Positions 1-37,181 of a stretch of 37,181 nucleotides of DNA are shown here, piece after piece. The DNA is taken from positions 1-37,181 of the forward strand of contig JAHDCG010000055.1 of the NCBI GenBank assembly GCA_020629965.1, read 5' to 3'. Within the stretch, counting starts at the first letter, position 1; each line of letters begins with the position of its first letter. The notes beneath the pieces are model-generated. The model was not told the origin of the DNA. It saw only the letters and a list, made by a program, of their open reading frames with translations, and ran no database searches. A program made the translations under genes and the position numbers. The stretch comes from Saprospiraceae bacterium (GTDB lineage Bacteria; Bacteroidota; Bacteroidia; Chitinophagales; Saprospiraceae).

Positions 1-21
1 CCTAAAAAGCAAAACAAAACA

Positions 22-3000
22 ATGTACAAAGAATACAAAAAACTCGACCTTCCCGACATCGACAAAAACATCTTGGCGTTTTGGGAAGAAAATAAAATCT
101 TTGAACGCAGCGTCAACGAACGCCCGGAAGACGATACTTACGTCTTTTATGAGGGGCCGCCGTCTGCTAACGGGAAGCCCGGTATTCACCACGTGATGGC
201 GCGGACGATTAAGGATTTGTTTTGTCGTTTTCATACGATGAAAGGGCAGCGCGTGGAGCGCAAAGCGGGTTGGGATACACACGGTCTGCCGATTGAGTTG
301 GCGGTCGAGAAGGAACTCGGCATCACGAAAGAAGACATCGGTAAGAAGATTTCGGTGGACGAATACAACAAGCAGTGCCGCGAAACCGTGATGCGCTACA
401 AGGATATGTGGGACGACATCACGCGCAAAATGGGCTACTGGGTCGATATGGACGCGCCCTATGTGACCTTTGAAAACGAGTACATCGAGTCGGTGTGGTG
501 GTTGCTGAAACGCCTGTACGATAAGGATTTGTTGTACAAAGGTTATACAATTCAGCCTTATTCGCCGGCGGCGGGTACGGGGCTTTCTTCGCACGAATTG
601 AACCAACCGGGGACTTATCAAAATGTGAAAGACACCTCGGCGGTGGCGATGTTTAAGGTGGAAAAAAGCGAGCAATCAGACTTCCTTTTCGACGTGGCGG
701 ACGAAGATGTACGCATCATCGCCTGGACGACGACGCCGTGGACTTTGCCCTCGAATACGGCACTGACCGTCGGTCCGAAAATCAAGTATGTCAAAATCAA
801 AACCAATAACCCGTACACCGATGCATCGGTCTCCGTGTTAATGGCGCAGGACTTGGTCGGGAAGTGGTTCGGCGGCAAGAAGCAGCCGCAGATTATCGAA
901 CAAAGCGAACCTTTTGCGGGCACACAACTCGAAGGTATTCGCTACGAGCAGCTTTTGGACTTCGGCAATGAAATCGAACCGGTCGGTGAGGGAACGGATG
1001 CTTTTCGCGTGATTGTCGGCAATTTCGTGACGACCGAAGACGGTACGGGTATCGTACACACCGCGCCCTCCTTCGGTGCGGATGACCGCGTGGTCGGTGC
1101 GGCGGCAGGCATCGGTGCGCTGACTTTGGTGGATAAGCAAGGTAAATTTATCGACACGGCGGGCCCTTTTTCGGGTCGCTACGTGAAAAATTATAAAGAC
1201 GACCCGGACTACGTTTCGGTGGACATCGACATTTCGGTGCATTTGAAAAAAGAGGGTAAAGCCTTTAACGTCACCAAATACGAGCACAACTATCCGCACT
1301 GTTGGCGGACGGATAAACCGATTTTGTATTATCCGTTGGACTCTTGGTTTATCAAGGCGAGTTCGATGCGCGATCGCATGTCGGAACTCAACGATACGAT
1401 TAACTGGAAGCCGAAAAGCACGGGTGAAGGTCGCTTCGGTAAGTGGCTCGAAAATCTGAACGACTGGAACCTCTCACGCTCACGCTACTGGGGTATTCCG
1501 CTGCCGATTTGGCGGACTGCTGACGGGGCGCAGGAAAAATGTATCGGTTCGATTGAAGAACTGAAAAACGAAATCGAGGCGGCAAATCAGGCTTTGGGTC
1601 TGGAGCAGTCCGTACCGAAAGACTTGCACCGTCCGTACATCGACGACGTGGTGCTGGTGAGCGCCGACGGTCAGTCGATGGTGCGCGAGTTGGACTTAAT
1701 CGACGTGTGGTTTGACAGCGGCTCGATGCCGTATGCGCAGTGGCACTATCCGTTTGAAAATAAGGAGAAATTCGAGCGTAATTTTCCCGCCGATTTTATT
1801 GCCGAAGGCGTGGACCAAACGCGGGGCTGGTTTTATACTTTGCACGCGATTGCGACGATGGCATTCGACTCGGTGGCGTACAAAAATGTGGTCTCGAACG
1901 GACTGGTACAGGATAAAAACGGACGCAAAATGTCGAAGCGTCTCGGCAATGCCGTCGAGCCGTTCGAGACGATTGCAAAATACGGTGCGGATGCGACGCG
2001 GTGGTACATGATTTCCAATTCGCAGCCGTGGGACAATCTCAAATTCGACCTCGAAGGACTGGACGAAGTACGTCGAAAATTCTTCGGAACACTGTATAAC
2101 ACTTACTCCTTTTTCGCGCTCTACGCCAATATCGACGGCTTTAAATACGCGGAGAAAAACGTGCCTTTGGACGAGCGTCCGGAAATCGACCGTTGGGTTA
2201 TTTCGCTGCTGAACTCCTTGATCAAAGACGTACACGCGGACTACAAAGCCTACGAGCCGACAAATGCCGCGCGCAAGATTCAGGATTTTGTCACCGACAA
2301 TTTGAGTAACTGGTACGTGCGTTTGTGCCGTCGCCGGTTTTGGAAGAGCGACGACCCGCAGGATAAACTGGCGGCGTACCAAACGCTGTACACCTGCCTC
2401 GAAGCGATTGCGAAATTGATGGCACCGATTGCCCCGTTTTTCGGCGATTGGTTGTACAAAAATCTGAACGAAGCGACGCAAAGAGAAGCGCATACTTCGG
2501 TGCATTTAGCGGAATTTCCTCAAGTGCAAGCCACCTTAATTGACAAAGATTTGGAGGAGCGGATGAGCTATGCACAGCGGATTTCTTCCTTGGTTTTGCG
2601 ACTGCGCAAGAAGGAAGATTTGCGGGTGCGTCAGCCGCTGCAAAAAATCATGTTACCGATTTTGGATGCGGGTTTTCAGGCGCAGGTCGAGGGGGTGAAG
2701 GACTTGATTTTAGCGGAAGTCAACGTCAAAGAAATCGAATACCTCGACGCGGACAGTAATGTTATCAGCAAAAAAATCAAGCCGAATTTCAAGACGCTCG
2801 GTCGCCGCTTGGGTAAGAACATGAAGGCGGCATCGCAGGCTATCGCCGGTTTTTCGCAGGAAGACATCGCGGCTTTGGAAGCCTCCGGTGCTTACACGCT
2901 CACGGTCGGCGACGACAGCTACGAACTGACTTTGGAAGATTTTGAAATCAGCGCGGAAGACATCCCGGGTCTGCTCGTCGCCAACGACGGCGCACTCACG

Positions 3001-3288
3001 GTCGCCCTCGACATCACGCTGACGGACGACTTGCTCGCCGAAGGTATGGCGCGGGAGCTGGTCAATCGCATTCAGAATATCCGCAAAGACAAGGACTTTA
3101 ATGTGACGGACAGAATCTCGGTAAAATTGCAGAAAGACGCGGCGGTCGAAAAGGCGGTAGCGGATTTCGGGGATTATATTCGGGAGGAGGTTTTGGCGGA
3201 GGAGTTGGTTTTGGCGGAGATTGTTGAGGGAGAGGAGATTGAGTTGCCGGGCGATGTTAAGTTGTCGATTGAGGTGGAGCAGGTGTGA
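22..3288 (+). CDS. ileS: Isoleucyl-tRNA synthetase, type 2
   Basis: This cytosolic class I synthetase joins isoleucine to tRNA-Ile using ATP. The HIGH-type signature appears as GKPGIHH with G54 and H56-H57, and the KMSKR loop is at residues 636-640 (bases 1927-1941). Between them lie the large editing (CP1) domain, with its TWTPW-like WTTTPWTLPSN stretch around residue 240, and a catalytic-domain segment with DQTRGWFYTLHA. The C-terminal third is an anticodon-binding domain. At 1088 residues, with this insert pattern, it fits the longer type 2 (archaeal/eukaryotic-like) IleS that Bacteroidota commonly carry, a family often less sensitive to mupirocin (family knowledge). The ATG at 22 follows an A-rich leader. 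Only 21 bases lie upstream, so its promoter is outside the window. Confidence 0.98.
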   Translation: MYKEYKKLDLPDIDKNILAFWEENKIFERSVNERPEDDTYVFYEGPPSANGKPGIHHVMARTIKDLFCRFHTMKGQRVERKAGWDTHGLPIELAVEKELGITKEDIGKKISVDEYNKQCRETVMRYKDMWDDITRKMGYWVDMDAPYVTFENEYIESVWWLLKRLYDKDLLYKGYTIQPYSPAAGTGLSSHELNQPGTYQNVKDTSAVAMFKVEKSEQSDFLFDVADEDVRIIAWTTTPWTLPSNTALTVGPKIKYVKIKTNNPYTDASVSVLMAQDLVGKWFGGKKQPQIIEQSEPFAGTQLEGIRYEQLLDFGNEIEPVGEGTDAFRVIVGNFVTTEDGTGIVHTAPSFGADDRVVGAAAGIGALTLVDKQGKFIDTAGPFSGRYVKNYKDDPDYVSVDIDISVHLKKEGKAFNVTKYEHNYPHCWRTDKPILYYPLDSWFIKASSMRDRMSELNDTINWKPKSTGEGRFGKWLENLNDWNLSRSRYWGIPLPIWRTADGAQEKCIGSIEELKNEIEAANQALGLEQSVPKDLHRPYIDDVVLVSADGQSMVRELDLIDVWFDSGSMPYAQWHYPFENKEKFERNFPADFIAEGVDQTRGWFYTLHAIATMAFDSVAYKNVVSNGLVQDKNGRKMSKRLGNAVEPFETIAKYGADATRWYMISNSQPWDNLKFDLEGLDEVRRKFFGTLYNTYSFFALYANIDGFKYAEKNVPLDERPEIDRWVISLLNSLIKDVHADYKAYEPTNAARKIQDFVTDNLSNWYVRLCRRRFWKSDDPQDKLAAYQTLYTCLEAIAKLMAPIAPFFGDWLYKNLNEATQREAHTSVHLAEFPQVQATLIDKDLEERMSYAQRISSLVLRLRKKEDLRVRQPLQKIMLPILDAGFQAQVEGVKDLILAEVNVKEIEYLDADSNVISKKIKPNFKTLGRRLGKNMKAASQAIAGFSQEDIAALEASGAYTLTVGDDSYELTLEDFEISAEDIPGLLVANDGALTVALDITLTDDLLAEGMARELVNRIQNIRKDKDFNVTDRISVKLQKDAAVEKAVADFGDYIREEVLAEELVLAEIVEGEEIELPGDVKLSIEVEQV

Positions 3289-3307
3289 AAAGTTTGTAAA
3301 TACGGGA

Positions 3308-3352
3308 GAAACAGACTATTTTGCTTTTAAAAAAGGCAGAGTAGTCTGTTTC
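3308..3352 (+). terminator. Hairpin after ileS
   Basis: An 11-base arm GAAACAGACTA (3308-3318) is perfectly complementary to TAGTCTGTTTC (3342-3352), with a 23-base loop. It sits 20 bases after the ileS stop and ends 13 bases before the next ATG. There is no long T-run, so it may be a weak terminator or the edge of the AT-rich islet that follows. Confidence 0.45.
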
Positions 3353-3365
3353 TTAAACTCAACGA

Positions 3366-3920
3366 ATGAAAATAACAGGATATCATACTTGTAAAAATAC
3401 CGGAAATGCAGAAGAAATAACCGAACCTTTTCATTCTCGTCACATTGAAGATGATGAGAAAAAACATAAATTTTTGGGCAGTGGATATTATTTTTGGGAT
3501 TTTCATTTAACAATCGCAAAGTGGTACGGTAATACTTTTTACAGACGAAATTATTACATATTTGAAGCAGAGATAAACGCTAAGGAAGCTGTATTTTTGG
3601 ATTTGGTAGGAAACAGAAAAAGTATGGTATGGTTTCAAAAGATGTATGACAGACTTTCTTTGGATATGCCTGAAATTAATACATGGAAAATCGGGACTTT
3701 TGTAGAATATTTGAAACGGCGCGGCACGGAAATAGAAGGCTTTTTTCCTTACAAAATAATCAGAGTAGTCGATTATAAATTTGCTCCTAAAGAAAAAGAC
3801 ATATTCAAGTTTACGAAACAAAATGCTTCCTACACTAATCTCAATCCGGTTATAATTGTTTGTTTAACAGAAATAAACGACGATTTGGTAAGTGATTTCA
3901 AACTCATTTTTGAAAAATAA
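3366..3920 (+). CDS. ADP-ribosyltransferase-like (DUF3990-like) protein
   Basis: This is a 184-residue soluble protein with no signal peptide. The N-terminus has GYHTCK (H7), followed by LGSGYYFW (37-44, with Y41/Y42) and then A51 and W53. Next comes a strand pair FEAEIN...FLDL around 66-80, and near the C-terminus NPVIIVCLTE (E169). The order H, G-x-GYYFW...A..W, late acidic residue matches the layout of small bacterial ART-fold proteins such as DUF3990, where H and Y bind NAD. That match is my inference from pattern, not from a search. The gene is AT-richer than ileS and heads a three-gene unit: the next start is 5 bases after its stop. ART-fold proteins in small operons are often toxins or phage-defence effectors. 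Its target cannot be read from the sequence. Confidence 0.6.
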   Translation: MKITGYHTCKNTGNAEEITEPFHSRHIEDDEKKHKFLGSGYYFWDFHLTIAKWYGNTFYRRNYYIFEAEINAKEAVFLDLVGNRKSMVWFQKMYDRLSLDMPEINTWKIGTFVEYLKRRGTEIEGFFPYKIIRVVDYKFAPKEKDIFKFTKQNASYTNLNPVIIVCLTEINDDLVSDFKLIFEK

Positions 3921-3925
3921 TTGAC

Positions 3926-4270
3926 ATGCTTACAGCACAACAACAGAGGTCATTAGACCTTTTAGACAAATATTTAAAAGAAACCCCGAGAGAAGAAATT
4001 CAAGCGGGAATAGATGCTGTCAGCAAAATGAAATTTGCGGGTCCGACAGTCAAAGAATACTTTGATAATTTCCACACAGCATTTTCTTTTGGTTTTCCGG
4101 AAAGAGAGTATGTTTTTAACGAGGTAAAAAAAGAGGACATTGTTAAAAAGCAAGAATTGGATTTTGCAATTTACAGTTCAAAAATTGCGAAGTCATTTGT
4201 GACTGTCAAAGAAAAGATTGCTCACTACAATATGTACCTTATTCAAAAATCTACTTTTCAACCAACATGA
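3926..4270 (+). CDS. Hypothetical protein, ART-cassette partner
   Basis: I do not recognise this 114-residue protein with confidence. It is mostly charged and probably helical, with no signal peptide or membrane segment. The N-terminal part reads LDLLDKYLKETPREEI and then KFAGPTVKEYFDNF, a compact module resembling short helical segments in other Bacteroidota hypothetical proteins. The middle is acidic and lysine-rich. It starts 5 bases after the ART-like gene and its stop overlaps the next start in an ATGA arrangement (4267-4270), so translation is probably coupled to both neighbours. Such spacing suggests a functional partner, perhaps an inhibitor, adaptor or regulator of the ART-like protein. 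That role is inference. Base composition is AT-rich like its two neighbours. Confidence 0.7.
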   Translation: MLTAQQQRSLDLLDKYLKETPREEIQAGIDAVSKMKFAGPTVKEYFDNFHTAFSFGFPEREYVFNEVKKEDIVKKQELDFAIYSSKIAKSFVTVKEKIAHYNMYLIQKSTFQPT

Positions 4271-4689
4271 TTATGTTCAAAAAAGTACTAAAGTGCCTCA
4301 AAAATCGCGATTGGCAGTATACTGTTGTGGAGGAGAATGAAGAAGAGGATAAAGTTATTTTCGGCATACAGACACACCACAGCAAATACGATTGCATGAT
4401 AAATGTTTTTGAGAAAACAAAACAACTGTCCGTTGTGATTAACTTTCCCCAAACAGTTCCGCAAGAAAAATATCGGCAGTTATCACAACTATTAATTCTT
4501 CTAAACTCTCGTTTTTTTTCGGGAGGTTTTGAAATAGATTTTGAGGACGGAGAATTGAGGTATCGGAACGGCTTTTTTTACGGGATAAACGGAGCTGATT
4601 TAGAGGTTGTAGAGTACTACATAGATAGCAGTATTTTCTATATCGAAGAGAGTTATACGATGCTTGAAAAGGCGATTTTAGGAGATTGA
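4267..4689 (+). CDS. YbjN-domain-like protein
   Basis: This 140-residue protein is the third gene of the ART-like cassette and overlaps the preceding stop codon. The pattern GGFEIDFEDGELRYRNG (roughly residues 76-92), preceded by LSQLLILLNSRFF and followed by helices with VVEYYIDSS, is typical of the YbjN/type III secretion chaperone-like fold. In that fold a beta-sheet is flanked by helices and often binds a partner protein (family knowledge). A chaperone-like or immunity role towards the ART-like protein would fit the context but is inference. A second ATG six bases inside (4273) is an alternative start that would remove the overlap. The protein is acidic and cytosolic. Confidence 0.6.
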   Translation: MIMFKKVLKCLKNRDWQYTVVEENEEEDKVIFGIQTHHSKYDCMINVFEKTKQLSVVINFPQTVPQEKYRQLSQLLILLNSRFFSGGFEIDFEDGELRYRNGFFYGINGADLEVVEYYIDSSIFYIEESYTMLEKAILGD

Positions 4690-4736
4690 TGTATAGGACT
4701 AATAAACAAAATAAAGTGCATTTTATTTGATTTCGC

Positions 4737-5102
4737 TTACTGTCCACTTACCACGACCAAATTCTCATCGCGGTCATATTTATTCGCCGCATACGTCCAA
4801 TTCGGCGAACCCGTCAGCACCACATCCGCGTCGATGACACAAAACTTATTGTGCATTAATTCTTCGGCAACTTTGAATACTTTACCGCCACTTTTTTCAA
4901 GTTTAGAAAAATCCAACCTCCCGTTTATTTCATCGTCATAAATCATCAAAGCGACAAAAACGCCCGACTCTGCCCGGCGGCAGAGTTCGTTCAGTAAAGC
5001 GGCATCCGTAAACCAAGCTATGCAGGCGTAAATTGACTTTTCGGCTTGCGCAAGTCGAGAGAGAATGACGCCTTTAATATTTGTAAAGTGGGGTTCGAGC
5101 AT
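4737..5102 (-). CDS. PLD-like nuclease domain protein, short C-terminus
   Basis: This 121-residue protein has a single phospholipase D-type HKD motif: HNKFCVID near residue 84, followed by GSPNWTYAA. The N-terminal half has the usual first strand and helix of the fold (SIYACIAWFTDAALLNELC). Proteins with one HKD motif usually dimerise to make one active site and often cut DNA or RNA. Close relatives that I remember continue another 20-40 residues after the ENL segment with a helix, whereas this one stops at VVVSGQ. It is convergent with the YbjN-like gene, 47 bases apart, so the missing tail may have been lost when the AT-rich cassette arrived. A near-consensus promoter box (TATCTTCG on the minus strand, 5121-5128) lies just upstream of the ATG. 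Confidence 0.75.
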   Translation of the reverse strand: MLEPHFTNIKGVILSRLAQAEKSIYACIAWFTDAALLNELCRRAESGVFVALMIYDDEINGRLDFSKLEKSGGKVFKVAEELMHNKFCVIDADVVLTGSPNWTYAANKYDRDENLVVVSGQ

Positions 5103-5228
5103 TTTGGATTGTTTGTGCTGCGAAGATAGGCGTTTTTTGTATATGTTTTTTGAGGGTTCTTCGTTAAGCGCGAAACTAAACCAATTTACTGACTGTTTTC
5201 ATTCATGGATTATTCACAAATTTCATAA

Positions 5229-5447
5229 ATGAAAGACTTGATAACTTTACAAGAAGCAGCATTCTTTTTAAACATTACAATCGAAAACATCGAATTTTTG
5301 ATAGAGACCAAACACTCGAAATTAAGCGAAAAGGAGAGTCTGATTTCCGGTAAAAGTATTAGAAACTACGACCGACAAGAAACGCACCGACAGGAAACAG
5401 AATTGATAAAGTTAGTGCGTATGAGTGAAGAATTAAAGTTATATTAA
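5229..5447 (+). CDS. Small helix-turn-helix (excisionase-like) protein
   Basis: This is a 72-residue protein. The N-terminus reads ITLQEAAFFLNITIENIEFLIETK, and later comes ISGKSIRNYDR. This is the layout of MerR/excisionase-type HTH domains (HTH_17), in which a LTxxEAAxxLxxSxxTIxxLI pattern is followed by a short wing. The fit is moderate because the recognition helix carries NIEFLIETK rather than the usual RWI. The C-terminus is charged and helical. The gene stands alone at the edge of the AT-rich islet, so it may be a remnant of the mobile segment or a regulator of it. The ATG at 5229 is the only good start and no strong promoter box was found. Confidence 0.55.
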   Translation: MKDLITLQEAAFFLNITIENIEFLIETKHSKLSEKESLISGKSIRNYDRQETHRQETELIKLVRMSEELKLY

Positions 5448-5586
5448 ACCATCGAAGACACTTACTGTCTTTTCTGTTACTGTATAAAATCAAGACTTAT
5501 AAACACCAAACAAACCTGCCGTTTCGTTTTAAACCTCTGATTTTTATTCCAAAAATTTTACCCCGCCCCATCCCCCCGCCTTTCCC

Positions 5587-5594
5587 TATCTTTG
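5587..5594 (+). promoter_or_regulatory. Bacteroidota -7 promoter box (TATCTTTG)
   Basis: TATCTTTG is a perfect TAnnTTTG match 46 bases upstream of ATG 5640. It overlaps a TTG (5592) that could otherwise be taken as the histidine kinase start, which argues for the downstream ATG. No clear -33 TTG lies at the usual distance. Confidence 0.55.
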
Positions 5595-5639
5595 TCAACA
5601 AAAATCGAAAAAACACGGCAAAAAAATTCTCCCTCTTAC

Positions 5640-6836
5640 ATGGATTTATATCAAAAAAAATCGCGTTGGAAATTTTACCTCGTCTTGGTCGGGGCGGTCA
5701 TTGTTTTGATTTCGACGGTCTATTCCAACTATCTCGCGCAGCAGTTGGCGGAGGAAGAACGCAAGAAAGTTGAGTTGTATTTACAGGCGCAAAACGAGAT
5801 GCTCAAAACCACCAATTATGCCATCGAACTGACCTCTAAATACCCCGACGCGCCCGAACCCGACTACCAATTTTTTCTCGACATCATCAAATCCAACACC
5901 ACTATTCCCGTACTTTTGGTGGGCAGAAACAACGAAATAGTCGATGCCGTCAACTACGGCAGCGAGTTGGACTCTTTAGAAAAAGTCAGAGAATACGAGC
6001 GGTTTCTCGCCGCCGAAACCGAACCCATTGTCACGCCCGACCAGCGTTTATATTTTAAAGAATCTAACCTGCTCACTCAGTTGCGCTACTTCCCTTTTAT
6101 TCAACTCGGTCTCATCGGCGCCTTTATTCTTATCGGTTATTTGGCCTTTTCTTCCGCGCGCCGCGCACAGGAAAATCGTGTCTGGGTCGGTATGGCGAAG
6201 GAAACGGCGCACCAACTCGGCACCCCGATTTCCGCCATCATCGGTTGGATTGAACACCTGAAATTTATCCGCGAAGACGACGAAGAAATCAAGGAAGTCG
6301 CACAGGAATTACGCAGTGATGTCACCCGTTTGGAGTTAGTCGCCGACCGCTTTTCCAAAATCGGCAGCGAACCCGAGCTCAAAAAAATCAATGTCTATGA
6401 CGAAATCGAAAAATGTCGTCAATACATGCAGCGTCGCGCCCCGCGTAAGGTCGATTTTCACTTTCCCGACCCCGATGCCAATCTGCCCGTTTATTTCAAA
6501 ATAAATCCGCCGCTGTTTGATTGGGTCGTCGAAAATCTGCTGCGCAATGCCCTCGACGCGATGAACGGCAAGGGCAAAATTTCCGCTGAAATCTACACCG
6601 ACGCCGACTCGGTTTTTATCGACATCAGCGACACCGGCTCGGGCATTCCCGCCAACAAATTCAAGTCGGTTTTCAATCCGGGTTTTACCACTAAAAAACG
6701 CGGATGGGGTTTAGGTCTGTCATTGGCTAAACGCATCATCGAAAAGTACCACACCGGCAAAATTTTTGTAAAGAAGTCAGTTGAGGGTGCCGGTACTACG
6801 TTTACCATTCAAATGCCGAGAACAGGAGAGAGGTAA
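5640..6836 (+). CDS. Membrane sensor histidine kinase (orphan)
   Basis: This 398-residue protein has one membrane helix at about residues 12-30, an extracytoplasmic sensing region of about 120 residues, a second helix at about 152-172, and a cytoplasmic kinase core. The H-box reads AKETAHQLGTPIS with the phospho-accepting histidine at about 191. The N-box is ENLLRNALDAM, the G1 box DISDTGSGIP (about 328-337) and the G2 box GWGLGLSLAK (about 355-364), so the ATPase domain is complete. No HAMP or PAS domain is evident. An in-frame TTG at 5592 would add 16 residues but overlaps the promoter box, so ATG 5640 is preferred. No response regulator is adjacent. The next gene is a TonB receptor in the same direction, which suggests but does not prove a regulatory link. 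Confidence 0.93.
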   Translation: MDLYQKKSRWKFYLVLVGAVIVLISTVYSNYLAQQLAEEERKKVELYLQAQNEMLKTTNYAIELTSKYPDAPEPDYQFFLDIIKSNTTIPVLLVGRNNEIVDAVNYGSELDSLEKVREYERFLAAETEPIVTPDQRLYFKESNLLTQLRYFPFIQLGLIGAFILIGYLAFSSARRAQENRVWVGMAKETAHQLGTPISAIIGWIEHLKFIREDDEEIKEVAQELRSDVTRLELVADRFSKIGSEPELKKINVYDEIEKCRQYMQRRAPRKVDFHFPDPDANLPVYFKINPPLFDWVVENLLRNALDAMNGKGKISAEIYTDADSVFIDISDTGSGIPANKFKSVFNPGFTTKKRGWGLGLSLAKRIIEKYHTGKIFVKKSVEGAGTTFTIQMPRTGER

Positions 6837-6864
6837 AAGGAGAGAGGTGAGAGCCTGCTTGAAA

Positions 6865-6939
6865 ATGCCAACGGCATGAGGCACTTCAGCCCGGTATGCA
6901 GTCTCGAAGAGACGGAATGCCGGGGAAAAACGGAATGCC
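6865..6939. repeat. Nested palindromes and short direct repeats between kinase and receptor
   Basis: ATGCC-AAC-GGCAT (6865-6877) forms one hairpin. A second, longer one runs 6890-6924: CCCGG pairs with CCGGG and, inside, GTCTC-GAA-GAGAC forms the tip, with a short imperfect section between them. CGGAATGCC occurs at 6913-6921 and again at 6931-6939. The 166-base gap holds no convincing gene. It resembles a dispersed palindromic repeat or a structured leader of the TonB receptor mRNA. Confidence 0.6.
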
Positions 6940-7002
6940 CGGAGAGTACAGAAATTCCGAATTAAAGCCCCCTCCTTACACATTCAAGCCAAAATAATCA
7001 CT

Positions 7003-9762
7003 TTGCAACAAACACGTATAAAATATTTCCTTCTCTTAATTCTGCTCACTCTGAGCGGCATTTCGGCAACAGCCGCCGAAGTTTACGACTTCACCGTTAC
7101 CGTGGTCGATGAAAACGACAGCCCGATTATCGGCGCGAACGTCTATACCGACGACCAAAAATTTACCGGCTCCACCGACCTCGACGGTACCGTCGTACTG
7201 CGCGATTTACTTTACAACGATATTCTCAATTTTTCCTACATCGGCTACAAAACCGTGCGCGTTCCCTTTTTTGAAATCAGAAAACGCGGCGGTAAAATTG
7301 TTATGACGGAAGACGATAATTTGATTGCCGAAATCGTCGTCATCGGCAGGCGCGACGAGGTAGAGGCGGATATTCCTTACGAAGTCAAAAACGTGACGCG
7401 CCAACAAATCGCCCTCACCAATCCGCAGACCGCCGCCGATTTACTGCGCGACCACGCCGGTGTTTTTGTCCAAAAATCACAAATGGGCGGCGGCAGTCCC
7501 GTTATTCGCGGCTTCGAGGCCAACCGGGTGCTGTTGGTTTTGGACGGTGTGCGCATGAATAACGCCATCTATCGCAACGGTCACCTGCAAAATGCCATTA
7601 CCGTCGATGCTTCGATATTGGAGCGCGCGGAGGTCATCTACGGTCCCGGTTCGCTCATTTACGGCAGCGATGCTTTGGGCGGTGTGGTGCATTATCGCAC
7701 ACGTGACCCGAAGCTTTATTTCGGCGAAAAGCAGGACGGCTACGTGTCGGAAATTAACGTGCTGACCCGCTATGCGAGTGCCAACACCGAGAAAACCGTA
7801 CACGCGGATTTGGCCTACGGCAAAAGAAAATGGGGTACGCTGACGAGTCTGAGTTTTACGGATTTTGACGATTTGCGGGCGGGCAGTGTACGTCCGGAAG
7901 GCTACGAGGACTTCGGCAAACGCTACTTTTTCCAACTGCGCGACCGCGATACCAACAGCGACCAATCCATCGAAAATCTGACCGTCGGCAGTAACGGCGA
8001 CACGATTACGAATTATAATTTGCAGGTCGGTACGGCTTACTGGCAGGCGGATTTTTTGCAAAAAATTAAATTTCAACCGACCGAAAATTTTTCTCTAATC
8101 GGTAATCTGCAATATTCGACCTCCAGTGACATTCCGCGCTACGATAATTTGAGCGAAGTAACTTACCGCGCCGGCAGCGGCAGAGACGGCGCCCGACAGC
8201 GGGATTTGCGGTGGTCGGAATGGTTCTACGGCCCGCAAAAACGCTTTTTGTCTTCGATAAAAGGGCAAATTCTCAATCAAAAATACTTCGACCGCGCGAC
8301 AATTATTGCGAGCTATCAATGGATAAACGAAGAGCGCGTCAAGCGCAGATTTAATCGCGCGTCGTCCGATTTTGGTTTGGAAAGTGTGAACGTCTATTCT
8401 TTGACCGCCGATTTTGATAAAAAATACGGCGCGACCAAAAGGCACGAGGTTTCTTACGGCGTCGATTTGACGAGCAACGATGTATTCAGTGTTGCCGGCG
8501 CAACGGATGTCAGTTCGGAAGAACAGCGTTTGGGTTCCAATCTCTCGCGTTATCCTTTGCAGGGCAGCGAGATGAATCTGTTCGGCACTTACGCCGCTTA
8601 CCGTTGGAAATCCGCCGATACGACCTTGGTTTTAAATGCGGGTTTGCGCTATTCCTTCGTCAGCATGTCCTCGGTTTTTTCGCCGAACGACCCCATAGAA
8701 TGGCCGCGTGAGTGGACAACGGGCGACGGTATCGAAAGCACGAATATGGACGTGACCTACGGCGTCGGTGCGACTTACAACACCCGCAGCAAATTGCAAT
8801 TACGCGCTCTGGCATCCAAAGCCTTTCGCTCGCCGAACATCGACGACTTTGCGAAAATTCGGGAAAAAGGCGGTTTTGTCACCATTCCGAATCCCGATTT
8901 GGAACCCGAAAAAGCCTACACCGGCGAGTTGACCATTGGTAAGGAATTCGGCGACTTAAATGCCAAAGAAAACAACGCGTTAAAAGTCAGCGTGACGGGT
9001 TTTTACACCTACTTGCAGGATGCGATTTCGCGCCGCAACGCGCCCCTGCCCGACCCGAGCGGCACGATACCGGCGGCGGAGCGCGGTTTTCTTTTCGACA
9101 TCGACACTTTGGTAACGACGGGCGAAATTCGTATCGACACCTTTGTTACACAGGCAAATTTGAACGCGGAAAACGGGCGGGTGTACGGCATTTCCGCCAA
9201 TGCGCGCGCGCGTTTCGGTCGGTATTGGTCGGCACATGCGGGTGTCAACTACACGCGCGGTCGCATTTCTTTTCGAGACCAATATTTCAGCGAACGCGAA
9301 GGCGTCAAAGAGTTAATCGCCGAAATCGACACCATCGTACCTTTAGACCACATTCCGCCGGTGTACGGTCAGGCGGGTTTGAAATTTAAAAACGACAAGT
9401 GGAAAGTAGAATTTGTCACGCGCTTTACGGGAGCGAAAAGGGTGGAAGACTACGCCGTCAATGCCATCGAATACGACGAAAACAGCGGCACTTTCGAGGT
9501 CGATAAAAGCGGCTCGACGGATAATTTAGACCTCGCGCCGATACGCTACACCTACGATGAAAACGACGAGATTATCGGCGAAGAATTTCTCGGCACCTAC
9601 GGCTACACGACTTTCAACGTCTATACCGCTTGGCAATTCAGCGAAAAATTCAGCCTGAATTTTGCTGTGGAAAATATCACCGACCGGCATTATCGCCCCT
9701 TTGCGTCGGGCGTGAGTGCGCCGGGCAGGAATTTTATCGTTGCGCTGCGGGGGAAATTTTGA
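7003..9762 (+). CDS. TonB-dependent receptor, heme/hemoglobin type
   Basis: This 919-residue outer-membrane transporter has a signal peptide (about 1-24, ending SATAA). A carboxypeptidase-regulatory-like Ig fold follows (about 28-110, with NDSPIIGANVY and STDLDG), then a plug domain (about 125-235) with SPVIRGFEANRVLLVLDG and YGSDALGGVV. The rest is a 22-strand barrel ending in a terminal phenylalanine (VALRGKF), the Omp signature. The plug wording is closest to hemoglobin/transferrin/lactoferrin-type receptors, so heme or heme-protein uptake is the best guess; the substrate is not proven. The only usable start is TTG 7003: the upstream in-frame codons contain no ATG or GTG. It lies 166 bases after the orphan kinase and is convergent with hemA. 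Confidence 0.93.
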   Translation: MQQTRIKYFLLLILLTLSGISATAAEVYDFTVTVVDENDSPIIGANVYTDDQKFTGSTDLDGTVVLRDLLYNDILNFSYIGYKTVRVPFFEIRKRGGKIVMTEDDNLIAEIVVIGRRDEVEADIPYEVKNVTRQQIALTNPQTAADLLRDHAGVFVQKSQMGGGSPVIRGFEANRVLLVLDGVRMNNAIYRNGHLQNAITVDASILERAEVIYGPGSLIYGSDALGGVVHYRTRDPKLYFGEKQDGYVSEINVLTRYASANTEKTVHADLAYGKRKWGTLTSLSFTDFDDLRAGSVRPEGYEDFGKRYFFQLRDRDTNSDQSIENLTVGSNGDTITNYNLQVGTAYWQADFLQKIKFQPTENFSLIGNLQYSTSSDIPRYDNLSEVTYRAGSGRDGARQRDLRWSEWFYGPQKRFLSSIKGQILNQKYFDRATIIASYQWINEERVKRRFNRASSDFGLESVNVYSLTADFDKKYGATKRHEVSYGVDLTSNDVFSVAGATDVSSEEQRLGSNLSRYPLQGSEMNLFGTYAAYRWKSADTTLVLNAGLRYSFVSMSSVFSPNDPIEWPREWTTGDGIESTNMDVTYGVGATYNTRSKLQLRALASKAFRSPNIDDFAKIREKGGFVTIPNPDLEPEKAYTGELTIGKEFGDLNAKENNALKVSVTGFYTYLQDAISRRNAPLPDPSGTIPAAERGFLFDIDTLVTTGEIRIDTFVTQANLNAENGRVYGISANARARFGRYWSAHAGVNYTRGRISFRDQYFSEREGVKELIAEIDTIVPLDHIPPVYGQAGLKFKNDKWKVEFVTRFTGAKRVEDYAVNAIEYDENSGTFEVDKSGSTDNLDLAPIRYTYDENDEIIGEEFLGTYGYTTFNVYTAWQFSEKFSLNFAVENITDRHYRPFASGVSAPGRNFIVALRGKF

Positions 9763-9768
9763 AGAGGG

Positions 9769-9800
9769 TGTTTATTTGTTTATTCGTTTATCTGTTTATT
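9769..9800. repeat. Octamer tandem repeat after the receptor stop
   Basis: Four 8-base units in a row follow the pattern TGTTTATT, TGTTTATT, CGTTTATC, TGTTTATT, starting 7 bases after the stop codon. This is one of several short-period tracts found next to gene ends in this window. Confidence 0.85.
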
Positions 9801-9815
9801 TGAGGGTGCAGATTA

Positions 9816-9857
9816 CAACAAAAAAGGTCATTTCTTACGAAATGACCTTTTTTGTTG
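9816..9857. terminator. Bidirectional terminator between TonB receptor and hemA
   Basis: A perfect 18-bp stem (9816-9833 with 9840-9857) has a 6-base loop CTTACG. Each arm carries an A-run on one side and a T-run on the other (GGTCATTT core), so it can stop transcription from both the plus-strand receptor and the minus-strand hemA. Confidence 0.92.
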
Positions 9858-9899
9858 CCCGCTTAAACTCTTAAACCGTCCTAAACCTTTAAACCTTGT

Positions 9900-11129
9900 T
9901 CACAACAACGCTTCCTTCGCCGCCTGCATCGGAATACCAATACACCGCTTCTCCATGTAGCTCATCATTTTTTCTACCAAAGCGCGGCTCTCGGGGTCGA
10001 GATTTGCCATTTGTTTGTGAAAAACTTTGTTAATGGCGTGGGCTTTGATGGCTTTGATTTCGGTCGGAATGTGACTCATGGCGAGTGCCAATTGACGCTC
10101 ACGGAAGATGGCGCGGAAGTCGGTCATACACTCGGTCAGCAGTTCTTTGGCGCGGGTTACTTCTTTGCTGCGGAAGGATAAATTTTCTTTAGCGAGCGCA
10201 CGCAGACCTTCGATTTCGATGTGCGTCGCGTTGTATTTTTCAAAGACCGCTTTGTCGATATTGTAAGGCACGGAGAGGTCGATGACGGTTTTTTTGTCCG
10301 TTTCGCCGTTGAGCAATTTTTCGTATAAATCAGTATCGACGACCGCGCTCACGGCTCCGGTGCAGACAATCAGGCAATCGAAACCTTCGGAATGATTTGC
10401 CAAATCTTTTAAAGTACCCGCTTTGCCGCCCAACGTTTCGGCGACCTGCTCGGCATTTTTCAAAGAGCGATTGTACACAAAGACATTGCGAAAGCGATAT
10501 TTCAGCAAAAACTTAGCGACTAAGCGGTTCGTCTGGCCGGCACCTACCATCACGATGCGCGCATCTTCGGGCAGGTCGGTGCGCATCATTTCTTTGACGG
10601 CTAAAGAGACGACCGATACGGGTTTTTCTCCGATACGGGTTTTTCCGTACACTTTTTTCGCGCCGGCTACGGCAGATTGCATGGCGAGGCGCAGTTTGTC
10701 GCCCGTCAGTTTTGCCAGGCGGCAGCCTTCATAAGACTCGCGCAGTTGGCGCAGTATTTCGCGCTCACCGACTACCAGAGAGTCAACCGAGGCGGCGACT
10801 TCGTTGAGGTGACGCAGGGCGGGTTCTCCGTCGAGCAACTTGATTTTTTTCGGCAAAAGGAAAAGGTCGTTGGCGGTCAGAGAGGGATTGACAGCCTGAA
10901 AAAAGCGGAAAGCGAAATTGCGGTCTAACTCTTTTTCGGTATAAAAAAAATACAAAACTCGGTTACAGGTCGCGGTGTACATAATTTCGTCGATACCGAA
11001 AGCCGTTTTCAATTCCTCCAAACGTTGGTAAACGGAAGTGCCTTCGGGCAACTGCAAAACGTAGTTGCCGATTTCTTTTACATGAACATCGCGATAAGTA
11101 ACGGTAAGTATTTTATAACCTTCGAGCAT
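9900..11129 (-). CDS. hemA: Glutamyl-tRNA reductase
   Basis: This 409-residue enzyme is the first committed step of C5 tetrapyrrole (heme) synthesis, reducing Glu-tRNA to glutamate-1-semialdehyde with NADPH. The catalytic-domain motif TATCNRV contains the thioester-forming cysteine (C55), followed by N56-R57. A second conserved block is VVGEREILRQLRESY (about 121-135). The Rossmann nucleotide-binding motif VMVGAGQTN is near 194. The C-terminal helical dimerisation domain carries the usual MSHIPTEIKAIKAHA-type segment. Length matches the family. The downstream hairpin at 9816-9857 ends its transcript. The nearest perfect promoter box lies about 260 bases upstream (11389-11396), which would give a long structured leader. 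Being next to a heme-type TonB receptor is suggestive, but the genes are convergent. Confidence 0.96.
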   Translation of the reverse strand: MLEGYKILTVTYRDVHVKEIGNYVLQLPEGTSVYQRLEELKTAFGIDEIMYTATCNRVLYFFYTEKELDRNFAFRFFQAVNPSLTANDLFLLPKKIKLLDGEPALRHLNEVAASVDSLVVGEREILRQLRESYEGCRLAKLTGDKLRLAMQSAVAGAKKVYGKTRIGEKPVSVVSLAVKEMMRTDLPEDARIVMVGAGQTNRLVAKFLLKYRFRNVFVYNRSLKNAEQVAETLGGKAGTLKDLANHSEGFDCLIVCTGAVSAVVDTDLYEKLLNGETDKKTVIDLSVPYNIDKAVFEKYNATHIEIEGLRALAKENLSFRSKEVTRAKELLTECMTDFRAIFRERQLALAMSHIPTEIKAIKAHAINKVFHKQMANLDPESRALVEKMMSYMEKRCIGIPMQAAKEALL

Positions 11130-11537
11130 ATATTTTTTTAATCGTCAGGGTACTGACTACTGCGTTTTTTGTTTGTTATAAGCGTTAAGTCGGTAACTGA
11201 CGTGCTTATCAAATTCACGTGACTTTAGTAACCGCCGGCTTTAGCCGGTCGTAAAAAAAAGATAGCATCATTTAGTAACAACTAACTCAATCAGCAAAAA
11301 ACTTCGTTTTTTAGACGACTTGAAAGTCGCTGTTACTAATCCAACCTTACATCAAAAACGTGTACGAACTCTTGGCTTAATTCGACTGCAAAAATAAGAC
11401 TGAATTTTTCCAATTCTGTCATAATGAAGTAACAATGCTTTTCGGAAGGAAAAAGGTGATTTCAAAGACGGAATTATAACTGATTTTGACAAAGAAATGT
11501 ATAATCACTTCGATTTTTAAGAAAAGTTGCGGAGTTT
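11130..11537. other. 408-base structured non-coding region upstream of hemA
   Basis: No convincing gene is present. Three palindromic elements are visible: CCGGC-TTTA-GCCGG (11235-11248), AAAAAAC-TTC-GTTTTTT (11296-11312) and CGACTT-GA-AAGTCG (11316-11329). The last two are enclosed by a 9-base inverted repeat TTAGTAACA (11272-11280) / TGTTACTAA (11331-11339), which would make a three-way junction if transcribed. TTTAGTAAC also occurs near the first hairpin (11224-11232). The region could be the hemA leader, a REP/IS200-type palindromic remnant, or both. Confidence 0.65.
11389..11396 (-). promoter_or_regulatory. -7 promoter box on minus strand (TATTTTTG)
   Basis: The minus strand reads TATTTTTG, a perfect TAnnTTTG match. 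It points towards hemA but sits about 260 bases from its ATG. A TTG lies upstream at a shorter spacing (14) than is usual. It may drive hemA with a long leader or be a chance match. Confidence 0.35.
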
Positions 11538-12929
11538 TCAAGCCGTTACCGCGTCGATTTCATAGACCGTTTTCCCGCGTCCGTGCATCAAAAAAAGCTC
11601 CCAAATCGCATAACCGATGACGAGCGAATATTCTATAACAACCGCCCACATTTTTTCTTCATACACCGCGCCGCCGTAATTTGCGTAGGTCAGCCACACC
11701 ACACCCGACCACAAAACGGGGAAGCGAAAACGGGTAAAGAGACACAAAACCAAAGGCAAAGCAACGTACCAGGGATGTACCGTCGTAGCGAAAAGTAAAT
11801 ACACACAAATTGCAAAAAGCAGCACACGCGGCAGGCTTTTCCAATCGCTTTTCTTTTCCGAAAATGCGGCGATAACAATGCTGAAAAAAGTCAGGGCGGC
11901 AAACCACGGTCCGACTTTCTGAATGATGTTATAACCGTAAATTTCGTAGCCGACCGCCCGTACGAGGTAATAAATGCTTGCGTTAAATTCAAATTTACGG
12001 AAATATAAATCCAAACTTTCGCCGAAATGCGCAACGAAAAAACTGCCCGTTATCGGTGCGAAAAGCAAGACCAAAACGCTGCCGACTATTGTAAAATACA
12101 GCAACGACTTTTTCCAACCCAAACGCCGAATGAAGAAGGACAGAAAAAGCAGCGGCAGCAACTTGGAGGCAATCGACAGAGCCGCAAACACGGCGGACTG
12201 CCACATTTTTTTGTGCTTCACCAAAAAATAAAAGGCGAGTAAAAAGAAGAAAATCATTACGCCCTCAAAGTGCAGATTTCCGGTCAACTCAATGATTATC
12301 AGCGGGTTGAGGGCATAAAGGTAGATATTTTTTAACGGATACCGGAAATGTTGCAGCAGCCTGACGAGTAAATAAATGCTGCCGATTTCGCAGAGTAAAA
12401 TCGGCAGGCGCAGCAAAATAACCGCCGTGCCGGGTAAAATATGCGTATCGAAAAGCACGCTGACGAGAAAGGTAAACTGAGCGACGGGCGGGTAAATCGT
12501 GTAATAATTCGGTGAGTTTAACTCCGCATAAAGCTCCGCGCTGTGACCCGCAATCGGAAAGCCCGCTTCCGCATAGAAACTCGGCAGATGCTCGAACGGA
12601 CTGACACCGGCTTGCAATAAGTAGCCGTCCCACAAAAAGCGATAGACGTCATCCGACAGGCCGGGTGCGGCGAAAAGCAGTACCGCTCGCAGTAAAACGG
12701 CGACACCGATATAGAACCAAATTTCTTCTTTTTTGGTCTCCCAAAGATTGATAAAAATGAAAAGCGAAAAGAACGGAACGGACAGCCAAAAAAAGCGGGC
12801 GGTATTGTTTTGTTCCGTAAAATATCCTAAACCGACGGTAAAAAAAAGCAAGACCGCCGCCAAGCCGTAAGAAACCGGAGAAACGCTGCGCCAACCGCTA
12901 AAGATATTTTTGAGAAAAAAATCGGACAT
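11538..12929 (-). CDS. GT-C fold mannosyltransferase-like membrane protein
   Basis: This 463-residue polytopic membrane protein has about ten to twelve hydrophobic helices. After the second or third helix comes LSDDVYRFLWDG with the acidic pair D93-D94. This is the catalytic loop pattern of polyprenol-phosphate-mannose-dependent GT-C transferases (MptA/MptB and GT87-like families). They transfer mannose or another hexose from a lipid carrier to glycans on the outer face of the inner membrane. The loop YYTIYPPVAQFTF is also typical. The sugar and acceptor cannot be told from sequence. It is divergent from a GT2 family gene, and a polyprenol-phosphate hexose made by that enzyme could be the donor used here; that is inference. 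Confidence 0.85.
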   Translation of the reverse strand: MSDFFLKNIFSGWRSVSPVSYGLAAVLLFFTVGLGYFTEQNNTARFFWLSVPFFSLFIFINLWETKKEEIWFYIGVAVLLRAVLLFAAPGLSDDVYRFLWDGYLLQAGVSPFEHLPSFYAEAGFPIAGHSAELYAELNSPNYYTIYPPVAQFTFLVSVLFDTHILPGTAVILLRLPILLCEIGSIYLLVRLLQHFRYPLKNIYLYALNPLIIIELTGNLHFEGVMIFFFLLAFYFLVKHKKMWQSAVFAALSIASKLLPLLFLSFFIRRLGWKKSLLYFTIVGSVLVLLFAPITGSFFVAHFGESLDLYFRKFEFNASIYYLVRAVGYEIYGYNIIQKVGPWFAALTFFSIVIAAFSEKKSDWKSLPRVLLFAICVYLLFATTVHPWYVALPLVLCLFTRFRFPVLWSGVVWLTYANYGGAVYEEKMWAVVIEYSLVIGYAIWELFLMHGRGKTVYEIDAVTA

Positions 12930-12951
12930 AAACAGGTTAGTTTTTCGCCGC

Positions 12952-12959
12952 CAAAACTA
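12952..12959 (-). promoter_or_regulatory. -7 promoter box (TAGTTTTG) for the GT-C gene
   Basis: The minus strand carries TAGTTTTG, a perfect TAnnTTTG match ending 22 bases before the ATG of the GT-C gene. This predicts a leader of roughly 15-20 bases. Confidence 0.55.
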
Positions 12960-13082
12960 TGAAATAAACCGCAATGTGCGGCTAAAATTTTACAAAACAT
13001 CGAATCACGGAATATGAGGAAGAGTTTTCGCACAATTTTTCAGACTTTTGCGGGGATTTATTCTACACACGAAAAGCAAACG

Positions 13083-13835
13083 ATGTATAAAGGTAAAAAA
13101 GTCATTGCCGTACTGCCGGCCTACAATGCCGCGCTCACGCTGGAAAAAACCTACCGCGAAATTCCTTTCCCTCTCGTCGATGAGGTGATACTCTGCGATG
13201 ACGCCAGCCGCGACCAAACGGCGGAGGTTGCCCGAAAAATCGGGATTCCGCACGTCATTGTACACGAAAGCAACAAGGGCTACGGCGGCAACCAAAAGTC
13301 GCTGTATAACCGTGCCCTCGAACTCGGCGGCGACATCGTCATCATGCTGCACCCCGATTATCAATACACGCCCAAGCTAATTCCGGCGATGGTCAACATC
13401 ATCGGGGACGAACTGTATCCCGTCGTTTTGGGGTCGCGCATTCTCGGTAACGGTGCGCTCAAAGGCGGGATGCCGCTTTATAAGTACATCGCCAACCGCT
13501 TTTTGACATTGACGCAGAATATTCTCGTTAATCACAAACTATCGGAGTACCACACGGGCTACCGGGCGTTTAGTCGGGAGGTGCTGGAGGGCATCAATTT
13601 TAACCAAAACGACGATGATTTCATTTTTGATAATGAAATGTTGTCGCAAATTATCTACGCGGGCTACGGTATCGGTGAGGTGACTTGTCCGACCAAATAT
13701 TTTGAAGAGGCATCGAGTATCAATTTTCGCCGGTCGGCGAAATACGGATTGGGTGTGCTGCGCGTGAGTTTTAATCACTTTTTGCAGCGCATCGGTCTGT
13801 TAAATCTGAAGATGTACAAAAAGGATAAAAAGTAA
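13083..13835 (+). CDS. Family 2 glycosyltransferase (DPM1/GtrB-like)
   Basis: This 250-residue protein begins KVIAVLPAYNAALTLEKTY, the classic GT2 N-terminal strand, followed by DEVILCDDASRDQT (nucleotide-sugar binding) and later MLHPDYQYTPKLIPAM (DxD-like metal site). After these comes LGSRILG and a SEYHTGYRAFSR block. That last combination is usual in polyprenol-phosphate hexose synthases and related soluble GT2 enzymes. There is no obvious C-terminal membrane segment. ATG 13083 gives the conserved start; an in-frame ATG at 13014 would add 23 residues (MRKSFRTIFQTF...) that are not part of the fold and overlap the likely promoter. A near-consensus box GACTTTTG (13043-13050) supports the shorter form. 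Divergent pairing with the GT-C gene suggests they act in one glycan pathway. Confidence 0.9.
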   Translation: MYKGKKVIAVLPAYNAALTLEKTYREIPFPLVDEVILCDDASRDQTAEVARKIGIPHVIVHESNKGYGGNQKSLYNRALELGGDIVIMLHPDYQYTPKLIPAMVNIIGDELYPVVLGSRILGNGALKGGMPLYKYIANRFLTLTQNILVNHKLSEYHTGYRAFSREVLEGINFNQNDDDFIFDNEMLSQIIYAGYGIGEVTCPTKYFEEASSINFRRSAKYGLGVLRVSFNHFLQRIGLLNLKMYKKDKK

Positions 13836-13849
13836 AAACCGACGAAATT

Positions 13850-13933
13850 TTATAATTCGTTCATCATATTTACGACTTTTCTTCCGATAAAAACGGCGGC
13901 TAATACGAGCGTGTAAGTTAAGGTAGCGATCAT
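13850..13933 (-). CDS. Candidate 27-residue membrane peptide
   Basis: The minus strand reads ATG to TAA for 27 codons. The peptide starts MIATLTYTLVLAAVF, then IGRKVVNMMNEL: one hydrophobic helix followed by a charged tail. A perfect promoter box (14001-14008) and an 11-bp hairpin (13956-13982) lie upstream in the right order and orientation, giving a leader of about 60 bases. That arrangement is why I call it a gene despite its size. The function is unknown. Single-helix peptides of this size include subunits of membrane complexes and type I toxins. It could also be chance, since no homologue was checked. Confidence 0.4.
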   Translation of the reverse strand: MIATLTYTLVLAAVFIGRKVVNMMNEL

Positions 13934-13955
13934 GTTATAAGTGTGGTTCTTCGCG

Positions 13956-13982
13956 GCGATTTATTTCAAAAAAATAAATCGC
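13956..13982 (-). promoter_or_regulatory. Leader hairpin before the 27-residue peptide
   Basis: GCGATTTATTT (13956-13966) and AAATAAATCGC (13972-13982) form a perfect 11-bp stem with a 5-base loop. It lies between the promoter box at 14001-14008 and the peptide start codon, and has no following T-run. It therefore looks like a 5' leader structure rather than a terminator. Confidence 0.55.
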
Positions 13983-14000
13983 ACGTTTTTGTAAGTTTGG

Positions 14001-14008
14001 CAAAAGTA
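14001..14008 (-). promoter_or_regulatory. -7 promoter box on minus strand (TACTTTTG)
   Basis: A perfect TAnnTTTG match reads towards the small peptide gene. The predicted transcript start is near 13994, just before the leader hairpin. Confidence 0.5.
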
Positions 14009-14177
14009 GTAAAATACGATAATCTAACGCCGGTTCTTTTCCGAATATTGAATGTGTTAAAAAGTGCGGTTTGTTCTTTTTTCCGAAAATAAATTTTAAG
14101 GAAAAAAGAATCGAGACGGCGGTCGCAGCAGATAACGCACGCGCTTCAAGATTCGCTTCCCCGATTTTTGATAAACA

Positions 14178-14212
14178 CAAAAAAAGGGCTGCGGTCAGTC
14201 GCTCCGCAGCCC
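14178..14212 (-). terminator. Intrinsic terminator downstream of ssb
   Basis: GGGCTGCGG (14186-14194) pairs perfectly with CCGCAGCCC (14204-14212) around a 9-base loop. On the minus strand the stem is followed by seven T residues, so it should stop minus-strand transcription coming from ssb. Confidence 0.85.
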
Positions 14213-14250
14213 GTCATTTAAGCAGTAATGAAATTCAGCAGTAAATCTTT

Positions 14251-14288
14251 GCCGCAAAGCCTAAGAGGACTTGCGGCTTTGTTTTTTT
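14251..14288 (+). terminator. Plus-strand terminator-like hairpin
   Basis: GCCGCAA (14251-14257) pairs with TTGCGGC (14271-14277) around a 13-base loop. It is followed by TTTGTTTTTTT on the plus strand. The nearest plus-strand gene (GT2) ends more than 400 bases earlier, so what it stops is unclear. It may act for GT2 read-through or an unannotated RNA. Confidence 0.6.
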
Positions 14289-14382
14289 ATTGTGTGACTC
14301 GAAAAGGGAAGAAGGCGACTGTTTTTCTTCCGGACGGAAGGCAGGCGGACGAGCAGAAAACTCCTCCGCGCCGCGCCGTTTT

Positions 14383-14712
14383 TTAGTTCAACAATAAAAA
14401 TTCGTTTACCACGATTTCGGAAATATTTTTGGTGATGCCCTCCGCGTCTTGGTAGGTGCGGTGGCGCAGTTTGCCGGTCACGGCGACTTCCTTGCCTTTT
14501 TTGAGGAAGACTTCCATGTTTTCCGCGACTTTGCCCCAGGCTACGATTTGGTGCCACTGGGTGTCGATGACTTTTTGACCTTGCTTATTATTGTAGATGT
14601 CTTTGGTTGCCAAAGATGCCCGTGCGAATGCGCTGCCGCCTTCGGTTTGCTTGAGTTCTACGTCTTTACCGAGGTTGCCGATGAGTTGCACTCTGTTTCT
14701 GATACTGTTCAT
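14383..14712 (-). CDS. ssb: Single-stranded DNA-binding protein, short form
   Basis: This 109-residue OB-fold protein opens MNSIRNRVQLIGNLGKDVEL, followed by FARASLATKD, QWHQIVAWGKVAENM, LKKGKEVAVTGKLRHRTYQ and a last strand ISEIVVNEFLLLN. This is the complete SSB core, binding single-stranded DNA in replication and repair. It stops right after the OB fold: the glycine/proline-rich linker and acidic DDDLPF-type tip that recruit partner proteins are absent. It is therefore probably a secondary SSB or one that works without the usual partner docking. An upstream in-frame ATG would add 28 residues with no family match, so 14712 is chosen. A near-consensus box (CATCTTTG, minus strand, 14871-14878) lies about 160 bases upstream. 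Confidence 0.95.
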   Translation of the reverse strand: MNSIRNRVQLIGNLGKDVELKQTEGGSAFARASLATKDIYNNKQGQKVIDTQWHQIVAWGKVAENMEVFLKKGKEVAVTGKLRHRTYQDAEGITKNISEIVVNEFLLLN

Positions 14713-14894
14713 TGTATGATGATTAAAATGCCCGCAACCGAAGCTGCGGACGATGATTTTAAAATGATGAATTTGACTTTTTCTTTGCGTCGTCACGCAT
14801 TTCTCAAAGTCAAAGTAGTATGTATGTTCCGGTGAAAAGCGAGTGATACGCTCCTCGTCAATTGATAGTGCAAAGATGCGGCAGGTCGGAGGTG

Positions 14895-14967
14895 TTAGTC
14901 GTTTTTTAGATGTTTAATGACGGGTGTATGCGTTTGTATTCGTTTGTAAACGTTTATTAACGACTAA
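14895..14967. repeat. 9-base inverted repeat around CGTTT-rich tract
   Basis: TTAGTCGTT (14895-14903) and AACGACTAA (14959-14967) are perfect inverted copies. Between them lies a tract repeating CGTTTGTA/CGTTTATTA, including the palindrome CGTTT-GT-AAACG. The gap lies between ssb and the thiamine-binding-like gene. Its function is unknown. Confidence 0.5.
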
Positions 14968-15002
14968 AAGCTAAAAACAGTAAGAATTGAGCAATTTGCG
15001 GC

Positions 15003-15266
15003 TTATTTTGCTTCATAATCTTCGCTCAAATCCGCGTTCAAAACTTTCAAAACCATACTTACTTTTCGGTTTTGCCCGAACGTTGTCTTCATTTCCTGCG
15101 CCAATGCCGACATCAAAACGTCGTATTCGCCGAAAATTTGCGTACTCATCGAGTTAGTTTTAACGATTAAATTTTCGTGTTTATTCAGCCGTTCGATAAA
15201 GTCGATAATCGGCGGCTCGTAATTTTTGTCTAAAGGGTACATGCTGATTTCTGCGGATGCTTGCAT
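15003..15266 (-). CDS. Thiamine-binding-like protein (YkoF/MTH1187 family)
   Basis: This 87-residue protein has the pattern SAEISMYPLDKNYEPPIIDFI, followed by helix LNKH, the strand IVKTNSMSTQIFGEYDVLMSALAQEM, and a closing strand KVSMVLKVLNADL. This is the ferredoxin-like fold of the PF01910-type thiamine-binding proteins, in which the x-YPLG / STQI-G-x-x-D-V spacing is conserved. Members bind thiamine or related small molecules and usually oligomerise in the cytosol. Neighbouring genes give no sign of a thiamine pathway, so the ligand is uncertain. The ATG at 15266 gives the family-typical start. Confidence 0.7.
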   Translation of the reverse strand: MQASAEISMYPLDKNYEPPIIDFIERLNKHENLIVKTNSMSTQIFGEYDVLMSALAQEMKTTFGQNRKVSMVLKVLNADLSEDYEAK

Positions 15267-15370
15267 TGCTTTTGATTTTAAAATGAAGGCTTTACGGTAA
15301 AAAAATCCAAAAAATCCTGTTCATCCTGTCTGAAAATTTCAACTACACTTTTCACCGTACAACCAAAATG

Positions 15371-15413
15371 AAAAAAGGATTTCCAAAGCCTAAAGCTCTG
15401 GAAACCCTTTTTT
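15371..15413. terminator. Bidirectional-type terminator after the Spy-like gene
   Basis: A 15-base arm (15371-15385, A-run then GGATTTCCA) pairs with 15399-15413 (TGGAAACCC then T-run) with one mismatch and a 13-base loop. It lies 25 bases downstream of the minus-strand Spy-like stop and would end the sigma/anti-sigma/Spy-like transcript. Confidence 0.88.
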
Positions 15414-15438
15414 GTTTGTCTCAAATCCCGAAAAAAAT

Positions 15439-15873
15439 CTACCTGCCGCCGCGCCGTTCCCGCATTTTTTTCAGCAGTTCGCGCCGAAATTCCTGCTCCG
15501 CGCGCGGCAACATCGCCACTTTTTTTACGGAAATAACCTTCCTCAATTTACCGTAATATTCCTTTTTCAAATCGAGAATTTGCTGCTCCTGTTCCATCGC
15601 GTTATTCAGATAAACCAATGCCTCGGCGTCCGTCATATCATCCGGATTTTGCTGCTTATCGAATGATTTTTGAATGGCTTCCCGCTTGTCTTTAAACTCA
15701 TTAAAGACCGGCCAAAAAACCTGCGCCTCCTCCACCGTTAAATCCAATTTTTCGGTGATGTACGCCGTTGCCAAAGCCTCTACGCGTGCGCGCCTGTTGC
15801 CCCGACCGGGCTGCGCGGTTGCGGAAATGCAAATTCCCGTCAAAAGTAAAAGTATTAAAAATGTATTTTTCAT
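15439..15873 (-). CDS. Spy/CpxP-like periplasmic protein
   Basis: This 144-residue exported protein has a signal peptide (MKNTFLILLLLTGICISATA, cut before QPGRG). The mature part is all-helical and highly charged: a segment ITEKLDLTVEEAQVFWPVF followed by long helices rich in K, E, R and ending MRERRGGR. The LTxEEAxxFWPxF pattern is common in Bacteroidota periplasmic sensor or chaperone-like proteins related to Spy/CpxP. It is the last gene of a sigma / anti-sigma-like / Spy-like unit, 13 bases after its neighbour. It could sense envelope stress or be the output of that sigma factor. ATG 15873 puts the signal peptide at the N-terminus; upstream in-frame codons add only a basic stretch. Confidence 0.8.
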   Translation of the reverse strand: MKNTFLILLLLTGICISATAQPGRGNRRARVEALATAYITEKLDLTVEEAQVFWPVFNEFKDKREAIQKSFDKQQNPDDMTDAEALVYLNNAMEQEQQILDLKKEYYGKLRKVISVKKVAMLPRAEQEFRRELLKKMRERRGGR

Positions 15874-15886
15874 AATTGTCTGTTTT

Positions 15887-16390
15887 CTAAAATAATTCTT
15901 CCGTTTCCGACCACGTTTGCGTTTGCAGAAACTCTTCCGCTGCTGCGGCATCGACCTCGTTCAGTTCTAAAACCGTCGATGCGTCATTTTTATTTTCCAC
16001 GGAAATAATATCGGTCATTTCCGCATTTTCTGCTAAGTAATTGAAAATTTCCGCGTCCGTCAACTCCGCAAAAGCCGAGTCAAAAGAACCGCCTTCCGCA
16101 GTCGTAACAGTCTGTTTTTGTAAAAATAAAAATGCGCCCGCCACCAACAGCAAAGTCGCCAAACCCGCCGCCCCGAAAGGCGAAAACAACCGCTGCCACA
16201 CAGAAACCTGCTGCCCCGTCGTCGTTTGTAATACGGGCGTACTCTCCAAAGCCACCTGCTCCATAATGCTGTTTTCGAGCAAATGAAAATAATTTTCCGG
16301 TGCCGCGTCGGACGCGGTTTCCTCTTTCATTTTCGCCAGCAGCGGCGAAAGTTCCGAAAGCTCTTTTTTTATGTTTTTATCTTTTTTCAT
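15887..16390 (-). CDS. Anti-sigma-factor-like single-pass membrane protein
   Basis: This protein has about 167 residues. The N-terminal half is cytoplasmic and charged (KELSELSPLLAKMKEE, then ENYFHLLENSIMEQV, a pattern frequent before the membrane helix in Bacteroidota anti-sigma-like proteins). Then comes one membrane helix (GLATLLLVAGAFLFL, about residues 85-105) and an acidic periplasmic tail ending SETEELF. This topology and its place directly after an ECF sigma gene support an anti-sigma role, but no named anti-sigma domain is obvious, so this is inference. An in-frame TTG at 16414 would add eight residues; ATG 16390 is preferred. Thirteen bases separate it from the Spy-like gene. Confidence 0.7.
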   Translation of the reverse strand: MKKDKNIKKELSELSPLLAKMKEETASDAAPENYFHLLENSIMEQVALESTPVLQTTTGQQVSVWQRLFSPFGAAGLATLLLVAGAFLFLQKQTVTTAEGGSFDSAFAELTDAEIFNYLAENAEMTDIISVENKNDASTVLELNEVDAAAAEEFLQTQTWSETEELF

Positions 16391-16454
16391 TGCAAATTTT
16401 AAATCTTCAAACAAAAAATATCACACTAAAATGAAGGCGATTTTTCCAAACGTG

Positions 16455-16498
16455 CAAACAACTCAAACCATTCAAACCTACAAACCATTCAAACCTTT
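16455..16498. repeat. CAAACCnnn short-period tract after the sigma stop
   Basis: Five units of 8-9 bases (CAAACAACT, CAAACCATT, CAAACCTA, CAAACCATT, CAAACCTTT on the plus strand) run right up to the sigma factor stop codon. In the gene's direction the tract is G/T-rich (GGTTTG units). Confidence 0.85.
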
Positions 16499-17136
16499 TA
16501 TCCGACATTCTCCCGCACAAACGCCTCCACTTTTTTCACCGCGTGATGATAAGAAGCTTTTAGTGCGCCCTGCGAAGTTTGCAGCGCATCCGCCATGTCA
16601 GCGTAACTCATTTCGTCGTAGTAGCGAAGGTTGAAAACAGCTTTTTGTTTTGCCGGCAAAGTCGCCAGGGCCCGCGCCAAAATATTTTCCGTATGCGTTG
16701 CATCGACGCTGCCGCTTGCCGAAATTTGCTTGTGCGCAAGACCTTCCTCATCGTCTAAAGAGTCGGTAGATTTTCGGTTTCTCTTTTCCAAAAAAGTCAA
16801 AGATTCATTCGTTGCGATGCGGTACAACCAAGTGTACAATTTCGATTTTTCCTCAAAACGCGCGATGCTCCGATAAACCTTGATGAAAGTGTTTTGCAGC
16901 ACGTCGTCCGCGTCCGCGTGACTGCCGACCATGCGCTTTACGTGAAAATACAACCGCTCGCGGTACTGCTGCACCAACAAACGAAACCCTCGGTCGTAGC
17001 TGCCCGGCTGCCTCAAAAGAGACAAAATGTGTGCGTCGCTGCCGTGGATTTCTTCGGTCAAAGTTGTAGTTGATTTTTCCGCTTTGCGATTGCTCTGCGT
17101 TAATAAATCGGTGATATTCCGTGTGAGTGCTTTCAT
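16498..17136 (-). CDS. ECF RNA polymerase sigma factor
   Basis: This 212-residue protein contains region 2 (FRLLVQQYRERLYFHVKRMV, then DADDVLQNTFIKVYRSI with the core RNA polymerase contact, then SKLYTWLYRIATNESL). Region 4 follows (LPAKQKAVFNLRYYDEMSY, then a helix-turn-helix ADALQTSQGALKASYHHAVKKV). It is the first gene of a three-gene unit with an anti-sigma-like membrane protein and a Spy-like protein, so envelope-stress control is likely. The N-terminal 25 residues are not part of the sigma fold. An in-frame TTG at 17061 (TEEIHGSDAH...) would give a more family-like start, but ATG 17136 is kept. No TAnnTTTG box is seen upstream, which would fit self-activation by its own holoenzyme. Confidence 0.92.
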   Translation of the reverse strand: MKALTRNITDLLTQSNRKAEKSTTTLTEEIHGSDAHILSLLRQPGSYDRGFRLLVQQYRERLYFHVKRMVGSHADADDVLQNTFIKVYRSIARFEEKSKLYTWLYRIATNESLTFLEKRNRKSTDSLDDEEGLAHKQISASGSVDATHTENILARALATLPAKQKAVFNLRYYDEMSYADMADALQTSQGALKASYHHAVKKVEAFVRENVG

Positions 17137-17356
17137 ATTCTCTGCGCGTTTTTTCTTTGACCGGTGAAAGCGGAGAAGGTTTAAAACGCACTGTTACATT
17201 GAAACTAAATACCGTGTATTATAGAAGTTGATTTTGTTGAATCGTTGAGGGCGGTTGTCGCAAGTTCAGTGCTTCGATGTAAGGTTTGCGGCGGACTGAA
17301 AATATCTTTTGAGCGTATTTTAGACAATCAAACCAATTACCCGGTAGTGTGAGAGG

Positions 17357-17388
17357 CATTCAACATTTCAACGATTCAACGACTCAAC
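17357..17388. repeat. Four-copy octamer tract after the OmpA-family stop
   Basis: CATTCAAC, ATTTCAAC, GATTCAAC and GACTCAAC form a regular 4 x 8 tract on the plus strand, 6 bases from the OmpA-family stop codon. On the gene's strand it reads as GTTGA units. Confidence 0.9.
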
Positions 17389-17394
17389 AATTAC

Positions 17395-18513
17395 TTACCC
17401 GCCCGCCGTTATCCTGAACTCCACCCGGCGGTTCATTTTACGCCCCGCTTCGTAGCGATTATCCGCCGTCGGCATCGACTCGCCTTCGCCTTTGTATTCT
17501 AAGCGCGTGCCCGAAATGCCGTTTTCCAACAGATACAAAGTCACCGATTTGGCGCGTTTGCGCGAGAGATATTGATTGTATTCGCGCTCGCCGATGCTGT
17601 CGGTGTGTCCGATAATTTCGATTTTCAGTTCGGGATTTTCTTCCATGATTTGCCGCAGTTTTTTCAACTCCACAAAAGAGCGCGGATGCAAATCCCATTT
17701 GTCAAAGTCAAAATAAATGTCTTTAAGAACAAAGGTTTTACCCGTTTCGAGCGTCTGCAAAGTGAGGTCGTCCGGGCGTACCGGTACCGGCAGGTAGGGC
17801 GGCAATTTTTTCACCGTCACATCGTCAATGTAATAATAGGCGTAGGGAATGGTGTTGTTTTGGTCGGCTTTAAATTCGGAATCTGCGTCCGAAAAAAAGT
17901 TGCCGATGAGCAGATATTCGCTTGCGGCGGCAGCGGTAAATTGTCCCGCTATTTTTTGCCATTTGCCTTTTTTGATTTCTAAAATATCGGACGCCGAGAT
18001 TTGCGGTGTGCCCGTTATGAGTTCGTCCGTTTTATGATAAATTTGTTTTTCGGAAAAGAGCATTCCGAGGTTATTAGAGAAATAAGAACCGGGGAGGTGG
18101 CTGACGTAAAATTCTGCGTAATAAATTTGCCCGACGACCAAAGGTTCATTAAGACGGGCGGCGATATATTCGCGGCAGTGGGTCTTCTTTTCCGCGCAGC
18201 CGTAAGTCGTCAAACCCGACATCGCGCCGCCCGAGTGCGGCGGCTGCACCCCGAAACCCTTCTCTGCCCAGTAGGTCGGTACACGCACTTTCGGACCGAA
18301 AATATCGGGCGAAGCGGCGGTAGGAGACTCCCAATATTTCATAACGCGGGTATAGTGTTCGCCTTTTTTAAACCAACCGATAGGCACGGCGGAAAAAGAC
18401 TCGAAACCCGGATTGGCAATCAAATTTTCGGCGGCGGCGGCGGGGGTTTGCGCCGTGCTTTTGACGGAATTATGGAAAAGAAAAAAGAATAAAAGACAGG
18501 TAAAGCGCGTCAT
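17395..18513 (-). CDS. OmpA-family protein with N-terminal CBM-like domain
   Basis: This 372-residue exported protein has an N-terminal signal (about 1-22). Residues about 30-235 form a beta-rich module (ENLIANPGFESF...PIGWF, then VGQIYYAEFYVSHLPG, then YYIDDVTVKKL). This is the layout of galactose-binding/CBM-like jelly rolls that begin with LLxNPGFE and end with YIDDV. The C-terminal OmpA domain (about 262-370) has IYFDFDKWDLHPRS, GHTDSIGEREYN and SRKRAKSV, with the peptidoglycan-binding Asp and Arg in the usual places. It probably anchors a surface or secreted module to peptidoglycan or the outer membrane. The stop is followed by the octamer tract at 17357-17388, and no strong promoter box is seen upstream. 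Confidence 0.9.
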   Translation of the reverse strand: MTRFTCLLFFFLFHNSVKSTAQTPAAAAENLIANPGFESFSAVPIGWFKKGEHYTRVMKYWESPTAASPDIFGPKVRVPTYWAEKGFGVQPPHSGGAMSGLTTYGCAEKKTHCREYIAARLNEPLVVGQIYYAEFYVSHLPGSYFSNNLGMLFSEKQIYHKTDELITGTPQISASDILEIKKGKWQKIAGQFTAAAASEYLLIGNFFSDADSEFKADQNNTIPYAYYYIDDVTVKKLPPYLPVPVRPDDLTLQTLETGKTFVLKDIYFDFDKWDLHPRSFVELKKLRQIMEENPELKIEIIGHTDSIGEREYNQYLSRKRAKSVTLYLLENGISGTRLEYKGEGESMPTADNRYEAGRKMNRRVEFRITAGG

Positions 18514-18634
18514 ATTTTTGAGGGTTGGTCACAATTTTCACTAATCCAAACGCCGAAATTTACAAAAAGGTGTACGGTTTATGCGTGACTTTTGGCATAG
18601 TTTAGTATTTTCGTTTTTTGGGAATAACATCTAA

Positions 18635-18715
18635 GGTGTCTGACACTTTGGTTAAGAAAAAACAACGAAAACGCGTATGCAATTTAAAGGCAAGTAAATT
18701 GAAGTGTCTGACACC
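18635..18715. repeat. REP-like pair of GTGTCTGACAC palindromes
   Basis: GTGTCTGACAC (GTGTC-T-GACAC) occurs at 18636-18646 and 18704-18714. The flanks make the two copies mirror images: GGTGTCTGACACTT at 18635-18648 and AAGTGTCTGACACC at 18702-18715. A 53-base spacer separates them. This resembles the doublets of REP elements mobilised by REP-associated transposases. The rest of this 280-base gap shows no gene. Confidence 0.75.
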
Positions 18716-18793
18716 GGTCTTTAAGCAATCGCAATGCACGTCAATTAAACCACCGAAAATTAAATTCAAACCAAACCGCAAAATATTACATTC

Positions 18794-20083
18794 ATGAAAA
18801 TCCGCTTACTTCCGCTCCTCTTCCTTTTCCTCGTTTCCGTGCTCACCGCACAGAACAATCTCGACTTCAAACTCTTCGAATTGCCCGATGTTATTTTCAA
18901 GCAAATCGAAACACCGGAAGACTACGCCGCCGCCTACGAGCTGCGTATCAAGCAGCCGATAGACCATACCGACCCGGCAAAAGGTCACTTTTATCAACGT
19001 GCTTTTTTGTCGCATCGGGGCTTCGACCGTCCGACCGTCATGGCAACGGAAGGTTATAATCGCGGCGGCAATCGCATTTACGAATTGACCGATATTGTGG
19101 ACGGCAATCAAATCGACATCGAGCATCGTTACTTCGGTGAAAGCATTCCCGAAAACCCGGATTATAAGCATTTGAATTTGGAACAGGCAACGGCGGATTT
19201 GCATCACATCAACCGCATTTTTCGCAAACTGTACACGGGGAAATGGCTGAGCACGGGCATTTCCAAAGGCGGACAAACGACCATTTTTTACCGCTATTTG
19301 TATCCCCAAGACGTAGATGTATCGGTGCCTTATGTAGCGCCGCTAAATCTGTCTTTGGAAGACGAAAGAATTTACGATTGGTTGGAGAAAGCCGGTACGG
19401 AAGAATGCCGCACCGACATCGAACGCGTGCAGCGCACTATCTTAGAAAATCGGGAAGAAGCCCTGACTTTACTGCGTTGGTACGCGCGCGGCGCAAAGTT
19501 GGATTTTAACTACCTCACCTTTGAGCAAGCCTTTGAGTATGCGGTTTTAGAGTATCCGTTTTCATTTTTTCAGTGGGGCAGTGACTGCGCAAAAATACCC
19601 GCTGCGGATGCGGATTTTGAAGAAATTTTGGGGCATTTCATGGACGTATCGGGCATCGCTTTTTTCTCCGACCGCGACGTGGCTTATTTCGGTTCGCACT
19701 ATTATCAGGCGGGTACGCAAATGGGCTATTACGGCTACGAAGCCGCGCCGTTTAAGGATTTGCTGAAAGCCCTGCCGAATGATAAAAACCCCTCGGCGGT
19801 CTTTATGCCCGACGGCAAACCGCCCGTCTTCAATGGTGAACTGCCCAACAAAGTCGCTAAGTGGCTGAAGACCGACGGCAATAATTTTATTTACATTTAC
19901 GGCAAAAACGATACATGGTCGGCGACGGGCGTGCCGCCTTCCGAAAAGACAAACTCGCTGTGGGTCGTCATGGAGGGCAAGAGTCACGGCGATGCGCGGA
20001 TTAAGAATATGACGGCAGAGGAAAAGCAGCGAGTGGAGGAAAAGTTGGAGGAATGGTTGGGGGATGATTTTGAGATTCGGTAG
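18794..20083 (+). CDS. Secreted serine peptidase, S37/PS-10 type (S28-like)
   Basis: This 429-residue protein has a signal peptide (KIRLLPLLFLFLVSVLTAQ, cut near residue 20). It shows the alpha/beta hydrolase pattern of the PS-10 (S37) tripeptidyl aminopeptidase family: ELRIKQPIDH near the start, RYFGES, then the nucleophile elbow GISKGGQ with S157. The acid is D373 in YGKNDTWSA and the histidine is H398 in GKSHGDAR, so the Ser-Asp-His triad is complete and in order. It probably acts in the periplasm or outside the cell on short peptides. No T9SS C-terminal domain is present. It stands alone, with a G/T-rich repeat (20089-20116) right after the stop. Confidence 0.88.
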   Translation: MKIRLLPLLFLFLVSVLTAQNNLDFKLFELPDVIFKQIETPEDYAAAYELRIKQPIDHTDPAKGHFYQRAFLSHRGFDRPTVMATEGYNRGGNRIYELTDIVDGNQIDIEHRYFGESIPENPDYKHLNLEQATADLHHINRIFRKLYTGKWLSTGISKGGQTTIFYRYLYPQDVDVSVPYVAPLNLSLEDERIYDWLEKAGTEECRTDIERVQRTILENREEALTLLRWYARGAKLDFNYLTFEQAFEYAVLEYPFSFFQWGSDCAKIPAADADFEEILGHFMDVSGIAFFSDRDVAYFGSHYYQAGTQMGYYGYEAAPFKDLLKALPNDKNPSAVFMPDGKPPVFNGELPNKVAKWLKTDGNNFIYIYGKNDTWSATGVPPSEKTNSLWVVMEGKSHGDARIKNMTAEEKQRVEEKLEEWLGDDFEIR

Positions 20084-20088
20084 TTTGG

Positions 20089-20116
20089 AGGTTGGGGAGT
20101 TGAAAGGTTGGGGAGT
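20089..20116. repeat. AGGTTGGGGAGT direct repeat after the peptidase stop
   Basis: AGGTTGGGGAGT occurs at 20089-20100 and again at 20105-20116, with period 16. It begins 6 bases after the stop codon of the S37-type peptidase. Confidence 0.85.
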
Positions 20117-20167
20117 GTATGGTGATTTGCAATTTTCGGGGTAGGACTCTGACGGTAAAATTTTGTT

Positions 20168-20296
20168 ACGGAAAAAGGACTGTTTGCGGCAACAATCATT
20201 TTTTTGCTGTTGTTCTTAACTGCTTGTCAGTCGGATAATAGTACGGATAAAGTCGAAATGCCTTTTGAAGGTTTACTAAGAAAAGATGCAAACTAA
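20168..20296 (+). pseudogene. Relic or non-ATG small lipoprotein
   Basis: This open frame ends at TAA 20296 and encodes a clear lipoprotein signal: TIIFLLLFLTAC followed by QSDNSTDK, with cysteine after LTA. The remaining tail is only about 22 residues. Where a start is expected there is ACG (20168), giving TEKGLFAAT. No ATG, GTG or TTG lies between the upstream stop (20156) and the hydrophobic core. Either ACG is a mutated or weak start, or this is the broken end of a former lipoprotein gene. It lies alone between the peptidase and recQ genes. Confidence 0.45.
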
Positions 20297-20455
20297 TATT
20301 GTTAAACAGGTTTAAAATTTAATAAGAAGCCGCCACCAAAATCGAAAGCTAAAAAAATGAGTTCAAAAGACCCGATTTTAGAAGAAACCATAAACTACTA
20401 CTACCGAGCAAAAAACCGCAAGGAAACCCCGTTTCCACACAAAAAAGAGAAAACT

Positions 20456-22696
20456 ATGAACTTGACAGACGCAAAAAACGCCCTCAAAAAATACTTCGGT
20501 TACGACTCCTTTCGACCGAGACAGGCGGAGATAATTCAGAATGTTTTTACGGGCAGAGATACCCTCGTGCTGATGCCGACGGGCGGCGGTAAATCCGTCT
20601 GCTTTCAGATACCGGCGGTGACGATGCCGGGGACGGCGATTGTGGTGTCACCCTTGATTTCATTGATGAAAGACCAAGTCGAAGGGCTGCGCGCCAACGG
20701 TATTCGGGCGGCATTTATCAACAGTTCTTTGCCTTATAACGAGTTGCGGCAGGTGGAAGACGACCTGTTTAACGGCAGGTTGGATTTGTGTTATGTGTCG
20801 CCGGAAAAAATTGTTTCGCGGGAGTTTTTGCCGTTGCTGAAGAAGGTAAACGTCAACCTTTTTGCTATTGACGAGGCGCACTGTATTTCGGGTTGGGGAC
20901 ACGATTTTCGACCGGAATATACGCAGTTGCAGTTCTTGAAAAAGTTGTTTCCGGAGGTGCCGATTATCGCGCTGACGGCGACGGCGGACAAGGTGACACG
21001 TAAGGATATTTTGAAGCAATTGACTATACCCAAAGCCAAAGTTTTTATCTCTTCTTTCGACCGTCCGAACTTGAGTTTGGAGGTGCGCCCGGGACAAAAG
21101 CGCATGGAGCAAATCGTCAGTTTTGTCAAAAACAGACCGAACGAGTCGGGTATCATTTACTGCCTCAGTCGCCGCAGTTGTGAGCAGGTCGCCGCCAAGT
21201 TGTTATCAAAAGGCATCAAAGCAGACTTCTATCACGGCGCCATGTCGAGTACGCAACGCAGCACGGTACAGGAGAATTTTATCAACGACGTCACACCCGT
21301 GGTCTGCGCGACGATTGCCTTCGGCATGGGTATCGACAAGTCGAATGTACGCTACGTCATCCACTACAACCTCCCGCGTAACATGGAGGGCTACTACCAA
21401 GAAATCGGACGCGCCGGGCGCGACGGGGTGGACTCGCAAACGGTACTTTTTTACAGCTTCGCGGATGTGATGAGCTACCGCCGCATGTACTCCGACGAGC
21501 CGAGCCAACAGACGGAACTCAAAATGGCGAAGTTGGACAGAATGTACCAATACGCCACCGCGCAGGTCTGCCGCCGCAAAATTTTACTGAATTATTTTAA
21601 CGAGCATCTGCGCGAGGATTGCGGCAACTGCGACATCTGTAAAAATCCGCCGAAACTCATCGACGCGACGGTTTTTGCGCAAAAAGCCCTTTCCGCCGTG
21701 GCGCGTACTAAAGGGACAGTCGGTATTGCGCTGTTGGTGAATATCCTGCGCGGCTCGCGGGCTTACGCGGTCGTTTCTGCGGGCTATGACAAAATCAAAA
21801 CCTACGGCGTGGGCGCGGATACGAGTTTTGATGAATGGCGACACATCATCGAGCAGTTCGTGCATTTGGGTTACTTGGACATTGCACACGACGACAAAAA
21901 TCATTTGAAACTGAACGAGGCGAGTAAAGAAGTGCTTTTCGAAAACCGAAAAGTAGAGATAATCAGTTTTGAAAGCTACAAAAAACGCGAAGAAGAATCA
22001 AAGCAGAAAAAAGCAAAACCACAGAGCGAAAGAGAACGCGTGCGCGACGGTTTGTTCGACTCGCTGCGCAAGTTGCGTCTTAAAATCGCCCGCAAACAAG
22101 AAGTGCCGCCTTACGTCATTTTCAGTGATGCGACCCTCGAAGAAATGGCAGCCATGCGCCCGACCGACAACGCGGAAATGATGGAAATCAGCGGGGTCGG
22201 ACAACTCAAAATGGAGAAATACGGCGACGATTTTATCCGCGCGATTTTGGGCTACGCAAAGATTAACAACATCCCGCTTTCGACCTTCAAGAATCGCAAC
22301 AATCGGGAAGTCATCGTGCCCGCTTCCGGTCCGCGACCGGCACGCAAGACGGAAACAATTCTGCCCGGCGACGAAAATCTGACAACTACCGAGCGCACGA
22401 TAAAGTACTTCCGACAGGGAAAATCTGCGGACGAAATCGCCGCTATGCGCAATCTGAACCCGACGACTATCAAAGGACATTTGGTAAAATTTTACGAAGA
22501 AGGCGGCGACATCGACATCAATAAATTTGTCTCTCCCGTCGAGATTCAAATGGTTTTGGACAAACTGCCGCTTTATCATAATAATGAAAAAAAGCTGCGT
22601 CCGGTCTATGAAGCACTGGGTGAAAAAATCAGTTTTGAAAAAATAAAATGGGCCTTGGCGTACCACGAAAAGCGTATGAAAGAACTGCCGCAATGA
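20456..22696 (+). CDS. recQ: ATP-dependent DNA helicase RecQ
   Basis: This 3'-5' helicase acts in recombination and stalled-fork repair. Numbered from ATG 20456 (746 residues), it has Walker A MPTGGGKS (K46), DEAH box IDEAHCISGWGHDF (139-142), helicase motif VI GRAGRDG and the RQC zinc cysteines C372, C389, C392 and C395. These are followed by the winged-helix region, an HRDC domain (about 527-597) and a C-terminal helix-turn-helix (HTH_40-like, about 642-732). ATG 20357 opens the same frame 33 codons earlier (SSKDPILEETINYYY...) without a family match, so the shorter form is preferred, though a longer product is possible. The stop overlaps the next gene in an ATGA arrangement. Confidence 0.96.
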   Translation: MNLTDAKNALKKYFGYDSFRPRQAEIIQNVFTGRDTLVLMPTGGGKSVCFQIPAVTMPGTAIVVSPLISLMKDQVEGLRANGIRAAFINSSLPYNELRQVEDDLFNGRLDLCYVSPEKIVSREFLPLLKKVNVNLFAIDEAHCISGWGHDFRPEYTQLQFLKKLFPEVPIIALTATADKVTRKDILKQLTIPKAKVFISSFDRPNLSLEVRPGQKRMEQIVSFVKNRPNESGIIYCLSRRSCEQVAAKLLSKGIKADFYHGAMSSTQRSTVQENFINDVTPVVCATIAFGMGIDKSNVRYVIHYNLPRNMEGYYQEIGRAGRDGVDSQTVLFYSFADVMSYRRMYSDEPSQQTELKMAKLDRMYQYATAQVCRRKILLNYFNEHLREDCGNCDICKNPPKLIDATVFAQKALSAVARTKGTVGIALLVNILRGSRAYAVVSAGYDKIKTYGVGADTSFDEWRHIIEQFVHLGYLDIAHDDKNHLKLNEASKEVLFENRKVEIISFESYKKREEESKQKKAKPQSERERVRDGLFDSLRKLRLKIARKQEVPPYVIFSDATLEEMAAMRPTDNAEMMEISGVGQLKMEKYGDDFIRAILGYAKINNIPLSTFKNRNNREVIVPASGPRPARKTETILPGDENLTTTERTIKYFRQGKSADEIAAMRNLNPTTIKGHLVKFYEEGGDIDINKFVSPVEIQMVLDKLPLYHNNEKKLRPVYEALGEKISFEKIKWALAYHEKRMKELPQ

Positions 22697-22944
22697 AGAA
22701 AAATTACGTCCTTGAAGTCGTCCTGATTGAGATTATTTTCTTCATGCTGCTGTGGCTTTGGGATGAATATATCGCCTTTTTGCTCACGCTGTTTTTCACG
22801 GCAATCGCCGCCGGGGTACTGCTCATCAGCCTCATTGCGGAGCTGTTGGAAAGAACAAAAGTGCCGCGCAACTACTTCTATTGGTTAGCCGTTTCGGCCT
22901 GTGTACCGTTAGCGGTCGCCGCGATTTTCAAATACATTTTGTAA
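22693..22944 (+). CDS. Small three-helix membrane protein
   Basis: This 83-residue hypothetical protein has three hydrophobic helices, about residues 7-22 (EVVLIEIIFFMLLWLW), 27-50 and 60-80. Short polar loops carry a charged ELLERTKVPRN segment between the second and third. No catalytic residues stand out. Its ATG overlaps the recQ stop (ATGA, 22693-22696), so the two are translationally coupled. A functional link with RecQ is possible but not shown. A further-upstream in-frame ATG at 22648 lies inside recQ and is less likely. Confidence 0.8.
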   Translation: MKKNYVLEVVLIEIIFFMLLWLWDEYIAFLLTLFFTAIAAGVLLISLIAELLERTKVPRNYFYWLAVSACVPLAVAAIFKYIL

Positions 22945-22951
22945 CGCGCCG

Positions 22952-22983
22952 AATAACCGAATCAACAAATAACCGAATCAACA
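22952..22983. repeat. Perfect tandem 16-mer before rpiB
   Basis: AATAACCGAATCAACA is repeated exactly twice (22952-22967 and 22968-22983) in the 50-base gap between the membrane protein and rpiB, ending 11 bases before the rpiB start. Confidence 0.95.
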
Positions 22984-22994
22984 TCAAGAAAATT

Positions 22995-23435
22995 ATGCAA
23001 GTAAAAACCATAGCCATCGGCTGCGACCACGGCGGTTTCGCCTATAAAGATACGATTATCGAAATGCTGAAAAAAGAAGGCATCGAAGTTCACGATTTTG
23101 GTACGGACTCCGAAGACTCCGTTGATTATCCGGACTTTGTACACCCGACGGCGAGCGATGTGGAAAGCGGAAAAGCCGACCTCGGCATCGTCCTCTGCGG
23201 CAGCGGAAACGGCGCGGCAATTACCGCCAATAAACACCAAGGCATTCGCTGCGCACTCTGCTGGACGGAAGAACTCGCCCGCCTCGGACGCGAGCACAAT
23301 AACGCGAACGTACTTTCGATTCCGGCGCGTTTTATCAGTGAAGAAGTCGCTTTGGATATGGTGCGGGCATTTATCAGCACGGACTTTGCCGGCGGGCGCC
23401 ACAAGCGGCGGGTAGGAAAAATTGCCTGTGCTTAG
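22995..23435 (+). CDS. rpiB: Ribose-5-phosphate isomerase B
   Basis: This 146-residue enzyme interconverts ribose-5-phosphate and ribulose-5-phosphate in the pentose phosphate pathway. Conserved features are IGCDHGGFAYK (D11-H12), DFGTDSEDSVDYPDF, the phosphate/active-site loop CGSGNGAAITANK with C68, and REHNNANVLSIPAR (H101). The C-terminus has the family RRVGKIA pattern. Length is normal. It follows the recQ/membrane-protein pair by 50 bases and ends at a strong bidirectional terminator. ATG 22995 matches the family start; an earlier in-frame ATG at 22881 lies inside the preceding gene. Confidence 0.96.
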   Translation: MQVKTIAIGCDHGGFAYKDTIIEMLKKEGIEVHDFGTDSEDSVDYPDFVHPTASDVESGKADLGIVLCGSGNGAAITANKHQGIRCALCWTEELARLGREHNNANVLSIPARFISEEVALDMVRAFISTDFAGGRHKRRVGKIACA

Positions 23436-23439
23436 CATG

Positions 23440-23480
23440 AAAAAAGCCTGTTTTTACGTTCAGTAAAAACAGGCTTTTTT
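23440..23480. terminator. Bidirectional terminator between rpiB and the M56 gene
   Basis: A perfect 18-bp stem (23440-23457 with 23463-23480) has a 5-base loop GTTCA. The stem core is GCCTGTTTTTAC, bordered by an A-run on one side and a T-run on the other. It serves both converging genes. Confidence 0.94.
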
Positions 23481-23498
23481 CAATTTTAAACGGCGATT

Positions 23499-25715
23499 TT
23501 ATTTCTGCATCACTACGCGCTGCATCGTACCTTTATTCGTTTTTTGGTCAATGACGACCACGGTCACAAAACTGTGCTTGCTTTGTACATTGATTTTTTC
23601 GTCGAAAGTTCCCGAAAAGTTTGGCAGCGAGCGGTCGTACAGCGCACCGTCGTCGTCCAAAATCGTCAAGCGCAAATCCTTTTTATCGGACTCGAATTGC
23701 AGGCGAAATTCTCCGTCGTTCGGATTGGGAGAAATTATAAAGTTGTCGAGTGTCAAGCCGACATCCCAACATAAAGTATTTTCCTTGTCGGGTTGCGGTT
23801 GTGCGGTTTCCGGTTCGTCCGCCAATTTGAACTTGACGGGCAAATGATAGTCTGCGGCAATATTTTCGCCGTCTTTCACGGCAGGTATCCACTTCGGCAT
23901 TTGCGCGATAACTTCCAATACTGCCTCATCACAACCGCCGCCGATACTGCGCACGATTTCCGCATTTTTAACAGTCCCGTCGGCAGCTACCGTAAATTTG
24001 GAAACCACTACGCCCTGCACATTCGCCTCACGCGCCTCTTCCGGATACTTGATGTTGGTGTAAATAAAATTCAGCATTTCCGACTGCGCACAATTATTGC
24101 GCTCGCTTGCATCCGTGTTATCTTCGCAACCCGGAAAGCGCGGCATTTCATCCGCAGCATCGGTATCCGATTCGCTTGCTTTGCTCTCCGTTTCCTCATC
24201 CGCCAATTTGAATTTCACGGGCAGATTATACTGCACCGCCACCGCTTTTCCGTCGTTCTTGCCCGGTATCCAGTTCGGCATTTCACCGACGATGCGCAGC
24301 ACTTCTTCGTCGCAGCCGCCGCCGATACTGCGCAGGACTTCGGGTTTTGTGATGCTGCCGTCGGCACTCACTACAAAGCGCACGACTACCGTTCCCTGCA
24401 CATCCGCGTCACGCGCCTGCTCCGGGTATATGATGTTGGTGTAAACAAAATTCAGCATTTCCGCTTGTGCACAGCTTTCTTTTTCCTTTAAATCGGGCTT
24501 TTCTTCGCAGCCGGGGAAGCGGGGCATTTCATCGACGACTTTGAAAATCGGGTCGTCCGACTCGTTCAAAAGTACCATTTCCGGCAGTGTGCCGTTTTCC
24601 GCTTTTACGTTGACCATCGCTACGGGTACGCCGAAATTGTTTGCGGCTGTCTCGGCTATGAAAATAACTTCGTCACGATGTTGCGGATATTTCGTCATCA
24701 ATTCCGCAAAACGATTTTCTAAATCCGCAGTAATTTTCGCCTTTTCACCGACGGGCAGATTATTAAAGATTTTGAAAAGGTTGTTAAACTCGGCTTCAAT
24801 CGCCGCTCGGTCAAAATCGTTTTGCATTATCGGAAAAATCGAAAATTCCGCTTTGTCTCCTCTGTCCGCAAAGGCAAAAACGAGGAGCAGAAATGCAGGT
24901 ATGACCGCGAGGTATTTCCATTTCGCCTGCTTGTTTGAAGGTTTCTTTGTCATCATCATAATTCTTTTTTTTAATTGTGATTGGTTAAAATGATTGGCTA
25001 AGGACAACCACATCCGGCCCTGATGTGATTGCCTCAGCAACAGCAGGCCGTACTGTTTCTTTTTAGTATTTTTCAGCACCTCCGCATCGGCGAGGTACTC
25101 GTGTATTTGTCTGAGTGATTTTTTGAAAAAATAAATCGGCGGCGCACACCAAAAAACGATGCTCAACAGTTCTAACAGCAGCACGTCGAGCGTGTGTCGC
25201 TGCGCCAAATGCGCCCGTTCGTGGCGCAGTATTTTTTGATTTTCGGAGTCTTTTAAATCAAAATCCTGCGGCAAAAAAAGCAGATGCAGAAAAGAAAACG
25301 GCGGGTGTTGTTCCGTTGTCAGCAGCGTGTTATTTTCGAGGCGTTCGGCGTTTTTGTACAGTTGAAATATTTGGCGCAAGCCGTAAATAAATCTGCCCGT
25401 CAGCAACAGCACCACGAGAAAATACAGCCCCAAAAGCACATCCGTCAGACCGACGGTCGGCGCGAGTTGCGTTTGCCGCGCCGAAATTTCCACCGCCTCC
25501 ATACCGACAACAACGACGGTCTGCAGATAAACGGCGGCATTTTCGGTCGTTTCCGCCTGCGGCAATTCTAAAAACGGAATCAGCAAACCGCCGATTATCG
25601 CCGCTAAAAGGTACGCCCGATTGCTTTTGAAAAAAGTCTCGCGGCTCAGGGCGCAGGCGTAGATTGCGTACAGCAGCGTCCAACAAATCGTGACTTCAAG
25701 TAAATAGGTGAGCAT
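23499..25715 (-). CDS. BlaR1-type M56 protease fused to two TonB C-terminal domains and a T9SS sorting domain
   Basis: This is a 738-residue protein. The N-terminal part is polytopic (helices near 1-20, 35-50, 90-110, 175-195 and 268-284). It carries the M56 zinc motif HERAH (H165, E166, H169) and a likely third ligand E206 in HEYLAD. After the last helix come about 110 periplasmic residues. Then two near-identical TonB C-terminal modules follow (about 395-505 and 522-632), each with DEMPRFPGCE, YPEQAR/YPEEAR, RSIGGGCDE and LPVKFKLADE. Residues about 656-738 look like a type A T9SS sorting domain: ISPNPNDGEFRLQF, LTILDDDGALYD and a final VVMQK. There is no cleavable signal peptide. With the upstream BlaI-like repressor it forms a BlaI/BlaR1-style sensor pair. 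M56-TonB proteins are common in Bacteroidota, but adding a sorting domain is odd. Confidence 0.85.
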   Translation of the reverse strand: MLTYLLEVTICWTLLYAIYACALSRETFFKSNRAYLLAAIIGGLLIPFLELPQAETTENAAVYLQTVVVVGMEAVEISARQTQLAPTVGLTDVLLGLYFLVVLLLTGRFIYGLRQIFQLYKNAERLENNTLLTTEQHPPFSFLHLLFLPQDFDLKDSENQKILRHERAHLAQRHTLDVLLLELLSIVFWCAPPIYFFKKSLRQIHEYLADAEVLKNTKKKQYGLLLLRQSHQGRMWLSLANHFNQSQLKKRIMMMTKKPSNKQAKWKYLAVIPAFLLLVFAFADRGDKAEFSIFPIMQNDFDRAAIEAEFNNLFKIFNNLPVGEKAKITADLENRFAELMTKYPQHRDEVIFIAETAANNFGVPVAMVNVKAENGTLPEMVLLNESDDPIFKVVDEMPRFPGCEEKPDLKEKESCAQAEMLNFVYTNIIYPEQARDADVQGTVVVRFVVSADGSITKPEVLRSIGGGCDEEVLRIVGEMPNWIPGKNDGKAVAVQYNLPVKFKLADEETESKASESDTDAADEMPRFPGCEDNTDASERNNCAQSEMLNFIYTNIKYPEEAREANVQGVVVSKFTVAADGTVKNAEIVRSIGGGCDEAVLEVIAQMPKWIPAVKDGENIAADYHLPVKFKLADEPETAQPQPDKENTLCWDVGLTLDNFIISPNPNDGEFRLQFESDKKDLRLTILDDDGALYDRSLPNFSGTFDEKINVQSKHSFVTVVVIDQKTNKGTMQRVVMQK
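23820..24533 (-). repeat. Internal duplication of TonB-CTD modules
   Basis: Two in-frame copies of about 333 bases (24201-24533 and 23820-24152) encode similar 111-residue modules joined by a short acidic linker. Shared blocks are DEMPRFPGCE, NFxYTNI, YPExAR, RSIGGGCDE and LPVKFKLADE. Copies differ in many codons, so the duplication is not very recent. Confidence 0.9.
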
Positions 25716-25734
25716 AAAGGATTTTTTTTGATTG

Positions 25735-25793
25735 TCGATTTGCTTTTACTCAGAAGGTGACTTTGAGTCACCCTGTGAGTAAAAGCAAATCGA
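25735..25793. promoter_or_regulatory. 25-bp hairpin between blaI-like and M56 genes
   Basis: An 18-base outer arm (25735-25752) pairs perfectly with 25776-25793. Inside a 3-by-3 bulge, GGTGACT (25756-25762) pairs with AGTCACC (25766-25772) around a 3-base loop. Neither strand has a proper T-run after it. It lies in the gap between the repressor stop and the protease start, so it would sit in the shared mRNA as an attenuator, processing site or stability element. Confidence 0.85.
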
Positions 25794-25823
25794 CTTTTCG
25801 GATGAATTACTTTTGCTGAAAAT

Positions 25824-26189
25824 TTACTCCTCCTCCAATTTCTCCACCATTTCTCTCAATTCCGCCAAAGTCAAATCCTCCTCTTTCACCAAAAACGAAA
25901 CGAGATTACTCATCGAACCTTCAAAATAATCGCTCACCAATTTTCCTACTCGTTTTTTTGAATAATCTTCTTTGGCTACCAACGGAAAATATTCGTAAGT
26001 GCGTCCGTAGGCTTTGTGTCCCACAAATTCCTTTTTATCCAGAATGCGCACAATCGACGAAATCGTGCTGTGCGGCGGCTTTTTACCGTTTGCTTGTTTC
26101 ATTTCTTCCAAAATGTCACTCACCAGACAGCGTTCTTTTTGCCAAATAATGTGCATGACTTCCTCTTCGGCTTTTGTCAGTTTTTGCAT
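25824..26189 (-). CDS. BlaI/MecI-family transcriptional repressor
   Basis: This 121-residue protein starts QKLTKAEEEVMHIIWQKERC and continues with STISSIVRILDKKEFVGHKAYGRTYEYFPLV, the winged-helix DNA-binding pattern of BlaI/MecI. A C-terminal dimerisation helix pair ends ELREMVEKLEEE. Repressors of this family are inactivated after their paired M56 sensor protease is triggered. The M56 gene is directly downstream in the same direction, 108 bases away and separated by a large hairpin. A promoter box and two palindromes upstream (26226-26291) fit autorepression. There is no beta-lactamase in the window, so the regulated target is unknown, and the partner's TonB domains point to an envelope function instead. 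Confidence 0.93.
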   Translation of the reverse strand: MQKLTKAEEEVMHIIWQKERCLVSDILEEMKQANGKKPPHSTISSIVRILDKKEFVGHKAYGRTYEYFPLVAKEDYSKKRVGKLVSDYFEGSMSNLVSFLVKEEDLTLAELREMVEKLEEE

Positions 26190-26225
26190 GATAGGTATTT
26201 CTTAGTTTTAAATCTTTCGACAACA

Positions 26226-26291
26226 CAAAGGTATAACGATATTTTCACAAAAGCAACTATCTTTATAGTTTTATAACGTAAAAATACGTTA
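26226..26291 (-). promoter_or_regulatory. blaI-like promoter and candidate operator dyads
   Basis: The minus strand carries TACCTTTG (26226-26233), a perfect -7 box, with a TTG 20 bases further upstream (26254-26256), the usual -33 spacing. The start codon is about 37 bases away. AACTAT-N4-ATAGTT (26255-26270) overlaps the -33 element, and TAACGTA-N4-TACGTTA (26274-26291) lies just beyond. These two dyads are the likely binding sites for the BlaI-like protein. Confidence 0.6.
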
Positions 26292-26530
26292 CAACTAACT
26301 AAGCAACTGATTATCAGCAACTTGAGACAAAATAAAATTATAAGAAAATAAACTAAAAAATGAGAAAGAATGATACGAATCAGAGTGAAAGAGATATTTA
26401 TGTTGACTTATCATTCAGACAAACCAACGTCTCCTCCCCGATAAGTCCTTAAAATATCTCGCTTGCTTCCGCCGAAAAATCTTAACTTAGCGCAGCCAAT
26501 TTTGCTTTTTACCAAATAAACACAACCGTC
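26292..26530. other. Gap before the aldehyde dehydrogenase gene
   Basis: Together with the operator region this makes a 341-base gap. I see an AT-rich stretch and a 30-codon open frame from ATG 26359 that lacks any sign of selection, and no hairpin or clear promoter. CAATTTTG near 26500 is a weak two-mismatch -7 candidate. Confidence 0.4.
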
Positions 26531-27961
26531 ATGAGTGTAGATATCCAAACGCCCGCCGATACGCAAGCCCGCGAAATCAAGCGCATTTTCGCCTTGCAAC
26601 AAAAAAATCAGTATAAAGTCGCCGGCAGCAGCGTGTCGGAGCGCAAAGCAAAACTCACGCGCCTGCACGAGGCGGTAATGCGTTATCGTCCGCAAATCAA
26701 GGAGGCTCTGTATCAGGATTATCGCAAGCACCCGGCGGAGGTCGATTTGACGGAAATCTACCCCGTCACCACCGAAATCAAAGACGCCAAACGCAACCTC
26801 TCGCGGTGGATGGCTAATCATAAAGTCGGTACGCCCTTGGCACTCATGGGCGCGAGTTCGTACATCAAGTACGAGCCGAAAGGCGTCGTCCTCATCATTT
26901 CTCCTTGGAATTTTCCCGTTAATCTGACTTTCGGGCCGCTCGTTTCCGCCATCGCCGCCGGCAATACCGTCATTTTGAAGCCTTCGGAAATGACACCGCA
27001 CACCTCGGCTTTGATGAAAAAAATTGTGGAAGAGTTATTTGACGAAAATGAAATTGCCCTCGTCGAAGGCGCGGTCGGCACTTCCAAAGCCCTGTTGGAT
27101 TTACCTTTCAATCACATCTTTTTTACCGGCGCACCGAGCATCGGTAAAGTCGTGATGCGCGCTGCGGCGGAGCATTTGACTTCGGTTACACTCGAATTGG
27201 GCGGAAAATCACCGACTGTCGTCGATGAAACCGCCGACCTCGACGTAGCCGCCCGCCGCATCGCGTGGGGAAAATACGTGAACAACGGTCAAATTTGCAT
27301 CGCGCCCGATTACATTTTTGTTCACGAAAGCAAAAAGGCGAAATTCGTCGATTTGGTAAAAAAATATCTGCGCGAGTTTTACACGGAAAGTGCGGAAAAC
27401 GAAACCTCTTATGCGCGTATCGTCAATCGCCGGCATTACACGCGGGTGAAAGACTACATCGACGACGCGGTTGCCAAAGGTGCGGTGACGGAGTACGGCG
27501 GTAAGTTTTCGGAAGAACAAAATTACATCAGCCCGACGGTGATGACCAATGTATCGGAGGATTCTGCGTTGATGGAAAATGAGATTTTCGGACCGGTTTT
27601 GCCCGTTTTCGGTTTCACTGATTTGCAGACCGTCGTCGATAAAATCAATGCGCGTGAGAAGCCGCTCGCGCTTTACATTTACAGTCGCAGCAAAATAAAT
27701 CAGAATTTCATTCTCAATAACACCCGCGCCGGCGGTACTTGTATCAATCACAGTTCGCTGCATTTTTTCAATACCAACCTGCCCTTCGGCGGCTCGAATA
27801 ACAGCGGCATCGGCAAGGCGCACGGGGAGTTTGGCTTCGAGGCTTTTTCGGATGCGCGGGCGGTGATGAAGCAGCACGTTCCTAATGCTTTGGAGTTGCT
27901 GCTGCCGCCGTATAACGATTTTAAGGAGAAGTTGATTGAGTTGACGATTAAGTGGTTTTAA
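26531..27961 (+). CDS. Aldehyde dehydrogenase, class 3 (ALDH3-like)
   Basis: This 476-residue cytosolic NAD(P)-dependent dehydrogenase has ISPWNFPVNLTFGPL, then KPSEMTPHTSALM, the cofactor motif FTGAPSIGKVV, and ELGGKSPTVV with the general-base glutamate. The catalytic cysteine follows in NNGQICIAPDY, and ENEIFGPVLPVFGF appears near the C-terminus. The short form with GQICIAPDY is typical of class 3 enzymes acting on medium and long-chain or aromatic aldehydes; the exact substrate is unknown. It stands alone, convergent with the MORN-like gene. Its stop is followed by a G/T-rich GGTTG tract (27966-28000) instead of a hairpin. Confidence 0.94.
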   Translation: MSVDIQTPADTQAREIKRIFALQQKNQYKVAGSSVSERKAKLTRLHEAVMRYRPQIKEALYQDYRKHPAEVDLTEIYPVTTEIKDAKRNLSRWMANHKVGTPLALMGASSYIKYEPKGVVLIISPWNFPVNLTFGPLVSAIAAGNTVILKPSEMTPHTSALMKKIVEELFDENEIALVEGAVGTSKALLDLPFNHIFFTGAPSIGKVVMRAAAEHLTSVTLELGGKSPTVVDETADLDVAARRIAWGKYVNNGQICIAPDYIFVHESKKAKFVDLVKKYLREFYTESAENETSYARIVNRRHYTRVKDYIDDAVAKGAVTEYGGKFSEEQNYISPTVMTNVSEDSALMENEIFGPVLPVFGFTDLQTVVDKINAREKPLALYIYSRSKINQNFILNNTRAGGTCINHSSLHFFNTNLPFGGSNNSGIGKAHGEFGFEAFSDARAVMKQHVPNALELLLPPYNDFKEKLIELTIKWF

Positions 27962-28032
27962 GATTGGTTGACGGTTGTCCGTTGTCGGTTGCCCGTTTCG
28001 GCTCTGTGTGAGTTTTAGGCTTAAGTTTTCTT

Positions 28033-28491
28033 TTACGGCGTAAAAACTCTTGTACTCACCACATTCCCCGCGCGGTCGTAGTACGTCCATTTGCCTATCG
28101 GTTTTTTCCAATCGCGGTACTGACCTTTTGATTTGACGCTGCCGTCTTCGTAGAAAAAAGTGACCGGACCTTCTACGCGGTCATCGACGTAGGTGCCTTG
28201 GCATTCTTTGCTGCCGTCGGGTGCGTAGTTTATCCAAATGCCGTTACCGACGCCGTTAACTACCTGCGAGACGGCTTCCAATTCGCCGTTATCGTAGCGG
28301 GCATACAGAAAGCCGGTGTAGGGTTTTTCCGCGCCGCGCAGGTAGTATTTTGCGCCGTTATGGTACTTGATGACGGACTCGGTCATGGAGTACATTTCTG
28401 ACGGGTCGGGATGGGAGATTTCCTTTTTTTGTGCGAAGGCGGTGAGGGTGAAAAAAAGGAATGCAGCGAGGAATGAGATTTTTGTTTTCAT
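28033..28491 (-). CDS. Exported MORN/YwqK-like repeat protein
   Basis: This 152-residue protein has a signal peptide (FLAAFLFFTLTAFAQ, cut after about residue 20). At least four short beta-hairpin repeats follow with the MORN-variant pattern: GFLYARYDNGELEAV, GIWINYAPDGSKECQGTY, GPVTFFYEDGSVKSKGQY and GKWTYYDRAGNVVSTR. Such repeats are common in Bacteroidota exported proteins and YwqK-like antitoxin-family proteins, where they mediate protein contacts; no enzyme activity is implied. It lies downstream of eno in the same direction, separated by a terminator, so it is probably transcribed on its own. An inverted repeat (28498-28528) lies just before the ATG. Confidence 0.85.
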   Translation of the reverse strand: MKTKISFLAAFLFFTLTAFAQKKEISHPDPSEMYSMTESVIKYHNGAKYYLRGAEKPYTGFLYARYDNGELEAVSQVVNGVGNGIWINYAPDGSKECQGTYVDDRVEGPVTFFYEDGSVKSKGQYRDWKKPIGKWTYYDRAGNVVSTRVFTP

Positions 28492-28497
28492 ATTTTA

Positions 28498-28528
28498 TTG
28501 TTGTCTTGTTTCAAATTTGAGACAACAA
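28498..28528. repeat. Inverted repeat directly upstream of the MORN-like gene
   Basis: TTGTTGTCT (28498-28506) and AGACAACAA (28520-28528) are perfect inverted copies around a 13-base centre that contains the palindrome CAAATTTG. It ends 6 bases before the start codon, so it could be an operator or a hairpin that hides the translation start. Confidence 0.6.
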
Positions 28529-28566
28529 AACATCCCGGATGTTTATTAAAACAGTATTTAAAACAA

Positions 28567-28607
28567 AAAAAATCCCGAATACTCACCAAAAGCATTCGGG
28601 ATTTTTT
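28567..28607. terminator. Terminator after enolase
   Basis: A 14-bp perfect stem (28567-28580 with 28594-28607) has an A-run on the left arm, a T-run on the right arm and core TCCCGAAT. The loop is 13 bases. It lies 19 bases beyond the minus-strand eno stop. Confidence 0.92.
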
Positions 28608-28626
28608 ATTCCTCCTCAACAAAATG

Positions 28627-30221
<1,595 letters not shown>

Positions 30222-31319
30222 CTAACCCTCTGCCATTAATTTCACAAAGTCATCGAACAGATAACGCGCGTCGTGCGGTCCGGGCGATGCCTCGGGGTGG
30301 TATTGCACGCTGAATGCTTTTTTGCCTTTGATGCGAATGCCTTCGATGGTGTCGTCGTTGAGATTGACGTGGGTAATTTCTACGCGGTCTTTAGCGGCGT
30401 GAATGGCTTCGGGACTGACTCCGAAACCGTGGTTTTGGCTGGTAATTTCGCTTTTGCCGGTCTGCAGATTTTTGACGGGGTGGTTAATCCCTCGGTGACC
30501 GTGGTGCATTTTGTAGGTCGGAATATCGACTGCCTCGGCGAGTATTTGGTGTCCTAAACAGATACCGAACAGCGGTTTGTCTTCTTCGATAATTTTCTTT
30601 GCGGTATCAATCGCGTACTTCATCGGTGCCGGGTCGCCGGGACCGTTGGAGATAAAAAAGCCGTCGGGTTCAAATGCTTTTAAATCTTCGTAAGAAGTCT
30701 TTGCGGGAAAAACCTTGAGGTAGCAGTCGCGGTCGGAGAAATTATCCAAGATATTGCGCTTACAACCCAAATCCAAAACGGCGACGCGGTATTTGGCGTG
30801 TGAGTCACCGACGGTGTAGGACTCTTTGGTGCTGACTTCGCTCGCCAGTTCCAAGCCTTCCATCGACGGCACTTCGGCGAGTTGTTTTTTCAACTTTTCA
30901 ATATCCGTTTCTTCACTCGAAATGATGCCGTTCATGGCACCTTTGCTGCGAATGTGGCGTACCAAAGCGCGGGTATCTACGTTGCAGATGCCGACCAACT
31001 CTTCTTCCTCAAAATATTCCTGAATGCTTGCGTTGGCCTGCGGGCGGCTGTATTGGACGGTAAAATTTTTGCAAATCAAGCCCGCGATTTTGATGCTTTC
31101 GCTTTCGGTGTCGGTCATTTTGGTGCCGTAGTTACCGATGTGGGCGTTGGTGGCGACGAGTAATTGACCGTAATAACTCGGGTCGGTAAAGACCTCTTGG
31201 TAGCCGGTCATGCCGGTGTTAAAACAAATTTCTCCGGTCGTAGTGCCGATTTTACCGGCGGAGGTGCCGTGGAAAACCGTGCCGTCTGCGAGTAATAAAA
31301 CTGCGGGTACTTGCTGCAT
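30222..31319 (-). CDS. carA: Carbamoyl-phosphate synthase small subunit
   Basis: This 365-residue glutamine amidotransferase subunit supplies ammonia to CarB for carbamoyl phosphate, used in arginine and pyrimidine synthesis. The N-terminal domain has LLLADGTVFHG, TGEICFNTGMTGYQEVFTDPSY and IGNYG. The C-terminal class I amidotransferase domain has PLFGICLGHQ with the nucleophile cysteine and VQYHPEASPGPHDARYLFD with the His-Glu pair. carB is not in the window, so the two subunits are unlinked here. A perfect promoter box lies about 40 bases upstream (31359-31366). It is followed by eno after a 311-base gap. Confidence 0.97.
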   Translation of the reverse strand: MQQVPAVLLLADGTVFHGTSAGKIGTTTGEICFNTGMTGYQEVFTDPSYYGQLLVATNAHIGNYGTKMTDTESESIKIAGLICKNFTVQYSRPQANASIQEYFEEEELVGICNVDTRALVRHIRSKGAMNGIISSEETDIEKLKKQLAEVPSMEGLELASEVSTKESYTVGDSHAKYRVAVLDLGCKRNILDNFSDRDCYLKVFPAKTSYEDLKAFEPDGFFISNGPGDPAPMKYAIDTAKKIIEEDKPLFGICLGHQILAEAVDIPTYKMHHGHRGINHPVKNLQTGKSEITSQNHGFGVSPEAIHAAKDRVEITHVNLNDDTIEGIRIKGKKAFSVQYHPEASPGPHDARYLFDDFVKLMAEG

Positions 31320-31358
31320 TTTTTAGGTTGTGTATTTTGTAAATACTCAATTTCGGCG

Positions 31359-31366
31359 CAAAGATA
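31359..31366 (-). promoter_or_regulatory. -7 promoter box (TATCTTTG) for carA
   Basis: The minus strand reads TATCTTTG, the preferred form of the Bacteroidota -7 element. It ends 39 bases before the carA start codon, giving a short leader of about 30-35 bases. Confidence 0.65.
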
Positions 31367-31439
31367 AGGTGAAATAGTTTGACAGATAAATTAAAAGAGG
31401 GAAAAAGGAAATTTACCTAAAAGGGGAGGTTTCGGAAAA

Positions 31440-32414
31440 TTAATTTGCCAAATCCAAACGCGTAAAAACGGGCGAATATCCCGCAAAAATACCGCAGCCG
31501 TTTTCGATGTTGTTGTGCAGCACCACCGGTCCGCTGATGGCATCGAAGCCCGACTGTACGCGCACCTGACGCGCGAGAGAGGAGTGATAAAGGTAGTAAT
31601 CTTCGGAAGTATTGCGCACTTCGACCACAAAATCACCAACCTCTTCCGAGTTTGGATTGTAGAGAAAATTGCCTTCAAAAACAAAATTACCGCTGCCGCC
31701 GTCGAAGTTATCGTCTTTAATTAAAACGCCGCGATTGTCGATGTAGGGCAACACTTCCTGATTGTTGTCTATCAAATTAAAAGCCAACGGCCCGATGACG
31801 ATTTCGGTGCGCGTCGTATCGCCGCCCGCGCTGACTCGCAGCAGGTTGATAAATTGATACAAATTGATGTGGTAAAAATTTTCGACGGTCGGAAAGTCAT
31901 TGATGGTCAAATCGAGTTCAAAATCCACGTTAACAAAACCGTTGGTGGTGCGGCTTTCGGAGGTCGTAATCGAGGCTTCGCTTTCCGCTTCGGTCGAAGG
32001 AATGAAACCCGTCGCTTCGACCGGCGTAAAGTTAGGCGCAGACACCCGCAGGGTGTAAATTTCGCCGCCGGTCGGAATAAAATTACTCGTAGAATAATAC
32101 GGCTGAATACCGCGCAGCTTTTCCTGTACCGTCGGCTGGCGGTAGTGCAGTCTTTCTTTAAACACCTCGTCGTCCGCAAAAAGCTCGACGACGGCATCCG
32201 ACACATTGATTAAGGTATCGTTTTGCGAAAGGGCGGGCGCGGTGCGCGATACGGTGACGCGCATCAGCGAGTCCGACTCCAAAGGGTTGCCGCTGCTGAA
32301 ATTACTTACAATCACCAACTTACTCGGTATCGGGTCCACGTCGATAATTACCTCGCGCTCGCAGGAAGCCGAAAACAACAAAAAACAAACGAATATGCCG
32401 ATATGCCGAATCAT
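31440..32414 (-). CDS. DUF4249 lipoprotein
   Basis: This 324-residue protein has a lipoprotein signal: IGIFVCFLLFSASC with the acylated cysteine at about residue 18. The mature part begins EREVIIDVDPIPSKLVIVSNF, with later TVSRTAPALSQNDTLINVSDAVV and SNFIPTGGEIYTLRVSAPNF, the typical pattern of PF14054 (DUF4249). Such proteins are usually encoded next to a TonB-dependent receptor in Bacteroidota and may be its outer-membrane partner. Here no receptor is adjacent. It is divergent from an ECF sigma gene. The promoter box (32420-32427) ends only 5 bases before the ATG, so the mRNA may be leaderless. Confidence 0.85.
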   Translation of the reverse strand: MIRHIGIFVCFLLFSASCEREVIIDVDPIPSKLVIVSNFSSGNPLESDSLMRVTVSRTAPALSQNDTLINVSDAVVELFADDEVFKERLHYRQPTVQEKLRGIQPYYSTSNFIPTGGEIYTLRVSAPNFTPVEATGFIPSTEAESEASITTSESRTTNGFVNVDFELDLTINDFPTVENFYHINLYQFINLLRVSAGGDTTRTEIVIGPLAFNLIDNNQEVLPYIDNRGVLIKDDNFDGGSGNFVFEGNFLYNPNSEEVGDFVVEVRNTSEDYYLYHSSLARQVRVQSGFDAISGPVVLHNNIENGCGIFAGYSPVFTRLDLAN

Positions 32415-32419
32415 ATCTG

Positions 32420-32427
32420 CAAATATA
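32420..32427 (-). promoter_or_regulatory. -7 promoter box (TATATTTG) directly before the DUF4249 start
   Basis: The minus strand reads TATATTTG, a perfect TAnnTTTG match separated from the ATG by 5 bases. If used, transcription would start at or next to the start codon. Confidence 0.5.
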
Positions 32428-32533
32428 CAAAATAAGCCGGATAAATGCCGAAAGAAATATCGGTCTGCGTTTTTGTCGGTTTACGGTTAAAACTTAATTC
32501 CGAAAAAAACAAGCCGCCGCCGCGAAAATATCT

Positions 32534-32541
32534 TAAATTTG
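32534..32541 (+). promoter_or_regulatory. -7 promoter box (TAAATTTG) for the second sigma gene
   Basis: A perfect TAnnTTTG match on the plus strand lies 74 bases before ATG 32615 and about 35 bases before the non-canonical start candidates (32576, 32582). The spacing to those candidates is more usual for a short leader. Confidence 0.55.
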
Positions 32542-32614
32542 CCGAGCGAAATCAAAGGCATCTTTATAAAGCAAAATAACCATCAAGCACACGGACGAAG
32601 AACTGCTCAACCTC

Positions 32615-33127
32615 ATGCAAACCGACCGCGACCGCGCCGTCGAGTTGCTGTTTCGTCGTTATTATACTTTGGTCACACACAGCGTTTATCGCATCATTCC
32701 CGACCGCAGTACCGCCGAAGATTTGGCACAGGAGGTCTTTTACGATTTATGGCGCAAACGCGAAAAATTGCTCATCACTACTTCCTTGCCCGCTTACCTG
32801 CGCCGCGCTGCCGTCAACAAAGCTCTCAATTATGTGCGCGACCGCAAAATGAAATTTACCGACGAAGAGCAACTGCCGGAGTTTAAAAGCGAAGCCGCGA
32901 CGGTACACCAAAAACTCAACGCCGAAGAACTGCAAAAAAAAATCAACGAAGCCGTGGACTCCTTACCCGAACGCTGCCGCGCCGTTTTCTCGCTCAGTCG
33001 TTTTGAAGAAATGTCGTATAAAGAAATCGCGGGCAAACTCGATATTTCGGTAAAAACGGTGGAAAATCAAATTTCCAAAGCCTTGAGCATTATGCGCACG
33101 GCTTTGGAGCCTTATATGAAAAAATGA
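32615..33127 (+). CDS. ECF sigma factor (Bacteroides expansion type); true start may be upstream
   Basis: From ATG 32615 this protein has 170 residues: region 2 (AVELLFRRYYTLV, then TAEDLAQEVFYDLWRKREKL, then LPAYLRRAAVNKALNYVRDRK) and region 4 (LPERCRAVFSLSRFEEMSYK, then a helix-turn-helix ending SVKTVENQISKALSIMRTAL). The usual N-terminus of this family, (T)DEELLxLM, is present in frame immediately before the ATG (HTDEELLNLM), but no ATG, GTG or TTG precedes it after the stop at 32567. The candidates are ATA 32576 and ATC 32582. A small shift to a rare start codon, possibly for low expression, is likely. No anti-sigma/FecR gene follows; the next gene is a metallopeptidase. Confidence 0.9.
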   Translation: MQTDRDRAVELLFRRYYTLVTHSVYRIIPDRSTAEDLAQEVFYDLWRKREKLLITTSLPAYLRRAAVNKALNYVRDRKMKFTDEEQLPEFKSEAATVHQKLNAEELQKKINEAVDSLPERCRAVFSLSRFEEMSYKEIAGKLDISVKTVENQISKALSIMRTALEPYMKK

Positions 33128-33160
33128 GATTTTAGATTTTTAGACGTTAGATATTAGACT
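33128..33160. repeat. GATTTTTA-type tract after the sigma stop
   Basis: Units GATTTTA, GATTTTTA, GACGTTA and GATATTA follow the stop codon directly. A C/A-rich CAACC tract (33183-33213) lies just before the next gene's start. Confidence 0.8.
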
Positions 33161-33215
33161 GCCCGCGTCTCTCTCCCAACTACACAACCGCTCAACCTCC
33201 AAACCTTTCAACATC

Positions 33216-33956
33216 GTGAAACTACTCAAACCTACCGTTCAGACAACTTACATCCTCTTTGAAGACCGCCGCATTCCCGCAAAAATCTACCGGGAGCGCA
33301 GAAAAAACGTGCGATTTTCTATCGGAAAAAAACACGCGATTTGTCGGTTGCCTTTGCTGCTGACGGAAACAAACGGGCACATAAAACGATTTGAGGAATG
33401 GGTGCGCGAAAATTTTGCGCAGAGCGAGCGGATGCAGGCGCGGTATTTCGGCAAAGATTATCAGGACGGCGATACGCTGCAAGTCGGAAAGCGCAGCTAC
33501 GTCATTCGCTTTTTGCCTTCGACCAAAAAAAATCATTACGGGAAACTGAAAGGTAAGGAAATCCGTTTGGAACTCGCCGACGATACCAAAGAAGGCACAC
33601 AAAAAGCCGTGCGGCATTTGCTCAGTCGCGTCGTCGCCAAAGACTATTTAACCGAAATTACCCGCCGCGTCGATACTTGGAACGATGCGCATTTTCAAAA
33701 AGAAATTACCGGTGTTTTTCTCAAATACAACACCTCCAACTGGGGCAGTTGCAGCACACGCGGCAACGTCAACCTTTCTACCCGCCTGCTATTCGCGCCC
33801 GACGATGTAGTCGATTATGTGATAGTACACGAGTTGGCGCATTTGATAGAAATGAACCATTCTGACCGCTTTTGGAAAATTGTGAGCGATATTATGCCGG
33901 ACTATCGAGAAAAGGAAATTTGGTTGAAAGAAAACGGACATTTGTGTAATTTTTAG
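33216..33956 (+). CDS. YgjP-like (DUF45) metallopeptidase
   Basis: This 246-residue protein has the zinc-protease signature VIVHELAHLIEMNH (HExxH with a downstream H), then SDRFWKIVSDIMPDYREKE. This is the PF01863/YgjP WLM-type C-terminus. Upstream, NTSNWGSCSTRGNVNLSTRL is the conserved substrate-cleft block. The N-terminal half is charged, with KYFG-like RYFGKDYQ. It is cytosolic, with no signal peptide. GTG 33216 is used because no ATG fits; its spacing to the C/A-rich leader is normal for this window. It follows the second sigma gene in the same direction, 88 bases away, possibly co-transcribed. Confidence 0.85.
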   Translation: MKLLKPTVQTTYILFEDRRIPAKIYRERRKNVRFSIGKKHAICRLPLLLTETNGHIKRFEEWVRENFAQSERMQARYFGKDYQDGDTLQVGKRSYVIRFLPSTKKNHYGKLKGKEIRLELADDTKEGTQKAVRHLLSRVVAKDYLTEITRRVDTWNDAHFQKEITGVFLKYNTSNWGSCSTRGNVNLSTRLLFAPDDVVDYVIVHELAHLIEMNHSDRFWKIVSDIMPDYREKEIWLKENGHLCNF

Positions 33957-34035
33957 TACAAAGAAGCAGGGATATTTCCGACGATTTTGTTTACGTGAGA
34001 TTTTAGAGGTACTTTCACCTTTTAAAATCTCTGCC

Positions 34036-37000
34036 ATGCAAAATAACCGACACACCCCTTTTCTCCTTTGCACATTTATCTTCTTGTGCAGCTTGTTTTC
34101 TTCAGCCTTGCAAGCCCAAACATTTTTCACCACCAACGGCACGGCTGTCTCGACCTCCGTCGATTGTTACCAAATGACAGCAGCCACTATCACCCAAGCC
34201 GGTTCTATCTACGACCCGACTCCCGTTGACTTCTCGCAACCTTTCGGTATCAGCGGCACTATGAATTTCGGCAACGACGACGGCGGTGCCGATGGTATCA
34301 CCTTTATTTTGACTACTTCGACTACCGCCCTCGGCAACGGCGGCGGAGGCATAGCCTACGAAGGTATTTTGGCTTCCGTCGTCATTGAGTTCGATACTTG
34401 GCAAAACCCCGAAGTAGGTGATCCTTTTGCAGATCACATGGGTATTGTCTCCGCCGGCAGTCCTTCGCACACCGGATTTACTGCTTTGTCGCCGGCCGTC
34501 CCCCTGCCAAACCTGGAAGACGGTCAAGACAAATGCTTTGAAATCACCTGGACGCCGGGCAGCCAAACCCTGAGTGCGACTTTGGACGGAAATACCGTTT
34601 CCTACTCCGGCAATATTCCCGCTTTATTTTTTGCCTCCGCCCCCGACGTTTACATGGGCTTCACGTCGAGTACCGGCGGCGCATTCAATCAACACGTCAT
34701 TTGCTTTAGTTCTCCTACGGTCGAACCCATGGAAGACATCACCATCTGCGAAGGCGAAAGCACCGTACTGCAAGCCGATCCCAACGCAGAAACCTACTCT
34801 TGGACACCCGACCCCACTCTGTCTTCTTTCAATACCGCAAACCCGATCGCGACCCCGACGACAACTACCTTATATACTGTGCTGATGGATTACGGCTGCG
34901 GTCTGCCGCAACCCGATGATGTCTTAGTCACCGTCAACCCCGCGCCGCAGGTCATTGCCGGCGCAAATTCTCCGCTCTGTGTCGGCGAAACGTTGCAACT
35001 GACCGCTGACAACGGAGGCACATCCTATGCTTGGACAGGTCCGGGAAATTTTACCTCCAACGAACAAAATCCGCAAATCACCGACATTACCGCCGCCAAT
35101 CAAGGTATTTACACCGTCACCACTACGGGCGCAAACGGCTGTGTCAGCACCGCAGAGGTCAACGTCATCATTTTACCCGCCGTCGCGGTTATTGTGCCGC
35201 AGCCGCCGCACTGCGGCAGCACGGTGCAGGTGCAATACGAGGGCATACCCGCCGGCGGAACCTGGGGCGGTGTCGCCGATATAAACGGTCTTATTTACCC
35301 CGCTCAACTTTCGCCCGGTTTTCACCAAATTACCTATACTGCCACCGACGGCTCGGGCTGCACGGCTTTTGAAGAAATTACGATAGAAATTTTGCCGTCA
35401 CCGACCATCGACATCACCTCCCCGCTTTCTTTTTGTGAAAATGACGCGCCCCAAACCCTGACCGCCACACCCGCCGGCGGCACTTGGGGCGGCACGGCAA
35501 GTACGACCGGACAAATTTCGCCGCAAGCCATGACGCCCGGTTTATATCCCGTTTCCTACACGGTCGGCGACCCGGATTGTCAAGTCGATACCATCTTCGA
35601 TATTGAAATCACTGCGGCAGTCGCCGTCGAAATCACCGTCGGCGGTCCCTACTGCCCCGACGCCGGCGTGCAGCAATTTACCGCCTCCGTCCCCGGCGGC
35701 ATCTGGGGCGGCATTGCCGAGCCGGACGGCACCGTAAATCCTTCCGTAATACCCGCCGGCACCTACGAAGTGACCTACACGACAAGCGGCGGTTGCGCCG
35801 GCACAGACAGCGATTTTATCGAAATACTCCCGCAACCGACCGCCGAATTTCAAGAAAACGGCTCCTATTGTGAAAACCTCGGAGAAGCCTTCGACCTACA
35901 AATCAACGTCACCGGTACCTTTCCGATAACCGTAGAATACACCATCGACAATGTGCCGCAGACGGCTTGGATGTTTAACGAGTTCAGCAATTTTGTTCCC
36001 GTTTCCGTTGCCGGCATTTACGAAATTATAAATGTCACGGACGCGTCGGGCTGTACGGGTCCGGTCGGTAACGCCGCCGAAGTTACCGCTGCGGATGCTC
36101 CCGTTTTGGTTTCCGTCACTCCGGAATGCACGGACGAGCAGGATTTTTACAGCGTACAAATCGAAATTACCGGCGGCGACCCCGACTCTTACACCGCCAA
36201 CGGTTCGGTGCCGGGTAATTTTTCCGCCGCACCGCCCTACGTCTTCACGAGTCAGTTGATCCCGAGCGGCGACGACTACGAATTTTTTATTTTTGACGAT
36301 AATGTTTGCGGCACGCTGACCGTTGACGGCAGCTTTTCCTGCGCGTGTGTTACCGATGTGGGCACAATGCAGCAAGATACCCTGCGTGACTGTGTCGGTA
36401 CCTCTGTCACGGCAATACACGACAACAATGAAATTTTGGACGACGACGACGCTTTAATTTACATCCTGCACGACGGCAGCGGCAATGCGGAGGGGACAAT
36501 TTTTGACAGCGCCGATACGCCGACCTTTTTCCTCGTGCCGCCGATGCAAACGGGCGTGACTTACTACATTTCCGCAGTCGCGGGCAATATGACAGCCGAC
36601 GGAGTCGATTTTGACGATAGTTGTCTGAGCGTATCGGTCGGTACGCCGGTCGTTTGGCGAGAATTTCCGACGGCGGTCATCAGCGGCGATACGGAAATCT
36701 GTCCGGGGGAGACAGCGGAAATTACTTTCAATTTTACCGGTACCGGTGACTCCTTTTCGGGTCTTTACGGTTTGAATACCGGTAGTGACGTGGACTTTGT
36801 CGATTTTTCCGACGGCGAAATCGTAGAATTTACCCCGACCCAAAATACCACCATAGATTTACTTTTTGTTTATTACGGCGACAATCCGCAATGCGACCAA
36901 ATAGTATCATCTACGGTAGAAATTACTATCGTCGAAGCCGAAGAAGTCGCTACACAAGCGACCGTTTGTGCGGGCGAATCAATTTTGCTCGGCGGCGCAA

Positions 37001-37181
37001 TGCAAAGCGAACCCGGCATCTACATCGACACTTTGAATACGGCGGCGGGCTGCGACAGTATTGTCTTTACCGCACTTTCCGTCATTGAAAACGACACGAC
37101 TTTCCTCAATGACGTGAGTTGTAATCCGGCGGAAACGGGGGTTTTTACCACCGTTCTGCAAAACGAAAATTTGTGTGACAG
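34036..37181 (+). CDS. Giant secreted lectin/Ig-like repeat protein (5' part, continues beyond window)
   Basis: The frame is open from ATG 34036 to the window end (1048 codons, no stop), so the protein is partial. A signal peptide (about 1-28, LCSLFSSALQA) is followed by an L-type lectin domain (about 30-225) with ADGITFIL and IEFDTWQN...DHMGIV, the metal/sugar-binding pattern of legume-like lectins. Then come Ig/PKD-like modules with CxGE and Y-W-T patterns. Three tandem modules have GGTWGG or GGIWGG (tryptophans at about 410, 484 and 557), each spaced 73-74 residues. Further beta-rich modules with CxGES/T and GCDS follow. This is the style of Bacteroidota surface adhesins and T9SS cargo. 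A sorting domain would lie past the window end. Confidence 0.88.
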   Translation, partial: MQNNRHTPFLLCTFIFLCSLFSSALQAQTFFTTNGTAVSTSVDCYQMTAATITQAGSIYDPTPVDFSQPFGISGTMNFGNDDGGADGITFILTTSTTALGNGGGGIAYEGILASVVIEFDTWQNPEVGDPFADHMGIVSAGSPSHTGFTALSPAVPLPNLEDGQDKCFEITWTPGSQTLSATLDGNTVSYSGNIPALFFASAPDVYMGFTSSTGGAFNQHVICFSSPTVEPMEDITICEGESTVLQADPNAETYSWTPDPTLSSFNTANPIATPTTTTLYTVLMDYGCGLPQPDDVLVTVNPAPQVIAGANSPLCVGETLQLTADNGGTSYAWTGPGNFTSNEQNPQITDITAANQGIYTVTTTGANGCVSTAEVNVIILPAVAVIVPQPPHCGSTVQVQYEGIPAGGTWGGVADINGLIYPAQLSPGFHQITYTATDGSGCTAFEEITIEILPSPTIDITSPLSFCENDAPQTLTATPAGGTWGGTASTTGQISPQAMTPGLYPVSYTVGDPDCQVDTIFDIEITAAVAVEITVGGPYCPDAGVQQFTASVPGGIWGGIAEPDGTVNPSVIPAGTYEVTYTTSGGCAGTDSDFIEILPQPTAEFQENGSYCENLGEAFDLQINVTGTFPITVEYTIDNVPQTAWMFNEFSNFVPVSVAGIYEIINVTDASGCTGPVGNAAEVTAADAPVLVSVTPECTDEQDFYSVQIEITGGDPDSYTANGSVPGNFSAAPPYVFTSQLIPSGDDYEFFIFDDNVCGTLTVDGSFSCACVTDVGTMQQDTLRDCVGTSVTAIHDNNEILDDDDALIYILHDGSGNAEGTIFDSADTPTFFLVPPMQTGVTYYISAVAGNMTADGVDFDDSCLSVSVGTPVVWREFPTAVISGDTEICPGETAEITFNFTGTGDSFSGLYGLNTGSDVDFVDFSDGEIVEFTPTQNTTIDLLFVYYGDNPQCDQIVSSTVEITIVEAEEVATQATVCAGESILLGGAMQSEPGIYIDTLNTAAGCDSIVFTALSVIENDTTFLNDVSCNPAETGVFTTVLQNENLCD

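Follow-up and report, generated by a model that had tools for sequence, protein, structure and literature searches.

A BlaI-linked M56 sensor protease of Saprospiraceae with tandem TonB domains and a tail resembling a T9SS type A sorting domain

The window analysed here, the whole stretch of 37,181 nucleotides, encodes a protein in which an M56 protease core is followed by two TonB C-terminal domains and, at the extreme C-terminus, by a tail of about 80 residues. Judged by its relatives, this tail is a derived type A C-terminal domain (CTD) of the type IX secretion system (T9SS). An earlier note on this DNA had described an M56-TonB fusion ending in a sorting-domain tail and had proposed looking for the same architecture in other genomes. 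The architecture is real and recurrent in the window's family: 14 M56-TonB-CTD proteins were found in 14 genomes, comprising the window protein, L034 (from a Saprospiraceae MAG) and 12 others. With an identical domain order in all 14, an assembly artefact in the window is highly improbable. We propose, with a probability of roughly 40%, that the protein belongs to a BlaI/M56 relay whose periplasmic arm is built of outer-membrane-transport modules and would sense outer-membrane transport.

The open reading frame lies on the minus strand, from an ATG start at 25715 to 23499 (ORF list); the plus-strand frame across 23499-25715 is interrupted by stops. The features referred to below are as follows.

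23499..25715, minus strand: M56-TonB-TonB-CTD sensor protease, 738 aa (ORF, Pfam, hydropathy)
24816..25715, minus strand: M56 core, residues 1-300 (hydropathy, charge counts, alignment, match to BlaR1 8exp)
24867..24875, minus strand: A281-F282-A283, closing TM4, candidate for signal-peptidase cleavage ahead of D284 (predicted, post hoc)
24201..24566, minus strand: TonB_C domain 1, residues ~384-505 (Pfam, comparison of both modules)
23814..24152, minus strand: TonB_C domain 2, residues ~522-634 (Pfam, comparison of both modules)
23502..23747, minus strand: T9SS type-A-like C-terminal domain, residues 657-738 (profiles, Foldseek, model)
25824..26189, minus strand: BlaI-type repressor, 121 aa, directly upstream and in the same direction (PF03965)
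26275..26290, no strand: perfect palindrome AACGTA-N4-TACGTT ahead of blaI, putative BlaI operator

The protease core matches PF05569 (M56) with 65 bits against a cut-off of 31, which places the protein in the M56 family. The HERAH zinc motif begins at residue 165, and all 11 aligned M56 rows, window included, have H165, E166, H169 and E206. Hydropathy gives TM-like stretches at about residues 5-23, 34-52, 87-113 and 266-283 (TM4), with an extra hydrophobic stretch at 178-196; profile and hydropathy thus bear out the zinc site and the several membrane helices described earlier. BlaR1 has its zinc site inside and its sensor part outside, as given in passages of PMC9834060. Charge counts agree with the same topology here, placing the zinc site in the cytosol and residues 284-738 in the periplasm, and the core matches BlaR1 8exp with an E-value of 3e-4. 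The system resembles BlaR1/BlaI and MecR1/MecI of staphylococci in its HExxH...E zinc site, in a four-helix layout by hydropathy, in the self-cleavage phenylalanine and in an adjoining BlaI/MecI-type partner. Unlike BlaR1 and MecR1, however, it has TonB_C domains and a CTD instead of a beta-lactam-binding sensor domain: no penicillin-binding-type sensor domain was found in the window protein by Pfam or NCBIfam, and the two blaR1 models cover just residues ~146-279, with scores well under cut-off. Antibiotic-type sensing, proposed in the earlier note, is therefore rejected, the sensor position being occupied by the TonB_C domains and the CTD-like tail.

Both TonB modules are recognized as TonB C-terminal domains, PF03544 (TonB_C) scoring 137 bits over two stretches (Pfam). 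They share 62.5% identity over 112 residues (71% in DNA), so that an earlier description of two near-identical modules was right in number but too strong in wording. TonB energy transducers have an N-terminal membrane anchor that acts together with ExbB/ExbD. No TonB N-terminal part was found in the window protein by Pfam or hydropathy, and the membrane anchor of the TonB domains is TM4 of the protease. With these domains hanging on a protease helix and lacking a TonB N-terminal part, the previously suggested link to TonB energy is not supported.

The neighbouring gene encodes a BlaI/MecI-type repressor (PF03965, 95.9 bits against a cut-off of 22.6). BlaI is directly upstream in all 12 checkable CTD-bearing loci (L070 and L188 lie outside this count), and also in three further loci of this type that lack a good CTD (L073, L076 and L077). 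The underlying search covered 15 loci and found BlaI in 11; L036, L070 and L078 start at a sequence edge and L035 has no M56 match. L224, L225 and L226 were added to the loci checked, and L188 has too little upstream DNA. Near the known cleavage site of BlaI, 11 of 12 aligned BlaIs of this type read LVSF and 10 of 12 LVSFL; where staphylococcal repressors are cut, between Asn and Phe, the aligned residues of the window BlaI are Phe-Leu, so the P1' Phe is not kept. The palindrome upstream of blaI has no second exact copy in the genome (6.5 Mb). Allowing one mismatch at most gives 12 sites, this one among them, versus 17 for a backward control, and no further regulon is therefore claimed. Among relatives, L073 and L074 have the exact palindrome core ahead of their blaI genes, while L077 and L076 have it there with one or two mismatches. 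When as many as two mismatches are tolerated, the palindrome is found in 5 of 12 blaI upstream regions, a modest result against 200 simple shuffles (mean 1.1, largest 4). The TACA-TGTA operator form was discarded, being present in just one of the 12 regions. We take the palindrome as a candidate autoregulatory BlaI operator.

The distribution of the CTD was followed in 65 M56 domains, of which 26 rows belong to the window's family and 39 to other families. A type A CTD is present in 14 of the 26, absent from 10, and two have cut ends; L018 and L019 may have lost their tails to the end of a contig or locus. The proportion of 14/26 is not an unbiased rate, since the regions were partly hand-picked: 40 were chosen among the matches listed (295 genomes, of which at least 82 matched), the length of the frame being the usual criterion, and three of the four from the window's family were chosen for a match spanning TonB and CTD. 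The 39 rows examined outside the family yielded no type A CTD; since the models used were those of type A, a type B CTD would have escaped detection. M56 and M56-TonB proteins of other Bacteroidota, annotated under a plasmid match as 'M56 family metallopeptidase' and 'energy transducer TonB', share the M56 core, often with TonB_C or other tails, and differ in having a type A CTD in 0 of those 39 rows. On a quick tree of the 65 domains the CTD label is clustered, requiring 6 changes versus a shuffled mean of 12.8 (0 of 500 shuffles as low). Branches starred on the tree force at least two changes, and the tree therefore does not show a single gain without loss. As M56-TonB proteins of the same family often have no CTD, the relay can do without one.

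The sorting-domain call is marginal from the window sequence alone. The profile search proposed for the tail in the earlier note yielded a nearly full-length match to PF18962 (Por_Secre_tail; profile positions 1-72 of 75), but the score was 13.6 bits in the whole protein and 17.5 bits for the tail alone, below the cut-off of 27. The sole NCBIfam match of the window tail was to a T9SS-dependent M36 family (E 0.013), with no match to TIGR04183 among these results. The relatives settle the case. Their PF18962 scores include 26.7 bits (L034) and 46.4 bits (L067) against the same cut-off, and at E <= 0.1 PF18962 matches 13 of the 14 M56-TonB-CTD tails (best 9e-14) and TIGR04183 likewise 13 of 14 (best 2.5e-13). 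The type A assignment made earlier consequently stands on the relatives' tails, although the window tail itself falls below the Pfam cut-off.

Structure prediction, also suggested earlier, supports this assignment. AlphaFold models of the window tail (pLDDT 77, four sequences) and the L034 tail (pLDDT 87.6, three sequences) are both predicted Ig-like beta-sandwiches like those of solved CTDs, and T9SS CTDs are among the best Foldseek matches. For the window model, the best Foldseek match in the PDB was the CTD of RemA in the Flavobacterium johnsoniae translocon, at an E-value of 7e-3 (above 1e-3); for L034, three matches had E <= 1e-3, namely a DUF3244 protein and the CTDs of NucA and mirolase. 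In VIA-align, no T9SS CTD was among the best 50 rows of the list for either model; Ig-like folds are common there, and these lists were not counted as evidence. With Ig-like folds so widespread, a structural match by itself would be no proof of a sorting domain. The tails thus resemble T9SS type A CTDs (PF18962/TIGR04183) by profile in the relatives, by predicted Ig-like sandwich, by their position at the extreme C-terminus and by the PNP motif, which is present in all 14. They differ in being carried by an inner-membrane protease without an N-terminal signal peptide and in often having lost GxY.

GxY near the C-terminal end is a type A CTD motif. It is absent from the window tail, and its tyrosine is present in 6 of the 14 M56 tails versus 24 of 26 cargo CTDs (p = 0.001). 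The 26 cargo CTDs are the window genome's highest-ranking matches to a model of the M56 CTDs, which makes them a conservative control. The near-terminal Lys, replaced by Arg in the window tail and by Pro in L034, is not significantly rarer in the M56 tails (8/14 versus 17/26, p = 0.74). According to passages of PMC10994853, conserved type A motifs in the solved complexes serve to build the CTD fold and do not touch the translocon, with the near-terminal Lys as a possible exception; loss of GxY therefore does not by itself preclude recognition. In the window genome 150 of 404 candidate sorting domains were scored, and the number above the cut-off is at least 150. A PorV-family gene was present in 13 of 13 CTD-bearing genomes searched.

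The M56 tails form a subtype of their own, marked by F-x-G and a Gln, which is shared with a second group of proteins. When the M56-CTD model was searched against 40 genomes, it recovered the source M56 proteins and, among and after them, other proteins in frames of mostly 310-760 aa, many of which begin like signal peptides as judged by eye. PDZ domains were detected in 19 of 22 such proteins tested (all but L088, L181 and L184). In the window genome, only the window protein (95.2 bits) and two PDZ proteins (75.1 and 73.7) exceeded 70 bits, the next match scoring 58.1. The subtype Gln was found in 13/14 M56, 18/19 PDZ and 4/26 cargo tails, and the Phe of F-x-G in 11/14, 17/19 and 1/26, respectively. 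Of the 14 M56 tails, 13 score higher with a PDZ-tail model than with one of cargo CTDs, L225 showing the opposite by 15 bits. Since resemblance to M56 tails was how the PDZ set was chosen, the shared residues and the model fit are partly circular; the PDZ share (19/22) is less affected by this. Three of 20 fetched loci (L170, L179 and L183) contain BlaI, M56 and PDZ-CTD genes consecutively and in the same direction, the M56 protein being of another kind, without TonB by Pfam. Together with the fusion, these loci tie two kinds of M56 sensor to one CTD subtype, in one case within a single chain and in the other by gene order. The CTD gene adjoins a histidine kinase in four of the 20 loci (L171, L174, L176 and L184).

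Release of the arm was considered at the end of TM4. The N-terminus of the window protein is TM1 of the protease rather than a Sec signal peptide, as expected from an earlier statement that there is no cleavable signal; this statement does not extend to the helix before the arm, which ends VFAFA-DRGD and so resembles a signal-peptidase site. Other M56 proteins end TM4 with IFA-QLEG or IETIA-QEK, and some with a lipobox-like [AS]C. Such ends were scored with a small matrix trained on 41 presumed signal peptides encoded nearby, whose sites had been selected for Ala at -1, using the exit of TM2, which crosses the membrane in the same direction, as the control; 18 of 65 rows gave no TM2 control. 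TM4 ends had a median of 3.5 (n = 65) versus -0.6 for TM2 exits (n = 47; p = 2e-9), and those of the 14 CTD proteins a median of 6.4 (p = 2e-5 versus TM2 exits). The training peptides had a median of 9.9 with their own matrix, with a 10th percentile of 4.8. Eight of the 14 CTD proteins exceed this value, including the window protein at 6.2, for which the matrix favours the overlapping VFA-FA; six fall below it, L034 scoring -1.9. Simple motif counts, for which 19 of the 65 rows were left out as having no TM2 match, agree (TM4 ends 32/46, TM2 exits 10/46; p = 8e-6), while the A-Q pair alone (11 versus 5) and A-x-A alone (8 versus 3) are not significant between TM4 and TM2. These TM4 tests are post hoc and the rows are related. 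Overall, the TM4 end of M56 proteins often has a signal-peptide-like tendency, and cleavage there is putative.

Passages of PMC9834060 describe two cuts in BlaR1: self-cleavage at Ser283-Phe284, and shedding of the sensor by signal peptidase at Gly331, directly after the last helix. The self-cleavage site aligns with window residues 242-243, ahead of TM4 (~266-283), and its Phe with F243, which is kept in 10 of 11 rows. Cleavage of the BlaR1 type would therefore leave the arm anchored, and arm release by this route is rejected. The idea that a C-terminal part is released after self-cleavage thus fails as to the cut, but release as such is consistent with the signal-peptidase-like TM4 ends in many relatives.

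For the proposed relay, we infer docking, signal transfer, BlaI cleavage, shedding and export of the arm as follows. Anchored in the inner membrane through TM4, the arm would reach to the outer membrane, where the TonB domains may touch TonB-dependent receptors and the CTD may be presented to the SprA-PorV translocon; a tethered CTD would dock but could not leave. Whether the arm is free, held or pulled would be relayed via TM4 to the cytosolic zinc domain, which would cut BlaI and derepress at least its own operon. Signal peptidase might then cut after TM4, as in BlaR1, ending signalling and leaving a Sec-processed, CTD-bearing fragment that T9SS could clear. We know of no signal for M56/BlaI systems of Bacteroidota; a sensor arm of TonB and T9SS modules suggests a candidate, the state of outer-membrane transport. 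If so, the CTD would be used inside the cell and not as a mere export tag.

The main rival, which we consider somewhat less likely, is that the CTD has been domesticated into an Ig-like periplasmic binding or spacer domain of sorting-domain descent that makes no contact with T9SS. Such reuse for binding in the periplasm, an option already named in the earlier note, agrees with GxY having been lost in part, and the sub-threshold score of the window tail points the same way, as does L077, whose alignable tail has lost PNP. In the one close pair the CTD is also the least conserved of four parts, with 41% identity versus 74% for M56 (in a dN/dS comparison of this pair, synonymous sites were saturated for both), and exporting TonB domains would seem to make little functional sense. 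Domestication sits less well with the retention of PNP, end position and predicted fold in the M56 tails, with a near-terminal Lys that is not significantly rarer than in cargo, and with a subtype common to PDZ proteins whose starts mostly look secreted.

It is also conceivable, though we think it improbable, that TM4 is an internal signal peptide and is always cut, so that a single gene would give both a protease in the membrane and a TonB-TonB-CTD protein exported by T9SS as plain cargo; in that case the arm could not signal. The signal-peptidase-like TM4 end and the shedding of the BlaR1 sensor by signal peptidase (passages of PMC9834060) favour such an outcome, as does the lipobox-like [AGS]C end at TM4, found in none of 13 CTD proteins versus 9 of 32 others. 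Yet six of the 14 CTD proteins score below the training 10th percentile, L034 has no site, and the eye-picked AFA at the TM4 end of L009 precedes Pro. Known partners of TonB C-terminal domains are periplasmic, moreover, and a sensor tied to a departing protein would be wasteful. Chance or artefact, that is, a misassembled fusion or a fortuitous resemblance of the tail, is highly improbable: the window protein by itself gives only a sub-threshold match, but the same architecture recurs in 14 genomes and the relatives supply profile and fold results.

Beyond the sensing relay preferred here, a broader and rather unlikely extension may be formulated. In M56 sensors of Bacteroidota the last helix would be an internal cleavable signal peptide; in the window's family the freed arm would bear a sorting domain and be exported, so that its fate (docked, held or gone) would report on T9SS and TonB receptors, and the PDZ-CTD gene behind BlaI-M56 would be the two-gene form. 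The signal-peptide-like TM4 end thereby suggests a general hypothesis for the M56 group, controlled shedding of the sensing arm; if it is true, the sensor sheds and exports its own sensing part.

No description of an M56-TonB-CTD protein was found among the open-licence papers listed; in PMC10470040 an M56 peptidase appears in one table line, passages of PMC12578637 contain nothing on M56 sensors, and PMC12611786 gave no match to the terms sought. Partial precedents exist. PorA of Porphyromonas gingivalis carries a CTD and, according to passages of PMC7712824, binds PorV and feeds into signalling; it may by analogy serve as a precedent for a CTD protein in signalling via PorV; it differs in being a surface protein that acts on PorXY-SigP and is not fused to a protease sensor. 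PorU and PorZ, T9SS parts with non-cleaved CTDs, likewise retain the CTD as a working module, but they belong to the attachment complex and not to an inner-membrane sensor (passages of PMC11285876).

In many Bacteroidota M56 sensors (L005-L034, L188-L227), TM4, the last membrane helix, finishes in either a signal-peptidase-like site, such as IETIA-QEK, or a lipobox-like [AS]C motif. These endings suggest that the periplasmic parts of Bacteroidota M56 sensors are processed or lipidated more widely.

Inspection by eye of L189-L223 revealed Bacteroidota M56 proteins with receptor-plug-like stretches (VDG...VLKG...KNGV..ITTK) where the CTD would lie, others with charged coiled-coil-like tails at that position, and others again with further tail types. 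In one M56-TonB protein (L225:462-2711), the CTD resembles those of ordinary cargo more closely than it does the M56 subtype; tails may therefore have been swapped.

In three genomes, consecutive genes encode BlaI, an M56 protein and a PDZ protein whose CTD belongs to this M56 subtype:

L170:4729-9165, BlaI, M56 and PDZ-CTD row
L179:2286-6194, BlaI, M56 and PDZ-CTD row
L183:1375-5016, BlaI, M56 and PDZ-CTD row

TonB was not found in the M56 proteins of these rows. Elsewhere, a histidine kinase gene adjoins a CTD-subtype gene (L171, L174, L176 and L184; PDZ present in two of the four), accompanied in L171 by a response regulator.

A possible partner of TonB domains is encoded within the window:

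7003-9762, TonB-dependent receptor that contains plug and CarboxypepD_reg domains
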